DNA of 64,000 nucleotides from Phormidesmis priestleyi Ana (GTDB lineage Bacteria > Cyanobacteriota > Cyanobacteriia > Phormidesmidales > Phormidesmidaceae), in NCBI GenBank assembly GCA_001314865.1, contig LJZR01000014.1:1-64000 (forward strand). The letters run 5' to 3'. Under the pieces are notes generated by a model. It saw nothing but the letters and a program-made list of their open reading frames with translations. It searched no databases and was not told where the DNA came from. Of this stretch, positions 1-64,000 are shown in pieces. Made by a program: the position numbers and the translations under genes. The first letter of the stretch is position 1. Every line of letters starts with the position of its first letter.

Positions 1-2
1 AC

Positions 3-86
3 GAACTGAGCGAAGCCATTGTCGATGGCATGATTGACCGCAGCATTCACGGCGATTATGAATTAGACCGTCTTATACTTAATTGA
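3..86 (+). CDS. 3' end of an unidentified CDS (partial)
   Basis: An open frame runs from the window edge to a TGA at 84-86 and gives 27 residues ending DRLILN. It contains no motif. It is called only because it is open from the edge and stops just before the convergent gene that follows. The gene's body and start lie outside the window, so no function can be given. Confidence 0.35.
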   Translation, partial: ELSEAIVDGMIDRSIHGDYELDRLILN

Positions 87-92
87 CCTGAC

Positions 93-281
93 CTACTTAA
101 GAGCCCCTACACAAGAGAGCGTTACCGCCAATAAGCTGTCGCATCCCCACAGCTGAATTGAAAAATATAGGAAAAGTGCGGTAGTCGCCGAGATGCCGAT
201 AGGCTGACCTAAAAAGTAAAAGAAATCTCGGGTGGTTTCTAACCACTCCAATAGCTTCATAAATCGATTGAGGATTGCCAT
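93..281 (-). CDS. Small putative membrane protein (62 aa)
   Basis: ATG-started ORF with a charged amphipathic N-terminus (about residues 1-22) and one hydrophobic stretch (about 28-60) that could span the membrane once or twice. It lies 9 bp downstream of another small membrane ORF on the same strand, so the two could be co-transcribed. No family is recognised and no strong ribosome-binding site is visible. It could be a chance ORF; the hydrophobic pattern and the same-strand spacing are the only support. Confidence 0.35.
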   Translation of the reverse strand: MAILNRFMKLLEWLETTRDFFYFLGQPIGISATTALFLYFSIQLWGCDSLLAVTLSCVGALK

Positions 282-290
282 TGTTATGAC

Positions 291-494
291 CTAGACAAGC
301 TCACTAAAAACCTCGTATGGCATTGCTTCAGTCGCCGTTGGTTTAAGCGCCGTTAGGCCACTCAGCGATGTTGTGCTCATGGGCCGGACGGCTGACTGAG
401 TTAGCCATAGGGTAACCCACGTCATTAGCAAAATGGCCACCAAGGCTGCCCATAATCGCCAGAGGTTGCTGTGTTTGCCTGCTGCTGAGATCAT
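291..494 (-). CDS. Small putative single-pass membrane protein (67 aa)
   Basis: ATG-started ORF with a short polar N-terminus (residues 1-11), one clear transmembrane segment rich in Leu, Ala and Trp (about 12-33), and a Ser/Thr/Pro-rich tail. It sits 9 bp upstream of the 62-residue ORF on the same strand. I do not recognise the family. The topology is what one expects of a small bitopic protein, but it rests on hydrophobicity alone. Confidence 0.4.
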   Translation of the reverse strand: MISAAGKHSNLWRLWAALVAILLMTWVTLWLTQSAVRPMSTTSLSGLTALKPTATEAMPYEVFSELV

Positions 495-928
495 GGTGTT
501 ATGCTCCGTTTGCTCCTAGTAATAGTGGGTAATAGTTACTCTCAGCGATAATGGCTCCTAGCGATAATGGCTCCTAGCGACAGTTGTGCGAGTTAGTTAA
601 CACTTGCCGTGTTGCTATTACTGCTATTAATAGTAAAGGTCGAAATGAGGGGACAACCTGTAGCGAAAGCAACAGATTTCTAACAATTTGTGATCGAATT
701 TATCAGAGGCTCTTTTTGCTTGGGCCGCGATCGCCCGCTACAAAGGCTGGTTTGTAACGACTGTTTTACCAGAAACTGTGGCAGTCAGCCCAAAACGTTC
801 TGGCAATGAGTAACTTATTAGCGGAGTCATTAGCTAGCTATTAGAGAGGCAGTAAGAGATAATTCAAAAGCTAGCTGCCCAATGCTGACTGTAAGACTGT
901 TAAAAAGGTCACTTAAGGAATGTAATTA
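495..928. other. Gene-free stretch with short direct repeats
   Basis: This 434-bp divergent intergenic region separates the small membrane ORFs (minus strand) from the Rieske gene (plus strand), so it should carry both promoters. At about 545-586 a 15-16 bp unit containing agcgataatggctcct is repeated two to three times. No RNA gene or convincing -10/-35 pair was identified. Confidence 0.4.
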
Positions 929-1426
929 ATGAAACGTCGTGAATTTGTGAATTTTGTGGGTTTGGGCTGTATTGCGACTTCGTTACCGGTTGCGATCGCC
1001 GCCTGTACCCCAGCCGAAACCACTGCTGATTCAACCGCTGATTCACCGGATGCAGCGCCCGCTGATGTTCCCGCCGCTGATGTCACTGCTGAAAGTATGG
1101 ATAGCAGCGTCAGAGAAGATGGTTTTGCCGCACTCGGCACCGTTTCAGAGCTAGATTCTGCTGGATTTTTGGCCTCGCAAACCTTTGTGGCGGGGCCAGT
1201 AATTGTTGTGCGTGACCCGGCCAATGCTGAGGATATTGTGGCGCTAAATTCTATCTGTACTCATAAAGGCTGTAGCGTTGACTGGGCTGACACTGAATTC
1301 ACCTGTGCTTGTCACGGTTCTACATTTAGCGTAGATGGGACAGCAACCAATGGCCCTGCCACTGAGCCGCTTAGCAGTTATGAAGCAAAAATTGATGGCG
1401 ATTGGGTACTGGTGAAAGCAGTTTAG
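929..1426 (+). CDS. Rieske [2Fe-2S] protein with Tat lipoprotein signal
   Basis: Electron-transfer protein of 165 residues. The Rieske boxes are CTHKGC (110-115) and CACHGS (126-131). By family rules C110, H112, C126 and H129 bind the [2Fe-2S] cluster and C115-C128 form the disulfide. The N-terminus begins MKRREF, a twin-arginine signal, followed by a hydrophobic stretch and a lipobox-like IAAC with Cys26. An Ala/Asp/Thr-rich linker (about 27-65) then leads to the Rieske fold. The expected location is the outer face of the cytoplasmic membrane or the lumen, as a lipid-anchored protein. No cytochrome b or oxidase partner is adjacent. It resembles the stand-alone low-potential PetC3-type Rieske proteins of cyanobacteria more than PetC1 of cytochrome b6f, which has a membrane-spanning anchor; that assignment is inference. 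An AAGGA motif lies upstream of the ATG. Confidence 0.85.
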   Translation: MKRREFVNFVGLGCIATSLPVAIAACTPAETTADSTADSPDAAPADVPAADVTAESMDSSVREDGFAALGTVSELDSAGFLASQTFVAGPVIVVRDPANAEDIVALNSICTHKGCSVDWADTEFTCACHGSTFSVDGTATNGPATEPLSSYEAKIDGDWVLVKAV

Positions 1427-1535
1427 AACCCAACTCCCTACAGCCATGGGTTTTGAGCCTGGTCGGCCAATCGACTGGGCTCGATTGAGCTGGCAAATGG
1501 GCAGGCAATCGTCAAATTTAGTATTGGTAAAGTTT

Positions 1536-2561
1536 CTAAAAATTCTCTTGCAATTGGACTGGCTTCACGATTGGCCGGACTGATGTTCTTACACTCGGCT
1601 GGACTAATGCCCTCATACCTGGCTTAATCGATGGCCTAATAGATTGTTGTAGCTGCTCAATTTTGGCAACAGCGGCTGCGCTGATTGTGCCATTAGTGGC
1701 CCTCTGGGTTACGTCCCACCAGTGCATAGGGAATAAGTGTATCGGGGATAAGTGTGTGCCTGGTAGCAGAGAGGCGGTGATGTTGGGCTGTTCTTGCAAA
1801 AGTCTGCGGCAGGTGGAACGGGCGATCGCATCCTGTTCAAACTCAAATAAATGAGTCACATTGAACAATTTACTGCGTTCGATCAGAGCATGAGTTTGAT
1901 CTACACTGGGTGCTGCAATTTGTTTCGTAGCCGCTACTTTTCGAAAAAGTTTTTCTAACGATTTCATCGGAATGGCACCCTCTAAATCTGTGATGGCGGG
2001 TGCAATTAATAAGGAAGCTTCATTGTAAATAGAAGGCAGCCCGTAGTTGACCGTTTTGCCCGTCATCGCTTTAATGTTGTCTTCTAGCTGACGCAGGGTA
2101 TGAACTAGCATTTGCAGCCGCTGCGTAATTATCAGCCATTGCTGAGGCGAAACGCCAACGCCGTCAAAATAGGCGGTCAAAATTTCTTTGGGTGCACTCA
2201 ATAATTCTAGCAGCGCAATATATTTGCATCCTAAGCTATGCCCCAGCCAGCAATAGTTTGCCGCATTGAGATAGGCATCTATTTCATAACCGGGGTGACG
2301 AAGGGCTGTTTCAATAATCGATTCGCGAATAGCGTAGTGTTCTTCTAATAGGCTAAGCGCAATTGACCAATGACTAAAGCTAAAGCGAAATGGCAGCGCA
2401 ACCACCGTGTAGCCTGCGTCATAAAATGGCCGGAGCAACTGACGATAAAACAGCGTAGGATAGCTGCCAAAGAAAGCACCACCGATAAATTGAACGATGC
2501 CTTGGGGCTTGGGGTGTAGGGCTACCCAGCTATGGGCATGAGGCTGAAAGCGAAACGGCAT
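1536..2561 (-). CDS. DUF1350 family alpha/beta-hydrolase-like protein
   Basis: A 341-residue protein recognised by its N-terminus, where HSWVALHPKP and QFIGGAFFGSYP match the conserved opening of the DUF1350 family of cyanobacteria and plastids. A serine in the motif GHSLGCK looks like an alpha/beta-hydrolase nucleophile elbow. The biochemical role of the family is unknown. I chose the ATG at 2561 because the family block begins right after it. The frame stays open to a GTG at 2657, but that extension runs through a repeated Lys-rich tract made by a duplicated cacccttttttctg unit. The C-terminus is an Arg/Pro/Val-rich tail with irregular repeats (about residues 310-341), probably disordered. 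Confidence 0.7.
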   Translation of the reverse strand: MPFRFQPHAHSWVALHPKPQGIVQFIGGAFFGSYPTLFYRQLLRPFYDAGYTVVALPFRFSFSHWSIALSLLEEHYAIRESIIETALRHPGYEIDAYLNAANYCWLGHSLGCKYIALLELLSAPKEILTAYFDGVGVSPQQWLIITQRLQMLVHTLRQLEDNIKAMTGKTVNYGLPSIYNEASLLIAPAITDLEGAIPMKSLEKLFRKVAATKQIAAPSVDQTHALIERSKLFNVTHLFEFEQDAIARSTCRRLLQEQPNITASLLPGTHLSPIHLFPMHWWDVTQRATNGTISAAAVAKIEQLQQSIRPSIKPGMRALVQPSVRTSVRPIVKPVQLQENF

Positions 2562-2823
2562 TTGTTTTACCCAGGTCAGTTTTGACGGTGACAGATGTTT
2601 GATCACTAATGTTTTATCAGTGATCTCAATCTTTTTTCTGCACCCTTTTTTCTGCACCCTTTTTTGATTTTTTCGATACTACTCAGCAGGGTACTGCACC
2701 CTTCCATCTGCTCAGCCAATATTAAAAGAACAGAACGACGCACCGACGATGCTGGCGAGCTTGTAGGGTTACTCTGGCAACAGCGGCGTTCAGCTCATTA
2801 CTTTTATTTGGAGCATTTGAACA

Positions 2824-3426
2824 ATGTCAATTTCATCTGTAGTCTCTAACTTCGAGCTTTTGGTTAAGCCAATTGTGCAGCCTTCTGCCGATATTTTGGG
2901 CGTGGGGCGTACGGTTATTCAAGGGTATTTTTTGTCTGTTGCAAACCTTAGTAGCCGTGATGATTTCCGTCTACAGCTTAATTTTCGAGCAAAAAGTACT
3001 AATCTTTCATCCTCTCCTTTGCTCGCTTTTTGGGATGTCAATGGTAATAATACGCTGCTATCGCCTGTTTCTAATACGCCTAACAGCCGCGTTTATGAAA
3101 TTAGGTTGCAGCCTCGTGATACTGGGCTGTTTATACTACAGCCCAATGTGGCCGATCGCGATGTGGTGACTGCCGCGAATACAGAAATTCGTGGATATTT
3201 GGAAGCGACTTTGGCAACGCCTTTTGGGGCTAACACCTATAATCTGTTGCTTTCGCCTGAGCACCGAGGGACTTTTTTGCCTAAAGGCTTTGTCATTCCT
3301 GACGGTATTGTTGCAGATACCCCTCAGGATTTTGATCAGTTGGTGTATAGCATCCCAACTGCGCAAGGTGGTACAGCTTTTGAGTTTCAGCAAATTTCAC
3401 CAGATTTTATAAGGTCTGCTGCTTGA
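2824..3426 (+). CDS. Hypothetical protein (200 aa)
   Basis: ATG start with a GGAG motif about 12 bp upstream. The protein is mostly short alternating hydrophobic/polar stretches, suggesting a beta-rich fold. There is no obvious signal peptide, membrane segment or catalytic motif, although it is Asn/Ser-rich as many exported cyanobacterial proteins are. I do not recognise the family. It converges on the HCP gene, with a strong hairpin in the gap. It is believed to be real because of its length, start context and the absence of a competing frame of similar length. Confidence 0.6.
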   Translation: MSISSVVSNFELLVKPIVQPSADILGVGRTVIQGYFLSVANLSSRDDFRLQLNFRAKSTNLSSSPLLAFWDVNGNNTLLSPVSNTPNSRVYEIRLQPRDTGLFILQPNVADRDVVTAANTEIRGYLEATLATPFGANTYNLLLSPEHRGTFLPKGFVIPDGIVADTPQDFDQLVYSIPTAQGGTAFEFQQISPDFIRSAA

Positions 3427-3521
3427 GTTTGTTATTTGATTCGCTATATGGGCAAAGCAGCCCAATGAAACTGAAGCTGCGATCGCTCATTGCATTGCCT
3501 CACATTGCCTCGCATTGCCCC

Positions 3522-3573
3522 ATATCCCCAAGTTTAAGGAATCTGGACTCAACCGCCTTAAACTTGGGGATAT
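3522..3573. repeat. Perfect 18-bp inverted repeat (hairpin) between convergent genes
   Basis: The arm atatccccaagtttaagg (3522-3539) is exactly complementary to 3556-3573, with a 16-nt loop. It sits between the end of the 2824-3426 gene and the end of the HCP gene, where a bidirectional terminator would be useful. No long T-run follows either arm, so it could instead be a small dispersed hairpin element. Three 10-bp copies of a cattgcct-type repeat precede it at about 3490-3519. Confidence 0.7.
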
Positions 3574-3701
3574 TTCTCAACTTGAGGGCTCATTACACAC
3601 TTAGGATATATCTGGGTGACAGTATAGAGCTGTATGTGTATGTCTTGTGGCGTATGTTTTTTTGGAAGGCGCGATCGCTTCTAAACATTAGGCTCTAAAC
3701 A

Positions 3702-4229
3702 TTAGGCGCGATCGCCCTTAATAATGTCGCGCATGATGATGAACTTTTGCTCAAAGTCCACTGCGTTAATGCTGCTGACAATTTCCTGAGCCTGATCAGA
3801 GAGCGGATAGTCACTAGGCACCTCTACAACGCTGCTTTCTGACATTCCTTCACCTAATCTATACCACAGGGCAACCTTGGTTGTGTTGCTCAGCTCGTAG
3901 TAAGCGCTGGTTTGGTCATTGCGCTCTCCCGACAAAACGTCGCGCATAAACTGATACTGCTCATTTTTCGAGCTTTCTTTGAGCTGATCGTACAGCTCCA
4001 CTGAACTATCTGACTCCGCGTTGTCATCAGGGTTCTCAACAGCGGTTGTATCTAGTCCTTCGTAAACCCGCCATAGGACAATGAGCTGATCATCAGTGCT
4101 CAAGTCGCTAAATTGCTGTTTAATATTTGCGGAAGCGTTCTTGGGATCTCTCTTGGAATCTCTCTTGGGATCTCTTTTAGGATCTCCATTAGGGTCTGTT
4201 GTATTCTCTTGATTAGCTGTTTTAGCCAC
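3702..4229 (-). CDS. Helical carotenoid protein (OCP N-terminal domain homologue)
   Basis: Carotenoid-binding helical protein homologous to the N-terminal domain of orange carotenoid protein (OCP); such stand-alone domains (HCPs) quench singlet oxygen or phycobilisome excitation. The core aligns clearly: FSDLSTDDQLIVLWRVY matches the OCP helix with the carotenoid-contacting Trp and Tyr (W41 and Y44 in OCP numbering), and TKVALWYRLGEGM carries the W110-Y111 pair. MRDIIK near the end retains the Arg equivalent to R155. I chose GTG at 4229 (175 aa) because AAGGA lies 10 bp upstream; the longer frame begins only with TTG. The usual OCP N-terminal extension is replaced by a charged linker (RDPK units) encoded by a 12-bp tandem repeat at 4141-4188. 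The loop after the first motif is unusually acidic. The upstream gene encodes the matching OCP C-terminal module. Confidence 0.85.
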   Translation of the reverse strand: MAKTANQENTTDPNGDPKRDPKRDSKRDPKNASANIKQQFSDLSTDDQLIVLWRVYEGLDTTAVENPDDNAESDSSVELYDQLKESSKNEQYQFMRDVLSGERNDQTSAYYELSNTTKVALWYRLGEGMSESSVVEVPSDYPLSDQAQEIVSSINAVDFEQKFIIMRDIIKGDRA

Positions 4230-4410
4230 AGTAGTTAAGTCCTTATCTTGGCAATATATCTTGATAATGTGTCTTGACAACGTTCCAAACAATGCTCAAA
4301 CGGACAATACGGACGATATCTAAACGAGCGAGAAACTGAAAGCTCATCCAGCTCTATACACTGTCAGATCTACACTGTACGCTGTGTGTTTTGGTTCGAT
4401 GTGCCTTGGT

Positions 4411-4466
4411 CGGTTGGTCTCGGTCGGTTGGTCTCGGTCGGTTGGTCTTGGTCGGTTGGTCTTGGT
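4411..4466. repeat. 14-bp tandem repeat in the HCP/CTDH gap
   Basis: Four head-to-tail copies of a 14-bp unit (cggttggtctcggt and close variants) lie in the 421-bp gap between the CTDH and HCP genes (4230-4650). The short ORFs that read through it are artefacts of the repeat. The gap is long enough to hold a separate promoter for the HCP gene, but no promoter was identified. Confidence 0.8.
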
Positions 4467-4650
4467 CGGTGTGCCTTTGGCTAGTATAGAAAACCAGTGT
4501 GTTTATGAATACTTTCAAAAGGCATAACAGTTTTCCCCAACCGCCTCTCATGCCAGAACGAATGAAGTCTTTTTCCTTATCAATTCTTTTGCAGAAGCTG
4601 TTGTGGCGGTAGATGAATCGTTGGTAGTACTTTAAAGTCTCTCTAAAACA

Positions 4651-5103
4651 TTACTGACGATTAATCTTAATCAGCTCTTTAAGGGATGCCAGCAGTTTTA
4701 TGTTGACGGAACTAATGTGGTCAGTGCCATCTATTTCAAACTGCCAAGCAACGTTGACGACAAACAGCAAGTGCTTCACCTTGCCCTTTACTTGAAAGGT
4801 TTTTGTATGCGCTACGGTCTTTTCTTTTGGGGTCTTTTCTTCTAGGCTTTCTTCCTGTATCGCTGTGCAGGTGAGCGGAGTCATTTCCATTTCGCTCGCT
4901 TCGGTAGCGAGGTAGTGTGCGATCGCCTCTCTTCCTACCACGGGCTCTTCGAATGGCGGTACTAGCTGCCCCTGGGGTGCAAAAAGCAGCACCGTTTGCT
5001 GAAAGTCTTTGGCATTGAGCGTATCAAAATAGCGCTGAAGTATATCAGGCATCGTCAAGCTCAATTCCGTAGCTGTGTTAAGCGGAGTAGGGATATGAAC
5101 CAT
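4651..5103 (-). CDS. OCP C-terminal domain homologue (CTDH), NTF2-like carotenoid carrier
   Basis: A 150-residue NTF2-fold protein matching the C-terminal half of orange carotenoid protein. The blocks YFDTLNAKDF, PPFEEPVVGREAI and KLLASLKELI follow the OCP order. VNVAW carries the Trp equivalent to OCP W288, and the Tyr in LQRYF is the likely equivalent of Y201; these two hydrogen-bond the keto group of the carotenoid in OCP. As in known CTDHs, the segment before VNVAW is shorter than in OCP. A Lys/Glu-rich insertion (about residues 95-110) is unusual. CTDHs deliver carotenoid to apo-HCP, and the HCP gene lies directly downstream. ATG at 5103 was chosen over an upstream TTG at 5121; an ATG at 5052 is also possible. 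Confidence 0.88.
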   Translation of the reverse strand: MVHIPTPLNTATELSLTMPDILQRYFDTLNAKDFQQTVLLFAPQGQLVPPFEEPVVGREAIAHYLATEASEMEMTPLTCTAIQEESLEEKTPKEKTVAHTKTFQVKGKVKHLLFVVNVAWQFEIDGTDHISSVNIKLLASLKELIKINRQ

Positions 5104-5365
5104 GATTTTAAAATCTAGCAAGTTTTTCTAGCAGTTTTTAGCAGTCTTAAGAGCTAACGGCATGTCAGCATGGGGCCAAACTTAGTTTTAGCAGCCTAGA
5201 AGATATGGCCCCGTCGCGCCTCTATCTGAATGATGAACTCAGTGATAAACGCTCGGTGATGAACTGATAAAATAGCTGGACGCTTAACGAAAGCTTAGCG
5301 GCAGCGCTAAGTTCTGGAATCAATTTTTCAGAGAAGCTGTTTTTTTAAGTGAGCGGTTTAGGTGC

Positions 5366-6502
5366 ATGGTTTCACCCGTAGGCTCTTCTGAGATCCATCG
5401 CAAAATTATCCGCAAAATCATCCATGTAGATATGGATGCGTTTTATACCTCTGTAGAACAAAGAGACAATCCGGAGCTGCGTGGAAAACCTATTGTTGTC
5501 GGCGGGACACCTGAAAAACGCGGAGCCGTTGCCGCAGCTAGCTATGAGGCCCGCCAATACGGTATTCATTCAGCGATGCCTGCTCGCACCGCTGTCCAAC
5601 GCTGTCCGCATCTGATTTTTTTGCCTCCTCGGTTTGAGGCTTACCGCGCCGTTTCCGAGCAAATTCGAGAAGTCTTTTTTGACTACACTGATCTGGTCGA
5701 ACCGCTCTCTTTAGATGAAGCCTATTTAGATGTCACAGTCGATAAAAAAGGCACAGGCTCAGCGATGCTCATTGCCGAACAAATCAAGCAGCGGATCAAA
5801 ACCCACCTACAGCTCACGGCTTCGGCAGGTGTTTCTATCAACAAGTTTTTAGCAAAAATTGCCTCTGATTTAGACAAACCCGACGGTCTTTCTCTGATTG
5901 CACCTGACCAGGCAGAGGCTTTTATTGAAAAGCTGCCTATAGAATCATTTCATGGCGTTGGCCCAGCAACCGCTGCAAAAATGAAGGCACTGGGCATCAC
6001 CACAGGTGCTGATTTAAAGCGCTGGGAGCGGCAAGAGCTGGTTGCGACCTTTGGCAAAGTGGGTGACTACTACTACAAGGTGGTTCGCGCTCAAGACGAT
6101 CGCCCGGTTAATCCCAATCGAATCCGCAAGTCCATCGGCGCAGAAAAAAGCTTTTTTGAAGATTTGCGCCAGCAAGAAGAGATGGAAGCGGCCTTACTCA
6201 AGATCGCTGAAGAGGTGTATCAGCGATTGGTGAAAAACAAACGTAGCGGCCATACGCTGACGCTCAAAATAAAGTACGACAACTACAGCGTCATTACCCG
6301 CAGCCGCACGCTAGAGAGCCCTATTCAGTCATTTGCCGACATTTTTCTGCTGGCTCAAAGTCTGCTGGCGGCTCATATTACTCCCAATCGACCGGTCAGG
6401 CTCTTGGGCATTACGCTCTCTAACCTAACAGATGCTCAAGGCCACCAACAGCTCAGTTTTGATCTTTTCTCAAAACGAATTGACTCACTAGCAGGCGATT
6501 GA
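5366..6502 (+). CDS. dinB: DNA polymerase IV (Y-family translesion polymerase)
   Basis: Low-fidelity polymerase that copies past damaged template bases. All core Y-family motifs are present: HVDMDAFYTSVEQ near residue 20 with the metal-binding aspartate, the YEARQYGI motif, and SLDEAYLDVT with the catalytic Asp-Glu pair. The helix-hairpin-helix signature GVGPATAAKMKALGI follows, and a QLSFDLF motif near the C-terminus is a likely sliding-clamp binding site. At 378 residues it is slightly longer than E. coli Pol IV (351), mostly at the N-terminus. Neighbouring genes are not repair-related. No LexA-type operator was identified upstream. Confidence 0.95.
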   Translation: MVSPVGSSEIHRKIIRKIIHVDMDAFYTSVEQRDNPELRGKPIVVGGTPEKRGAVAAASYEARQYGIHSAMPARTAVQRCPHLIFLPPRFEAYRAVSEQIREVFFDYTDLVEPLSLDEAYLDVTVDKKGTGSAMLIAEQIKQRIKTHLQLTASAGVSINKFLAKIASDLDKPDGLSLIAPDQAEAFIEKLPIESFHGVGPATAAKMKALGITTGADLKRWERQELVATFGKVGDYYYKVVRAQDDRPVNPNRIRKSIGAEKSFFEDLRQQEEMEAALLKIAEEVYQRLVKNKRSGHTLTLKIKYDNYSVITRSRTLESPIQSFADIFLLAQSLLAAHITPNRPVRLLGITLSNLTDAQGHQQLSFDLFSKRIDSLAGD

Positions 6503-6579
6503 TAAGCACCGATAAGCGCCAATTTTAAGTCTTATTAGAAATTACAAAGCGCTCAAGCGTTACGAAGCGTGTCTTTTAT

Positions 6580-6628
6580 GATTAGACTTTAATCTATGGT
6601 TAAAAAAATAAGATAGACTCTAGTCTAT
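6580..6628 (+). promoter_or_regulatory. Two dyad elements upstream of bicA
   Basis: Two short inverted repeats lie 47-95 bp before the bicA start: gatta-N5-taatc at 6580-6594, and atagact-N2-agtctat at 6613-6628. Both are AT-rich. Their spacing and placement fit operator sites of a regulator such as the LysR-type factors that control bicarbonate uptake in cyanobacteria. Assignment to any named regulator is inference. Confidence 0.35.
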
Positions 6629-6674
6629 TAATAGAGCGACGGATTAGTTTAATAAAAAGTGTGGAGGCGCCTTG

Positions 6675-8360
6675 ATGCAGCTGACTAATCAAATTAATTT
6701 TCGGAATGTGCGCGGTGACCTGTTTGGTGGGGTCACCGCTGCTGTAATTGCGCTGCCTATGGCGTTGGCCTTTGGGGTTGCCTCTGGCGCAGGTGCAGTA
6801 TCGGGGTTGTGGGGAGCGGTGCTGGTCGGCTTTTTTGCGGCTTTGTTTGGCGGCACGCCTACCCTTATTTCGGAGCCCACTGGCCCTATGACGGTGGTGA
6901 TGACGGCGGTTATTGCTAACCTAATTGCGGCTAATCCTGCCGATCCTCAGCAGGGATTAGCGATGGCCTTTACGGTGGTGATGCTTGCGGGCGTGTTTCA
7001 AATTATCTTTGGCGCGTTGCGGCTAGGAAAGTACGTCACGATGATGCCGTACACCGTGATCTCTGGGTTTATGTCGGGTATCGGCATTATTCTGGTGATT
7101 TTGCAGCTGGCGCCTTTTTTGGGGCAGGCGAGTCCGGCGGGCGGGGTGGTGGGGACGTTGCGATCGCTCCCTGAACTCTTTGCCAATGTTCAACCTGCTG
7201 AAACCGCACTGGCACTGGCAACAGTAGCGATTATTTGGTTTATGCCCAGACGCTACAGACGGGTTGTGCCCCCTCAGTTAGTGGCACTGATTGTCGGTAC
7301 AGCGCTTTCGCTAATTCTGTTTCCTGGCTTAGATATTCGCCGCATCGGAGAGATCCCAACGGGTTTCCCTGCACTGCAAGTTCCGACTTTTAGAGCTGAA
7401 CAGCTCAGCTTGATGCTCGTTGATGCGGCGGTGCTAGGAATGCTGGGCTGCATTGATGCGCTGCTCACCTCTATGGTTGCCGATAGCCTAACTCGCACCG
7501 AGCACAACTCTAATAAAGAGCTGATAGGTCAGGGTTTAGGCAACATTGCTTCTGGACTATTTGGGGGTATCGCGGGTGCGGGTGCCACTATGGGCACGGT
7601 GGTCAATATTCAAGCGGGTGGACGTACGGCGCTCTCAGGACTGACTCGGGCGGGCGTACTGCTGATAGTAATTTTGGCGGGTGCCAACCTCGCCGCTACC
7701 ATTCCCCTAGCCGTACTGGCCGGAATTGCCCTTAAGGTCGGCATAGATATTGTCGATTGGGGCTTTTTGAAGCGGGCTCACAAGGTCTCTTTAAAAGGCG
7801 CTCTGATTATGTATGGAGTGATTGCGCTAACCGTACTGGTGGACTTAATTGCGGCGGTGGGTATTGGTGTGTTTGTGGCTAATATCTTGACCATTGAGCG
7901 CATGAGCTTGATTCAAGAGAAGTCGGTTAAAACCATTACCGATGCAGATGATGCGGTATTGCTAAATCCAAATGAAAAGGCGCTGCTAGATCAGGCCAAT
8001 GGCCGGGTACTGCTGTTTTCGCTGAGTGGGCCTATGCTGTTTGGGGTGGCCAAGGCGATCGCCCGAGAGCACAATGCCATTAGTGCCTGTGATGCCATCG
8101 TGTTTGACTTTAATGAAGTGCCTCATTTGGGCGTAACCGTGTCGCTAGCAATAGAAAATGCAATTCGAGAAGCCGTGGAGAAGGGCCGGAAGGTGTTTTT
8201 GGTCGGCGCAACGGGGCAAACCAAGAAGCGCTTAGAAAGTCTGGGTGTTTTTGAACTCATTCCACCTCAATACGCCTACAGTACTCGCGAAGACGCACTG
8301 AAATCTGCGTTGAGTGCGGTTACGCCCGAGGAGAATGTTGTGATTGCTCCAGCCGTCTAA
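6675..8360 (+). CDS. bicA: SulP-family bicarbonate transporter with STAS domain (BicA-like)
   Basis: Inner-membrane transporter of 561 residues, most like BicA, the Na+-dependent low-affinity, high-flux HCO3- transporter of the cyanobacterial CO2-concentrating mechanism. The N-terminal SulP signature is clear (VTAAVIALPMALAFGVASG, then EPTGPMTVVMTAV), with multiple membrane segments up to about residue 410. A cytoplasmic STAS domain fills about 440-550 (VLLFSLSGPMLFG, DFNEVPHLG). ATG at 6675 was selected because GGAGG lies 8 bp upstream at 6662-6666; a TTG three bases earlier is less likely. It is followed by Mrp Na+/H+ antiporter genes on the same strand, which would supply the Na+ gradient BicA needs. 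SulP proteins also move sulfate, so substrate is inferred from sequence resemblance and context. Confidence 0.85.
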   Translation: MQLTNQINFRNVRGDLFGGVTAAVIALPMALAFGVASGAGAVSGLWGAVLVGFFAALFGGTPTLISEPTGPMTVVMTAVIANLIAANPADPQQGLAMAFTVVMLAGVFQIIFGALRLGKYVTMMPYTVISGFMSGIGIILVILQLAPFLGQASPAGGVVGTLRSLPELFANVQPAETALALATVAIIWFMPRRYRRVVPPQLVALIVGTALSLILFPGLDIRRIGEIPTGFPALQVPTFRAEQLSLMLVDAAVLGMLGCIDALLTSMVADSLTRTEHNSNKELIGQGLGNIASGLFGGIAGAGATMGTVVNIQAGGRTALSGLTRAGVLLIVILAGANLAATIPLAVLAGIALKVGIDIVDWGFLKRAHKVSLKGALIMYGVIALTVLVDLIAAVGIGVFVANILTIERMSLIQEKSVKTITDADDAVLLNPNEKALLDQANGRVLLFSLSGPMLFGVAKAIAREHNAISACDAIVFDFNEVPHLGVTVSLAIENAIREAVEKGRKVFLVGATGQTKKRLESLGVFELIPPQYAYSTREDALKSALSAVTPEENVVIAPAV

Positions 8361-8472
8361 AATCTTCTAGAATTCTAACGTCATTGTCTCTAATTCACTG
8401 TTTCTAATTCATTGTCGCTAGTTCATTGTCTCCGACCCACTGGTTTTCATTGGGAAATTCCCTTTGGGAACA

Positions 8473-8518
8473 GCATGGAGAAAGGGGGTGTAGCACTGCT
8501 ATGCCCTTTTTCCCATGC
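8473..8518 (+). repeat. Hairpin between bicA and the mrp operon
   Basis: The sequence gcatggagaaaggg (8473-8486) pairs with 8504-8518 with one bulged base and one G-T wobble, giving a roughly 14-bp stem and a 17-nt loop. No T-run follows, so it is not a standard intrinsic terminator. It may stabilise or process the mRNA between bicA and mrpC and allow different expression of the two parts. The region just before it (8382-8431) contains imperfect repeats of a tcattgtc-type unit. Confidence 0.5.
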
Positions 8519-8547
8519 CACCGTTAAACCATAGCCGTCGTTAAACC

Positions 8548-8922
8548 ATGCCTACATTAGAAGCCCTAGTTCTATCTACCGTCTTGGTAGGATTTCTCGG
8601 CATCGTTTTCAAAAGAAATTTGATTATGAAAATTATTGCGATGGATGTGATGAGCACAGGCGTGATTGCCTTTTATGTGCTCATTGCCTCTCGCACAGGC
8701 GTGTTGACGCCTATTTTGCTATCGCACGCTGGGCCTAAAACCGTGGCGCAGGCCGGGGAGAGTGCAGCGGCCTATGCTGATCCGGTGCCGCAGGCGGTGA
8801 TATTAACTGCGATTGTTATTGGCTTTTCTATTCAAGCGCTGATGCTCGTCGGTGTGATGAAGCTCTCTCGCGACAATCCGACTTTAGATGCTCAATCGAT
8901 TGAGGAGCACTACAGCTCATGA
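8548..8922 (+). CDS. mrpC: Mrp-type Na+/H+ antiporter subunit C (NuoK-like)
   Basis: A 124-residue membrane protein with three hydrophobic segments. The motif DPVPQAVILTAIVIGFSIQALML is the signature of MnhC/MrpC and its relative NuoK in respiratory complex I. In the Mrp complex this subunit forms part of the membrane core beside MrpD. Its ATGA stop/start overlap with mrpD indicates translational coupling. It is the first gene of the mrp set and lies 187 bp downstream of bicA, separated by a hairpin. Confidence 0.85.
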   Translation: MPTLEALVLSTVLVGFLGIVFKRNLIMKIIAMDVMSTGVIAFYVLIASRTGVLTPILLSHAGPKTVAQAGESAAAYADPVPQAVILTAIVIGFSIQALMLVGVMKLSRDNPTLDAQSIEEHYSS

Positions 8923-10478
8923 CACAGCTTATAACAACAGTCACGATTGTTTGGATAGCGCTTCCTTTATTTTTAGGCTTTTTGCTCTATCTGCTGCCTG
9001 TTTTAGATCGCTCCTTGACGCTGGCGATGGCGGTGCTGTCGGCGGTGTATGGTCTGTATCAAATTTTGGCGGATTCGCCGATTGACTTGCAGCTCATAGA
9101 TAGCTTTGGTGTGACACTGCTGGTGAACTCGCTCAGTGGCTACTTTATCTTGACCAATGCGCTGGTAACGGCGGCTGTTGTGCTCTATTGCTGGGGCGAT
9201 CAGGGTCTAGATAAGGCAGGACAAAAACGACCCCGGAAAACAGCGTTCTTTTTTGCTCAGCTGGTGATCCTACATGGCTGTGTGAATGCGGTGTTTATTT
9301 GTGCAGACTTTATGAGTTTGTATGTGGCGCTAGAGGTTGTTGGCATTACGGCTTTTTCGCTGGTTGCCTATCCGCGCACTGATCGGACGATTTGGTTGGC
9401 TTTGCGCTACTTGATGACGAGCAATACGGCCATGCTGTTTTATTTGCTGGGTGCGGTGTTGGTGTATCAGGCGAATCACTCTTTTGCTTTTGTAGGGCTT
9501 AGCAATGCGCCAAAAGATGCGATCGCGCTTATCTTTTTAGGTTTGTTGACCAAAGGTGGCGTATTTATCTCTGGGCTATGGCTACCGGCGACCCATGCCG
9601 AGGCCGAGGCCCCGGTTTCGGCTCTGCTCTCTGGCATTGTGAGTAAAACGGGCGTGTTTCCGCTGGTGCGCTGTGCGCTACTGGTTGAAGAGATTGCCCC
9701 GATTGTCCAAATATTTAGTATCGGCACGGCTGTGCTCGGCGTGGTTGGGGCCATGCTGGAAAAAGACACCAAGCGAATGCTGGCATTTAGCACGATTTCA
9801 CAAATGGGCCTGGTGTTGGCAGCGCCTGTTGCGGCTGGTTTTTATGCGCTCACTCATGGGCTGGCTAAGGCAGTTTTGTTTTTATCGGCTGGCAACTTGA
9901 GTGATCGAAGCTTTGACGCACTGCGAAAAAAACCGATGCCGCGCTCCTTATGGATTGTGATTGCAGTGGCTAGTCTCTCTCTTTCGGGCTTTCCGCTCAT
10001 TGCTGGGTTTAATGCCAAGATCCAAACGCTCGGGCAGCTGCAAGGCTGGCCGCTCATTGTGTTGAATACGGCTGCGGTGGGCACGGCAATTGTTTTTGCT
10101 AAGTTCATTTTTCTGCCTTTTTCAAACACCTCCACCGAGCTGCTGCCCATTTCAGCTGAAGGCGCTATTCTCTTATCACCCCAAAAAGCTCGGCCAGCGC
10201 TCTTTCCCTCACTCTTCGTTGGCTACTGGCTAGCCGCTGGGCTGTTGTTGAGTGTATTGCTCATGGCTGGCACGTTTTATATTGAAGACTATCAGTTGGC
10301 TAACCTGCTTAAAGCGTTAGGTAAGGTGGGGCTAGGTTGGCTAATTTATGCGATCGCCCTGCGCGGCCCATTGAACCTAGCGCGCATTCGCCTGCCCCGA
10401 GCCCCCGAAAGGCTAGATCATTTAATGGGCGGCATGAGCTTGATACTTGTACTGTTGTTTTGGAGGGTGCTGGCATGA
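8919..10478 (+). CDS. mrpD: Mrp-type Na+/H+ antiporter subunit D (proton-translocating)
   Basis: A 519-residue polytopic protein of the MrpD/NuoN-type proton channel family. It carries the conserved Glu in YVALEVVGITAF, the Lys in GLLTKGGVF and the signature HAEAEAPVSALLSG, all expected for the ion-translocating half-channels. It overlaps mrpC at the start and mrpE at the end by four bases each. It is the only large antiporter-like subunit in this operon; other cyanobacterial clusters can have two D genes. A full-length MrpA is not present nearby. Confidence 0.88.
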   Translation: MTQLITTVTIVWIALPLFLGFLLYLLPVLDRSLTLAMAVLSAVYGLYQILADSPIDLQLIDSFGVTLLVNSLSGYFILTNALVTAAVVLYCWGDQGLDKAGQKRPRKTAFFFAQLVILHGCVNAVFICADFMSLYVALEVVGITAFSLVAYPRTDRTIWLALRYLMTSNTAMLFYLLGAVLVYQANHSFAFVGLSNAPKDAIALIFLGLLTKGGVFISGLWLPATHAEAEAPVSALLSGIVSKTGVFPLVRCALLVEEIAPIVQIFSIGTAVLGVVGAMLEKDTKRMLAFSTISQMGLVLAAPVAAGFYALTHGLAKAVLFLSAGNLSDRSFDALRKKPMPRSLWIVIAVASLSLSGFPLIAGFNAKIQTLGQLQGWPLIVLNTAAVGTAIVFAKFIFLPFSNTSTELLPISAEGAILLSPQKARPALFPSLFVGYWLAAGLLLSVLLMAGTFYIEDYQLANLLKALGKVGLGWLIYAIALRGPLNLARIRLPRAPERLDHLMGGMSLILVLLFWRVLA

Positions 10479-10882
10479 GCCTGCTTGATTTTTCATTCAA
10501 ATTAATGCTGTGGTTTTTGCTCACGGCTGATAGCAGCCTGGTCAATATTGCGATTGGGGTAGCTGTTGCTCTATTGCTGCCTCAGTTTGGCGCATCGCAG
10601 CACAGAGGCACTTCTACCTTTGGTTTGTTGAAGGTTTGGCTGCAAATGCTAGGGAGGATTGCGATCGCCATCCCTCAGGCTTACTTTGAAGCCTTTGAGA
10701 TGATGCTCAACCCCCACAATGTTGAAGAAGTTACGGTCGTGCAGGGGGAGCCCCGTGAAACGGCTGGTCTGGTTTTCTTAGATATTTTTCTGATTACCTT
10801 TACCCCTAAAACCATTGTGCTGAACTACACCACCCACGGACAGTATGTGGTTCATAGTGTTCGTCCCAGGAGGCTCTCATGA
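10475..10882 (+). CDS. mrpE: Mrp-type Na+/H+ antiporter subunit E
   Basis: A 135-residue protein starting at the ATG that overlaps the mrpD stop codon (ATGA). Two hydrophobic N-terminal stretches are followed by the MrpE-type segment GLVFLDIFLITFTPKTIVLN, in which the TPKT-like motif is characteristic of MnhE. The frame stays open further upstream inside mrpD, but that part has no homology-like features. MrpE is a small membrane subunit needed for complex assembly in other bacteria. It overlaps mrpF by four bases. Confidence 0.82.
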   Translation: MSLLDFSFKLMLWFLLTADSSLVNIAIGVAVALLLPQFGASQHRGTSTFGLLKVWLQMLGRIAIAIPQAYFEAFEMMLNPHNVEEVTVVQGEPRETAGLVFLDIFLITFTPKTIVLNYTTHGQYVVHSVRPRRLS

Positions 10883-11223
10883 TTTGGATGCTCGTACCGA
10901 TGACCTTGGCACTGCTGATGCCGGTTGGTCGATTCTGTTGGGATAGTTTCGTGAGTTTGCGTAAGCCCAGGAATGGCAAGCTGAGAGGTGCGCTTAGCAA
11001 CAATTTGCAAGGTATTAGCGACCGCGATAATGTTTGGTCAAAAATGATTGCCTTTGCCAGTATTTCAACTAAAACCTCCGTGATGATTTTGGTGGTATCG
11101 GTGATTAGAGACGACTGGATGATGGGGGTGGCAGGCGTACTGATTTTGAGCGTAGGAAATGCGGCTCTGATGCTGCTGGCTCAAACGCTCAGGCGAATGC
11201 ATTTTTTACAGGTTGATCACTAA
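10879..11223 (+). CDS. mrpF: Mrp-type Na+/H+ antiporter subunit F (divergent)
   Basis: A 114-residue membrane protein in the position of mrpF between E and G. The central part (KMIAFASISTKTSVMILVVS and the hydrophobic stretch after it) resembles the KVVALDTI-type core of MrpF. An inserted basic segment after the first helix (about residues 26-50) makes it longer than a typical MrpF of about 90 residues. Identity rests partly on gene order. Its start overlaps the mrpE stop. Confidence 0.65.
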   Translation: MIWMLVPMTLALLMPVGRFCWDSFVSLRKPRNGKLRGALSNNLQGISDRDNVWSKMIAFASISTKTSVMILVVSVIRDDWMMGVAGVLILSVGNAALMLLAQTLRRMHFLQVDH

Positions 11224-11312
11224 AATATTCAAGAAAAGACTCAAGCCAGTCGCGAAGATCAAAAGGAACAGATCAAAAGGGCTATATCAAAAGGACTATA
11301 CAGGCAACGAAG

Positions 11313-11627
11313 ATGGTGAATATAATCAGTACTTTTTGTATTGGGCTAGGCGTTGTGTTTTGGCTGTGGGGCACGCTGCCACTGCTAGATATTGGCGTTG
11401 CGCCGTCAGGGGAGAATCGCTCTATTTTGTTTAAGCTGCATAGCCTGTCAGTGTCAGATACGCTGGGATCTATGAGCATTGTGGTGGGTCTGTTGTTTAG
11501 GCTCTCTAGAGAGTGGCCGCTGCTGCTGCTAGCCCTGTTTTCTTTAGCGATTTGGAATACGGTGCTGAGCTATGTGTTGGCTTACACCTACTGCGACAGT
11601 GGAACCCCGAGTGGGAGATTGAACTGA
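11313..11627 (+). CDS. mrpG: Mrp-type Na+/H+ antiporter subunit G
   Basis: A 104-residue protein with three hydrophobic segments. The sequence KLHSLSVSDTLGSM corresponds to the RLHAATKADTLG motif of MnhG/MrpG, with the Arg replaced by Lys. It starts 89 bp after mrpF, the only real gap inside the operon, which contains short lysine-codon repeats (caaaagg). Its stop codon overlaps the next start (TGATG), implying coupling. Confidence 0.8.
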   Translation: MVNIISTFCIGLGVVFWLWGTLPLLDIGVAPSGENRSILFKLHSLSVSDTLGSMSIVVGLLFRLSREWPLLLLALFSLAIWNTVLSYVLAYTYCDSGTPSGRLN

Positions 11628-12190
11628 TGGAAATGTCGTTTGTACTGATTATCGTAGCGCTGTTGCCGCTCACTGGCGGGCTGCTCGTGCTTCAGCGCGA
11701 TCCTTATCGGGCGCTGATTATCAGAGGGATTTTGGGTGCGATCGCCTCACTGACTTATGCTCTTTTGGGCGCGGCTGATGTTGCCCTCACCGAGGCTTTG
11801 GTCGGCACCTTACTGGCCATTACGCTGTATGCGGTTGCAGTGCGATCATCTATGAATATGAGAGTGGGCGGGTTAGAGTCCGAGGTTTCGCTGCCCGTTT
11901 TTGCGGCTCTTCGAACCTGCCTGTCAGCCCATTACATTCGCTGTGAACCCATTGCCTATCAAACCATTGAAGTCTTAGAAAAAGCACTGCTTGAAAGAGA
12001 GATTCACGCTATTTACTTGCCTGCTAATCAGCGACTCACCACCCGAGTCAGCGCCTTTTATAAAATTCTTTCAGCCGATATGCCCTCTGATGTGGCGACT
12101 GTAACCTACTTAGATTTAGCTAGCGATCGCTTGCCAGATGAGGGCTCCGCTAGTGCAACCATAATTCAATCAGGAGAAGCTACCTCATGA
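11627..12190 (+). CDS. DUF4040 (MbhD/MrpA C-terminal-like) subunit
   Basis: A 187-residue protein whose first 80 or so residues form three hydrophobic segments matching the DUF4040 domain (ADVALTEALVGTLLAITLYAVAV), which is the C-terminal part of MrpA and the MbhD subunit of membrane hydrogenases. The remaining roughly 100 residues are soluble with no recognised domain. The start is the ATG in the TGATG overlap with mrpG. It probably replaces the C-terminal function of MrpA, whose large antiporter-like part is absent here. It overlaps mrpB by four bases. Confidence 0.75.
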   Translation: MEMSFVLIIVALLPLTGGLLVLQRDPYRALIIRGILGAIASLTYALLGAADVALTEALVGTLLAITLYAVAVRSSMNMRVGGLESEVSLPVFAALRTCLSAHYIRCEPIAYQTIEVLEKALLEREIHAIYLPANQRLTTRVSAFYKILSADMPSDVATVTYLDLASDRLPDEGSASATIIQSGEATS

Positions 12191-12849
12191 AATGGGTTTA
12201 TCTTGCTGCCGTTGTTGCCGTGTTCCTTAAAATGATAATCTTTCCTCATTTTTCGCCAACGCTGGCCGACCAGCTCATTGTTGACACTATCGTGCAAGAG
12301 TCGGGCGTATCTAATGCGGTTTCAGGCATCATTTTTAGGAACCGACTGTACGACACTCTATTTGAAGTGGTTGTGTTTTCAGTGGCCATTATGAGCGTTC
12401 GTTTTTTGCTCTCTGATGAAAGCCCCACCGAGGTCGTACACACCTTTTTAGATCATCCCTCTGTGGTGTTAGCGCAGCTAGGTGCAACTGTTTCAGCTTT
12501 GATTGGCATTGAACTCGCGATTCGGGGGCATCTGAGCCCCGGCGGTGGATTTGCCGCAGGCATTGCAGGCGGCAGCGCGATTGGGCTAATTGCGATTACC
12601 TCATCATCAGAATATATGGAATCGATTTATCAGCGCTGGCGGGCGGGGCTCGTTGAGAAAGTTTCGGTGCTGACTTTTATTGTGCTGGCTACTTTGTTGC
12701 TGGTGGGCATAGAGCTACCCTATGGTGAACTGGGTTCGCTGGCGAGTGGTGGCTGGATTCCGCTGCTCAATATGCTGGTCGCACTTAAGGTCGCGCTGGG
12801 TTCTTGGGCTGTTTTACTCTTGTTTATTCGCTACCGCGGACTGTTGTAA
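12187..12849 (+). CDS. mrpB: Mrp-type Na+/H+ antiporter subunit B
   Basis: A 220-residue protein with the MnhB signature RGHLSPGGGFAAGIAGGSA. Its N-terminal hydrophobic region (about 1-75) resembles the MbhE-type segment that often precedes the MnhB domain (about 85-215) in fused forms. It is the last gene of the cluster. It converges on the DUF296 gene, 42 bp away, and that gap holds short gaatgttat-type repeats. No strong terminator is seen. Confidence 0.85.
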   Translation: MKWVYLAAVVAVFLKMIIFPHFSPTLADQLIVDTIVQESGVSNAVSGIIFRNRLYDTLFEVVVFSVAIMSVRFLLSDESPTEVVHTFLDHPSVVLAQLGATVSALIGIELAIRGHLSPGGGFAAGIAGGSAIGLIAITSSSEYMESIYQRWRAGLVEKVSVLTFIVLATLLLVGIELPYGELGSLASGGWIPLLNMLVALKVALGSWAVLLLFIRYRGLL

Positions 12850-12891
12850 GTATGGATGTTATTTGAATGCTCTTTGAATGTTATCGGGATG

Positions 12892-13284
12892 TTATTGGGA
12901 TATCTTCAACTCTTTAAAGCCCGTCGCCTCATCCAATACCCGCTCAAATGTTACCTCAGGCATTCGTCCAATCACTAGCTCTAGCGTGGTGTATACCTCA
13001 CAGCCGTAGGTGACATGCCCCCCGATGCATTCGCCTTGCGAATTACTGACGCTCATGTGCAAATGAGTGCCCGCCGCTGAAATCATGCCTGAGAGGGTTA
13101 AAATCTCATGTTTGCCGATCAGTTCGCTCGGCATATCACGATTTGCAAATCGTATACAAGTTTTTGATAGGCTGCCTACCGCGCCTATAATTACGCCAGC
13201 GGTGATATGTTCTCTTTTTGCCAGTGTTTCTAGCTCGCGTCGGATATCTGAGCCTGGCATGAGCCGTAAGGCGATTACTTCCAT
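12892..13284 (-). CDS. DUF296/PPC-domain protein
   Basis: A 130-residue protein of the PPC (plants and prokaryotes conserved) domain. The motifs GVIIGAVGSLSKTCIRFAN, LSGMISAAGTHLHMSVSN and GGHVTYGCEVYTTLEL follow the family order; the His and Cys residues sit where PPC proteins place their conserved sites. In bacteria the domain is stand-alone, trimeric and of unclear function; in plants it is fused to AT-hooks. The ATG directly abuts the stop codon of the upstream DUF218 gene, so the two are co-transcribed. Confidence 0.85.
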   Translation of the reverse strand: MEVIALRLMPGSDIRRELETLAKREHITAGVIIGAVGSLSKTCIRFANRDMPSELIGKHEILTLSGMISAAGTHLHMSVSNSQGECIGGHVTYGCEVYTTLELVIGRMPEVTFERVLDEATGFKELKISQ

Positions 13285-14073
13285 TTAGATGAATTTTAAA
13301 GCTTTTAAGGCAGGTTCTTCTTCATTGATAACAGAAGGTGGCGGTACGGGGCGAGTGCTATATCGGCCCATCATTTTATACTGCCAAAAACCAATGATTT
13401 CTCGGGCAACAATAAATCTCTTTTTGGTTCGGCCAGTATCGTCTGAGAGCGGGCTAAAGTAGGGAATAACCTTAAAGCCAAAACTTTCAAAGGTGAGGAG
13501 CGATCGCTTCATATGCGGCGGATCAGTTACTAATATAATCGTCTTCACGCCTTTAGGACGAAGCAACGCTGCCGTAAACTCTGCATTCTCTTCAGTGGTT
13601 AAGGAGCAGGGCTCGCCTTCAATTACCGCATCCGACACCTTTTGTTTGATCAGTTGAGCCATCAGTAGCGCGTCCTTGCGGCCGCTAGGAAAAATGATCG
13701 GTGCTCTTTGGGCCTGCCACAGCTGCCCGGCAACCTCTGCCCGGATTGAATTTTGCTGATCGCCTCGGCCTAGCACCACAATGGCATCGGCCTGACTACC
13801 CACATCAGCGGGCAAAAAGCTGACGAGCCAACGAGTTCCTAACTGACTGGCCAGCGGCGAAATGGTGAATAGATATACCGCCAGTAAGCCTAAGCCTAAG
13901 CTAAGCACTTGCTTTTTGGGGCGATCGCGCTTAAACCCCCATAGCAGGCTCGCTAAGGCAACCAGTATTGCTACCGCTATTAATGGCTGAGAAAACACAA
14001 ATAGCAGCGTCCTGCTCACAACCGTCCACAGCTGTGTGGATGATGCCTGCTGGCATAACGAATAATCCAACAT
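13285..14073 (-). CDS. DUF218 (YdcF/SanA-like) membrane protein
   Basis: A 262-residue protein with two N-terminal membrane segments (about 20-45 and 52-72) and a DUF218 domain from about residue 90. The motif DAIVVLGRGDQQNSIRAE opens the domain, and TEENAEF and VTDPPHMKRSLLTFESFGF follow, as in YdcF/ElyC/SanA proteins. Relatives act in envelope biogenesis or bind adenosylated ligands; the exact role is unknown. It runs directly into the DUF296 gene, with stop and start codons adjacent. Confidence 0.85.
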   Translation of the reverse strand: MLDYSLCQQASSTQLWTVVSRTLLFVFSQPLIAVAILVALASLLWGFKRDRPKKQVLSLGLGLLAVYLFTISPLASQLGTRWLVSFLPADVGSQADAIVVLGRGDQQNSIRAEVAGQLWQAQRAPIIFPSGRKDALLMAQLIKQKVSDAVIEGEPCSLTTEENAEFTAALLRPKGVKTIILVTDPPHMKRSLLTFESFGFKVIPYFSPLSDDTGRTKKRFIVAREIIGFWQYKMMGRYSTRPVPPPSVINEEEPALKALKFI

Positions 14074-14271
14074 GCTAAAACTCCCGTACAGCCCACAGCC
14101 AGATATACCTCAATATAGAGATATCTCAGCAGAGATTAAAAGAAACTTGCACTCTATCAGGTCTCTCTATTAGCTATGCCATATTTAGCTATGCCATATT
14201 GCCGCAGGCATGTCGGTATTTAGCCTTGCATTTTGCCTTTCATTTTTAGCTGCTCAGTTAATTGTCTTAGG

Positions 14272-15321
<1,050 letters not shown>

Positions 15322-15443
15322 TTACAACTCAGCTTTATGTTTTGCAAAGTACCTGATCGCTTTGCTAAGAAATGTAAGCAGGGCATAGGGGGATATACGC
15401 CTAATTTCAGATATACGCCTAATTAATAAGGTGCTGTGTATCG

Positions 15444-16388
15444 TCAAGCTGATGGCCCTGGGCATAGCAGCGTTGAAACCTGAACAGCAAACCAGTGAGT
15501 AGCCTCAAAAGCGCCGGTTTCTAAGCGTTCGGCTAGTGCCTGCTCTAGCTCGGTGAGCAAATTATCTTGTACGGTTGGGTCTAAATCAATGTAAGGAGAC
15601 AGCGTACTTAGCAATGCTAAATATTTCTCAATACTGTAGGTGGAGCTATGCTGCTCAAGCGCTACACTGGCTGGCTGAAATAATCCAGACTGATTGATCC
15701 GCTGGGCAAATGCTTCAAAGTTTCCCTGGTAGTAGGCTTGGGTTTTGCACTGTTGTTCTCCGAGTTCGGCTAAGTCGTAGCGGTTGTAAATAGGCTGTAA
15801 ATAGTCACCGAGTTCTACGCTCGGTTGAGGCGGCGTTGCCCACAGTAATATCAGCGAGCCGCCAGGGGCGAGGGCCGCGGCTGACTTTTGGCAGGCTACA
15901 GCGGGCGCTACCCAATGAAAGGAGGTGGCTGCTAATACTGCGTCAAACTTGTTGGCGGGCAGCGGATAGTTTTCAAAAGTGCTGTTGACAATGCTGATGC
16001 GATCGCTATACCCACAGCTTTTGTGGGCAAGTTTGCAGGCCGCTAGGCTAGGCTCTACCCCGACGATGCTGAAGCCTTTGGCCGCAAATGCTGCGGTGGC
16101 AATGCCGGGGCCACAGCCAATTTCTAGTAGGGAACTGTTGGCTCTTAAGTTCGCCTGAGTGATCACGCTATCGACCATTGCTGGAGGATATTGGGGCCGA
16201 GCCCATCGGTAGGCTGTGGCCGCTTGGCTATACCATTCCTGCCGTTGCTGCGGGCTGTGAGTTTCATCAAAAGTTTCGTACCAGGCTTGCCATTTGCGAT
16301 CTACAGATTCTTTCACGAATTTTTTCGCCGTTGCTGATAGGGGAACTGTCTGTGCATTCCGATGTCGCGCTTTACTTAGCCTATTCAC
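15444..16388 (-). CDS. Class I SAM-dependent methyltransferase
   Basis: A 314-residue methyltransferase of the methyltransf_11 type. SAM-binding motif I is LLEIGCGPGIATAAFA, followed by the acidic end of strand 2 (VGVEPS) and motif IV (FDAVLAATSFHWV). The C-terminal part is family-specific and gives no substrate. The GTG start lies within a 13-bp tandem repeat (16380-16431); no ATG occurs before the domain. The substrate is unknown. Confidence 0.8.
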   Translation of the reverse strand: MNRLSKARHRNAQTVPLSATAKKFVKESVDRKWQAWYETFDETHSPQQRQEWYSQAATAYRWARPQYPPAMVDSVITQANLRANSSLLEIGCGPGIATAAFAAKGFSIVGVEPSLAACKLAHKSCGYSDRISIVNSTFENYPLPANKFDAVLAATSFHWVAPAVACQKSAAALAPGGSLILLWATPPQPSVELGDYLQPIYNRYDLAELGEQQCKTQAYYQGNFEAFAQRINQSGLFQPASVALEQHSSTYSIEKYLALLSTLSPYIDLDPTVQDNLLTELEQALAERLETGAFEATHWFAVQVSTLLCPGPSA

Positions 16389-16431
16389 TTGACCTGTTCA
16401 CTTGGCCTATTCACTTGGCCTATTCACTCGG
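16380..16431. repeat. 13-bp tandem repeat at the methyltransferase 5' end
   Basis: Four copies of a 13-bp unit (cctattcacttgg with variants) span the GTG start codon of the methyltransferase gene and its upstream leader. Changes in copy number would alter the leader and possibly the start region. Confidence 0.8.
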
Positions 16432-16501
16432 CCTATGGAATCGTCAGAGCTTCACCGATTTTCTTCACCGATTTTTATGTATTTTAGCCAAGTCAAAAGC
16501 G

Positions 16502-17374
16502 CTACAGTTGCTCAATTTCATCCACTGTCAAGCCGGTGGTTTGGCTAATGGCTTCAACGGGCAGTTTGCCTAAGAGGGAGCGAGCGATCGCTATTTTTTC
16601 TAGCTGACGGCCCTGTTCTATGCCCTGTTCTATGCCCTGTTCTATGCCCTCTTGTCGGGAAGTATCAATGACATTATTTAAGTCGCGATAGTATTTTAGG
16701 CTGGTTTGATAACTTTCCTGCTCGTTGCGGGAGAAGTTGGCTATTTCGGCTATTTCAAATAGCTGTAAGAAAACGGGATCTTGAAAGGGGCGGGGCTGAT
16801 CGTCTAGGTCTGGTAGATGTCTAAAAAGATACAGCCACTTGTCTTGCTTGGACTCTAGCTGTTCGAGCGTTTTTGTGAACTTAGGTAGCTCAACGTAAAT
16901 AAACGTCAGCTTGTCGTAGAACACTTTACAATTTTGGTCTTTGAGCTTGACAGTGTGGATCAGTTCGTTCTCCTGACGGTGATCGTCGAAGACGAAATCA
17001 AGCACACCGATGGAGTAAACGGGGGCAAGCTCAAAGCTCCATCCTCCTTTAAGTGCCTGCTCTTGAATGGGAAAGCTGGCGTAAAAAACGCTGCGATCTT
17101 TGAAAAAGTTTTGCTTGGCTTTTTGCAGTTCTACAATAAAGCGATCGCCGTTTTCTCCCTGACAGTAAAGATCAAAAATTGCCTTACGATCGACAGGCGT
17201 ATTCCCTAGGTTCTCTGTGCTTTTGTAGGAAAGGGTTTGGATGTGACGATGGGCAGGCAATAAAGTATTCAGAAAATCAATCAGTAGCTGCTTGTTTGGC
17301 TCTGATCCAAACACCCGCTTGAAGCCAAAGTCAGTGAGCAAATTAACGTAGCGTTCTTGTAAAGGGAAGATCAT
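16502..17374 (-). CDS. Rpn-family (PD-(D/E)XK) nuclease/transposase-like protein
   Basis: A 290-residue protein of the Rpn/recombination-promoting nuclease family common in cyanobacteria. The opening LTDFGFKRVFGSEPNKQLLIDFLNTLL and the nuclease core FDLYCQGENGDRFIVELQKAK (D, then ExQ/K) are recognisable. Family members are DNA endonucleases that may mobilise DNA; many are of unclear function. The C-terminus carries an EGIEQGIEQG repeat encoded by a 12-bp tandem repeat (16611-16646), which is common in this family. ATG at 17374 was chosen over a GTG at 17443, because the extension is encoded by repeat DNA and lacks family similarity. Confidence 0.85.
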   Translation of the reverse strand: MIFPLQERYVNLLTDFGFKRVFGSEPNKQLLIDFLNTLLPAHRHIQTLSYKSTENLGNTPVDRKAIFDLYCQGENGDRFIVELQKAKQNFFKDRSVFYASFPIQEQALKGGWSFELAPVYSIGVLDFVFDDHRQENELIHTVKLKDQNCKVFYDKLTFIYVELPKFTKTLEQLESKQDKWLYLFRHLPDLDDQPRPFQDPVFLQLFEIAEIANFSRNEQESYQTSLKYYRDLNNVIDTSRQEGIEQGIEQGIEQGRQLEKIAIARSLLGKLPVEAISQTTGLTVDEIEQL

Positions 17375-17568
17375 TGGCCAAATGACTCGGTGCCGGAGTG
17401 AACAAAAATACGAGTGCCGCCATACCCCATTGTAACGTTTCACTTGTAACGTTTCACTGCCGTCTCATTGCATGCTTTGCCTCCATCCTTACCGCCTCGG
17501 TTCTCACTACTTCCCTAAATATTGCGTAGCTCTATACAATAAATGCAGCAGCTCGCGGTAACTCCTCC

Positions 17569-19128
17569 ATGGAATTGAAGATGATCTTGAAGCGTCCAAT
17601 TTTGGTCGGTGGTTTAGGACTTTCGGCGAGCCTTGGGCTGCTGAATATTGTAGGGCACTCTCCGGTGGGTCACGCCTTTGCTGATGGGTCTGGGTTGTTG
17701 GGGCTGTTAGCGGTGGGTTCTGGTGTTTGGTGGTTAAGGCGACAGGGGCAGCCTGCGGTTGTAATAGAGCCGCCTTTGGCCCTAGGCCCGGTGGATAAAA
17801 TCGCGGTTGAAGTCGTTGCGACTAAGGTTGAATCTACCTTGGCTGCGTTGATTGCTGAGCTGCCTGAGGTGATAAGGACAGATATTGCTCAGCCAGTATG
17901 GACGCAAATAGATCAGCAGCGGCAGGCGCTGGCTCAGACGCTCGCTGGGATGGATCGTAAAACGCTGGCGTTGGCTGTTGTGGGTAACAAGTCGGTCGGT
18001 AAAACGACGTTGGCTAATCGGCTAATAGAGTGCTGGCAGGGCGAGCATGAGAGCGTCGTTGCGATCGATGAAGTAGAGGGTGAATCAGCACTGCCCCCGG
18101 CAGATACAGATTTAGTGGTGTTTGTGACCGCTGCTGATCTGACCGGATCAGAACTCCAGCGGATTCGGTCCTTGCTCGAAGCAGGCTACCGAGTGCAAAT
18201 TGCTTTTAACAAACAAGATCAGCTGACACCTTTAGATCGGCAGTCTGTACTGACGCGGATTCAAACAAGGGTAGAAGAGTTGGGAATTGAGGTGAGTGCG
18301 ATCGCTGCCCAGCCCAATCCTATTAAGGTTCGCCGTCATCAAACAGATGGTACGTTTGAAGAATTTACTGAGCAGCCGCAGCCGCAGCTGACAAGCCTCA
18401 CCGATAAGCTGAGTTACTTGGTCACCCAAGAGACCGAGCAACTCGTGTGGACGACAGCGCTACGACAGGCAAAAGCGCTCTATGTATCTGCTCAAAATCT
18501 GTTGAATGCGCAACGCCGACTTTGGGCAATGCCGATGGTGGAGCAAATGCAGTGGGTCGCGGCAGGCAGCGCGTTTGCCAGTCCTTTACCCAGCTTAGAT
18601 CTACTGGCGGCTACTGCGATTAATGCGCAAATGATTATTGACTTAGGCGCGGTTTATGGTCAGAGATTTTCGTTAGAGCAGGCCAAAACGGCTGCTGGCA
18701 AGCTCGCTGAACTGTTGGTGAAGCTAGGCCTAGTAGAACTCTCTACGCAAGCGATGGGCAGCCTACTGAAAACTCACGCCGCTACTTACGTGGCTGGGGG
18801 CGCGCTGCAAGGCGTGAGCGCGGCCTATCTCACTCGCATGGTGGGCATTAGCCTCATTGACCTTTTTGAGGAGCAGAGTTTTCTGACAGCTGAAAAACAA
18901 AAAAATGCGTTGGGAGAAATGGGCGATTCTTGGTTTGAGACGCTGGGCGATCGCCTGCAAGTGCTCTTTCAAGCGGCCAAGCAAGGTTCTGCGCTACAGT
19001 CCTTTGTCGATCAGGCTTTGAGCCATTTACCAGGGCTATCTCAGGCCACTTCTCAGGCCACTTCTCAGGCGACCTCTCAGGTTATCTCTCAGGCCCCATC
19101 AGTGGCGTCTTTGGGCAGTGCAACTTAA
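17569..19128 (+). CDS. DUF697-type GTPase, first of tandem pair
   Basis: A 519-residue GTPase-like protein. It has hydrophobic N-terminal segments (about 10-55), a P-loop VVGNKSVGKTT near residue 140 and a G4 motif FNKQDQL. The DxxG switch II motif is not apparent: the region reads TDLVVFVTAADL. A C-terminal hydrophobic DUF697-like region (about 320-430) suggests membrane insertion or association. The Gln/Ala/Thr/Ser tail (QATSQATS) is encoded by a 12-bp tandem repeat at 19038-19097. It is followed 4 bp later by a second GTPase, so they form an operon. Function is unknown; relatives include YcjF-like proteins. Confidence 0.75.
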   Translation: MELKMILKRPILVGGLGLSASLGLLNIVGHSPVGHAFADGSGLLGLLAVGSGVWWLRRQGQPAVVIEPPLALGPVDKIAVEVVATKVESTLAALIAELPEVIRTDIAQPVWTQIDQQRQALAQTLAGMDRKTLALAVVGNKSVGKTTLANRLIECWQGEHESVVAIDEVEGESALPPADTDLVVFVTAADLTGSELQRIRSLLEAGYRVQIAFNKQDQLTPLDRQSVLTRIQTRVEELGIEVSAIAAQPNPIKVRRHQTDGTFEEFTEQPQPQLTSLTDKLSYLVTQETEQLVWTTALRQAKALYVSAQNLLNAQRRLWAMPMVEQMQWVAAGSAFASPLPSLDLLAATAINAQMIIDLGAVYGQRFSLEQAKTAAGKLAELLVKLGLVELSTQAMGSLLKTHAATYVAGGALQGVSAAYLTRMVGISLIDLFEEQSFLTAEKQKNALGEMGDSWFETLGDRLQVLFQAAKQGSALQSFVDQALSHLPGLSQATSQATSQATSQVISQAPSVASLGSAT

Positions 19129-19132
19129 AGCT

Positions 19133-20692
19133 ATGACCTCTCCTCAGAAGATTGTTGATAGCTCAAACAACGATCAATCGCTACCGTTGAATCCGCTGGT
19201 AGAAGAGGCTCGCACCAGTTTGCGGCAGGCGATAGATCGCTATATTCCGCAGCTAAAAATGACCCGGATAGATGCTCAGGAAATGAGCCGTCAGGCAGCG
19301 GTCAAAACAGGTATTGATCAGCTCACAACGCTGATGAACAAGCTAGATAGCTCGCTGCTACGTGTGGCTGTATTTGGTCTGGTGAGTCGGGGAAAGTCGG
19401 CGGTGATCAACGCGCTGATGGGTGAAAAAGTGTTGGAAACGGGGCCGCTCAATGGTGTGACTCAGTGGCCGCGATCGGTGTATTGGGTTCTGGATCAAGA
19501 ATCTTTTAAAACAACAAAAGAACCGCTAAAGCTAGAGCTGATAGATACGCCAGGCTTGGATGAAATTGCCGGTGAAGCGCGAGGTGAGGTGGCCCAAGCG
19601 GTTGCAGAACAAGCCGATTTGATTCTCTTTGTGGTTTCAGGCGATGTTACCCAAACAGAGTACTTGGCTTTACAACAGCTATATGCCACCCGTAAGCCAC
19701 TGCTGCTCGTGTTCAACAAAGTAGATTTGTACCCTGATGCTGATAGAGACTCAGTGGCGAAAAACTTGCAAGCGCTATGGCAACAGGCCGAGAGCAAGGC
19801 TAACCTGCCTGAAGGCGCATGTTTGGTAGATGATATTGTGATGGTCTCGGCTGAGCCTACGCCTTTGCAGGTGAGGGTAGAATGGCCCAATGGCCGCGTG
19901 ACTGAAGAGTGGGAAAGTCCGCCTGGGCAAATAGCGCCCTTAAAAACGGCTTTGCTCAAAATTGTGCGAGAAGAAGGGCCGACGTTGGTGGCTTTAAACG
20001 CGCTGCGGCAGGCAGGTGTGATAGAACAGCGGCTGGCAGAAGAAACGACAGCGTTGAACCAAGTCAATGCGGATGAGCTGATTTGGACTTATGCGAAATA
20101 TAAAGCGATCGCAGTGGCCCTAAACCCGGTTGCTATTTTAGACGTGCTTGGCGGCATCGGCTCAGATATTGTGATGATCCGCGCCCTCTCTCGGCTATAT
20201 GGCTTCCCCATGACCCGTTTTGAAGCTAGCGCCCTGTGGCAGTCTATTATTCGCAGCTCAGGGACTTTGCTACTCTCCGAATTTGGCAGCAGCCTCATAC
20301 TCGGCTTTGGTAAAAGCGGCGCTGCCATTTGGAGCGCCTTTGAAAGCTTTTCGGGATTGACTGCCTATGCTGGTGCAATGACTGCTCAAGCCGCAGCTGC
20401 TGGCTATGGCACCTACGCCGTGGGTCAGGCTGCCAAAGTGTACTTACAGCAGGGCTGTACTTGGGGCCCAACGGGCGTAAACACCGTCATGCAAAATATT
20501 CTCTCTCAAGCTAAAGCCGATTCTACTTTAGAGCGACTACAGGCCGAAATAAAAGAGACGATTGGCAGCCCCCAAGCCGTGAAACAAGAGCTTCAGACTA
20601 TGCAACCTGAACACCTGCAATCTGGACATCTGCAACCTGAACAGCTGCCATCTGAACACCTGCCATCTGAACCACAACCAGAGCAGACATAG
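19133..20692 (+). CDS. DUF697-type GTPase, second of tandem pair
   Basis: A 519-residue Era-like GTPase with a complete set of motifs: G1 GLVSRGKSAV near residue 85, G3 DTPGLDE, and G4 FNKVDLY. The DUF697-like hydrophobic C-terminal half (about 325-470) suggests membrane association. The C-terminal tail is rich in HLQPE/HLPSE units, from a 15-bp repeat. ATG at 19133 was chosen; a GTG at 19118 overlaps the previous gene. Its intact motifs suggest it is the active partner of the pair, while its neighbour has lost DxxG. That division of labour is inference. Confidence 0.8.
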   Translation: MTSPQKIVDSSNNDQSLPLNPLVEEARTSLRQAIDRYIPQLKMTRIDAQEMSRQAAVKTGIDQLTTLMNKLDSSLLRVAVFGLVSRGKSAVINALMGEKVLETGPLNGVTQWPRSVYWVLDQESFKTTKEPLKLELIDTPGLDEIAGEARGEVAQAVAEQADLILFVVSGDVTQTEYLALQQLYATRKPLLLVFNKVDLYPDADRDSVAKNLQALWQQAESKANLPEGACLVDDIVMVSAEPTPLQVRVEWPNGRVTEEWESPPGQIAPLKTALLKIVREEGPTLVALNALRQAGVIEQRLAEETTALNQVNADELIWTYAKYKAIAVALNPVAILDVLGGIGSDIVMIRALSRLYGFPMTRFEASALWQSIIRSSGTLLLSEFGSSLILGFGKSGAAIWSAFESFSGLTAYAGAMTAQAAAAGYGTYAVGQAAKVYLQQGCTWGPTGVNTVMQNILSQAKADSTLERLQAEIKETIGSPQAVKQELQTMQPEHLQSGHLQPEQLPSEHLPSEPQPEQT

Positions 20693-20883
20693 CTGAAGAC
20701 AGCGCATTGATCGTTGAATGTTGCTATTTTACTGTTTTCAGCAAGTCTGTTTTCAGCAAGTCTGTTATTCACTTCGTATCTGTAGTAGGCAGTAGGCATC
20801 ATTGCCTCGTTTGATGTCTTATTTTCGCGATGAGAGAGATGCGTTCAGATAAAATACCGCTTTTAGCTCAGGCTTTGATCTGA

Positions 20884-21672
20884 CTATGCTTCGAGTTCTG
20901 TTTCTTCGTTTGGCGGACTGTCAATGACTGGGGTTTCTGTGTCTACTTCGTTTTCTTCGCCTGCTTTAAACCCACCAAATTTCTCTCCAATCCATTCCAG
21001 CTTAATTTCTCTGAGATAGTCAACTACCCAGGTAGATCGTCGCTGGAGCATATGGTTGGGATAGGTATGGGCAACCCCAACAACCAGAACTTGCGCGTTC
21101 TTGGCGGCTTCAATACCGGCAAAAGAATCTTCAATTGCAATGCATTCATTGGCCTGTAATTGGAGATTGGGATGTGTTGCATTAAGTTTTTCAATTGCCT
21201 TAAGGTAGCCATTGGGAGCGGGTTTACTCTCTGTTGCTGAGAGGTCATTGCCGGTAATCACGATGGGAAAGTGTTCGCTTAACTCGGCTCGTTGTAACAC
21301 ACTGGTGACCTGCGATCGCTCGGCTCCTGTTACAATCGCCATTTTTAGTTGAGCTGATCGGCAGCGAAAAATCAGATCTTCAAGCCCTGGGTAAAGGGGC
21401 AAGGTTTCCTGCTGATCTAGCCAATTTTGGTAGGTAGCAGACTCCTTTGCTAGCAGTTTATCGAGGGTTTCGTCGGTGACGTTGCGGCCTCTTTGCGTCA
21501 GCAGGGCTTTCAGGCAGGCGCGATCGCTCCTACCCAAGCACACATCGCGGTAATCATCTGGGTTAGGTCGTAGATTTTCGTCTAGCAGTACCTGTTCGCT
21601 TAGCGTTTGGCGAATGGCTTCATCGTCAATAATGATGCCGCTAAAGCCAAATAAAGCTGCTTTAAGTGCCAT
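20884..21672 (-). CDS. HAD-like protein with degenerate catalytic motif
   Basis: A 262-residue protein of the haloacid-dehalogenase superfamily, closest in layout to beta-phosphoglucomutase-like phosphatases. Motif II (AIVTGAERS), the motif III Lys (SKPAPNGY) and motif IV (AIEDSFAGIEAA) are intact, and a helical cap lies between. Motif I reads LFGFSGIIIDDE, where the family has FDxDG: both catalytic aspartates are replaced, by Gly and Ser. If this is not a sequencing error, phosphatase activity is unlikely and a binding or regulatory role is possible. The acidic C-terminal tail (about 225-262) is probably disordered. A 15-bp unit is repeated twice at 20733-20762, downstream. Confidence 0.8.
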   Translation of the reverse strand: MALKAALFGFSGIIIDDEAIRQTLSEQVLLDENLRPNPDDYRDVCLGRSDRACLKALLTQRGRNVTDETLDKLLAKESATYQNWLDQQETLPLYPGLEDLIFRCRSAQLKMAIVTGAERSQVTSVLQRAELSEHFPIVITGNDLSATESKPAPNGYLKAIEKLNATHPNLQLQANECIAIEDSFAGIEAAKNAQVLVVGVAHTYPNHMLQRRSTWVVDYLREIKLEWIGEKFGGFKAGEENEVDTETPVIDSPPNEETELEA

Positions 21673-22158
21673 AAAATCTTGCCATAAAACCTTGCTAACA
21701 AAACTGGACTGTAAGCTGATACAGAAATTTTAGACGCTGTGACCTGTCAAAAGCCCCTTGGTCTTCCTGCTTCCCTTCTCCTTACTTGTCTTATTAATGT
21801 ACAGGATGCTCGGAGCCCTATTGTCGGCTTTACACGTATGACCAAAGTTTGAGCAAAAATCGTCTTGGAACTCGACTAAGGGTAATTATGTCACCTATGC
21901 AGTGACCTATATCCTTGTGCTTTTGTCGAATCAGTAAGTTTTTTTAGCGTGATTTAATAAAGGGTCAACCGATGTTCTAAGATATGAACCGGTGCATACA
22001 TCATAGTTTCTGAATCATCGTCTCAACCTGCTCCATACCGGGTTCAATAAGGGCTCACAGAAAGGGCTCACAGAAAGGGCTCACAGAGAGCCAATTGCTT
22101 TGAATCCTTGCTTGAAGTTTTGAGAGTATCCTCCTTAAGTTCAGTTGAGAAACTATTT
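21673..22158. other. Divergent gene-free region with 13-bp repeat
   Basis: This 486-bp region lies between the HAD gene (minus) and the next hypothetical gene (plus). It holds three copies of a 13-bp unit gggctcacagaaa at 22051-22089. No RNA gene was recognised. Both promoters should lie here. Confidence 0.5.
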
Positions 22159-22632
22159 ATGCCTCTACATACCGTCCCTACAATTTCTACTACCATTCAT
22201 CGTATTTCTATCCCTTTACTGCTTGACTGGTGGCAACAAAGAAAGCGGGTCGCCACTGTTCGCAGCAATTTGCACCGAACGTTGCCCAGAGGGGACGAAA
22301 CTTATTTGCAAGCCTACTATCGCCTGATGGAAGTATATTCGGTTGTTAAGTCTGGTGGGGTGAAAGCCCAAATAGAGGCAATTGAGGCTTTTTCTGGACG
22401 AGAGTCTAAACTGCTGCATGATCGCCTAGCTGCGATCGCCGCTGACGAAGCGCAAACGCCCCAAGAAAAACAAGCAGCCACTGAAAAAATCCAGCAAGAG
22501 CTGCATGAGCTACACAGTGCCCATGACTGGCGACTACAGTCGCTGACCGATATCACCCCCGATGAAGAACAGCTAGTTACTCAGTATTTGTCGGATATTG
22601 AGCAGACGCTGATGTCGGTTGAATGTGCCTAG
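22159..22632 (+). CDS. Hypothetical protein (157 aa), helical
   Basis: ATG at 22159 gives a soluble, charged, mostly helical protein. The C-terminal half is rich in Gln, Glu, Ala and Lys and could form coiled coil (about 75-135). No family is recognised. The frame continues upstream to a TTG at 22108, but the ATG is preferred. The gene is followed by a 15-bp tandem repeat and then the CrtH-like gene, so it is probably a separate unit. Confidence 0.55.
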   Translation: MPLHTVPTISTTIHRISIPLLLDWWQQRKRVATVRSNLHRTLPRGDETYLQAYYRLMEVYSVVKSGGVKAQIEAIEAFSGRESKLLHDRLAAIAADEAQTPQEKQAATEKIQQELHELHSAHDWRLQSLTDITPDEEQLVTQYLSDIEQTLMSVECA

Positions 22633-22648
22633 TGTGGATGTCGGTTGA

Positions 22649-22723
22649 GTGAGCTTGTGTAGAGTGAGCTTGTGTAGAGTGAGCTTGTGTAGAGTGAGCT
22701 TGTGTAGAGTGAGCTTGTTTAGA
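22649..22723. repeat. 15-bp tandem repeat, five copies
   Basis: Five copies of gtgagcttgtgtaga run head to tail just after the stop codon of the 22159-22632 gene; the fifth differs by one base. There is no dyad symmetry and no shared repeat elsewhere in the window, which argues for local slippage. Confidence 0.9.
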
Positions 22724-22811
22724 GTGTGCCTAGCTGAATATGCATGACTAGATGCTTGCCTCTGTAGACGCGCTACACTCTAGCCAGCTAAAGTTCAGAT
22801 GAATCCTCCCT

Positions 22812-24452
22812 ATGGCAACCTCGCCTAACGCGATCGCGACCGCTACAGATATCGTCATCATCGGCAGTGGCTTAGGGGGGCTTGTGGCAGGGGCGCTGCT
22901 AGCCCGCCATGGCCGGCGTGTAATTGTGTGCGAAAGCCATACGTTGCCAGGGGGCGCGGCTCATGCGTTCACCCGCGAAGTGCCTCATGCAGAGGGGCGG
23001 CGGCGATTTACCTTCGACTCTGGGCCTTCTTTTTACTGTGGATTAGCAGATACTGCGTCGGCTAATCCACTCACTCAGGTGTTGGCCGTACTGGGCGAAA
23101 AGCTAGCGGCTGTGCCTTACGAACCCTTTGGTTACTACCATTTCCCGGAGGGTACGCTGCCCGTTTATGGCAATGCCGAAAAGTATCGTCAGGCGGTTGA
23201 AAAATTTAGCCCTGGGGCCGCAGCGCAGCTCGCTCAGTTAGAGCAACGACTGCTTAAAATATACGCACCTTTAAAGACGATTCCAACCCTGGCGCTCAGA
23301 GCCGATTGGCAGCTGTTGCCTTTGTTGTTGCGGCGTTACCCAGGGGCGATCGCACAGCTTTTGCCGCTCTTGCCTGATTTGGGCCGTTCCATGGGGCAGG
23401 TCATGGCTCAATCTATCCCGGATTGTGAAGATAACTCATGGCTAAAACGACTGCTTGACCTGGAGTGTTTTTTGCTCTCGGGGATGAAATGTGAAGACAC
23501 GGTTGCGCCTGAAATGGCGTTTATGTTTGGGGAAAGGGCCGAGTCGGTGATTGACTACCCGCTGGGCGGCAGCGGTGCGATTGTTGACGCGCTGGTGCGC
23601 GGGCTTCAGCGTTGGGGCGGGGAGCTGCGGCTAGGGGCGCATGTGGCCAAAATTATGACCGAAAACCGCCAGGCTAAAGGCGTTGTATTAAAAAACGGAG
23701 AGCAGATTACTGCTCCTGTGGTGATCTCGAATGCCACTATTTGGGATACCTACCGTCACTTGCTAGACCCGGCTGATTTGCCAGCGCGCGATCGCACTGA
23801 GTCGCTAGCCACGCCTACTGTCGATAGCTTTATGCATTTGCACTTGGGCATTCGTGCCGACGGCTTAGAAGATGTCAAAATTCATCATGTGGTTGTTCAC
23901 GACAGCGATGTTGATGTGACTACGCCGGGCAACACCTGCATGGTGTCTATTCCAACCGTGTTAGATCCGCAGCAGGCTCCAGAGGGCTATCACACGGTTC
24001 ATGCCTATACGTTAGAACCTTATGAAAACTGGGAGAAATGGGCCAATCAGGCCAGCGGTCAGGCCAGCGGTCACAACACCAGAGATGAAGACTATCAGCA
24101 GCAGAAACGCGATCGCGCTGAAACATTATTTCGTGCGGTAGAGAAAATTATTCCAGATGTCAGAGATCGGATTGAGATCGAAATGATTGGTACGCCGCTG
24201 ACGCACAGTCGATATTTGCGACGATATCATGGTACTTATGGGCCTGCGATTTCTGCTACTCAAGGGCGCTTCCCGAGCTGCAAAACGCCCATCAAGGGGC
24301 TGTATCGGGTCGGTGACAGTACGCTTCCGGGCATTGGTGTCCCTGCCGTAGCGGCCTCTGGCATTCTCTGCGCCAATAGCCTGGTAACGCTCAAAGAGTC
24401 CGCAGGACTACTAGCCCTCCTAGAGAAATCTGGGGCATCGTCACACGGGTAA
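22812..24452 (+). CDS. CrtH-like FAD-dependent oxidoreductase (carotenoid isomerase/desaturase family)
   Basis: A 546-residue flavoprotein. The N-terminal dinucleotide fold is DIVIIGSGLGGLVAGALLA, followed by PGGAAHAFTRE, as in prolycopene isomerase (CrtH) and retinol saturase-type enzymes. Later blocks CMVSIPTVLDP, GTPLTHSRYLRRYHGTYGP and LYRVGDSTLPGIGVPAVAASG also match CrtH more than the CrtO ketolase. Candidate reactions are cis-trans isomerisation or saturation of polyenes; the true substrate is not determinable. A carotenoid role would connect with the HCP/CTDH pair 18 kb upstream, but this is speculative. A duplicated QASG unit occurs near residue 415. Confidence 0.78.
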   Translation: MATSPNAIATATDIVIIGSGLGGLVAGALLARHGRRVIVCESHTLPGGAAHAFTREVPHAEGRRRFTFDSGPSFYCGLADTASANPLTQVLAVLGEKLAAVPYEPFGYYHFPEGTLPVYGNAEKYRQAVEKFSPGAAAQLAQLEQRLLKIYAPLKTIPTLALRADWQLLPLLLRRYPGAIAQLLPLLPDLGRSMGQVMAQSIPDCEDNSWLKRLLDLECFLLSGMKCEDTVAPEMAFMFGERAESVIDYPLGGSGAIVDALVRGLQRWGGELRLGAHVAKIMTENRQAKGVVLKNGEQITAPVVISNATIWDTYRHLLDPADLPARDRTESLATPTVDSFMHLHLGIRADGLEDVKIHHVVVHDSDVDVTTPGNTCMVSIPTVLDPQQAPEGYHTVHAYTLEPYENWEKWANQASGQASGHNTRDEDYQQQKRDRAETLFRAVEKIIPDVRDRIEIEMIGTPLTHSRYLRRYHGTYGPAISATQGRFPSCKTPIKGLYRVGDSTLPGIGVPAVAASGILCANSLVTLKESAGLLALLEKSGASSHG

Positions 24453-24461
24453 TAGTCCATT

Positions 24462-25142
24462 ATGAACATTACAAAGAATATTACAAAAAACATGACAAAG
24501 AATATTGCAGAATATTGTTTGCCTACTTTTTTGTTGTTACTGCTGACGCCTGCGATCGCTACCGCCGCGAGTCGCTCGATATTGTCGCCTGCCTACTCAC
24601 CCTTACCTCCCTTCGTCAATCTCTCTTCTCGCCACTCTTCAACCACGCCAATCACGCCAGTCACGCCAACCACGCCAACCACGCCAGTCACCACGACGCT
24701 CATGAGTCAGAGGCGGGGGATGGCTGCGCAGCAGCAGGTTTATGTTTCGGCCAGTGGTGATTTATTGGGTGCCTATGTACTTGCTTCGAGTACGCGGGTG
24801 CATGTCTCTAACAACGGTATATTGAGCCTGATATCAAGAGACTATACAGACGAACTAACATACGACTATCGAGACAGACTAGAGCGCATCGGTAATGCTG
24901 AGGTTAGCTACGACTTTAGAGGGCGCGTTGAGCAAATAGGCTCAACCCGAATTGGCTATGGCTTTCGCGATCGCATCAATCAAATCGGCAGTGCCGAAGT
25001 TGCCTACACCGCCAGAGGCAAAGTGAGCCAAATTGGCGATGTAATGCTGCAATACGACCGCAATCTAATTGAAACTATCTCCGCCAACTACACCAGCGGT
25101 GGCGTTAGAATCGTTGTCGTCCAGCCTCGCCACCGCCTTTAA
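24462..25142 (+). CDS. Secreted protein with four 16-residue repeats
   Basis: A 226-residue protein with an N-terminal signal-like segment (about 16-38) and a Pro/Thr-rich linker (TPITPVTPTTP, about 60-75). Four exact-period 16-residue repeats are encoded at 24861-25052. The consensus is Y(D/G)-x-R-x-R-x3-IG-x5, for example YDYRDRLERIG. The repeats have diverged at the DNA level, so they are older than the slippage repeats seen elsewhere and are probably structural. They superficially recall YD-type repeats. No enzyme domain is visible. The start codon follows a run of near-identical MTKNI codons. It converges on the PRK-like gene with a 10-bp gap. Confidence 0.7.
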   Translation: MNITKNITKNMTKNIAEYCLPTFLLLLLTPAIATAASRSILSPAYSPLPPFVNLSSRHSSTTPITPVTPTTPTTPVTTTLMSQRRGMAAQQQVYVSASGDLLGAYVLASSTRVHVSNNGILSLISRDYTDELTYDYRDRLERIGNAEVSYDFRGRVEQIGSTRIGYGFRDRINQIGSAEVAYTARGKVSQIGDVMLQYDRNLIETISANYTSGGVRIVVVQPRHRL

Positions 25143-25152
25143 TCCAAACAGA

Positions 25153-26109
25153 TTACTTCTTATTTTTTTGGGCTCGCTCAAGCGCCTTGAGCATATGGTA
25201 AGTAATCAGCAGCTGAGTAAGCGCTAGCGGATAGCTTTGCAGCGTTTCCCCTGTGGTGCCCACTAGCTTGCCGACATCCTGATTGCCTTCTAGGCTACAG
25301 AACTGACCCAAATAAGGCACCTCTTTGCAAAGGATGCGCTCTAGCTGTTGCACCTGCTCTTCGGTGGCATGACCATCGACTGAAAGCACATCTACCGGCT
25401 TGCCCATATCGCGATCTAGCAGTAGGCGAACCGCATCGCCCAGGTCGTTGCCCTTATCATCAAGGATATGGGTAAAGTCAGGGTGGGGCAGGGTGGGCCG
25501 TAGCACCAGCTTGACATCCAGCAGGAGGTCATTGCCGGAGTCTTGTTCGTCACTAGGGGGAAGGAATGAAACGATCACATCAGACCACTGGCGCTGCGGG
25601 CGAATGAAGGCTTCGGAGTCGGGCTCGCGCTTTCGCAACGCTTCTAGCACCTGTTCATCGGTGTAGCCACGCTTGCGGGTATCGCGCTTAATTTTCCATT
25701 TGGCGCGGAGGTCTTCAGGCGGTGCCAGATACACTTTTACATCATAAGCATCGCGAGCGGCCTTGGTCGAATAGCCCAGTAGCCCTTCTACAATTACAAA
25801 CTTTCTAGGCTGAATATACTCAGGTGCGTCAAATTCACCCGTGCTGTGATTGTAGATAGGCTTCAAAATAGCCTTACCGTTTCTTAAGTCCTGCAAGTGC
25901 TGCTCGATAATATCGAGGTAGTTGCAGTCGGGGTGGAGGGCAGAGATGCCCATCTCGGCGCGCTGCTTGCGGTCGTAACGGTGGTAGTCGTCTGTGCAAA
26001 TGGCTACAACGTTGTCTTCACCTAGCACCTGAGCGATGCCGCGAGTGAGGGTCGTTTTTCCAGCGGCGCTATCGCCCACAATGCCAACAATGATTGGACG
26101 ATCAGCCAT
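25153..26109 (-). CDS. Phosphoribulokinase-like kinase (non-canonical)
   Basis: A 318-residue P-loop kinase of the PRK/uridine kinase family. The Walker A motif is GIVGDSAAGKTT; TDDYHRYDRK, PIYNHSTGEF, the Walker B-like FVIVEGLLGY and KIKRDTRKRGYT are all PRK features. The canonical cyanobacterial enzyme has GDSGCGKST, in which the Cys forms the thioredoxin-regulated disulfide; here that Cys is Ala. The partner Cys (in AICTDDYH) remains. The C-terminal half differs from canonical PRK, so this is probably a paralogue, and the substrate may not be ribulose-5-phosphate. ATG at 26109 is fixed by the strong AGGAGG Shine-Dalgarno 5 bp upstream; an in-frame ATG at 26160 has none. Confidence 0.8.
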   Translation of the reverse strand: MADRPIIVGIVGDSAAGKTTLTRGIAQVLGEDNVVAICTDDYHRYDRKQRAEMGISALHPDCNYLDIIEQHLQDLRNGKAILKPIYNHSTGEFDAPEYIQPRKFVIVEGLLGYSTKAARDAYDVKVYLAPPEDLRAKWKIKRDTRKRGYTDEQVLEALRKREPDSEAFIRPQRQWSDVIVSFLPPSDEQDSGNDLLLDVKLVLRPTLPHPDFTHILDDKGNDLGDAVRLLLDRDMGKPVDVLSVDGHATEEQVQQLERILCKEVPYLGQFCSLEGNQDVGKLVGTTGETLQSYPLALTQLLITYHMLKALERAQKNKK

Positions 26110-26481
26110 AGTTCCTCCTAATGTCTCTTGATGAGAGTTGCTTCGTATGTTTGAATACATTTTTTAATTCTAGGGATCAACGGTCATAGACTCAAGCAGC
26201 ACTCGACCGTTTGCCGACTATCCCTTAAGGCTTGAAGGCTTGAAATATCAAGAAGCTCTGACTCACTTGCGGTTGTCTTTTCTGGCAGTCGATTATTTTT
26301 TGACGGTTTGCTATGCCATAGGGCACAACAGAGCACAACAAGCTTTGTGCTTAATCTTTGGGCTGAGATTTGTCTAAGGGTGTAGTTTTTTAATCTCGGC
26401 GGCGGTTACACAAACTGAAACGCAAGGCTTTGGGGTGAGTCTGTTTGAGACAATGAGTTTGTTGTTATGGGGCCGAGTGTG

Positions 26482-26994
26482 ATGAAAAATCAGCTGCGAA
26501 AAAAGAGTAAAGGGCGTTTTCAAAGGTTGGCAGCTGTGTTGCTGCTGACTTTTGGCGTGATGTCGGCTGATGGGATGGTGAGTAATCGTCGTGCTTATGG
26601 TTGCTCTTGTATACAATCTGAGTCGGCGAGTGTGGAGCGCGATCGCGTCGCTGCTGTTTTTGCTGGCACAGTTAGCCGTATTACGTCGGTTAACAACGGT
26701 TACGAGGTAAGCTTTGTTGTTTCTGAGCAGTGGAAGGGTGAGACAGCCGATACGATTCAGATACAAACGGCTGATAACAGTGCCGCCTGTGGCTACAATT
26801 TTGAGCTGGGCGAGAGCTATTTGGTGTATGCCTATGCGAATGATGTCGCCGCTAATCTATCTGACCTATCTGTTGGACTTTGCGGACGCACCAGTTTGGT
26901 CGCAAATGCAGAAGAAGATATTGCTGAACTCAACGAAGGTTCTGTTGCGCCTAGAGTAGAGGTTGAATCAGATGCTGCGTCTGGGTGCCGGTAG
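26482..26994 (+). CDS. Secreted TIMP/NTR-like domain protein
   Basis: A 170-residue exported protein. After a signal-like hydrophobic stretch (about residues 14-35) comes AYGCSCIQSESASVERDRVAAVFAGTV, which resembles the start of netrin/TIMP (tissue inhibitor of metalloproteinase) domains, where a CxC motif opens the mature protein. Further cysteines (AACGYNF, GLCGRT and SGCR) could form the typical disulfides. In animals the N-terminal Cys chelates the zinc of the target protease; bacterial members are not understood. A matrixin metalloprotease is encoded about 35 kb away in this window. ATG at 26482 or 26467 are both possible. Confidence 0.65.
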   Translation: MKNQLRKKSKGRFQRLAAVLLLTFGVMSADGMVSNRRAYGCSCIQSESASVERDRVAAVFAGTVSRITSVNNGYEVSFVVSEQWKGETADTIQIQTADNSAACGYNFELGESYLVYAYANDVAANLSDLSVGLCGRTSLVANAEEDIAELNEGSVAPRVEVESDAASGCR

Positions 26995-27000
26995 AGCTTG

Positions 27001-27048
27001 CCACTGGTAGGGCCACTGGTAGGGCCACTGGTAGGGCCACTGGTAGGG
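27001..27048. repeat. 12-bp tandem repeat, four copies
   Basis: Four perfect copies of ccactggtaggg directly follow the stop of the TIMP-like gene and run to within 21 bp of the end of the convergent GTPase gene. Confidence 0.9.
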
Positions 27049-27068
27049 CCAAGAGGGCGGGCATTCGC

Positions 27069-28685
27069 TTACCCTCCCTGCCGAAATCGCGCCTTCGCTG
27101 CCGTAAAAGCCTCCTCCATCACTCGCTGGATTTTTTGAGGATCTGGCTTTTTCCCGCCCATCAAATCACCAAAATATGCGCAGGCACCTTCCCCTAATGC
27201 CCAGGTATAGCCCGCTGCCCAAGATGCCGCCACCACGCTGCCAAACCCCGGAATGAATTTCACTAGCTCACGACCAATTGCCTGCGCAAAAAAACCGCCT
27301 GCGATCGCACTTACAACGCCCCCTGCCTGCGACTGCGTTAGCCTTTGGCCATACAAACGGCCCAGCACACCCACCATCGAAACTTGTAGCGCCGTGAGCA
27401 CTGGCATAGTAGCAAAAGGCAGCGGCACCGCTGCCAGCGTCGCTGCAATCACCGCGAAAGCAGAAATGTAGCGCCTGCCCACATCTCGATACAGATTGCC
27501 AAGCTGCGCACTCGCCACGTCTTGATCATCTATCAGCTGATAAATCGCGTTAGATTCTGCTTCGGGCAGCAGTTCGGCCAGCGCATCTTTTAGCGCATCT
27601 TGACCGTAAAACACCGGATCGAAGCCATCTTCTTCTAAGGTAAAATCCAGCAGTACAGCGCGGTCAAAACATCCGCTAAAGGCCTCTTGCAGAGCCCCAA
27701 AAGCGCGTTTTAGCTCAGCTTGGTCAGGCGGATAATCAGGATGGTTATCGAACCCAGGTGGATAGATTTCATGTAGGCAAGTGACCGCTAGAAGGCAAGG
27801 AACCTGCGGATAATTTTTCCTGAGCTGCTCAACTATTTGTCGCAGCTGATCGACCGCAAAGTCTGTAATCTTGACCGTTAAAATCAAAATTCGAGCCCCT
27901 TGGCTGGGCTGCTTTAGCTCACCACTCAGCTCGGTAACAAGGCCTGCCGTTTCTTGGCCAATATCGCCGAGCCCAACGGTATCGGTAAAAATTAGCAAAG
28001 GCAAGTCTTCGGACGGATAGGCATAACGCTTTGTATTTTGCGTATGCGGCCTAAAGCCCTGCCCTACAATCTCATCTGATACGCCTGTTAACCCTCGCAC
28101 AATAGAGCTTTTGCCCGCCTGTGGTTTGCCAATTAGCAAAGCCTCGGTCGTTGGCAGCGCTGCTCTTACCTGCGCCAAAATGTCGGCGACTTTGGCATCG
28201 CTAACGCTAAATGATTTCAGGATGTTTTGCACATTGGTATAGGCATTGCCCGATCCAACTGCTTCGCTAATAGCGCTAGGCGATATACCTTGTTGCAAAC
28301 CTCGTGGCAGACCTTTAGATATTCCTTTGGGAATCCACGGCGGCAGCCTATTAGGCAACCATTTTTGTGCGGTGTTTCCGAGCTTTTCGCTCACTTGGGC
28401 TCTGGTGTCTTCAAATAAGCTTACGGAATAAGCAAGCGTGCGCTTCCACCCAGGTTGATCAGTATCAACTTGAGCGGTATCAACTTGAGCGGTATCAACC
28501 GTATCAGCTATGGCTGGCTCACTCGCAGCCTGATCAGATGTTTGGTCAGATGTTTGGTCAGATATTTGGTCAGATGTTTGGTCAGATATTTGGTTTTGAG
28601 GGGCTAGTGCTTCAGGTGGCATGGCCGAACTATCTGAGGCAGTCGGCTGTGAACTGCTAGCCGGAATTTCTGGCTGATCACCCAT
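27069..28685 (-). CDS. DUF697-type GTPase with degenerate G4 motif
   Basis: A 538-residue protein with a low-complexity N-terminal region (about 1-75; DQTS units encoded by a 12-bp repeat at 28534-28593, plus a duplicated AQVDT). The P-loop is LLIGKPQAGKSS near residue 187 and the G3 motif is FTDTVGLGD. The usual N/TKxD is not evident: the equivalent position reads VTCLHEI. A C-terminal hydrophobic DUF697-like region (about 400-510) follows. It is a third member of the GTPase family in the window and reads alone. The function is unknown; the hydrophobic half implies membrane association. Confidence 0.75.
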   Translation of the reverse strand: MGDQPEIPASSSQPTASDSSAMPPEALAPQNQISDQTSDQISDQTSDQTSDQAASEPAIADTVDTAQVDTAQVDTDQPGWKRTLAYSVSLFEDTRAQVSEKLGNTAQKWLPNRLPPWIPKGISKGLPRGLQQGISPSAISEAVGSGNAYTNVQNILKSFSVSDAKVADILAQVRAALPTTEALLIGKPQAGKSSIVRGLTGVSDEIVGQGFRPHTQNTKRYAYPSEDLPLLIFTDTVGLGDIGQETAGLVTELSGELKQPSQGARILILTVKITDFAVDQLRQIVEQLRKNYPQVPCLLAVTCLHEIYPPGFDNHPDYPPDQAELKRAFGALQEAFSGCFDRAVLLDFTLEEDGFDPVFYGQDALKDALAELLPEAESNAIYQLIDDQDVASAQLGNLYRDVGRRYISAFAVIAATLAAVPLPFATMPVLTALQVSMVGVLGRLYGQRLTQSQAGGVVSAIAGGFFAQAIGRELVKFIPGFGSVVAASWAAGYTWALGEGACAYFGDLMGGKKPDPQKIQRVMEEAFTAAKARFRQGG

Positions 28686-29381
28686 GGTTTTGCCTTTATC
28701 CTTAGCTGCACTGCAAGGGCTGCTTTACAAAAAACGGCCCGTCCTAAGCAACTTTAGTTTATCTGACTTATCCGTGTTGAGGCCGCCGATCTATAGATCT
28801 ATACAAGAAGATATATACCAGATATACCGCTACAGACCCGATTTAGCGATCAGGTAGCGATCGCCAAATCGCTAACCGTCCTGACTATTTTTCTGATTAT
28901 TGCGCTGATTATTTTGCTGTTCGTAATAGCCGTCAGTAATAACAGCTGGTGATAGATATACTCACCCTAAAACAATTCTTGTAAATCTCAGGTTTACAAA
29001 AACTTCAATAACGGGTTGATACCAATCTTCGCTGTTGAGTGGCGTTGCCGGGGTTGGGGTGCGATCGCCCGCTAAAAAAAATGAAAGCGTGCAGTTTCAA
29101 AAGCCTTCACCAACATCAATGCACGCTGTTTTGTTGTTACTTATCTGCGTACATTCGTTTACGTACATGCTGAGCATAGGCCCTTGCTATTCCTTGCTGT
29201 CAAACCATTTCAGTCCCTACCTGGTAGCTTTTAGCACATTTAGTCAATCTTGATTGCAGTCGCAGCTAACAACCGTTCGACAATTTTTGAAAAATGTTTT
29301 TTGAAAAATGTTTTTTGAAAAGATCTTGTTGCCGCAACGTGGTTTTGTTTGCTTCTGTTCGAGAAAGAGAGAATACTCAAT
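28686..29381. other. 696-bp gene-free divergent region
   Basis: No convincing gene was found. Visible elements are an 8-bp stem (29086-29093 with 29120-29127, agcgtgca), with a run of T on the minus strand beyond it, the decamer-like motif tgataccaatc at 29017-29027, and a 15-bp A/T-rich repeat (gaaaaatgtttttt) at about 29288-29320. A 72-codon ORF at 29035-29253 has no features of a real protein. The promoters of the GTPase and of the secreted-protein gene should lie here. Confidence 0.4.
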
Positions 29382-29768
29382 ATGAATTTTGTTGCTCGAT
29401 TTTGCCCTTCCAAACTCCGCCTCATGACGAGCACTGCCGTCTGTGCGCTAATTGCCGCAGGTAGCCTCATCGCTCCTGCCGCTGCTCAAGACCGCACGGC
29501 TTGGCTCAAAGACAACGAAACAACGACGATGACCGGCTACCTACTGCCGGGTGAAAATATCTACGGTCTGTGCGATACAGATTGTAGCGATATGGATCTA
29601 TTCCTGTACAACGAAATGGGCGTCATGGTTGACTCCAATACGTTAGACGGTGCATTTCCCATCGTTACAGCGCCTTACGAAGGCACCTTCGTGATTGAAA
29701 TAGCGGTGCCCTCCTGTACTCATGGCGCAGGCTGCTCTGTTTCTATCAGCTCTGATCAGGGTTTCTAA
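29382..29768 (+). CDS. Small secreted protein, pre-peptidase-like fold
   Basis: A 128-residue exported protein with a clear signal peptide (MNFVARF start; hydrophobic core ending APAAA-QD near residue 35). The mature part contains SDMDLFLYNEMG and YEGTFVIEIA, which recall the beta-sandwich of bacterial pre-peptidase C-terminal or DUF2135-type domains, and four cysteines that could form two disulfides. ATG at 29382 follows a GAGAAAGAGAG purine tract; the upstream extension is not needed. A strong terminator lies 100 bp downstream, so it is monocistronic. A protein with a similar motif is encoded at 49708-50295. Confidence 0.6.
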   Translation: MNFVARFCPSKLRLMTSTAVCALIAAGSLIAPAAAQDRTAWLKDNETTTMTGYLLPGENIYGLCDTDCSDMDLFLYNEMGVMVDSNTLDGAFPIVTAPYEGTFVIEIAVPSCTHGAGCSVSISSDQGF

Positions 29769-29868
29769 AAGGACATCTGATTGGATTTTGATTTGACCTG
29801 GATAATGGCGAAATCGGCTATAGCTCAGCCGGAACTTTGAATTTTCAACGTTGCCGTGAACCCCCTAA

Positions 29869-29908
29869 GAGTAAGAAAGCATCTCTACAGCTTTCTTACT
29901 CTTTTTTT
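29869..29908 (+). terminator. Intrinsic terminator
   Basis: The stem gagtaagaaagc (29869-29880) pairs perfectly with 29890-29901 across a 9-nt loop and is followed by seven T residues. It lies about 100 bp after the small secreted protein gene and before the aldo/keto reductase gene on the same strand. Confidence 0.92.
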
Positions 29909-29957
29909 GTCTTCTTTTTTGTCTTCACTATGAGACGATAAATAGGCCATCAGTTGC

Positions 29958-30030
29958 GTCTCTTGACTTCTGGTCTCTTGACTTCGAGTCTCTTGACTTT
30001 GAGTCTTTTTGCTTCGAGTCCTTTTGCTTA
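29958..30030. repeat. 15-bp tandem repeat abutting the aldo/keto reductase start
   Basis: About five degenerate copies of gtctcttgacttcga run from 29958 into the ATG at 30030, so the reductase leader and ribosome-binding region are made of repeat DNA. Each full copy contains the TTGACT hexamer, which resembles a bacterial -35 element. Confidence 0.8.
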
Positions 30031-31025
30031 TGCAAGCTACATCCAACATCGCCCTTTCTACTCATATCTCACTTCCTCCCATGGGCTGCGGCACTTGGGC
30101 CTGGGGTAATCGCTTACTGTGGGACTATCAGCCCGAAATGGATAGTGATCTCAAGGCTGTCTTTGAGCATTGTGTGAGGCAAGGCGTCACATTTTTCGAC
30201 ACGGGCGATTCCTACGGTACGGGTAAGCTCAGCGGCCAAAGCGAAAAGCTGCTAGGTCGCTTCAACGCTGACTATTGCGGTCCTAATCAGTCAGAAATCT
30301 GCCTAGCGACTAAGCTCGCACCTTACCCATGGCGACTCTCCAAGCAGTCGATAGTTTCAGCGGGCCAAGCCTCCGCCCAGCGATTGGGTCGGTTAGATTT
30401 GGCGCAGCTGCACTGGTCTACCGCGAACTACCTGCCCTGGCAAGAAGGCCCCTTGTTAGACGGCCTCGCTGAGCTATGTCATCAGGGTCTTGCCAAGGGT
30501 GTAGGGCTTTCTAACTTTGGTCCCAAGCGGCTTCGCCTAGCCCATCAGCGCCTCAGCGATCAAGGTGTTCAAATTCAGACCCTTCAGGTGCAATACTCTT
30601 TATTATCAACCTATCCGGTCACTCAGCTGGGCCTCAAGGAAGTCTGCGATGAGCTAAATATTCAGCTCATTGCCTATAGCCCGCTGGCGCTCGGACTGCT
30701 CACCGGCAAATATAAAACCAAAGCAGACCTGCCCCAGGGGCTGCGCAAATTTGCCCTTGGTCAGATTCTGCCTGGAATTTCGCCTTTGCTTGCCTGCCTG
30801 CAAGAGGTTGCAACTACGCGGCAAAAGTCTATGGCCCAAGTCGCTATCAACTGGTGCATTTGCAAGGGCACTGTGCCTATTCCCGGTGCTAAGACCCTTC
30901 AGCAGGCCCAGCAAAATACCGCTGCTCTGGGCTGGTATCTGAGCGATGCCGAAGTTATTGCCCTTGACCAAGCCTCTGCTCGCTGCCAAAAGCAAATGGT
31001 GCAAAACATTTTCCAGTCTCGTTAA
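30030..31025 (+). CDS. Aldo/keto reductase family protein
   Basis: A 331-residue NADPH-dependent oxidoreductase of the AKR fold. [33 protein letters not shown] (with the catalytic Asp and Tyr), ATKLAPYPW (Lys) and QLHWS (His position) mark the catalytic tetrad. The C-terminal part includes [15 protein letters not shown], the NADP-binding loop. ATG at 30030 was chosen. A GST-like gene starts 43 bp downstream on the same strand and may be co-transcribed. The substrate is unknown. Confidence 0.9.
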
Positions 31026-31068
31026 AATCAAAAAAACAAAGAACAAACCAAAGAAAAACATTTCCCCT

Positions 31069-32268
31069 ATGCCCCTCACCTGGACTGAACTTGCCGCCCT
31101 CACTGACTTTAATCCTGACTTGATCAACGGGCCTACCAATGCCCAATCTCGCTTACGCCTGTTCGGCCAATCAGAGTCAGCGGTTCGGGTGACGCTGTAC
31201 CGCGACAATCATGCCTGGTGTCCCTACTGCCAAAAAGTATGGCTCTGGCTAGAAGAAAAGCAAATTCCCTATCGGATCGAAAAAGTCACCATGTTTTGCT
31301 ATGGGCAAAAAGAGTCGTGGTACAAGCGCATTGTGCCTTCTGGAATGCTGCCTGCCCTGGCTTTAGATGGCAAAATTATCACTGAAAGCGATGATATTTT
31401 GCTGGCGCTAGAGAATGCCTTTGGGCCGCTTGAGGCGGGTATGCAGAGTCCGTCTGTGCTGCCTTTGCGTCAGCTAGAGCGACTGTTGTTTAGAGCCTGG
31501 TGTGGATGGCTGTGTCAGCCTGCTAGCTGGTTCCGTCAAGAGGAGCAGAGCAAAGCTCAGTTTGTAGGCGTTGTGGCCCAAGTGGAAGATGCGCTGGGCA
31601 GTACCCCTGGCCCCTACTTTTTGTCAGACTTTGGCACTGCTGATCTGATTTTTACGCCCTATGTAGAGAGAATGAACGCTAGCTTGTACTACTACAAGGG
31701 TTATTCTCTGCGAGAAGAGAATCCCCATCTCTCCCGCTGGTTTGATGCGATGGAAAGTCGCCCTACTTACCGAGGCACTCAAAGCGATTTTCATACCCAT
31801 GCTCACGACCTGCCACCGCAGATGGGCGGCTGCTACGAAAACGGCGAGTCGCAAATGCTGAAGTTTAAGCATCGGGTGGACAATGGCCCTTGGTTTGGCT
31901 TGCCAGATGTGACTTACTCAGAGCCTGAAAGCTCCAAAGCAGAAGCCCTTCAGCGAATGATTAAGCACCGACAAAATATTATTCGGGTCAATCCAGCGGA
32001 TGATGCGGTCATGGATGAGGCGTTGCGCTGTGCATTGACGACGATGATGACGGGGGATAGTTGTTCGCCGCCTGCCGAGAGCGATGTTGGGCTGCGCTAT
32101 TTGCGCGATCGCATCAATGTCCCCCGAGATATGTCTATCTATGCTGCCAAGCACCTGAGAACTGCTCTAGAAGCCACTGCTGCTTTGGTAGGCGATCGCC
32201 AAGGGCCACCTATCCCTTTGCGTCATCGCCGTGACCAAAACCCAGTAGACTTTGCCACCGTGGGGTGA
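31069..32268 (+). CDS. Glutathione S-transferase-like protein with CPYC motif
   Basis: A 399-residue protein. A thioredoxin-fold N-terminal domain (about 40-125) carries [19 protein letters not shown], a glutaredoxin-type CPYC motif, followed by [22 protein letters not shown], in which the cis-Pro and Glu-Ser bind glutathione. A helical GST C-terminal domain follows (about 130-240). The last roughly 150 residues are an extra region not found in ordinary GSTs of about 220 residues. CPYC suggests thiol-disulfide or deglutathionylation chemistry rather than classical conjugation. ATG at 31069 was chosen. It follows the aldo/keto reductase gene and ends 11 bp from the convergent CHAT gene. Confidence 0.82.
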
Positions 32269-32279
32269 TCGCTGCCCCG

Positions 32280-35066
32280 CTATAGCCAGCTGCCCAGCAG
32301 AACATAGGGCGCCCAGTAAATGGGATGTTGGTACTGAGGATTTGCGAGGAGCTGAATCTGAGCAGCCCGTAGCGCCGCCGCCCGAGTGGTCTGGGGCTGT
32401 GTGAGATGATGGTAAAAGTAATCCATAAATACAGCCGTCGCCTCGTCATTAATTGCCCATAGTGAGCCTAGTGTGCTGCGTGCGCCTGCCCTAATAGCGA
32501 CGCCCGATAGACCCAGCCCAGACTGCCGGTCACCACTGGCTGTTTCGCAGGCGCTGAGCACCAGCAGCTCTATCCCCTCCCGGCTCCCCAGATTTGCCTG
32601 TAGCATTTGGTTCACATCGCGTACATTAATCAGCTCATTCCAGGCCAGTAGATAAGTCTCCTCGGGCGTCGATCCAAGCTGGCCGTGAGTGGCCACATGA
32701 ACAATCTTATAGGCGCGTGATTTGAGCTTGTTAGAGAGCGCTGCCTGCGTAAATTGGTCGTTTAAAAGTACGGTTGCATCGTCAATATGGCTGGTTACGG
32801 CGTTCACTTCGGTTTCAACAAAAGGCAGCGCTCCAAGGCCGTTAGAGTCTTTGCTGATACCTGCAATTAAAGCCTTGAGGTTTAAAGGACTCCAAGGCTG
32901 CGGATTGAGGAGTTTGATGCCTGGGGTAAGGCCAATGGCATAGTCTTCTACTAAAAAGCGATCGCCATCGTACAGCGTTGCCATCGGCACATTTTGCAAG
33001 GGGCCATCTAATACAAAAACCAGTGTTTCTGCGCCGCTGCGGTCAATGGCTAGGCGAGCGGGCGCAATGAGCCAGCTGTATAGCTGCTCGGCGACGGATA
33101 AGTAATCCCGACGGCTGCGGACAACCAGCTGTTTGCGCAGTTGTTCACTCACCTTCCCGACTTCTTGAGCCGCCACTGCTGTTGAATAATGCTGAAGCGG
33201 CTGGTTAGGCAGATGTAAAATTACCGACAGCCGATCTTCAAACACCAGCGTATACAAAATCGCTGCTTTGGGGTCTGCACTATTAATGTCAATGGGTTCA
33301 ACGTCAATGCAGGCTTCCTGAAAATAGTTGTCTAGCTCAGCGAGGCGCAGCAACTCAATGATTTCTCGGGCGCTCGCTAAATTCTCTTGATAGTCAAAGG
33401 CGGTTGGGTCTGTCTGTAGTAGCAGGCTGAGTAGCTGGCGATAAATGGGCTCGACGTTCTCTACAAAAGAAAACTGTGTACTGCTGACGGCTGCTGTCAA
33501 ATCGCCTCGCAGTAAAGAGAGCGTATCTACTGCCTGATAGTAAGCCTTTAGTGACTGGGGGACAGACCGCTGCGGATTGTTAGGTGCCTGCCAAAGTCTG
33601 CCTAGCTGCCACTGCCACTCGTAGGCAATATCGGTTGCACTGATGGCGTTACTTAGGGTTAACGCTGCTTGCGTGAGCGATCGCGTGATCGCCCAATGCT
33701 GATGCTGTTCATACACGCGGCCCAATGTCCCCAAGGCGTATGCTTCAGCTCGCCTATCGGTAAGGGCTCTGGCCTGCTCAACTGCGTGGCTCAGCTGCTG
33801 GGCTACTGTTTGTAAGTTAGGTTGGGCACCTGCTGCCGCTGCTAATTGAGACTCCCCAATGTTAATTAAATGCGTCGCCCAGTGGATTTGATGATAGATA
33901 GTGGAGCGGTTTGCGGGCAGTTGTTCAAACTGTGCTTGAATTGTCAGCCATAGCGCGGTTACTGATTGCCATTCCTCCAGGGTTTGGGCTGTTTGTACCT
34001 GTAGTGCCAGCTGTGATAGCTGAATCGGAACTCGCTGAGTGCTCTGAACCGCAGCGGGTTGATGGGCGATCGCAGCGGCAGCTTGCTGATAAAAGTTTTG
34101 CGCGATCGCTAGCTCTTGTTGGCTTTGGGCGGTGCGTCCTAGGCTCAGCAATAGGGCACTTATTTCTTCAGGGTCAGATTGTTCTTCAGCAATGGCTAGG
34201 CTTTGGGTGAGAACCCGGCTTGAGGCGGCTAGCTGGCCGCTTAGTCGTAGTGCTTCGCCGAGCCGGTGAAGCGCGATCGCCTTTAAGGCAGAAGGCGGCT
34301 GCGAGGCCATATTTTCTTGCACTTGGGTCAGCTTCTCCAACGCTTGCCGATAATACCCAAGCTCTCGCAATGCCTGGGCCTGATTGATTTGAGCCCGACT
34401 CACCCCAGCCTCATTGTCACTGTACTCATAGGCACGGGCGGCCTGCTGCCAGCTTTCTAACGCCTGCTCAGGATGGCCCATTGCGATTTCTAAGCTGCCT
34501 CGGCTCGTTAGCGCCTGAGCCAATGCTGGCCAATATCTCGCAGTGGGTGTCTTTTGCTGCGACGCTATGAGTGCCAAGCTCTGTGCGATCGCCCTTTCGG
34601 CTTCATCCCACTGGCTGAGTTGCTGGTAGCTCAATGCCAAATTGCTCAGTACGCTCGCTTGTGCAAATAAATCTCCCTCGCTTCTGTAACCTTGCAATGC
34701 GGTATTCCACCGGGCGATCGCTCCAGCAAAATCGCCGTCTCGATACCGCTGCTTGCCCAAATGATCTAAGTCCACCAGCTGATCCAAACTCAAATCTGAA
34801 CTCAAATCTGAACTCAAATCTAAACTCAAATCTGAACTCAAAAATTGAGAGATATGCTCTGAGAGAGGATAGACCATACGGTCTGGGAATGCGTTGAATG
34901 CGTTGGGAGAGTGCTGCTCAGTTTGGATGGTGCCTACAAAAGCCTGCGTTCTGCCGGGTATGCTCAGCCCAAAAGACGCGATCGCAGGGCTGCTGCATAG
35001 GCTAATGACAACGCCCAAAAGCGCTGCCGCTAAAATTGTGAGTTTGCGTCGTCGTTGTTTTCTCAT
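32280..35066 (-). CDS. TPR-CHAT domain protein (caspase-like)
   Basis: A 928-residue exported or membrane-anchored protein. A hydrophobic N-terminal segment (about 8-30) precedes a linker with SDLS units encoded by a 12-bp repeat (34787-34846). TPR helices run from about 90 to 500 (for example GDFAGAIARWNTALQGY). The C-terminal CHAT domain (about 640-928) has the catalytic His in HVATHG and Cys in LSACETASG, the dyad of caspase-HetF-associated (clan CD) proteases. It lies 7 bp downstream of the TpsA gene on the same strand, so they form an operon. This pairing is common in cyanobacteria. The protease's target is unknown; processing of the exoprotein is one possibility. Confidence 0.9.
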   Translation of the reverse strand: MRKQRRRKLTILAAALLGVVISLCSSPAIASFGLSIPGRTQAFVGTIQTEQHSPNAFNAFPDRMVYPLSEHISQFLSSDLSLDLSSDLSSDLSLDQLVDLDHLGKQRYRDGDFAGAIARWNTALQGYRSEGDLFAQASVLSNLALSYQQLSQWDEAERAIAQSLALIASQQKTPTARYWPALAQALTSRGSLEIAMGHPEQALESWQQAARAYEYSDNEAGVSRAQINQAQALRELGYYRQALEKLTQVQENMASQPPSALKAIALHRLGEALRLSGQLAASSRVLTQSLAIAEEQSDPEEISALLLSLGRTAQSQQELAIAQNFYQQAAAAIAHQPAAVQSTQRVPIQLSQLALQVQTAQTLEEWQSVTALWLTIQAQFEQLPANRSTIYHQIHWATHLINIGESQLAAAAGAQPNLQTVAQQLSHAVEQARALTDRRAEAYALGTLGRVYEQHQHWAITRSLTQAALTLSNAISATDIAYEWQWQLGRLWQAPNNPQRSVPQSLKAYYQAVDTLSLLRGDLTAAVSSTQFSFVENVEPIYRQLLSLLLQTDPTAFDYQENLASAREIIELLRLAELDNYFQEACIDVEPIDINSADPKAAILYTLVFEDRLSVILHLPNQPLQHYSTAVAAQEVGKVSEQLRKQLVVRSRRDYLSVAEQLYSWLIAPARLAIDRSGAETLVFVLDGPLQNVPMATLYDGDRFLVEDYAIGLTPGIKLLNPQPWSPLNLKALIAGISKDSNGLGALPFVETEVNAVTSHIDDATVLLNDQFTQAALSNKLKSRAYKIVHVATHGQLGSTPEETYLLAWNELINVRDVNQMLQANLGSREGIELLVLSACETASGDRQSGLGLSGVAIRAGARSTLGSLWAINDEATAVFMDYFYHHLTQPQTTRAAALRAAQIQLLANPQYQHPIYWAPYVLLGSWL

Positions 35067-35073
35067 TTGAAAA

Positions 35074-37317
35074 CTAACCGTAATGCCTGCATTGTGCAGC
35101 TGCTAATTCCGAGAGTCCTTTGTTCTGCATCCATTGCGCAGTCAACACGACTTCTCCATTAGCATTCGTCGTCCATCCGTCTGCTTCTATTTGCGCCGGG
35201 CCGAGCCGTTCAAAATTTAGCGCTTGCTCAATGGTTTCTGGTGTTGGGTTGTGGTCTCCCAAATCAACCAGAGCGATCGCGACTTCTATCGCATCAGCGG
35301 GCCTCAATGGAATGCCCCCTCGTCCTGTAATTTCAAACCGAGATCCGCTCGCTCCGCATCTTTGCCCTACCGTTGTCGCACCTTCTAGCGGTCGGCCTGT
35401 TAAAGCTATCAGCTCCCCCTCTGACTCTGAAATCAGTTGATTGATCTCAGTTGTGCCGCTAATGCCAAACTCAGAGCTTGCATCAATGTCGTTGGTTTTA
35501 TTGTTTGCGATCGCCTGTCTCTCTGCAATGCCATACAGGCCCCGAGTCACAATTTCAATATTGCCCCCTTGCCCTTGTGTCGCTGTAGAAACAATATCGC
35601 TATCCTCAAAGGGCTGAGTAACCACAAAGTTCGCATCAATGTAAATGTTGCCGCTGTTTCCTATTCCGTCTCCAGCCCCTGCCCGAGTCGAAATTCGACT
35701 TCCTCTGCGCATCACTAAGGTCTGTGCATTTTGTATCCGTAAGTTTCCGCCATTGCCAAAATTCGCCGCCGTCGTTAGCTGAGCGTTATTATCTAGCCGA
35801 ACAGAAGGTGCATTTACCTGCAAATCACCCGAGTCTCCACGACCAAAGCTGTTGACAGCTACCTGCGCTCCGTTTTCAATTAAGAGCGATCCAGTGTTAA
35901 TTTCCAACCGCCCACCCGTTCCCGTGGGCTGAAAGGGCCGCCCCTGAGCACCCGACGATGCCAAAATGCTGCTAGGAAATTCTTCGCCAAGGCCAGTGGT
36001 TCCTGCGCCACTCACGTTAACTTGCTCACTGGCATGAACTGTCACATTGCCACCTTTTCCAGATCCATAAGTGACAGCCTGAATCTGTCCGCCGTCAGTC
36101 ACGCTGAGCCGCTGGGTCCGAATCGTGATATCGCCGCCCCCTCCCATCCCTTCTGTAGATGTTGTCATAATGCTGGGAAATCCAAACCCTGTCCCAGATA
36201 TTTCCACAGATTCTGAAGCTTCAACCGTTAGGCTGCCGCTATGGCCTAATCCATTCGTCCCCCCTGAGATAACAGCGCCTGCTCTGATCACTAAACGGCG
36301 GGTAGAAATGGTGAGATCTGCCCCCTCACTGTTGCTGCCAAAAAAAGGTGAAAAGAAAATTCCAGCGCCGACCATCTCTACTGATTCATCGGCAACAATG
36401 TCTATGGCAGATGTTTGGAAATCTCCTATCGTAAAATTAGCAATCACTGCATTGTCTCTTCCAACAATATTTCTGCCACGAATTAAGATACGTCCGGCAT
36501 TCCCGCTAGCATCTAACAGGGCGCTTTGTGACAAGTAAACATCGTTAAAGTCAGATACGTTTTCGTAGCCTACTGCTAGCTCAGGTGAAAGAGAAATTTT
36601 GTGATTGCCAGAAATACTGCCGAGGGTTATGTGGCCCCCGTTCGCCGTCAAAATTCCGTTTTCTAAAGCAATTCCGTTTCCGAACAATCCGATGGTTTTC
36701 CCAGGATTTACCTGTAGTCCTACCTCAGCCCCCAAAATGTTAGGCGCCTCTTGTGAGCTGAATCGAGATCGATTAATGATGCTGCCAGAATGTGAGCCAA
36801 ATTGCAGCCCTGTCGGTACACTAACGGTCAGTATCGGCAGCTCAAGATTGGTCGTGCTAAAACGCTCTCCGTGAGGAAAAAGAATGCTCTCGGCAGTGCT
36901 GGCAATGAATGAGCCCGAGATGACTAATGCCGAATTAGCGCCAAATACAATGCCATGAGGGTTGATTAAAAACAAGTTCGCGCTACCATTGCCGACAACG
37001 GCTAACTTGCCATCAATCCTAGACGCTTCGTCAGTCACTCGGGCAAAGACATTCGCGCTGCCGCCATCTGTAAATGTAACGGTGACGCCATCGGCAATGT
37101 CAAACTTGCTAAAGCTATGAAATAGGCTATCGCCTAAGGGAATGCCGCCAGATATTGTGCAGTCTGCAAGGCAGTAAGGATTTCCGAGAATTTGGGTGTG
37201 GGTTGTGTTGTCCGCCTGAACCTTCAATGGCTGGCCTTTTACGGGGGCAGCCATGATGCTGAGAGCACTGATAAGCCCACTGATAAGCGCAAGTATGAAA
37301 TGGCACTTTTTAGGCAT
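35074..37317 (-). CDS. Two-partner-secretion exoprotein (TpsA, filamentous haemagglutinin N-terminal domain)
   Basis: A 747-residue secreted protein. A signal peptide (hydrophobic segment about 5-27) is followed by the haemagglutination-activity TPS domain (about 35-165) with FSKFDIADG and NLFLINPHGIVFGANS, the motif recognised by TpsB transporters. The middle is a beta-helix built of repeats with RGRNI and GGGDITIRTQRL units. The C-terminal segment has GQRCGASGSRFEITGRGGIPLRP, as in many cyanobacterial members. No TpsB gene lies in the window, so export must rely on one elsewhere. ATG at 37317 was preferred over a GTG at 37326. The CHAT gene follows directly. Confidence 0.9.
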   Translation of the reverse strand: MPKKCHFILALISGLISALSIMAAPVKGQPLKVQADNTTHTQILGNPYCLADCTISGGIPLGDSLFHSFSKFDIADGVTVTFTDGGSANVFARVTDEASRIDGKLAVVGNGSANLFLINPHGIVFGANSALVISGSFIASTAESILFPHGERFSTTNLELPILTVSVPTGLQFGSHSGSIINRSRFSSQEAPNILGAEVGLQVNPGKTIGLFGNGIALENGILTANGGHITLGSISGNHKISLSPELAVGYENVSDFNDVYLSQSALLDASGNAGRILIRGRNIVGRDNAVIANFTIGDFQTSAIDIVADESVEMVGAGIFFSPFFGSNSEGADLTISTRRLVIRAGAVISGGTNGLGHSGSLTVEASESVEISGTGFGFPSIMTTSTEGMGGGGDITIRTQRLSVTDGGQIQAVTYGSGKGGNVTVHASEQVNVSGAGTTGLGEEFPSSILASSGAQGRPFQPTGTGGRLEINTGSLLIENGAQVAVNSFGRGDSGDLQVNAPSVRLDNNAQLTTAANFGNGGNLRIQNAQTLVMRRGSRISTRAGAGDGIGNSGNIYIDANFVVTQPFEDSDIVSTATQGQGGNIEIVTRGLYGIAERQAIANNKTNDIDASSEFGISGTTEINQLISESEGELIALTGRPLEGATTVGQRCGASGSRFEITGRGGIPLRPADAIEVAIALVDLGDHNPTPETIEQALNFERLGPAQIEADGWTTNANGEVVLTAQWMQNKGLSELAAAQCRHYG

Positions 37318-37652
37318 ATTAGGCACATTTAGTTAAAAATGCTCTGTGTAGATCTAACCTCAGAAATCTCTGGAGGGAGAACTATTGGCTTGGATTCATT
37401 GAGTTTAGACTGACGGTTTGAACTAGCAGGCTTGCATATCCTCAGAAGAATCCATTTCAAGGTATTCAGAACTAATCAATTTTTCCCAATATGACTACCT
37501 TGTAAACATTCTCACTCATTGCGATGGACAAACAAAAAGGCTCTGAGCCTACATTACTCAGAGCCTCTTAGCATTCTGGGGGCCTTTATTTGAGGATTAG
37601 GCTGCTGACTTAACATTGAGCTAAAACATGCTAGGTCAGTAGGCTAATCTCC
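37318..37652. other. Gap between TpsA and the small secreted-peptide gene
   Basis: This 335-bp stretch contains the terminator of the small secreted-peptide gene (37533-37567) and presumably the promoter of the TpsA-CHAT operon. No other feature was identified. Confidence 0.5.
37533..37567 (-). terminator. Intrinsic terminator
   Basis: The arms aggctctgag (37538-37547) and ctcagagcct (37557-37566) pair perfectly across a 9-nt loop. On the minus strand the stem is followed by a T-rich tract (tttttgttt), so it terminates transcription of the gene at 37653-37859 before the TpsA promoter. Confidence 0.85.
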
Positions 37653-37859
37653 TTACTTAGGCCAGCAACCGAATCCAGGAACCCAAAGGACGCAAGGGGG
37701 CGAGGAGTTTGCCTCAGTGCCGATCTGTTCTTCAGTAGAGGTTGCGGCGGGGGCAGATTGAGATAGCTGGCCAGCCTCTGCTTTAACGGTGGTATGCAGT
37801 GCAATTGCGGCTGCAACTGCAAGGGAAACGCCCAGCGATCGAGTAATAACAGATTTCAT
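37653..37859 (-). CDS. Small secreted peptide with two cysteines (68 aa)
   Basis: A 68-residue product with a typical signal peptide (MKSVITRS, hydrophobic core, cleavage likely near KAEAG at residues 27-31). The mature peptide of about 38 residues ends PPCVLWVPGFGCWPK, with two cysteines eight apart that could form a loop. AGGATG lies 6 bp before the ATG, and an intrinsic terminator follows 86 bp after the stop, so it looks like a complete single-gene unit. No family is recognised. It lies between TpsA and DUF928 genes, so it may belong to the same secretion-related locus. Confidence 0.62.
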   Translation of the reverse strand: MKSVITRSLGVSLAVAAAIALHTTVKAEAGQLSQSAPAATSTEEQIGTEANSSPPCVLWVPGFGCWPK

Positions 37860-38390
37860 AAATTCATCCTAAAAAAAGCATGGTTAAACTTAAAGACTAA
37901 AAAATTCTTTAAATTCCTCAGAATAATAATACAAGTTACGTTGATTTATTCGTTATTTTCAGCACAGTTTTTAGCACGGTCTGAATACGGTCTAGACATA
38001 ATCTGGCAATCTGGTCGCCAAAGAAGTTGACAGATCCCTCGCAGGCTAGCGCGATCGCACCCATCGAACCTCCTTTCATCTTGCGGCTTCGTAGCCTCGT
38101 TATTGACCCAAACACCAGGTTGACCCAAACACCAGGTTGACCCAAACACCAGGTTGACCCAAACACCAGCCGTCGCTTTAGCGGTCAATTCTCTGCGTAA
38201 AATCTAGTTCCGATCAAGCTCGCCAATCGCTACCCGCAGCATGAGCTTCGGTATCTTTTCTGTTTATCAATGCAGTAGAGGCTTCATAGAATGTTGGTAG
38301 CCAATAAATCCTTTCCCTGCCATTCATACAGAATTGCCTAAGCATTTTTCGTCCTTCTCTTTCTTTCTAAACAGCGATTGAACTAAAAAT
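37860..38390. other. 531-bp gene-free region with 17-bp repeats
   Basis: Apart from the 17-bp tandem repeat at 38105-38169, no gene is supported. Two ORFs on the minus strand over 37936-38188 are products of the repeat (WCLGQPGVWVN-like periodicity) and are rejected. The region lies between divergent genes and should contain their promoters. Confidence 0.5.
38105..38169. repeat. 17-bp tandem repeat, 3.8 copies
   Basis: Three full copies and one 14-bp partial copy of gacccaaacaccaggtt. The length is not a multiple of three, as expected for non-coding DNA in this window. Confidence 0.92.
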
Positions 38391-39155
38391 ATGATTATTC
38401 AACAGTTCGCACGTGCTTCTATGCTCCTGGGCCTAACCGGCTTTGTGAGTTTAGGTATACTAACTTCAAATAGCTGGGCAGCGCCCGTCAACGAGCTGGC
38501 CGTCAACGAGCTGGCCGTCAACGAACTGGCCGTCAACGGTAAGGAGACGGAAACCGCTAGTCCACGATTGGGCATTCCTGGCCGACGTGTCAGTGGTGGC
38601 ACCCGTCAAGACTCTATTTTTGCGAGTCAATACGACGCTATCGTCGCCCTCACCGCCTCAGATAACATCAGCACCACTACAGCAGCTGACCCAGCCCTGC
38701 TGTTTTACATTCCTGAAATGACGGCCTCTCAAACGGCTGAGTTTGTCTTGCGTGATAGCCACGATACTTTGGTCGCCGAGATGACTTTCCCTATCAGTCG
38801 CAAAGCGGGCTTAGTCAGCTTGGCAATGTCTGATATTCCAGATGCGCCAACGCTCAACCTTAACGAAAGCTATACCTGGTACTTCTCAATTATTCCTGAT
38901 GCTGATGACCGTGCTAACGATGTTGTTGTCCACGGTAGTATTCGCCGGATAGAAGGTAAGTCTCAAGGGTTAGGGAGTGAGTTAGCCCATGCAAACTTGA
39001 CCTGGCATGATGCTGTTCAAACACTGGCCCAGCGCTATCAAGTTGAGCCGAATAATGCTGCGATCGCGACCGAATGGACTCAGCTGCTAGAGTCGGCTGG
39101 ATTAACAAAATTCGTGCAGTTATCTTTTGCCCCTGTTCAGGCTGGGTTTAACTAA
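38391..39155 (+). CDS. DUF928 family secreted protein
   Basis: A 254-residue exported protein with a signal peptide (hydrophobic segment about 10-30). The family opening LGIPGRRVSGGTR is followed by a beta-sandwich-like region (FYIPE, TAEFVLRD, YTWYFSIIPD) and a helical C-terminus (ANLTWHDAVQTLAQ), which is the DUF928 pattern. In cyanobacteria this family is often encoded near CHAT and two-partner-secretion genes, as here. The region before the domain holds an AVNEL repeat encoded by a 15-bp tandem unit (38487-38539). The function is unknown. A terminator-like hairpin follows. Confidence 0.85.
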   Translation: MIIQQFARASMLLGLTGFVSLGILTSNSWAAPVNELAVNELAVNELAVNGKETETASPRLGIPGRRVSGGTRQDSIFASQYDAIVALTASDNISTTTAADPALLFYIPEMTASQTAEFVLRDSHDTLVAEMTFPISRKAGLVSLAMSDIPDAPTLNLNESYTWYFSIIPDADDRANDVVVHGSIRRIEGKSQGLGSELAHANLTWHDAVQTLAQRYQVEPNNAAIATEWTQLLESAGLTKFVQLSFAPVQAGFN

Positions 39156-39205
39156 CATGACTTACAGCTATTGCTAACGCGATATCACAGCGTTATTAAA
39201 TCAAA

Positions 39206-39241
39206 TACCGCCCCTTATGATGAATCATCTGAGGAGCGGTA
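39206..39241 (+). terminator. Probable terminator after the DUF928 gene
   Basis: The arm taccgcccct (39206-39215) pairs with aggagcggta (39232-39241) with one mismatch across a 16-nt loop. A short A/T tract follows on each side, so it could serve the DUF928 gene and the convergent M15 peptidase gene. Confidence 0.55.
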
Positions 39242-39285
39242 AATATTTTAAATGGTCTCTTTAAATGGCTTCAACTACGCCAAAA

Positions 39286-40080
39286 TTACCAGAGGTTAAC
39301 TTTGGGGCCGCCACCATAAGTCCATCTAGCTGGCGCGCCTGGACGCAGATCTAAATGAACAAAACCGTTGCCCACGGCTAATCCGCCTCTCCTGTGATAG
39401 CTTTTAAGCTTATAAAAGGTATCGACTACATCCATTCCTTCTACCCAAAAGTCAACCGCATCGCCATACATGTGCCGTGAGTTGCGTGCACCTCCTACTG
39501 CGCGATTGCTGATAGGGTCGCGGTAGCCAGAGGTAATGCGAATTGGACGGTTGCCTAAAAAAGCGCGCACATCGTCTAAGTACTTAGATAGCTTGACAAT
39601 CCGCTGAGTGACATTGGCATCAACCGGGATGCGCGAACCTCCTTTGGTGAGCTCAGCCCAGGTAAAGTTAGAAACTGTGGGCTCAAAGTAAATGGGCTCA
39701 TGGATACCCACGGGGCGGCTGATACCCGGAATAGAAATAGTCGGGCCAAAATTGGGAGCAACCGGCGGCTTTTTGGGCTGTGGAGCTGGCTCATCTTGCT
39801 TAGGATTGTTGTCAGGTTCTGTTCCTTCTACTTTGGCATGTAGCCCATAAACGAACCAGCGAATGCCTTGATAGCCAGGCAGTGGCTTTTCTAGTTGAAC
39901 TAAGACATGGTCGTCGGCTTCACTGTTTTGAACGCCTTCATAGGGAAATTGATCAACAATATCCAAGGTCGTGCCTGCTGTCACGGTAACCAGCTGATCG
40001 GGTAGCTGTTTATCTTTGAGCTGGCTGGCTTGCGTAGGCAAAGCCTTTAAAAATGTATCGTTGGTAATGACAACTTTCAT
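39286..40080 (-). CDS. M15-family peptidase (D-Ala-D-Ala carboxypeptidase-like)
   Basis: A 264-residue protein. The C-terminal peptidase M15 domain (about 150-264) carries ITSGYRDP, SRHMYGDAVDFWV (the HxxxxxxD zinc motif) and GFVHLDLRP (third zinc His), so the metal site looks intact. The N-terminal part (about 1-85) resembles an SH3-type cell-wall-binding module, with a Pro-rich linker between. The role is cleavage of peptidoglycan stem peptides. No signal peptide is visible, so export may be by another route. ATG at 40080 was chosen over a GTG at 40098. Confidence 0.85.
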   Translation of the reverse strand: MKVVITNDTFLKALPTQASQLKDKQLPDQLVTVTAGTTLDIVDQFPYEGVQNSEADDHVLVQLEKPLPGYQGIRWFVYGLHAKVEGTEPDNNPKQDEPAPQPKKPPVAPNFGPTISIPGISRPVGIHEPIYFEPTVSNFTWAELTKGGSRIPVDANVTQRIVKLSKYLDDVRAFLGNRPIRITSGYRDPISNRAVGGARNSRHMYGDAVDFWVEGMDVVDTFYKLKSYHRRGGLAVGNGFVHLDLRPGAPARWTYGGGPKVNLW

Positions 40081-40387
40081 AGAAATTGATGTGCCCACTG
40101 AGTATGAGTAACGCTTTAGGAATCTCCTAATCCGTTTACAAAGTGCCCATAACTTATGCCTGAGTATGTGAGTAATTTACGGCAATTAAACAACAATTAG
40201 AGTTGTTGTAACTCCCCAATACCAAGGGTTTATAGCTAATTTGTTCATTGGAATCTACTGGCTAGTGAGTTCGCAGGCTACGGTCAACTGAGAAGCTACC
40301 CACATTCTATCTTTCGATTGTTTTTCCTAGTGCTAGATATTGTTTTACAAACGTAAAGACTTTTTTTGACTGCTAGGACTATTTGGA
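40081..40387. other. 307-bp gene-free region
   Basis: This region lies upstream of the M15 peptidase gene and downstream of the SDR gene, both on the minus strand. It is AT-rich and presumably holds the peptidase promoter. No hairpin, repeat or RNA gene was identified. Confidence 0.45.
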
Positions 40388-41092
40388 TTACCAGGGCAGT
40401 ACTTCTCCGTTGGCATGCCAAAAGGTGCCTGTTGTTTTTAAGGTAAGGCCATCTATTCGCTCCAAAAGTCCGCTGACCGATTCCTCCGGCGAAATGCCAT
40501 TCTCGTTAAAGTTGGTCATCCCGGTACTTACCAGCCCAGGGTGAAGAATCGCAACGGCAATTCCTTCGGGTTTGAGGTCGTGAGAGAGGGATTTTCCAGC
40601 CATAGAGACAGCGACTTTAGAGAGACGGTAGCCGTACGAACCGCCGGATGTGTTGTCGCTAATAGAGCCCATTCGACTGGTCATGATGGCGACCTTTTTG
40701 CCGCCAGAGGCTGTTGACTTGCTGAGGTTGGGTAGCAGCGCCTGGGTGAGTTTGAGTGGGGCGATCGCATTCACCTCAAACTGCTCTCGCATGCCTTCAA
40801 TATTCAAATCATTCAGCCTAGACTGCCGGTAAATACCCGCATTGTTAATCAGCACATCTAGCGGCTGTTGATTGAGTGATTGAACGAGTGAGGCGATCGC
40901 CCCATTGTCGCTAATATCAATATTCGTTTTGATCTGAACCTTTGCCCTGCTTGCGGTGTTGTTAGCAAGCGCATCCAACTCCTTTGAACTGTGTCGGCAT
41001 ACTGCAATCACCTCATCTCCTCTTTCCTGAAGCTGTTTGCAGTATTCGTAGCCAATGCCTCGATTCGCCCCTGTAACTAAGTAAATCGCCAT
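40388..41092 (-). CDS. Short-chain dehydrogenase/reductase
   Basis: A 234-residue classical SDR. It has the cofactor motif VTGANRGIGYEYC, NNAG (INNAGIYRQ) and the catalytic YGYRLSK (Tyr-x3-Lys), with Ser upstream in MTSRMGS. Lengths and order match the classical family. ATG at 41092 begins directly before the first beta-strand. The substrate is unknown. It lies downstream of the FKBP gene on the same strand, with a 61-bp gap. Confidence 0.92.
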   Translation of the reverse strand: MAIYLVTGANRGIGYEYCKQLQERGDEVIAVCRHSSKELDALANNTASRAKVQIKTNIDISDNGAIASLVQSLNQQPLDVLINNAGIYRQSRLNDLNIEGMREQFEVNAIAPLKLTQALLPNLSKSTASGGKKVAIMTSRMGSISDNTSGGSYGYRLSKVAVSMAGKSLSHDLKPEGIAVAILHPGLVSTGMTNFNENGISPEESVSGLLERIDGLTLKTTGTFWHANGEVLPW

Positions 41093-41153
41093 TTTTCTTT
41101 TGTCCTTTCTCTTTCCTTTCCTCTATTTATAACGACTACTCCACTTATAACCA

Positions 41154-41585
41154 CTACTCAACGATGGAAACTAGCTCTAACTCAAAGGTTAGGTCCTGCC
41201 CTGCGAGGGGATGGTTGCCATCTAAGGTGACGATGTCGCCTTTCATATCGGTAACCGTTACGGCCATCGCTTCTCCGCTGGGAACTTGCATTTGTAGGCG
41301 CTGTCCCACTTCTAAATCGAAGTCAGCCGGTATGTTTTGCCGCTCAATATCGGCCACCATGTCTTCTTGATAGGGGCCGTAGGCTTCATCCGTCGGAATG
41401 GTTGTGGTGACAGTTTCTCCCGGCTCTAGGCCGGTAACGGCTGCATCAAAGCCAGGAATGACCATCCCAGAGCCCAATACAAATTCTAGCGGCGCACGAC
41501 TTTTTGAGGAGTCAAACACCTGACCGTTATTGAGCGTGCCTGTGTAGTGGACTCTGACGGTGTCGCCTGATTTTGCCTGAACCAT
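41154..41585 (-). CDS. FKBP-type peptidyl-prolyl isomerase (SlyD-like)
   Basis: A 143-residue prolyl isomerase with the FKBP core (VHYTGTLNNGQVFDSS, and PLEFVLGSGMVIPGFDAAVTGLEPGE) and an inserted IF chaperone domain (about 70-125), followed by DGNHPLAGQDLTFELELVSI, which is diagnostic of the SlyD type. There is no His-rich tail, so nickel binding is not expected. The predicted location is cytoplasm. ATG at 41585 was chosen. Confidence 0.93.
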   Translation of the reverse strand: MVQAKSGDTVRVHYTGTLNNGQVFDSSKSRAPLEFVLGSGMVIPGFDAAVTGLEPGETVTTTIPTDEAYGPYQEDMVADIERQNIPADFDLEVGQRLQMQVPSGEAMAVTVTDMKGDIVTLDGNHPLAGQDLTFELELVSIVE

Positions 41586-41595
41586 GATGAATAAA

Positions 41596-41856
41596 TTAGT
41601 AATGCAAAAATGGATAAATTAACGTTCTACGCGCTGTCTTAATGAGTTTAGATCGTTCTGATAGCGCTTGCTGAGTTCTGGTGGCTAAGTGCGATCGCTC
41701 GGGTGCATTTCCCTTAAATTGTACTTTTTGATACAATCTAAATATTCGCTGAGTACTATCAGCCCCCAAGACCTCTTTGTAATCCTTTATAAAAGCTCTA
41801 TAAAAACTAGGGTAAGCCGGACTAGAAGCCGGACTAGAAGCCAGATTAAAAGTCAT
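41596..41856 (-). CDS. Hypothetical basic small protein (86 aa)
   Basis: ATG-started ORF 10 bp upstream of the FKBP gene on the same strand. The product is basic and mostly helical (YPSFYRAFIKDYKEVLG). The N-terminus has an ASSP repeat encoded by a 12-bp tandem repeat at about 41815-41850. No family is recognised. Its position supports co-transcription with the FKBP gene, but it may be a chance ORF. Confidence 0.35.
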   Translation of the reverse strand: MTFNLASSPASSPAYPSFYRAFIKDYKEVLGADSTQRIFRLYQKVQFKGNAPERSHLATRTQQALSERSKLIKTARRTLIYPFLHY

Positions 41857-41917
41857 CGGCTAAAATCTTTTGTTTCTTTGCTGAGGTCTTCATTTTTGTC
41901 AAATTTTACAAGTTTAA

Positions 41918-42175
41918 GTGTCTTATTTTCATCCCAAAAATCTTTCTAAAAATCTTTCCAACAGTTTTCCTAAGCGCCTGTTGCTTCGCTCCGTTGGAAT
42001 CATGTTGCTACTGCTAGGACTCTACCAGCTGCAACGTTTGAGTGACACAAAAGAGCCTGTTAGTAACCATTTGTCTAATCATCTATCAACCCATTTATCA
42101 AATATTCTGGTTCCTCCTATCGTTTTAGATCCCTCCAATGGGGTTGAGCCCATTCAGTTTTCTCTACCGTACTAG
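41918..42175 (+). CDS. Putative small membrane protein (85 aa)
   Basis: The frame opens with GTG and encodes a basic N-terminus, one hydrophobic segment (RSVGIMLLLLGLYQLQRL) and a tail with HLSN/HLST units. It has no recognised homologue. It precedes the GTPase gene by 56 bp on the same strand, so it could be its leader cistron. The weak start and repetitive tail keep confidence low. Confidence 0.3.
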   Translation: MSYFHPKNLSKNLSNSFPKRLLLRSVGIMLLLLGLYQLQRLSDTKEPVSNHLSNHLSTHLSNILVPPIVLDPSNGVEPIQFSLPY

Positions 42176-42231
42176 GTTTCTTTGCCGTATTAGTCCGTAC
42201 TAGACTAAGAGCCAAGGCATGAGGTAGCTGT

Positions 42232-44247
42232 ATGAAGGTGCTCCGCATTAAATCCTGGCAGGTGGCTGTTTTAGTCGCTCCGATCGTGGCGATCGCACTA
42301 TTTTTGCTGATTGCAGCAGGCCAACAAATTCGCACTTGGGGCCTTAATTGGATTTGGGCCGTTGTAATTTTTGTCTTGCTGGGCTGGCGCTGGCTGCTCG
42401 TGCGCTGGAGCCGCCCAGACTTGGCTCAGGCTCAGGCACTGGTTTCTGAGGTGACAGCTGAGCTAGAAGCCGAGTTGGATGCCGATACTTTAGCGGTCAA
42501 TGTTAACGCGACAGATGCCGCCGATCGGGGTGCCGATGGGAGCGCCAAGCCTGCTTCTGAGGCAGCGCGAGTAGAGGCAGTGCTCACTGAAGTTTTGCAG
42601 CAGGCTCAGGATGATCCACCCGTCTGGGATGACTGGGCGCTGTTTTGGCAGCGCTGTTTAGCGTTGGTGAAGGCTGTTTCTCAGGTGTATCACCCTGAGG
42701 TCAAGCGTCCGCTGCTCAATATTTATGTCCCAGAAGCCTATGGTTTGATTCGGGGCACGGTGGACGATACTGACCGAATGATGCAAAAGTTAGCGCCAGT
42801 GTTGGGCCAGGTTTCGGTGGGCCAAATGGTGGAAGGTGTAGAGATATACCGAAAGCTAGAACCCTCTGCCAAAAAGCTCATTAAGACGCTTAACTGGGCG
42901 CAGTGGGTGCTGAATCCGGCGGCGGCGATCGCCCGGCAAACCAGCGCTAAATATGCCGACCAAGCGAATCAGCAAATTTTGCTCAATCTCAGCAATCTGC
43001 TGCGTGAAGCCGCGCTGCGTAATCTAGCGCAGCAGGCAGTAGCGCTATACGGCGGCGGTGCCAAAGTGTCGCTGGCTGAAATGACGACCCATGCCAGCGC
43101 GATCGCCCCAGCCAAAACCCAGACCATCCAAGAAATTTTAGAACGCGCCGAGCCAACGGCAGAGGTTGAGCAAAAGCCCGTGAGCATTTTGCTAGTAGGG
43201 CGAACAGGTGCAGGAAAAAGCAGTGTAATTAACACCCTATTTCAGTCGGAGCAAGCCGCAGTCGATGTTCTGCCCAGCACCGATACAATTCAGAGCTACC
43301 GCTGGCAGGGGGCGAATTTAGTCAAGACAGGCGCTGACGCTGATAGCAGCCGTGAGGCGCTTATTCTATGGGACACACCGGGGTATGAACAAGTTGCCCG
43401 TGAAGACTTGCGATCGCAGGTGATTGATTATGCTTCACAAGCCGACCTGCTGCTGCTAGTTACCCCAGCTTTGGATCCGGCTTTACAAGTCGATGCTGAC
43501 TTTTTACAAGCGGTGCGAGCAGAAGTCGCCGATGTGCCGATTATCGCAGTTGTTAGCCAGGTCGATAAGCTCAGACCCATTCGAGAGTGGAGTCCACCCT
43601 ACTACTGGCGCACCGGCGCTTGGCCTAAAGAAACCGCCATTCGAGAGGCTGTGAACTATCGCAGCGATCAGCTAGGTGGGCTGTGTGAACAGGTGTTGCC
43701 GCTGGTGACTCAGGACGCCTCCCGCATGGCTTGGGGCGAAGATGATCTCTCAGCAGCGCTGATTGAGGCGATCGCCCCGGCCAAACAGCTTCGCCTAGCC
43801 CGCTTTTTGCGCAGTCGTACGGCCCGCACTGCCACCGCCACCAAAATCATCGACCGCTACAGCTTTCAAATGACCACCACAGAAGGCCTCGCAAAGCTTC
43901 TAAAGAGCCCAATTTTACAGTTCATCTCTACCATGACGACCGGCACACCTGCCTTAGGCGCTGTCCTCACCGAAAAAATTCCCGTTGAGGAAATTCCCTT
44001 GGTACTTGGCAAATTGCAAATGGCCTATGAATTGTTCGCCTTACTCAGCGAGACCTCTGGCTGGCAGTCTACAGGCACCGCTGGGTTTGACCTCCTAGCA
44101 CTATGGCCCCTGTTGCTCAAAAACAATGGCCCCGCAGATCAGCAAGCATGGGCTTTAGGGCAGGCGCTGATAGAGTACTGGACGCAAGTTATTTCAGTTG
44201 ATCAGGTGGAATCAAGAATGGCGTTTTATTTAAGCAATCCATCTTAA
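42232..44247 (+). CDS. Membrane-anchored Era-like GTPase
   Basis: A 671-residue protein with two N-terminal membrane segments (about 10-28 and 35-52), an acidic Ala/Asp-rich region, then a G domain. G1 is ILLVGRTGAGKSSVINTLF near residue 325, G3 is WDTPGYEQVA, and G4 reads SQVDKL, a plausible variant of NKxD. C-terminal helices include hydrophobic stretches. It is the fourth GTPase of this broad type in the window. It resembles the conserved cyanobacterial GTPases with membrane anchors, whose role is unknown. No partner gene is adjacent except the small membrane ORF before it. Confidence 0.78.
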   Translation: MKVLRIKSWQVAVLVAPIVAIALFLLIAAGQQIRTWGLNWIWAVVIFVLLGWRWLLVRWSRPDLAQAQALVSEVTAELEAELDADTLAVNVNATDAADRGADGSAKPASEAARVEAVLTEVLQQAQDDPPVWDDWALFWQRCLALVKAVSQVYHPEVKRPLLNIYVPEAYGLIRGTVDDTDRMMQKLAPVLGQVSVGQMVEGVEIYRKLEPSAKKLIKTLNWAQWVLNPAAAIARQTSAKYADQANQQILLNLSNLLREAALRNLAQQAVALYGGGAKVSLAEMTTHASAIAPAKTQTIQEILERAEPTAEVEQKPVSILLVGRTGAGKSSVINTLFQSEQAAVDVLPSTDTIQSYRWQGANLVKTGADADSSREALILWDTPGYEQVAREDLRSQVIDYASQADLLLLVTPALDPALQVDADFLQAVRAEVADVPIIAVVSQVDKLRPIREWSPPYYWRTGAWPKETAIREAVNYRSDQLGGLCEQVLPLVTQDASRMAWGEDDLSAALIEAIAPAKQLRLARFLRSRTARTATATKIIDRYSFQMTTTEGLAKLLKSPILQFISTMTTGTPALGAVLTEKIPVEEIPLVLGKLQMAYELFALLSETSGWQSTGTAGFDLLALWPLLLKNNGPADQQAWALGQALIEYWTQVISVDQVESRMAFYLSNPS

Positions 44248-44368
44248 GTAAAGCTACGCCTCAATATCGAAAAAATTGAGAAAATTGAGGTCGTACAGGC
44301 TTGAGAGCATTCATACTTGAGAGCATTCCAATGGGAGACCTCGCGATTACTTTCTAACGCCTGATTCC

Positions 44369-45574
44369 TTAATAAGGAATTGTCCAAATCCGGTTGAACA
44401 GCTTGCGTGACACATCTGGAAAGCCGCCGTTTGTCCAAGACTTGAGCATAAGTAATGACGGTGGAGCCGAGAGTCGTGGGAGAGCGTAGAGTGAGGTATC
44501 TGATCTGACGACGGGATCTTCAGCGACTGCAACAGCTGATGCTATTTGCGATGCGGCTACCTGTGCTTGGGCCTTAGCGGTATAGCGATTGTAGGGAAAA
44601 GAAAAGTGCGTCGGTGGCATCCCGGTTTCTGAGACCATATGCTCAATAGACGTTGCCATTTCCTGAGCCGTTTGGTCTTCATGAAGGCTTAAGTCCAAAT
44701 GATTGGCAGTGTGAATGCCCAAGGTGATTTTTGGATACTGTCGTTGAATTTGCCTAACCTCATCCCAGTTGAGGGTTAAACGAGGTGGATATGCCCTCGG
44801 CGCTAGCTGCCGATCAATCTCGGCTAAAAGGGTTTGACGCTCAAGTACATCCGCTTCTATCAGGTAGTCAGTGAGCTTGTCATAGGCTTGTTCTCGCTGT
44901 AGGGGATCGGTCAAATTCCAGCTGCCTAAATTCCAGCTATCTTGTACTGAAGCCGAAAAATCAGGCGCTAAAAGATTTGAGTCGGAAAGATTGAGCTGAT
45001 ACTCAGAGCAGGTTCTTAATGCGGCGTAGAGCGTATCGACCCATTGGTTTTGAGCCGCATTCACGTAGCTGGTTGCGAGGTAAATAGTCGCGGGCAAGTT
45101 GTATTTGGCCAAGATGGGTGCCGCCACTGTAAAGTTGTTGCGATAGCCATCGTCAAAAGTAATAACCACTGTACCGCGCTCGATAGGCTTGCCGCTTTTG
45201 ATATGAGCAATGAGCTTATCAAGCGAGATCACTCGGCGATGCTGTGATAAAAACCTCATTTGCTGCTCAAAAGTACTCGCCGATATACAGTTCTCGGGCG
45301 CTGTCCACTGCGCTTCCTGCTCGGTTGGAATGCTGTGGTACATCAAAATGGTCGCTACCGACGCTTGTTTGAGTCGAGCGTATATTGAAGAGAGACCCGA
45401 CTGATAGGAGAGCAGGTGTAGCTGCTGGCGTAATCGCTCCTTAGCAGTGAGTGTCGGCCATGTTTTGAGCGGTAAGAAGGTAGGCTTCGTTGTTATAAAA
45501 GCTGCCACATGAGCAGTTTTAGCAGTTTTAGTTTGATAGGTCGGCTGCGCAGGCGTTGATAAAAAGGTTGCCAT
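44369..45574 (-). CDS. Polysaccharide deacetylase (NodB domain)
   Basis: A 401-residue carbohydrate esterase family 4 protein. NodB motif 1 is VITFDDGYRNNF (general base Asp and metal-binding Asp), and motif 2 is LGIHTANHLDLS (the HxxxH metal ligands). The segment ATILMYHSIP before it is also typical. Substrates of the family are N- or O-acetyl groups on extracellular polysaccharide or peptidoglycan. ATG at 45574 was chosen; an in-frame ATG at 45637 lies in a tandem repeat (45627-45665) and adds a poor leader. Confidence 0.88.
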   Translation of the reverse strand: MATFLSTPAQPTYQTKTAKTAHVAAFITTKPTFLPLKTWPTLTAKERLRQQLHLLSYQSGLSSIYARLKQASVATILMYHSIPTEQEAQWTAPENCISASTFEQQMRFLSQHRRVISLDKLIAHIKSGKPIERGTVVITFDDGYRNNFTVAAPILAKYNLPATIYLATSYVNAAQNQWVDTLYAALRTCSEYQLNLSDSNLLAPDFSASVQDSWNLGSWNLTDPLQREQAYDKLTDYLIEADVLERQTLLAEIDRQLAPRAYPPRLTLNWDEVRQIQRQYPKITLGIHTANHLDLSLHEDQTAQEMATSIEHMVSETGMPPTHFSFPYNRYTAKAQAQVAASQIASAVAVAEDPVVRSDTSLYALPRLSAPPSLLMLKSWTNGGFPDVSRKLFNRIWTIPY

Positions 45575-46297
45575 TGAAGATGTGCCATTTTGTAGCGTCT
45601 TTATGATGGCTACTAGTTCTAGTAAAACTCTAAGCATTAACTCTAAGCATTAGCTCTAAGCATTAGAGCTTTCTATTCTTTAAGATGTTTTGCAAGCAGC
45701 AGATGTTCCGCAAGCAGCCGCTTTAAAGCCTTGCTCTAGAGCCGTCTCAAGTTAGGATAAAACCCTTTCACTGCAAAGGTTTTCCTCTCTAATGGCTGCT
45801 TAATTGCTGCTGTTTGAAAATGTAACTTTATGTATTTTTTTTATTCTTTGTTTTATCCTCTATCTTGCGCTGTTGCAGGTTCGGTTTTTCATGAAATGTG
45901 TCGCACAAAATTATTGACTTGAAAAGAGGTCGAAACCAATTTAAACATTTTTTTAACAAACGAGATACGATGAAGCTAGCTTCACAAAAATACCACTGAC
46001 GCTTTACTTTTGATAAGTACCACTGACGCTTTACTTTTGATAAGGACGATGGTTTTGAGGACGATGGAATTTTCGATTAGACAGATCTCTGCTGAAAAAT
46101 GGGGCATCTACAGTCGCGATTGCCTGATGGCCACTACCTGTCGCCAAGCAACTTGCAAAATATTTATGAATAATCATGCGAGCAGGGGTACGAATATTTC
46201 TGAAAACGACGCCGACACTTTGTCCTATGTCCCCTTCTTTTTCAAAGGTGCTGAGCATGAAAACAATTGAGTATGAAAACAGTTAAGAGAAGGGGAT
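45575..46297. other. Gene-free divergent region with several repeats
   Basis: About 720 bp between the deacetylase gene (minus) and the ChaN-like gene (plus). It includes a 13-bp unit in three copies (45627-45665, actctaagcatta) and a 27-bp unit in two perfect copies (45991-46017 and 46018-46044). Between them is an A/T-rich tract at about 45820-45960. Small ORFs on both strands at 46010-46270 overlap each other and lack support. Confidence 0.5.
45991..46044. repeat. 27-bp direct tandem duplication
   Basis: Two perfect adjacent copies of a 27-bp unit, positions 45991-46017 and 46018-46044. The unit starts taccactgacg and ends ttgataag. It lies about 250 bp upstream of the ChaN-like gene. Confidence 0.92.
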
Positions 46298-47224
46298 ATG
46301 TTGCTTAGGTTTTTATTATGGGGCAGCACTTTAAGCGCGGCATTGTTAATAACACCCCTATTAAGGACGCCTTTATGGGGGATCGGTGTGACGGGGCTGT
46401 CGGGTTCGCAGATGTTAGTGAACTCATTAGATGATGGGGCGGCTGCGCAGTGGGTTAGTCAGCCCGAATCCAATGCAGCAGTGTTAGCTGCGATCGCACC
46501 TAGTAAAGTCATTTATCTGGCTGAAACGCACAACGATTTGGCCGACCATGTTGCTCAGCTAGAGATTATTGAAGCCCTGGCACAAAAAGGCGAGATTACC
46601 ATTGGGCTAGAAATGTTTCAGCGACCTTTTCAGCCAGTGCTAGATGCCTATTTGTCTGGGGATATCACTGAAGTAGAACTGATTGCCCAAAGTGAGTACG
46701 AGACTCGATGGGGCTTTGACTGGGATCTGTACGCGCCGATTGTGCGCTATGCCAAAGCCAACCAAATTCCGCTAGTTGCCCTAAATACGCCTGCAGAAGT
46801 GACCCGAAAAGTAGCCCGCGAAGGCTTACAGAGCTTGTCAGGTGACGAGTTGACCTACATCCCGCCGATTCCAGAAATAGACACGACGAACGAGGACTAT
46901 AGAGCTTGGCTAAAGGCTGTATTTGGTGCTCATGGTGGGATGGGACATAGCCTTGACTTTGAAAACTTTTTTGCAGCGCAGGTGCTGTGGGATGAAACGA
47001 TGGCCGAGCAGATAGCACAACAGCTGCGCTTACACGAGGATCGTCAGGTCATTGTGCTGGCAGGTGAAGGCCATATTGTGAATGACTACGGTATTCCGAG
47101 TCGGGTGGCGCGGCGTGTGCCAGAGGTTGAGCAGCGCAGCGTGCGGCTCGTAAGTGTGGCTGAGGCGGCTGAGCCTAGTACAACCGATTTTATTTGGATT
47201 ACCCCAGAGTTGGCGCAAGAGTAG
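46298..47224 (+). CDS. ChaN-like (DUF399) iron/haem-related protein
   Basis: A 308-residue protein with an N-terminal hydrophobic segment (about 1-30), then the ChaN signature [37 protein letters not shown] and [17 protein letters not shown]. The His-containing [20 protein letters not shown] near the C-terminus completes the family pattern. E. coli-type ChaN relatives bind haem and may take part in iron uptake. AAGGGG lies upstream of ATG 46298. Its 3' end overlaps the convergent rlmN gene by 26 bp. Confidence 0.88.
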
Positions 47225-48341
47225 ATGTAGCGGCTTTTGAGGCGCGTAGCTGCCCGCAGGCGGCATCTTCTTCTAAGCCTCTGGAGTAGCGGACACTTAC
47301 TGCAATGCCTTTATCCTTTAGCTGCTGGGTAAAGTCTTCTACGCGTTTGCGGGTTGGGCGCTTATAGTCTGCTTCGGTAATGGGGTTGTAAGGAATCAGG
47401 TTCACATGGCTTTGAAACCCGCGTAGCTCATTGGCGAGTTCTAGGGCATGTTCTGGCCGGTCGTTGAGGTCAGCTAAGACAATATATTCAAACGTAACCC
47501 GGCGACCGGTGAGCTTAACGTAGTCGCGACATTCGCTGAGCAAATCTTGCAAGGGATACTTTTCGGCGCTGGGGATGAGCTGTGTGCGCAGGGTTTGGTT
47601 GCTGGCATGAAGGCTCACGGCGAGCGTAACCTGAAGCTGCTGCTCGGCAAGACGGCGAATGTGGCCGGGAATGCCGACGGTGGAAACGGTGATCATACGC
47701 TGGCCAATGCCGATGTCTTGATTGAGCGATCGCACTGCCGCCACAACGTTGTCAGTGTTTAACAGCGGTTCACCCATGCCCATAAATACAATATTGCTGA
47801 CGCGCCGCCCAAAATCTTCCTGAACGGTCAGCACCTGATCGACAATTTCGTAGGTTTCTAAATTGCGTGCAAAGCCGCCTTTACCCGTAGCGCAAAAGTC
47901 GCAGCCCATTGGACAGCCGATTTGAGAAGATACACAAACCGTGAGCCGCTTGCTGGATGGGATGCCAACCGCTTCAATAATATGGCCATCGGTGAGTTTT
48001 AGCAGATACTTAACGGTGCCGTCAGGCGCGGTTGAGCGGTAGTGAAGGTGCGATCGCCCAATCGGAAAATCCCTCACCTCAGCCCGCCATTTTTTAGGAA
48101 ACACCGTCACTTCATCAATGGAGCGAATGCCTTTTTGGTAAATCCATTGATGCAGCTGCTTGCCCCGGTAAGCGGGCTGCCCCTGTTGCACCACCCACGC
48201 TGTCAACAGCTCTACCGATTGGCCTAACAAAGGAACCGCTACTGGCTGTGCTGTCTGTATGGCAATTGCTGAGCCAGTAATTGAGTCAGTAATTGAGTCA
48301 GTCGTTGAATCAGTCGTTGAATCAGCGATTATCGAAACCAT
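47199..48341 (-). CDS. rlmN: 23S rRNA (adenine-2503-C2)-methyltransferase RlmN
   Basis: A 380-residue radical-SAM enzyme that methylates A2503 of 23S rRNA, and A37 of some tRNAs. The Cx3CxxC cluster motif is [13 protein letters not shown], preceded by [10 protein letters not shown], and followed by [12 protein letters not shown] and the substrate Cys near the C-terminus ([10 protein letters not shown]). Length is typical. The first 25 residues include [13 protein letters not shown], encoded by a 12-bp repeat (48277-48324), outside the conserved fold. The 3' end overlaps the ChaN-like gene. Confidence 0.96.
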
Positions 48342-48598
48342 GTAAGCCGAACCCCGAAAAAAGAATGAAATAATTAAATTAAGGACGCTTTAATCAAAGA
48401 GCCACAATTAAATAATTAACGACCCACAGGTACAGCATTGCCGCACCCTAGTGCAATCAATCCTAAAGCATATTAAGCGCTTGACGAGCGTAAGCGCTTG
48501 ACGAGCACCGTAACGATTGCTATGACGCTTGCTGTAACGAGCACTATGTCAGAGGAAGTTAGAGGAAGTTAGAGGAACTATTTAACTATTTAGAGGAA

Positions 48599-49384
48599 CT
48601 ATTTAGAGGAACTATCGCCTTCGTTGATCAAATCAACCAGCCCTTCTGTGAGCGACTTAGGGTCCATAAATAGCACTTTAGAGTTAACGCTCTCCCCAAT
48701 CTTTTGGTTGGCGGCCACGTAGCGCTGAGCTAGCAAGTACTGCAACACCTCGCGTCCGTTGCCTGTTGACTCTAATGCCTGTGACAAAAGCCGCATAGAC
48801 TCTACATCCGCCTGTGCCTCTGAAATTTTAGCGTTTTTCTCGTAGGAGGCGGCGCGCTCTTTCTGCATCGCGTCCAACACGTTTTGTGGCGGATCTAACT
48901 TTTGAATCTCTACTCGGTTAACCTTCAATCCCCAGGGTGCAGTCGCTTCATCTAGGATGTCTAGCAGGGCGCGGTTGATAGTTTCGCGAGAAGAAAATAG
49001 CTCTTGAAAGTCGGTTTTACCCACTTCAGAACGCAGGGTTGTAATTACCAGCTCCTGCATGGCAAATTCTACATCTTCAACGGCGTAGTAAGTGCGCTCT
49101 AAGTTGTAGATGCGCCAGTAAATAATCGCATCTACTTCGAGGTCAACGTTGTCTTTAGTGATGGCTCGCTGTGGCGGAATATCGAGTGTTTGCTCGCGTA
49201 AGGAGTCTTCGAGCACGACCGAGTCTAACACGGGCACGATGAAATTAAGCCCTGGTTCAAGCGTGCCTCGATATCGGCCTAGCCGTTCTACAAGGGCCGC
49301 GTTTCCCTCTTTAATAATGCGCACTGAGCCGATGCTGTAGCCCGCAGCTATGAACATGAGAATGGCAAAAATTGACGCGAACAT
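48599..49384 (-). CDS. SPFH/band 7 (stomatin-like) membrane protein
   Basis: A 261-residue protein with one N-terminal membrane segment (about 2-18), then an SPFH domain (VRIIKEGNAALVERLGRYRGTLEPGLNFIVP and ALLDILDEATAPWGLKVNRVEIQKLDPP) and a coiled-coil region with Ala/Glu runs. Such proteins scaffold membrane microdomains and regulate proteases. ATG at 49384 has AAGGG upstream, and the longer reading begins with TTG. The downstream part at 48474-48600 has repeats of gcgcttgacgagc and agaggaact units, and the stop codon is close to them. Confidence 0.9.
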   Translation of the reverse strand: MFASIFAILMFIAAGYSIGSVRIIKEGNAALVERLGRYRGTLEPGLNFIVPVLDSVVLEDSLREQTLDIPPQRAITKDNVDLEVDAIIYWRIYNLERTYYAVEDVEFAMQELVITTLRSEVGKTDFQELFSSRETINRALLDILDEATAPWGLKVNRVEIQKLDPPQNVLDAMQKERAASYEKNAKISEAQADVESMRLLSQALESTGNGREVLQYLLAQRYVAANQKIGESVNSKVLFMDPKSLTEGLVDLINEGDSSSK

Positions 49385-49650
49385 GAGGGGTAACCCTTTA
49401 TTAGGTGCTCTTCTCTTAGCACAGTTGCCTGACAATTAGCACAGTTGCCTAAAAAAGTATAGATGAAAATCAGACGAATGACGGTTTTGCGAATGGCTTA
49501 GCCCGTGTTTTTGGCTAGGCGTCTACAAATTTTCAGGGGAACGCTAGGAAATAAGGCTTCTCATTAGGCTTGTTTGATATTACCCAGTCTATTTGATATA
49601 AATCCATGCATGTACGAAATCTTGCCGCGCAGGCCGGTTTACGCTTCCCT

Positions 49651-49698
49651 TTTCAAGCATTTTTAGACCCCACATACTTAACTCAAAAATGCTTGAAA
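49651..49698. repeat. Perfect 14-bp inverted repeat before a secreted-protein gene
   Basis: The arms tttcaagcattttt (49651-49664) and aaaaatgcttgaaa (49685-49698) are exact reverse complements with a 20-nt loop. The hairpin ends 9 bp before the ATG at 49708, which may be the true start of the following gene, so it could sit in its leader. An upstream in-frame ATG (49606) would make it coding. Confidence 0.8.
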
Positions 49699-49707
49699 TC
49701 TCTGTTG

Positions 49708-50295
49708 ATGCCAGTGACGCCAGGTTTTTGGACATTTATCGGGCGCCTGTCGGGTGGATTATGCAGTAGCGCCCTACTGACGGTGGCTTTGCCCGTCTCG
49801 GCGGTTGAGCTAGCGCAGGTTCATAATGCTAATTATGCCTGCTATCTTCACGACGGGGAGGGCATTCAGTACGACCTGAGCGTACTTTGTACGACTAGCG
49901 AGGCCTCATCTGCGGTTGTGCTACAAACGGGTGATGTGCAGGTGACGCTGCGCTGGAATACGCCTGACGATGTGGATTTGTACGTACAAGATCCGGCGGG
50001 CGATCAGGTTTTTTATGGCAATCCTTCTGTCCCTTCGGGCGGTCAGCTGGATGTAGATGCTAACTTGGGCTGCGCTGAGCAAATGGCCTCGCCCGTGGAA
50101 AATATTTTCTGGCCGACGGGCGGCGGTGTGCCGGGTGATTACGTTGTCACGGTGAGTCTCTTTAGCTTCTGTGGCCCGCCTGGGCCGATCGATTTTACGC
50201 TGACAACCTTAGTTCGCGGCGAAACTCAGAACTATGCCGGTACGCTCTCTCAAACTCAGGACTCGATGTCGTTTCCCTTTACGTTTGGGCAGTAG
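49708..50295 (+). CDS. Secreted beta-sandwich protein (DUF2135-like)
   Basis: A 195-residue exported protein with a signal peptide (about 1-30, ending ALPVSA-VE). The mature domain has VQVTLRWNTPDDVDLYVQDPAGD, resembling the DVDLHV-type motif of DUF2135/YfaP-like beta-sandwich domains, and several cysteines that may pair. ATG at 49708 is chosen because the upstream 34 residues carry no signal and the hairpin would then be in the leader; ATG 49606 is the alternative. It resembles the protein at 29382-29768. It ends by overlapping the histidine kinase gene by 17 bp. Confidence 0.6.
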   Translation: MPVTPGFWTFIGRLSGGLCSSALLTVALPVSAVELAQVHNANYACYLHDGEGIQYDLSVLCTTSEASSAVVLQTGDVQVTLRWNTPDDVDLYVQDPAGDQVFYGNPSVPSGGQLDVDANLGCAEQMASPVENIFWPTGGGVPGDYVVTVSLFSFCGPPGPIDFTLTTLVRGETQNYAGTLSQTQDSMSFPFTFGQ

Positions 50296-51979
50296 GTTCT
50301 AGCGGTAGCTCTACGATAAAGGCGGTTTGGTTTTGCTCGCTTTCAACTTCGATGGTGCCTTCTAAGTGGCTAACGAGTCGTTGGACAAGCGCTAGCCCGA
50401 GGCCGGTGCCGCCCTGTTTCCAAGGGTCGGCGCTAGGTACCCGATAAAATTTGTCAAAGATCAGCTGGCGTTCTTTTTCGGCAATTTCGACGCCTGTGTT
50501 GACGACGCTAAACCGCATAATATCTTTTTCATGCGTTACAGAAATATCAATGTTGTGGTGGGGCGGTGTGTATTTGCAAGCGTTGTTGATCAGTTCTGCT
50601 AAGACCCGCTCAATGCTGCCTAGGTCGGAGATAAATTCGGGAAGATTGGGTGCGATCGCCACATCAATCGCTAGCTGTCTATCGTTGGCTCTAGGCTTAA
50701 ATCCGTTGACCAGATTGGGCAGCCAGTTAGCCAGCTCAATCGTTTGAAGCATCATCGGGTGGTTGCCTACATCCAATCGCTGAAGATCTAGCAGGTCGTT
50801 AATTAGGCTGATTTCTCGTTCGCACTCTTCTTTTAAAATGCGGTAGTAGCGTGTCATCCGGCCCTGCTCTGCCTGAGGCAGTTTAAGCTCTTCTTCAAGG
50901 TTGTATTCCTGGTTGAGCGTGACGCCGAGTAGCTGCAATGCCACCCGCATACTGGTCACGGGTGTGCGCAGCTCATGGGAAACGGTGCTTAAAAAGTCGT
51001 CTTTGAGGGTATTGACCCGCTCTAGCTCACGTACCTGAGACTGAGACTCCTGATACAAACGGGCCTGCCGAATGGCGATCGCGCACTGATTAGTCACCTG
51101 CTCAACCAAGCGAATATCAATCTCAGTGAGGTACGAATCGGCATCGTTAATGAGCCACAAGTCGCCCAAGACATCGCGGTCATCGCGAATTGGGGCGGCA
51201 AACATAGACACCAGCCCGCGTTCCGGATTGGGAAAGGTGGAGCAAAACTGGAGATACTGTCCTGCTAACAAAAGCTGATATACCTCTGAGTAGGCTTCCA
51301 TTTGCGAGACCCGTCCTCGCATAGGTGCTAGCCCCGCTGAGCATTCGTAATACACCGTAGAGGTGCCCTGCTCAAGATCGTAGAGGGCTGTGTTGGCGGC
51401 TTTAATGTTGAGCGCTTTGACTAACTCATCAACGGCTGTTTGTAAAATTTGCTGTTCGTCTAAACTGTCACGTACGCGATCAGTAATTCGTTTAAGGGTG
51501 GATTCTAAATGGAGGGCGGTGTCTAGCTCTTCCTGATTGGCTTGCAGTTTTTCGGCGAGTGTTTTGTTGGCTTGCTGCGTTTGCACCAGTTCGGTAATTT
51601 CTTGCAGCGTATTGATCAAGGCGGGTTCTGAGCCCACTTGAATCAGCTGTCGGTGACCGACGGCATGGCGAGCTTGGTCAAGGCTTTCATTAAAGCTTAA
51701 AGGCAAGCGGCTGACCGGCTGACCTGTGAAAAACAGCTCGTCTTGATCTCTGAGCTGCTGGGCAACCTGCTGGGGTAAAAAATCTGCCTCGCTGCGGCCC
51801 ACAATGGCTTCTGCATTGAGCCCGACCAATTCAGCGGCAGCCGTGTTCACATAAATCCACTGGTGCTGACGATTCTTAACATACACAGGCTGAGCCGATT
51901 GGCTCGTTAGCGATGACGCGATCGCGCCTAAAAGCTCAGACATATCAGTTGACCTAGACGGAGTAGCCGGAAGACTCAT
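50279..51979 (-). CDS. Hybrid-type sensor histidine kinase (PAS-GAF-HisKA-HATPase)
   Basis: A 566-residue soluble sensor kinase. Order: N-terminal PAS-like region (about 25-105, VNTAAAELVGLNAEAIVG), coiled coil (about 130-160), GAF domain (about 160-305), then HisKA with the phosphoacceptor H335 in STVSHELRTP, and HATPase (about 440-560) with ELINNACKYTP and GGTGLGLALV. The GAF has no obvious Cys-His chromophore site, so it is unlikely to be a phytochrome or cyanobacteriochrome. No response regulator gene is adjacent. It converges with the secreted-protein gene with a 17-bp overlap. Confidence 0.93.
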   Translation of the reverse strand: MSLPATPSRSTDMSELLGAIASSLTSQSAQPVYVKNRQHQWIYVNTAAAELVGLNAEAIVGRSEADFLPQQVAQQLRDQDELFFTGQPVSRLPLSFNESLDQARHAVGHRQLIQVGSEPALINTLQEITELVQTQQANKTLAEKLQANQEELDTALHLESTLKRITDRVRDSLDEQQILQTAVDELVKALNIKAANTALYDLEQGTSTVYYECSAGLAPMRGRVSQMEAYSEVYQLLLAGQYLQFCSTFPNPERGLVSMFAAPIRDDRDVLGDLWLINDADSYLTEIDIRLVEQVTNQCAIAIRQARLYQESQSQVRELERVNTLKDDFLSTVSHELRTPVTSMRVALQLLGVTLNQEYNLEEELKLPQAEQGRMTRYYRILKEECEREISLINDLLDLQRLDVGNHPMMLQTIELANWLPNLVNGFKPRANDRQLAIDVAIAPNLPEFISDLGSIERVLAELINNACKYTPPHHNIDISVTHEKDIMRFSVVNTGVEIAEKERQLIFDKFYRVPSADPWKQGGTGLGLALVQRLVSHLEGTIEVESEQNQTAFIVELPLEPTAQT

Positions 51980-52233
51980 TACGCAATTAGACGGTTGTCA
52001 GGTGGATTTCTACTGCTTAGATAAGATGCCCGCTTTTTTTCTAAAAATATAAGCCATTGTTGATACATTCTCCAGAAGGTTCTTCGATAAAGCGTCTAAC
52101 TTAGAGGCGCTAGGAGGCGCTAACGACCTCGTTTGATACCAATCCTTTAATCAAATCCATATATTTACTGAGAAAACGGTCATTTATCGATACGCTGGTT
52201 TTCTCCTATCTACCGAACTTTTATCTTCTCGTT

Positions 52234-52944
52234 ATGTTTTTAGCCTCTACTGATTCGGCACCGGCTGCTTCTGTACTGATATCACCTGCTTTTGATCCTG
52301 CATCGGTAGCAGTAGGTCAACCTCTTAATCATGCTTCGGATCAATCTTCAGGCGATTTATCAGCGCCGTTGCCGCCGATAAAACTAGGCATTATGGCTTC
52401 GGGAAGTGGCAGCAACTTTGAGGCGATCGCCCGCGCTATTTCTCAAGGTCAGCTCAATGCCACTATTGAGCGGGTGATTTATAACAATCCAGAGGCGACT
52501 GTGCGATCGCGTGCCGACCGCTTAGGGGTTCCGGCGCAGCTGCTAGATCATCGCACCTTTGAGAGCCGAGAATTGCTTGATGAGGCGATCGCTGAGTCAT
52601 TTAAAGCTTCAGATGTGGAGTGGGTAATTATGGCCGGCTGGATGCGACGGGTGACAGAACGCCTGCTATCGGCTTTTCCTCAGCGTATTCTCAACATTCA
52701 TCCGAGCTTACTGCCGAGCTTTCCGGGTGTAAAAGCCGTCGAACAGGCCTTAAATGCCGGGGTGAAAATTACGGGCTGTAGTGTTCACTATGTTGAGCTG
52801 GTGGTCGATAGTGGTCCGATTGTGATGCAGGCGGCAGTGCCTGTGCTGCCTGACGATACACCGCAGAGCTTACAGGCCCGAATTCAGGCGCAGGAACATG
52901 TGATTTTTCCTCGGGCGATCGCGATCGCTGCTCGGTCACAATGA
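52234..52944 (+). CDS. purN: Phosphoribosylglycinamide formyltransferase PurN
   Basis: A 236-residue purine-biosynthesis enzyme transferring a formyl group from 10-formyl-THF to GAR. It has IMASGSGSNFEAIA at the phosphate-binding start, NIHPSLLPSFPG with the catalytic Asn and His, and HYVELVVDSGPIV with the catalytic Asp. The first roughly 50 residues are a variable, Ser-rich extension not found in the core enzyme of about 210 residues. ATG 52234 was kept as no internal Met precedes the core before residue 55 (MASGSGSN). A 13-14-bp tandem repeat follows. Confidence 0.95.
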   Translation: MFLASTDSAPAASVLISPAFDPASVAVGQPLNHASDQSSGDLSAPLPPIKLGIMASGSGSNFEAIARAISQGQLNATIERVIYNNPEATVRSRADRLGVPAQLLDHRTFESRELLDEAIAESFKASDVEWVIMAGWMRRVTERLLSAFPQRILNIHPSLLPSFPGVKAVEQALNAGVKITGCSVHYVELVVDSGPIVMQAAVPVLPDDTPQSLQARIQAQEHVIFPRAIAIAARSQ

Positions 52945-53736
52945 CTTTACTTGTCTGCTGACGCATGTTTGCTGACGTATTTTGCTGACATATTTTGCTG
53001 ACATATTTTGCTGACGCATTCACAGATGGCACTACAATCCCGGTGAGTCGTGACGTAGGAATCATCATCGTTAATCAAACGAATTGATAACTATTGATAG
53101 CTTCTTAGCTCGTTTAAAAACAAAGCGAAAATATAAAGTCTGTGCCAAGTTAAACAGTCGCTAGTGAATCCACTTAAGTGTTACTGATAATATTTATGGA
53201 AGCAGATAAAACTAATAACAAATGTTGTGAATAACTAGGCTGAAAAATGTTTTTCTCAGTTATTTCTCGTCAGTAATTTCCGACTATTAGTTGCATTTAC
53301 GGAGGGAGCAGTGACTTGCTTATTTGCCCTTTTGGCTATGTTTAATTATTGCTTTTTTGTTAGATTAAACCTCGCTTTTGGGGTAGATTCTGGCTTGTAA
53401 GAGTGCCTTGGTTGCCCTGATTTTAGTGAGCTTAAGATGGATTAAGCACTTTGTTGAACCCTTTGCTGAATACTTAGCTGAATGCTTTGAATCAATGATC
53501 TGTTTTGGTTAACGGCTTATACGTAAAGGGGATGTTTCTTTGTGAAAGATATATTAAAAAATATAGTTCTTTTAACGGAGTTGGATATCAATCTAAGTTG
53601 CTATGTTTTGTACATCAGGGAAGTGTCAATTCTCTAGTGATTTTATTTTTTTGTTTTGCTTTTTAAGAAATTTTTGTCCGGAGCATTACGCCGATTTAAA
53701 GAAGACAGAAATGTGAGTCACTAGGGTCTAAATAAA
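52945..53736. other. 792-bp gene-free AT-rich region
   Basis: After a repeat at 52956-53020 this is the longest gap in the window, between purN and a small conserved gene on the same strand. It is A/T-rich (for example 53130-53700) and contains no ORF with support. The size suggests a promoter region with regulatory elements or an unrecognised small RNA; no fold could be identified by eye. Confidence 0.5.
52956..53020. repeat. 13-14-bp tandem repeat after purN
   Basis: Five degenerate copies built around gctgacatatttt lie 11 bp after the purN stop. Copies vary between gctgacgcat and gctgacatat. Confidence 0.85.
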
Positions 53737-54009
53737 ATGTTCGGAATGTCAAACTTTAAGTCGTCTGCTATCAAGTCATCGGTCTCTCGTTCTAGTGGGC
53801 TTGAGTCACTCGTTCGTATCGCGATGACCAATGGTGAGCTTGCACCGGGTGTTGCCCTGCAAATTAATCGCTATCGCTCAGGTAAGCTCTCTTGCGAAGA
53901 GCGGCGTCTGCTTGCAATTTTGGATGACGCTATTGCTGATGGCTGCATAACGCCAATAGAAGTGCCTGTAATGCAGTCCCGGCGTCAGGTGGCTTACAGT
54001 CTGGGATAA
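53737..54009 (+). CDS. Small conserved-type cyanobacterial protein (90 aa)
   Basis: A 90-residue soluble helical protein. The central part (LESLVRIAMTNGELAPG, then KLSCEERRLLAILDDAIADG) resembles a group of small cyanobacterial proteins in which a helix, a Gly-rich turn and an LS-x-EE-x3-L helix recur. The Ser/Lys-rich N-terminus looks disordered. It is followed by a five-copy tandem repeat and a strong terminator, so it is a complete single-gene unit behind a long upstream region. The function is unknown. Confidence 0.65.
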   Translation: MFGMSNFKSSAIKSSVSRSSGLESLVRIAMTNGELAPGVALQINRYRSGKLSCEERRLLAILDDAIADGCITPIEVPVMQSRRQVAYSLG

Positions 54010-54011
54010 CA

Positions 54012-54081
54012 GGTCTAGCAGATAGGGCTTAGCAGATAGGGCTTAGCAGATACGGTCTAGCAGGTAGGGTCTAGTAGATAC
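54012..54081. repeat. 14-bp tandem repeat, five copies
   Basis: Five copies of a 14-bp unit (ggtctagcagatag with variants) start 3 bp after the stop codon of the 53737-54009 gene, within its 3' untranslated region. Confidence 0.88.
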
Positions 54082-54208
54082 AGTCAGAATACGGAATGGC
54101 CGCATCCGGATATAGACGAATAGACGATCCTTTGGATGGATGTTGAAGCGGTTAGTTGCCTCTATAAATTAAGATCTAACTTTGTCTGGTTTCGATCTGA
54201 CCTAGATT

Positions 54209-54242
54209 AGGCGGTCACGGTAATAGCTGACCGCCTTTTTTG
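54209..54242 (+). terminator. Intrinsic terminator
   Basis: The arms aggcggtca (54209-54217) and tgaccgcct (54228-54236) form a perfect 9-bp stem with a 10-nt loop and are followed by a run of T. It ends the transcript of the small conserved gene before the acyltransferase gene. Confidence 0.93.
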
Positions 54243-54257
54243 TTTATTTGAGCGATT

Positions 54258-55127
54258 TTGATGCCTCCCCGTCCGCCGCTGACTTGCTTGACCCAGCCCA
54301 ATTTGCCGCCTGATTTGCCTCAAACTTCTTTGCCTCAAACTTCTTTGTCTCAAACTTCCTCCTCTACAATCCGGCAGTCTCAAAGTTCACCGTTCTCAAA
54401 TCCGTTAGAAGTGTCTCGGTGGATTCTGTTTTCGATGGGTATCCGTATTCGGGTGCATCATGCTGATCGGCTGCCGTCGTCTCCTTTTTTGATGATTGCA
54501 AACCATCGCAGCTTTTTAGATGCGCCTTTGCTGATGGCGGCAGCCCAAAGACCCGTGCATTTTGCTTGTCACCACTACATGTCTCAGGTGCCGGTTATGC
54601 GCGATGTGGTAGGTGCGCTGGGCTGTTTCCCTTTGGATCAGCCTCAAAAGCGAGGGCGAGACTTTTTTAGGCGGGCGACTGACTTTTTGCGATCGCAATC
54701 TTCTATCGGTGTTTTCCCAGAAGGCACCGGTCCGATGGTTGATATCACCGCGCCTAACGAAGTCGGGCCGTTTCATAGAGGGTTTGCCCACTTGGCCCTA
54801 CGCTATCAAAGTATGGCTGCCGACCCGTCTGTGAAAGATTTAAAGATTGTCCCGACTGCTATCGTGGCGCTAGAAGAAAAACAGCAGGACACAGTGCCCT
54901 TTCAGCTGCTGAGCTGGTTTGATCCTAGCGAGCCGTTGTTTCGCCAGTCAGGTCGGCATCCCGCTGTTGTTTATCGTCGGGTAACGGTGGTTGTGGGTAA
55001 GCCAGTTGCAGTCAGCGACTGGTTGCCTCAGGTGTATGGGGGTAAGCAGGCTGGTACGATGGCGAATGAGCTTAGCAATCATTGTCATGCTCAAGTTCAG
55101 GCTTTGCTTAAGGCGGGGTGTTTTTAG
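54258..55127 (+). CDS. 1-acylglycerol-3-phosphate acyltransferase-like protein (PlsC family)
   Basis: A 289-residue acyltransferase. NHRSFLD is the catalytic HX4D motif (block I), and the substrate-binding block FPEGT is present, with a hydrophobic stretch before and after. The first roughly 50 residues are Gln/Thr/Ser-rich, with LPQTS repeats from a duplicated unit, and are not part of the fold. Function in phospholipid or other lipid acylation is inferred. The following alpha/beta-hydrolase gene resembles the hydrolase half of plant phytyl ester synthase, whose other half is an acyltransferase domain. ATG 54258 was kept. Confidence 0.83.
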   Translation: MMPPRPPLTCLTQPNLPPDLPQTSLPQTSLSQTSSSTIRQSQSSPFSNPLEVSRWILFSMGIRIRVHHADRLPSSPFLMIANHRSFLDAPLLMAAAQRPVHFACHHYMSQVPVMRDVVGALGCFPLDQPQKRGRDFFRRATDFLRSQSSIGVFPEGTGPMVDITAPNEVGPFHRGFAHLALRYQSMAADPSVKDLKIVPTAIVALEEKQQDTVPFQLLSWFDPSEPLFRQSGRHPAVVYRRVTVVVGKPVAVSDWLPQVYGGKQAGTMANELSNHCHAQVQALLKAGCF

Positions 55128-55222
55128 CAGTGACCAGTGGCCTTTCCAACAGCCAACAGAACTTAAATACCAATCTTCATGCAAGCGAGGTTGACCCTAG
55201 CTCGTCGGGGTATACCTATCCA

Positions 55223-56014
55223 ATGAGTTCGGTTCAACTAATTGCGCCGAGAGCGCTTCAGCCCCATAAGCCTTTGTTCATTTTTTTGCCTGGGATGGAC
55301 GGCACAGGCACGCTTCTCCGCTCTCAGATTGATCGGCTAGTGCCCTGGTTTGATCTGCGCTGTGTGGCCATTTCTCCTCATGATCAAACGGGTTGGGAGC
55401 CTCTGGCTCGTCAGATCAGTCGGCTCGTGAGTGCCGAAATTGCAGGGTCGAAGTCGAGGCCTGTGGGTCGTCGTCGGTCGGTGTACTTATGCGGCGAATC
55501 TTTTGGGGGATGCTTGGCTATGCAGGTGCTGACGCGATCGCCCCACCTGTTTGATCGAGTCATCTTAATCAATCCAGCCTCCTCCTTCCGGCGATTGCCC
55601 TGGATGCAGCTAGGCTCAATGTTGACCCGACAGTTGCCTAATGCGGCTTACCGCTATAGTGCCTGGGGCATTGTGCCTTTTTTGGTCGATCCATTTCGAG
55701 TGGACAGGCCCAATCGCGAAGCGCTAGAAGCGGCAATGGGGTCGGTGCCAGCCAAAACGGCGGCTTGGCGAATGTCGCTGCTGAGCCTGTTTGAAGTAGA
55801 GCGTTTGCCTTTAGAGCGGATGACGCATCCTGTGCTGCTGGTGGCCGGCGAGAGCGATCTCCTACTACCTTCCAAGCGTGAAGCCAAAAGTTTGCAGGCG
55901 CGTTTCCCAAACGCTAAGCTCACGTTGCTACCCAAAAGCGGCCATGCTTGCCTGCTAGAATCTGAGACTAATTTGCAACAGATATTGCAGCAGCAGTCCT
56001 TTTTAGAGCCTTAG
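55223..56014 (+). CDS. Alpha/beta-hydrolase, phytyl-ester-synthase-like
   Basis: A 263-residue hydrolase. FLPGMDGTGTLLRSQ is the opening of the esterase half of plastid phytyl ester synthase (PES), and GESFGGCLAMQV is the nucleophile elbow with Ser. The acid and His can be placed in VLLVAGESDLLLPS and KSGHACLLE. ATG at 55223 starts just before the fold. The frame extends to a GTG at 55118 that overlaps the acyltransferase gene by 10 bp; both are possible. The tandem of acyltransferase and this hydrolase suggests a two-gene equivalent of the fused plant enzyme, in reversed order, acting on acyl or phytyl lipids. Confidence 0.8.
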   Translation: MSSVQLIAPRALQPHKPLFIFLPGMDGTGTLLRSQIDRLVPWFDLRCVAISPHDQTGWEPLARQISRLVSAEIAGSKSRPVGRRRSVYLCGESFGGCLAMQVLTRSPHLFDRVILINPASSFRRLPWMQLGSMLTRQLPNAAYRYSAWGIVPFLVDPFRVDRPNREALEAAMGSVPAKTAAWRMSLLSLFEVERLPLERMTHPVLLVAGESDLLLPSKREAKSLQARFPNAKLTLLPKSGHACLLESETNLQQILQQQSFLEP

Positions 56015-56130
56015 CGATGTCTTTCTGGGAGGGATTGGTGGAGAGATTGGTGAAGAGATTGGCTCGTACAAGCGGCGCATTGCCTTTATCATTTATAAAA
56101 GAACGCGCTCTTCATTTTTTAATTAAGCCC

Positions 56131-56850
56131 ATGTCAAAATCTTTTGGCTGGCTCCGTCAGCTACTGTGCCAGCTCGCCGTTGTTTTTGTGGTCGCCCTAT
56201 TTTCTGCGCAGGTCGCGATCGCGCCTGCCTTGGCAACAGGCATTTACAGTATGCCGCAGTCGGCCAGCCGCGAATCTTGGTTTATTGACGAAGCCGACCA
56301 GGTATCACGGCTCAATGAAGGCAATGTAGAGAGTCGCCTCAAGCTGCTAGCCGAGGAGACCGGCAACGAAGTTCGTTTTGTCACCATTCACCGGTTAGAC
56401 TATGGCGAAACTGCCCAGTCATTTGCCGATCAGCTGTTGGAGCGCTGGTTCCCCACGCCTGAGGAAAGGGCGAATCAAACGGTAATCGTGCTAGACGATG
56501 TGACAAACACAATAGGCATTAGCGTTGGTGAACAAACGGCGACATTGCTCACCGATGACATTGCCCAGAGCGTCATTGGTGAAACAATGAAAGTGCCGTT
56601 GCTGCGAGGCAACCAGTACAACCAAGCTTTTTTAACCGCGTCTGATCGGCTAGTAGCCGTGCTTTCTGGCGAACCAGACCCCGGCCCGCCAGAGTACGAC
56701 AATACGATAGATACCGATAGGAATTTTGCGACAGCTGAAGAAACAGAGGCAACACGCGGATCTTCTACCACGCTGGTCATTGTCCTATTGATTGCGGCAA
56801 CCGTGATTCCGATGGCAACTTACTACTGGTATGTATCGGCAGGCGGCTAG
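56131..56850 (+). CDS. TPM-domain protein, Psb32-like
   Basis: A 239-residue protein with an N-terminal signal/anchor segment (about 8-33) and a C-terminal membrane segment (about 215-234). Between lies a TPM domain (about 40-180): WFIDEADQVSRLNEGNVESRL, then TGNEVRFVTIHRLDYGE, TVIVLDDVTNTIGISVGEQ and LRGNQYNQAFLTASDRLV. This matches Psb32/TLP18.3, which protects and helps repair photosystem II at the thylakoid. ATG at 56131 starts right before the hydrophobic segment; an upstream ATG at 56017 adds a basic leader. It follows the hydrolase gene closely. Confidence 0.85.
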   Translation: MSKSFGWLRQLLCQLAVVFVVALFSAQVAIAPALATGIYSMPQSASRESWFIDEADQVSRLNEGNVESRLKLLAEETGNEVRFVTIHRLDYGETAQSFADQLLERWFPTPEERANQTVIVLDDVTNTIGISVGEQTATLLTDDIAQSVIGETMKVPLLRGNQYNQAFLTASDRLVAVLSGEPDPGPPEYDNTIDTDRNFATAEETEATRGSSTTLVIVLLIAATVIPMATYYWYVSAGG

Positions 56851-56855
56851 GCATA

Positions 56856-56897
56856 GAAGCTGATCGATGGAAGCTGAGCTATAGAAGCTGAGCTATA
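56856..56897. repeat. 14-bp tandem repeat, three copies
   Basis: Three copies of gaagctgagctata (the first degenerate) begin 6 bp after the TPM gene and overlap the 3' end of the convergent zinc-ribbon gene at 56893. Confidence 0.8.
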
Positions 56898-57342
56898 GAA
56901 GAATAAGACCAATGAGAACGGCAATTACGGAGAAGATAAAAGCCTGAATGCCGTCTTCTTTTTCGGGTTCTTGCTCGGCTCTGGAGAGAGTTCTTCTTCT
57001 AGCCTCATCTTCTCTTTCAGATGCTTGGATAATGGCGGCGATTTTCCGATTCAGTGGCTGATCGGCTTGTGAATCAGACAGGTGAGTGAGTGAGTGAGTT
57101 GGTAACTGTTCGAGGGATTTATAAAGCCGTTGGCTAGTATGCCTGTGGGAGGATGACAGGGGCAGCGGTGGCAGCTCTTTATGAAAGTTGCAGTTAAGAC
57201 AGTTGAACATGTTGGCCGATCGCCGAACAATCGATCTTTTGCCGCATTTGGGGCATTCCACACTTTCTGCGGAGATGCTGCTAGGGCGAGTAGGCAAGTT
57301 AGCGACTGCGTCAGTCAATGAATCCTGTAGTGGCGTTTGCAT
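56893..57342 (-). CDS. Zinc-ribbon membrane protein (149 aa)
   Basis: A 149-residue protein with a CPKCGKRSIVRR and NCLNCNFHKELP pair that forms a C-x2-C...C-x2-C zinc ribbon (about residues 28-55), a Ser/His-rich linker, a charged helical region (about 95-128) and a C-terminal membrane segment (about 130-148). ATG at 57342 has GAGGTG upstream, and the longer frame starts with GTG. The family is not recognised. It lies convergent with the Psb32-like gene. Confidence 0.65.
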   Translation of the reverse strand: MQTPLQDSLTDAVANLPTRPSSISAESVECPKCGKRSIVRRSANMFNCLNCNFHKELPPLPLSSSHRHTSQRLYKSLEQLPTHSLTHLSDSQADQPLNRKIAAIIQASEREDEARRRTLSRAEQEPEKEDGIQAFIFSVIAVLIGLILL

Positions 57343-57728
57343 GGGTAGATAGCACCTCAAAAAAGGGAATGTGAAGATATAGCAGTGCCGATACTTATCT
57401 AATCTCACAGTTATAGAGTGAGTTTCGCCCGAGAAACTACCTAATCAATTTTTGCTACTGAAGCTGAGACTGCAAAAAAAGCGTACATTTACTTAAGCTG
57501 TTTTACGCATCTGCTTTCGACCCATTTTAAGTTTATTACTCCTGTATTTCCTCAAATTCTTCAAAGATCGCTTGGCTTCTTTTCGGAAACTATTCCGGCT
57601 TGCTTAGGAATAAATGGTATTTATTCGCTACGCTAAACGGGAGGTGAGGCGCTGTAGCAAAAGCTCTATAGCAAAAGCGACATGACGACATGCGAAGCCG
57701 GTAAACTCTTACACAAACAGTCTTGATA
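57343..57728. other. 386-bp gene-free divergent region
   Basis: This region lies between the zinc-ribbon gene (minus) and the AI-2E-family gene (plus) and should hold their promoters. A short repeat (caaaagc/tctatagcaaaagc) is at about 57657-57679. A small minus-strand ORF here has no supporting features. No RNA gene was recognised. Confidence 0.45.
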
Positions 57729-58835
57729 ATGCCTATGGATTGGTTGAATCGATTGCCGCGATGGATGTTTTGGGGTCTGGCTTTGCCAGTGCTGGCACTC
57801 AATGGTTGGGTTGCGCTGCAAGTTTATGCGTACTTTCGCTCGCAGCTGACGATTTTTTTAACAGCGACACTGCTTTCATTTCTTCTCAACTATCCGGTAC
57901 AGCTCTTGGCACGATTTCGGCTGCGGCGATCGCTGGCCATTGTATTGGTGCTACTCGGTGCGCTCTCCATATTTGGCACATTGGGCGTATTGCTTGCGCC
58001 GCCTTTAGTGGAGCAGCTCAACGAGCTAATTGGCAGGCTACCTTCCTGGCTAGATTCGGGTACGGCCCAGTTAGCTGCTATTCAAAATTGGGCTGTGGAG
58101 CTTAATTTGCCGATTGACTTAACGCGACTATCGGTTCAGCTTCAGGGCAGACTAACCGCGCAGCTCCAAAGTATCAGCGCGACTTTGCTGTCTTTGCTGC
58201 CCGATGCCATCGGTAGCGTTGTGGATTTGGGGCTAACGGTCGTGCTGACCTTTTATTTGCTGTTGCATGGTGAGCGGTTGTGGGACGGTATTTTTCAGTG
58301 GCTGCCTCGGAGCTGGAATGAACGCGCGCGTCCTTTAATTCGGCAAAACTTTCAAAACTATTTCCTCGGACAAATCACCGTCGCGCTACTGATGGGCACG
58401 GCTATGACGATTGCCTTTGTGGTGATTCGGGTGCCCTTTGGCCTGTTGTTTGGGATTGCGGTGGGTGTCGCGGCTATTTTCCCTTTTGGCCCCGCGCTGA
58501 GTATTACGATTATCAGCTTTTTGACGGCGCTTAAGAGTATTTGGCTCGGTGTGCGGGTGGTGACGGTTGCTGCTGTGATCGACCAGGTGGTAGAGAATGC
58601 GATCGCTCCGCAGCTCATTGGCGGATTTGTCGGGCTTAACCCTGTTTGGATTTTGGTTTCTTTGCTACTAGGGACCAAAATTGCCGGATTTTTAGGTTTG
58701 ATTATGGCCGTCCCCGTGGCTAGCTCTATCAAAGGCCTTTTTGAGAATAGTAAACTGCCGCCTTCTGTGTCTGATGAAGTCGTTAGCGAAGTAGAAGACA
58801 CCCCTGCTGAAAATGCGGCCCTCGCGTCTGCCTAA
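57729..58835 (+). CDS. AI-2E family transporter (UPF0118, PerM-like)
   Basis: A 368-residue integral membrane protein with about seven to eight hydrophobic segments. GLTVVLTFYLLLHGERLWDG and the C-terminal QLIGGFVGLNPVWILVSLLLGTKIAGFLGLIMAVPVASSIKGL are hallmarks of the AI-2E/PerM family. Relatives export autoinducer-2 or act as Na+/H+ antiporters; the substrate here is unknown. ATG at 57729 was chosen (57735 is equally possible) over a TTG at 57723. The acidic C-terminal tail is cytoplasmic. Confidence 0.92.
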   Translation: MPMDWLNRLPRWMFWGLALPVLALNGWVALQVYAYFRSQLTIFLTATLLSFLLNYPVQLLARFRLRRSLAIVLVLLGALSIFGTLGVLLAPPLVEQLNELIGRLPSWLDSGTAQLAAIQNWAVELNLPIDLTRLSVQLQGRLTAQLQSISATLLSLLPDAIGSVVDLGLTVVLTFYLLLHGERLWDGIFQWLPRSWNERARPLIRQNFQNYFLGQITVALLMGTAMTIAFVVIRVPFGLLFGIAVGVAAIFPFGPALSITIISFLTALKSIWLGVRVVTVAAVIDQVVENAIAPQLIGGFVGLNPVWILVSLLLGTKIAGFLGLIMAVPVASSIKGLFENSKLPPSVSDEVVSEVEDTPAENAALASA

Positions 58836-58844
58836 CGTTTTTCA

Positions 58845-58919
58845 ATCAGCGTTTCTTTTAAGTCAGCGTTTCTTTTAAGTCAGCGTTTCTTTAAGTCAGC
58901 GTTTCTTTAAGTCAACGTT
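58845..58919. repeat. 16-17-bp tandem repeat after the AI-2E gene
   Basis: Four to five copies of agtcagcgtttctttt(a) run from 58845 to the end of the convergent amidohydrolase gene and overlap its last codons. Copy lengths of 16 and 17 bp differ by T-run length. Confidence 0.85.
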
Positions 58920-60175
58920 CGCTGAAGGTGGGTTTGCGCGACAATTTGCCCGTTTTTAATTGTGGTACGGTCTATCGGCGCAGCGCCAATCGCTTCAGAG
59001 ACTGATTGGGCGCTCAAAATAACTAAGTCTGCGATATTTCCCGGTGCAATGCTGTGTTGATGAATGCCGATGGCTTGTGCTGCTTGGGTCGTAGCCATCG
59101 CTAAGCACTGTTGATGGTGGGCGGTGGTTCCTAGCTGTAGGGCCTGGGCGATGAGTGTGCAAATTTTAAGCGGGTCGCCATCGCCAAAAGGCGTAAAAAG
59201 ATTTTGGATGTTGTTGGTTGCGATCGCACAATTTACACCCATTGCCATCAGCCGATCCACAGGTGCTACGCCCCGCCGAACGTTATGGGTATCTTGGCGG
59301 GCCATCATATACAAATCGGACGCGGGCAGCGCCAGTATAGAGATCCCGGCCTCGCGTAGCAGTGTGCCCATTGCTTGCAGTTCTGCGGGTAGTAGTCCGG
59401 CGAGGCGAGTCATGTGGCCTAGGCATACGCGATGTTGCCAGCCGCGCCGAATGGTTTCTTGCGCTACAAAAGGTAGTAGCAGCGGTGCATCGTCGTCCAA
59501 AAAGTCGAGGTGAAAGTCTATATCGCAGTTGAACTGTTGGGCGATGTCGAAGACGATACGAATGTTTTGCTGTGGGTTGGGGTCGGTATAGGGCGCCGAT
59601 CCAATCACATCCCCGCCCATGCTCATGGTTTCTCGCAGCATCGCTTCGGTTCCCGGCTGGTTGGTGATGCCTTCTTGCGCGAATATGGCGAGCTGTAGAG
59701 TAAGGCGCTGGGCGTACGCTTGCTTGAGTGGCAGCAGTGCTTTGATTGAAGTGAGCTGTAGTACTGGATCAACTTCTACATGACTGCGAATGGCGCTGAC
59801 GCCGAAGGCGATCGCATTGTCTAGCACTCTCTTGGCTCGCGTTTGAATATCTTCTATGGTAAAACCGCTTTTTAGCCGAAAAGTTTCTTCGAGCGCTTCT
59901 TGAAAAGTCCCTTTCTGTGCAGGATATTGTTCTAAAAGAAAGGCTTTATCTAAATGCAAATGAGGGTCTATGAGTCCTGGAATGACCAGCTTCCCTCCTG
60001 CATTTATTGTTGTTTGAGCTGTTGTTTGAGCTGTTGTTTGAGCTGTTGTTTGAGCAGGCGTTTTGATACTGGGAGAGACGTCAGTGATGAATTGATTTTG
60101 GATGGTGATGGTATGAGGCCCTTCATACCCAATGACGATAGCGTTTTCAATTTTGAGGTTTGGCAAGGGTTTCAC
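58907..60175 (-). CDS. Amidohydrolase, cytosine-deaminase-like, with substituted catalytic Asp
   Basis: A 422-residue metal-dependent hydrolase. The metal-site motif HLHLDKAF, then HVEVDP, HLDFLDDDAPLL and LGHM follow the order of the CodA/AtzC group of amidohydrolases. At the position where these enzymes have SDNIQ or HDD (catalytic, metal-binding Asp) the sequence reads ATNNIQNLFTPFGDGD, with Asn instead of Asp. The N-terminal AQTT repeat is encoded by four 12-bp units (60009-60056). The start is GTG at 60175. The substrate (cytosine, an N-substituted amide or another) cannot be settled. Sequence fidelity at the Asn codon would decide whether it is active. Confidence 0.78.
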   Translation of the reverse strand: MKPLPNLKIENAIVIGYEGPHTITIQNQFITDVSPSIKTPAQTTAQTTAQTTAQTTINAGGKLVIPGLIDPHLHLDKAFLLEQYPAQKGTFQEALEETFRLKSGFTIEDIQTRAKRVLDNAIAFGVSAIRSHVEVDPVLQLTSIKALLPLKQAYAQRLTLQLAIFAQEGITNQPGTEAMLRETMSMGGDVIGSAPYTDPNPQQNIRIVFDIAQQFNCDIDFHLDFLDDDAPLLLPFVAQETIRRGWQHRVCLGHMTRLAGLLPAELQAMGTLLREAGISILALPASDLYMMARQDTHNVRRGVAPVDRLMAMGVNCAIATNNIQNLFTPFGDGDPLKICTLIAQALQLGTTAHHQQCLAMATTQAAQAIGIHQHSIAPGNIADLVILSAQSVSEAIGAAPIDRTTIKNGQIVAQTHLQRTLT

Positions 60176-60352
60176 AGCTCATGATGGGATATGAATTTGC
60201 TTGAATGTTAGAACTTTTCGTGCCGTTTGCTGTCAACAGTCCAACCGTTGTAAATAGGTTAATATCAGGATCAAATTGACATTAGGGCACAATAGCTTGG
60301 CTAAGCGCCTACGTTCTCTATTTGTCATCCATTTTTAAAAGGTCGATGTAAT

Positions 60353-60598
60353 ATGACTCCTTTTTTCTCTCAAACAGGACAGCTGAACCGCATTATATTA
60401 GCGCTATTAGGTACTTATTTTTTTGCCTATGCCGTTGCCCGGATTGAAGTGTTTCACGGAGTAGAAACCTATCCTAATAACAAAATGGAAGGGCGTCATT
60501 TGTACGTTGCTAAAAAAGACCAAGCGCCCGGTGAAGGTTGGGAGTACAAAGTCTTTTTCCCGGCGATTAAGCTGGAGGAACTGCTTAGAAACTTTTAG
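60353..60598 (+). CDS. Small cyanobacterial-type hypothetical protein (81 aa)
   Basis: An 81-residue protein with AAAAGG upstream of ATG 60353. The N-terminal half contains one hydrophobic segment (about 12-28), and the rest is charged with VAKKDQAPGEGWEYKVFFPAIKLEELL. It has the appearance of a real small protein, with no recognised domain. The stop codon lies inside the first copy of a 15-bp repeat (60593-60637). Confidence 0.6.
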   Translation: MTPFFSQTGQLNRIILALLGTYFFAYAVARIEVFHGVETYPNNKMEGRHLYVAKKDQAPGEGWEYKVFFPAIKLEELLRNF

Positions 60599-60749
60599 CG
60601 AAATGAGTTTTAGCGAAATGAGTTTTAGCGAAATCAGCTACTCGCGCTCCTTTTGACATCCAAATTGATCTGGCCAAAATTGACCTGCCCAGATTGACTC
60701 GCTCAAATTGACCTGCCCAGATTGACCTGCTCAAATTGACCTGCCCAGA
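60593..60749. repeat. Two adjacent tandem arrays (15 bp and 14 bp)
   Basis: First array: three copies of ttttagcgaaatgag (60593-60637), starting inside the stop codon context of the 60353-60598 gene. Second array: six copies of aaattgacctgccc and variants (60662-60749). They are separated by 24 bp of unique sequence and are unrelated to each other. Confidence 0.88.
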
Positions 60750-60872
60750 ACAATCTCAAAGCTGAGCTGATGTTGATTGCTCACAATATTCTGTGAACAG
60801 AAATCTGTTGTTAAACAGACGAATGGAATTGTTGCAGCGATCGCAACACATACCACACTTTTTCTATTGCTT

Positions 60873-61319
60873 TTATAGTCTTTCAGCGACCTGCTTGAGC
60901 CTTTGCAGCTGGCTTTCCATATCTTTTTTCGTCCAGCTCGCCGCAAACTGCTTAAACCCAAAGCTTACAAGCGGGTTGGGAATAGTGAATTCAAAGCGGT
61001 TTAGCAGCGTTGTCCCCGAGATACCCTCTCGACTTTCGGGCTGACATTCCCAGCGATCGCACCCCTGAAAGAACCCATCAAATCCCCACACAATTAGGCC
61101 TGGCGATCGCTCTCTGACAGTGCTCCGCAGCGTCGGTGTTAGTAGTGGCACCTTCAGCCTAAAGTCAAACTCACTGCCAACCGCTGTGTTCCAATCACCT
61201 ACTGGCACACATTCTAAGGCCGGATTAAGCCACTGGTGCATCAGCTTGCGCTCGGTAAAACAACGCTCTACTGCCGTGGCATTTGTCCAGATAAAGACAG
61301 ACTGCTCGTAAACATTCAT
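60873..61319 (-). CDS. SRPBCC-superfamily (polyketide-cyclase-like) protein
   Basis: A 148-residue helix-grip fold protein. The pattern FIWTNATAVERCFTERKLMHQWLNPALECVPVGDW followed by beta-strands and a C-terminal helix is typical of cyanobacterial SRPBCC proteins, which bind hydrophobic ligands. The start codon overlaps the stop of the upstream transaldolase-like gene by four bases (ATGA), so the pair is translationally coupled. The ligand is unknown. Confidence 0.78.
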   Translation of the reverse strand: MNVYEQSVFIWTNATAVERCFTERKLMHQWLNPALECVPVGDWNTAVGSEFDFRLKVPLLTPTLRSTVRERSPGLIVWGFDGFFQGCDRWECQPESREGISGTTLLNRFEFTIPNPLVSFGFKQFAASWTKKDMESQLQRLKQVAERL

Positions 61320-62011
61320 GTACGGTCGCTCCCCATTTGCTGTGCGGCTTTCTCAAAGTCTGCTGTGGCCTTAAGGGTCGCTGGCACATTGAAAAAGGCC
61401 TGGGCGATCGCCTCAGAAAATGTAAAAGTATCAACGCCGCGAGCCGCTAAAAAAGAAATATCCTCAACTTCCCGAATACTCGCCGTCAGTAGTCGAGTCG
61501 TGCTATTTACGCCATTGAGGGCTTCTTGCATCATCGCCAACTCAGTCCTACCCGTTCGCCCCAAGTCGTTAATACGACCCAGATACGGCGCTGCATAGCG
61601 AGCGCCAATTGCAGCTGCAATGAGTACCTGATGCACAGCGTATACGGCTGTAATCGTGATGGGTATTCCGTTTTGGATTAATTTGCTAGCCGCAGCAGTG
61701 CCGATTTGAGTAGCCGGAATCTTGACAATGACTTTGGGATCTATGCTGCCAAGGGCCTGCCCTACTTCGTACAGCGCCGCTGTCGAACTTCCCCATGCCT
61801 GCATATGTACTTCCTGTGCGCCTAGCTGTAAAGCCTGCTGAGTCAGCGCTTTGATCGAACTGATCTGACAGACAATATCAGCTTGCTGTAGCAGAATTGG
61901 ATTGCAGGTAACGCCGTAAAAAAGGCCCGTGGGTAGCCAAGTTTGCCACTGCTTAACGTCTGCCGTGTCTAAATACAGTCTTAAATGGGGCTTGGTCGCC
62001 TGTGAATCCAT
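61316..62011 (-). CDS. Transaldolase-family protein (fructose-6-phosphate aldolase-like)
   Basis: A 231-residue (beta/alpha)8 enzyme of the transaldolase/FSA subfamily. LYLDTADVKQWQTWLPTGLFYGVTCNPILLQQA is the conserved opening (Asp and Asn sites), VIVKIPATQIGTAA carries the Schiff-base Lys, and GRINDLGRTG is the family loop. Its size is like FSA/TalC (about 220) rather than the 330-residue TalB. ATG at 62011. Coupled to the SRPBCC gene. It probably cleaves or transfers three-carbon units on sugars; the substrate is not certain. Confidence 0.9.
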   Translation of the reverse strand: MDSQATKPHLRLYLDTADVKQWQTWLPTGLFYGVTCNPILLQQADIVCQISSIKALTQQALQLGAQEVHMQAWGSSTAALYEVGQALGSIDPKVIVKIPATQIGTAAASKLIQNGIPITITAVYAVHQVLIAAAIGARYAAPYLGRINDLGRTGRTELAMMQEALNGVNSTTRLLTASIREVEDISFLAARGVDTFTFSEAIAQAFFNVPATLKATADFEKAAQQMGSDRT

Positions 62012-62075
62012 CGAAGTCTTGCGGAGAAAAAGATGTCTTCACAGGCTATCTCATTTGAGGCCATGCCTGACGGCC

Positions 62076-63626
62076 TTAACTGAAGTTGTTGAATGTTGAA
62101 CCCGTTAGGAAATGGTTGCTTGGTAACCCGGCGACAGTAGAATCGGTTAGCTCGCTGGAGAGAGGGTCGCGGTGCATCGTGGGTTCACCGGTTGTCCCGA
62201 TTGGTTGCTGAGCCTCGGCTAGCTCTAGCGGGATTACTTCGGTGACTATAATGTTGTCGATAAAGCCACCGACGCTGTCGCTAGGCCCGATGGCCCGAAA
62301 GGCTAAGGTACTCACGCTGCGATCGCCCCCTATCACCTCATAGTCAAAAGTTAACCATTCACCTTTGCCCCCGCCAGTCAGTGTATCTAGCTTCTTGCCC
62401 TCCCAAAACACTTCCACTGCGGTGGTGCTGTCGGGCCGACCACCATTGCTAAAGTCTACCGATAGCTGATAGGTCTGGCCCGTTAGGGTATCAATGTTTT
62501 GGCCAATCGTACTGTTTTGCCGGTAAATATCTAACTCTACCCAGGCGCTACCCTCAGCGGCTGCACCCGCGATCGCAGCTCGTTTATCAACCTGTAGCCC
62601 AATACCCGAAATGGTAGACCAGCCAACAATTCGCTTGTACATGCCATATTCGCCAATGTCCAGCGGAATATCTTCAAAGCTGCCATTTATCACCAAGTTT
62701 GGTGCCGGTGCTAGTGCTATGGGCTGTGTGTGGATATCAAGCGTCGTTACAGATCCCTCACCGCTGCCGTACAGGCTGCGAATGCCGTTGATGTCATCTT
62801 CCAATAAGAAAGCGCTGCCCGACGAAAAGCGGTTACGCAGTGTCGAATTCATGATGGCATCTGTGTCATCCTCATGGTCTAGCCCTAGAGAATGACCTAT
62901 CTCATGAACTGCTGTTTCTAAAAACCTATTGGCAGTCCAGTTCTCATCGGCGTCAAAGGTGATGTCGCCATTCTCTGGGAAAAAGGCATAGGCTAACGTA
63001 CCGCTAACGCCATCGATACTTTCAGCTGTCACGTAAATGTCTACGAGATCGCCCGCGCCCGGATCTGCCACTTCGACAAAATCTAAAGGCGAATGATTTG
63101 CCCAAGTTTGCAGCGCTGTTGCAAACAGCATTTTTGCCTGCAGTGTGCTGATACCGTTTAACTGAAAGTTATTATACGCAAATGTCACAGTTGTTGCTTT
63201 TCGTCCGTCCGCCTTGCCGTCGGTACGGAGCCACTTGCGCACATTAGGGGTGCTAGAGCTATCATCATTGTCAATCCGTTGCCCGCTTTGGCTCACGGTG
63301 GTAAATGCAGCGGCTTTTTCGGGGAGTCCCACAAGGTTGCTAAAAACAGAAGGTGTCTGTGAAAACCCCTGTGAAAACCCCTGTGAAAACTTTTGTGAAA
63401 AGTCGGTCTGCCGGGCGCCTGATAGGAATGTCAAAGAGTTGAGCAACGCTGCTGCTTCAGGCTCTACTGAGGTTTTAGAAAATAAAACATTGAGATCGGT
63501 AATTAAGCTTTGGCGTAATGCCGCCTGTTGTGCTCCTAACCCAAGTGGATCACCAAAGTGATCGGTAATTTGAGTCAAGGCGGTTAAAAAATTAGAATAT
63601 ATTGACGAATTTAGGGGCGAAGACAT
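62076..63626 (-). CDS. Matrixin-type (M10A) metalloprotease with C-terminal beta domain
   Basis: A 516-residue extracellular-type metalloprotease. The zinc motif VHEIGHSLGLDHEDD (HExxHxxGxxH) is followed by the Met-turn in DAIMNSTL. The N-terminal part includes TVTFAYNNFQLNG and LDFVEVAD of the matrixin fold. The C-terminal region (about 310-490; NGSFEDIPL, WVELDIY and FIDNIIVTEV) resembles DUF642-type carbohydrate-binding domains. FSQGFSQG repeats are encoded by a 12-bp unit (63357-63404) in the linker. There is no classical signal peptide, so type I or another route is possible. The TIMP-like protein in this window could in principle act on such a protease; that is speculation. Confidence 0.88.
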   Translation of the reverse strand: MSSPLNSSIYSNFLTALTQITDHFGDPLGLGAQQAALRQSLITDLNVLFSKTSVEPEAAALLNSLTFLSGARQTDFSQKFSQGFSQGFSQTPSVFSNLVGLPEKAAAFTTVSQSGQRIDNDDSSSTPNVRKWLRTDGKADGRKATTVTFAYNNFQLNGISTLQAKMLFATALQTWANHSPLDFVEVADPGAGDLVDIYVTAESIDGVSGTLAYAFFPENGDITFDADENWTANRFLETAVHEIGHSLGLDHEDDTDAIMNSTLRNRFSSGSAFLLEDDINGIRSLYGSGEGSVTTLDIHTQPIALAPAPNLVINGSFEDIPLDIGEYGMYKRIVGWSTISGIGLQVDKRAAIAGAAAEGSAWVELDIYRQNSTIGQNIDTLTGQTYQLSVDFSNGGRPDSTTAVEVFWEGKKLDTLTGGGKGEWLTFDYEVIGGDRSVSTLAFRAIGPSDSVGGFIDNIIVTEVIPLELAEAQQPIGTTGEPTMHRDPLSSELTDSTVAGLPSNHFLTGSTFNNFS

Positions 63627-64000
63627 CAGAGTTTAAGGACAAAGTTTGGGTAAAACGACTTGAAGAAATAAGGTACAGTCCCCTTAACTCTCTCCATTAA
63701 GTTGGAAAAATGACTCAGGTGAAGAAGCTTAAGAAAAAATGCTACTGATAAACGTAAGCGTTACAAATAGGTTGGCACGATATGTGTGATACGGTGCCAT
63801 CAACGGCGGTGTTCTTAATAAAGCGTGCATGAGTAATCACGGTGTTCGATTTTTTGCAGTGTCATTTTTTTTGCGGTGTTCAATTTTCTGCGGCCCGTTG
63901 GCTGTATATCCGCCAGTAAAGGGTATCCGAGATGAGCCTAAAACAGACTGCAAAACTAGTGGCTTTAGTGGATTAAGGCGTAGACGAGAGCCCACGTTTG
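63627..64000. other. Gene-free end of window
   Basis: No gene is supported in the last 374 bp, upstream of the matrixin gene. It should contain that gene's promoter. Short T-rich repeats are seen near 63840-63890 (ttttttgcagtg/ttttttgcggtg). Confidence 0.4.

Follow-up and report, generated by a model that had tools for sequence, protein, structure and literature searches.

A linked CTDH–HCP gene pair in Phormidesmis priestleyi Ana with a divergent HCP lineage and a plausible role in carotenoid transfer

In Phormidesmis priestleyi Ana, a CTDH gene is followed on the same strand by an HCP gene whose product belongs to a divergent lineage and carries a conserved acidic loop. Both genes lie in a 64,000-nucleotide stretch of contig LJZR01000014.1 (hereafter the window), and the same linkage is found in three genomes. 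Pocket residues known from OCP are retained in both proteins, and their predicted folds match those of solved HCP and CTDH structures. From these features we infer carotenoid binding by the pair, a transfer between its members, the direction of that transfer and the target of the pair. We consider it moderately probable that the CTDH is the donor and the HCP the acceptor, the latter serving as a carrier or antioxidant rather than as a standard phycobilisome quencher.

The CTDH and HCP products

The HCP gene (3702..4229, minus strand) encodes a stand-alone Carot_N domain of 175 amino acids from a likely GTG start at 4229. The listed open reading frame begins at an alternative start, the TTG at 4292; the GTG is more likely than this far TTG because it is preceded by AAGGA. 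The protein matches Pfam Carot_N at E = 4e-32 (111.6 bits, cut-off 25) and has no C-terminal NTF2 domain. Among proteins of solved structure it matches HCP4 (8qx5, 1e-20), HCP2 (6mcj) and the red carotenoid protein of Anabaena (5fcx/5fcy), taken here as HCP1. The AlphaFold model (mean pLDDT 85) superposes on HCP4 (8qx5_A, ranked second) at 1.8 Å over 139 columns and on the first-ranked HCP1-type structure, 5fcx, at 3.6 Å. In OCP numbering, W41, Y44, W110, Y111, P126, Y129 and R155 are kept in the HCPs of all three species that possess this type of protein, namely the window genome and two relatives of the same genus, G001 and G002. M117 is kept in the lineage as well, as is Phe147, which is common to HCP4/5, and position 152 is Ile/Leu in place of Thr.

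The CTDH gene (4651..5103, minus strand) encodes 150 amino acids from the ATG at 5103 and is the only stand-alone CTDH gene found in the genome. The best solved relatives of its product are the C-terminal part of OCP 7ytf (4e-17) and the Anabaena CTDH All4940 (5e-17); the Pfam matches, SnoaL_2 and NTF2, both lie barely above their cut-offs. The AlphaFold model (mean pLDDT 86) superposes on Anabaena apo-CTDH (6fej_A, ranked second) at 2.1 Å over 129 columns, and on the first-ranked structure, another Anabaena CTDH chain, at 8.0 Å. The OCP residues Y201 and W288 have their equivalents in Y25 and W120. In this stand-alone NTF2-like protein Y25, F26, Y64, W120 and F122 correspond to Y28, F29, Y66, W111 and F113 of Tolypothrix CCP2, respectively, as assigned by motif and spacing without aligning the CCP2 sequence; these five CCP2 residues are reported to be shielded by the carotenoid (PMC7512017). 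The identities of both proteins are thus supported by profile, sequence and fold. A sequence-only reading of this DNA had named the two families, the gene order, the retained W41, Y44, W110, R155 and W288 and a likely Y201, all of which were confirmed, and the profile search and structure predictions that it proposed agree with its assignment.

CTDHs of the CCP2 type (clade 2) carry Cys at 103/105 and a preceding Trp, in place of which the window CTDH has Phe and Leu. The protein shares with CCP1 (clade 1 CTDHs without Cys at 103/105, e.g., the T. elongatus CTDH) the Phe, a short β5/β6 loop and the pocket residues, and differs from them in a Lys/Glu-rich extra stretch in its variable loop. The CCP1 assignment is based on the residue state at position 105 and not on tree placement; this Phe says little about clade 1 when taken alone, because it is invariant in all 30 aligned rows, OCPs included. 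The Lys/Glu-rich stretch, which had been singled out as an insertion, does exist, but the loop has other lengths and compositions in relatives and the stretch is not conserved. The identity of the window CTDH to the 26 other aligned CTDHs is 34-50%, and the CTDHs from five genomes of the genus form a single clade (100/99).

The suggested redox control of the pair is disfavoured as far as the known route is concerned. The disulfide-stabilised dimer of the Anabaena CTDH is reported not to donate carotenoid (PMC6123778). Whereas All4940 is of the Cys type, the window CTDH has Phe at the position of the redox Cys and Leu for the CCP2-specific Trp, so that control by the known disulfide is unlikely and transfer, if any, should not depend on it. 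A redox switch via the known Cys was therefore rejected; the sole Cys of the protein, residue 79, is matched in only one of the six others first aligned (that of the genus genome G003). For Tolypothrix CCP2, however, carotenoid binding and oligomeric state are reported to be unaffected by redox conditions (PMC7512017).

The charged N-terminal arm of the HCP, of DPKR type, is encoded by a 12-bp tandem repeat of four copies with 88% match (4139..4186, minus strand). The repeat had been noticed from the letters and is real, but the arm is absent from both relatives with the same HCP type and was discarded as a functional hallmark. Between G001 and G002, the HCP genes differ at 16/7/66 first, second and third codon positions in 150 codons and the CTDH genes at 33/28/80 in 155 codons. 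This pattern of mostly third-position changes is as expected under purifying selection, and more strongly so in the HCP. For the window HCP compared with its relatives, dS is saturated.

Gene order and surroundings of the pair

The CTDH gene lies upstream of the HCP gene, both on the minus strand and 421 bp apart, and the CTDH-then-HCP order recurs in all three genomes that have the pair (3 of the 7 in the genus). In 58 genomes, this one counted, 29 CTDH matches were judged to be single-domain, after exclusion by eye of the C-terminal domains of OCPs and of fragmentary or unclear frames (G004, G018 C2, G022, G023, G029). When these 29 places were compared with the Carot_N matches on the same contigs, 19 in all, 14 of the CTDHs were found within 2 kb of a same-strand HCP and 15 had none. 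Among the adjacent pairs, the order is CTDH-then-HCP in three (the window genome, G001 and G002) as against HCP-then-CTDH in eleven; the usual order is also present within the genus, in G006. G003 possesses the same type of CTDH without an HCP of the lineage beside it, and the CTDH of G005 lies at a contig end, where the flank is cut off. We also note that at the locus L102 (G046:C1:264700-267100) two Carot_N genes, one of them in a 314-aa frame, precede a weak match to CTDH (2e-9).

The window pair is flanked by DUF1350 and Y-family DNA polymerase genes (Pfam). In G001 and G002 a DUF815 gene lies upstream, and an aldo/keto reductase gene (G002) or a short-chain dehydrogenase gene (G001) downstream. 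As the flanking genes differ between the window and these relatives, the two genes have stayed linked in at least two genomic contexts. On the plus strand, a 200-aa open reading frame at window positions 2824-3426 has no Pfam match at E ≤ 10 and no NCBIfam match at E ≤ 0.01.

The spacer between the two genes (4230..4650, 421 bp) holds a 14-bp tandem repeat of 4.5 copies (4408-4470), which was not seen in the spacers of G001 and G002, and a promoter-like site on the minus strand (4280-4253). Such sites are no commoner than in shuffles (2 observed, 2.5 expected). Terminator-like sites number 7 against 2.2 expected; two of them fall in the 14-bp repeat array, four inside the two coding sequences, and one upstream of the CTDH gene. 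Neither the promoter-like nor the terminator-like sites were taken as evidence. No Rfam match was obtained at E ≤ 0.1 for positions 3300-5500. The spacers of the three pairs measure 315-421 bp, and those of the window and G001 align poorly; spacers of this length make a single transcript for CTDH and HCP doubtful.

A separate HCP lineage with an acidic loop

A profile built from the three HCPs (window, G001, G002) scores its own members at 290-306 bits. Across 388 genomes of the class, with no more than ten candidates scored per genome and matches listed at E ≤ 1e-32, no other candidate exceeds 133 bits. The lineage was found in 3 of 63 genomes in the family scan and in 3 of 7 in the genus scan. 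A related-locus search with the window HCP alone returned no relative, and one with the three-row alignment returned a single locus at the same match place as that of G002.

In trees the three HCPs group together at 100/99, with the HCPs of G164 and G112 (family f15) as sister at 98/98. The grouping persists when the loop columns are removed (100/98, sister 96/95), which bears out the earlier remark that this HCP is divergent. The sister proteins share an acidic loop with the window HCP (net charge -4 to -5) and differ in scoring 132-133 bits on the lineage profile, as compared with 290-306; by eye, no CTDH was seen among frames of at least 110 aa within roughly 1.5 kb on either side of them. 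The three HCPs fall outside the HCP4/OCP group, and forcing them into it is marginally rejected (AU p=0.035). They stand apart from the HCP1 reference (5fcy) in the best trees, a forced joining not being rejected (AU p=0.147), and the HCP2 reference (6mcj) sits in another supported group. In these trees, whose named references cover clades HCP1 (5fcy), HCP2 (6mcj) and HCP4 (8qx5) out of HCP1-9, the sequences support a divergent, separate lineage. Another divergent Carot_N group was observed in relatives of the same family (L070-L078). Judged by eye, all 9 of its proteins have Ala or Ser in place of Y44, and 6 of the 9 have a residue other than Trp in place of W41; they are possibly HCP-like proteins that lack a normal carotenoid tunnel.

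The very acidic loop pointed out in the sequence-only reading is genuine and conserved in the three species. In the window HCP it reads LDTTAVENPDDNAESDSSVE (3996..4055, minus strand, as placed from residues 58-77 of P0001; net charge -7), and it corresponds to OCP positions 47-66. The three HCPs share ENPDDNxESDSS where the consensus of 49 OCP and HCP domains reads ITPAAPGAA, and their net charge is -6 to -7 over 20 residues. The consensus is abandoned elsewhere too, not only in the sister proteins; the loop of the HCP2-like protein at C66 of this genome has a net charge of -2. In the HCP model the loop residues 61-70 have a pLDDT of 58. Loop positions 51, 53, 56, 57, 61 and 65 presumably lie near the carotenoid ring; they are occupied by A, E, D, D, S and V in the window and by R, E, D, D, S and S in G001 and G002. 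These changes, together with the Ile/Leu at position 152, suggest that the carotenoid affinity of the HCP may be low.

The tree placement and the loop bear on whether the HCP is simply a phycobilisome quencher of the HCP4 kind, supplied by its CTDH and divergent only in sequence. We consider such a quencher unlikely: the adjacent CTDH, as for Anabaena HCP4, and the kept R155 and Phe147 are in its favour, whereas the marginally supported position outside the HCP4/OCP group, the reversed gene order, and a further HCP at C9 that already belongs to the HCP4/OCP group argue against it. So does position 60, which is Glu in the lineage and Arg in HCP4/5, where it is described as a phycobilisome contact (PMC12059629).

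The replacement of the loop by acidic residues, and the CTDH of G003 that has no such HCP alongside, would also suit a helical scaffold repurposed without carotenoid binding, next to which a CTDH serving other HCPs lies by chance. The retention of W41, Y44, W110, Y111, P126, Y129 and R155 in three species and the linkage of the pair in differing surroundings make this quite improbable.

A plausible carotenoid transfer pair

The sequence-only reading presented the pair as an OCP split in two. This label is misleading because an intact OCP is encoded elsewhere in the genome (at C7), as are two further HCPs, that at C9 and one at C66 that groups with HCP2. A split form of OCP, in which NTD, linker and CTD make up one protein, was rejected given two genes 421 bp apart and the true OCP. 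Light control of the pair, which had also been proposed, has no evidence, with neither fusion nor linker present. It is highly improbable that the two proteins share one carotenoid in a photoactive heterodimer resembling OCP. In favour of this, the OCP NTD and CTD are reported to form an OCP-like heterodimer when expressed separately (PMC12059629). Against it stand the missing linker, the true OCP in the genome and the loop that precedes the W288 strand, which is four residues longer in the three aligned OCPs than in the CTDH.

The genome encodes a CrtR hydroxylase above the NCBI cut-off and two CrtW-like proteins, which score 228 and 307, below the curated NCBI cut-off of 350 and far above their other matches. 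With CrtR and two CrtW-like proteins encoded, synthesis of a ketocarotenoid is likely. The CrtR β-carotene hydroxylase gene adjoins the HCP gene at C9 and is convergent with it (G000:C9:109067-110412).

In Anabaena, a CTDH is reported to take carotenoid from membranes and to donate it to HCPs (PMC6123778). By analogy with this case, and given the linkage in three genomes, a carotenoid transfer complex is plausible. The pair would be a two-gene module for handling ketocarotenoid, in which the CCP1-type CTDH, as a dimer bridged by carotenoid, would pick up the pigment from the membrane and hand it to the HCP encoded next to it. The latter would house the pigment in its usual tunnel (W41, Y44, W110, R155), with the loop at OCP 47-66 exchanged for an acidic one. 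This exchange suggests that the HCP probably acts as a soluble carrier or a quencher of singlet oxygen, or docks elsewhere than at the standard phycobilisome site. More speculatively, and with little probability in our estimation, the acidic loop might dock the holo-HCP of this unnamed lineage to a new partner that is basic or carries cations, instead of the phycobilisome core, the CCP1 donor of its own providing a second delivery route beside OCP.

A CTDH beside an HCP is already known from the Anabaena CTDH-HCP4 pair (PMC6123778). As with HCP4 and CTDH (All4940) of Anabaena PCC 7120, a Carot_N protein and an NTF2-like protein, each standing alone, are encoded by neighbouring genes, and the folds match. 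The window pair differs in its HCP, which is outside the HCP4/OCP group, and in its Phe-type CTDH; its gene order is opposite to that of the eleven adjacent pairs in relatives. No description of the HCP lineage, the acidic loop or the reversed order was found in the openly licensed literature, outside which the papers that define HCP clades may fall; these three features appear to be new to us, and the type of pair is known.

HCP and CTDH are seen as living relatives of the parts that were fused into OCP (PMC10172135, PMC12059629). What most HCPs do is unclear, and the pair offers a small, testable case for HCP roles other than quenching: a lineage in which the loop near the pigment has changed, the core pocket has been kept, and the CTDH is still adjacent.
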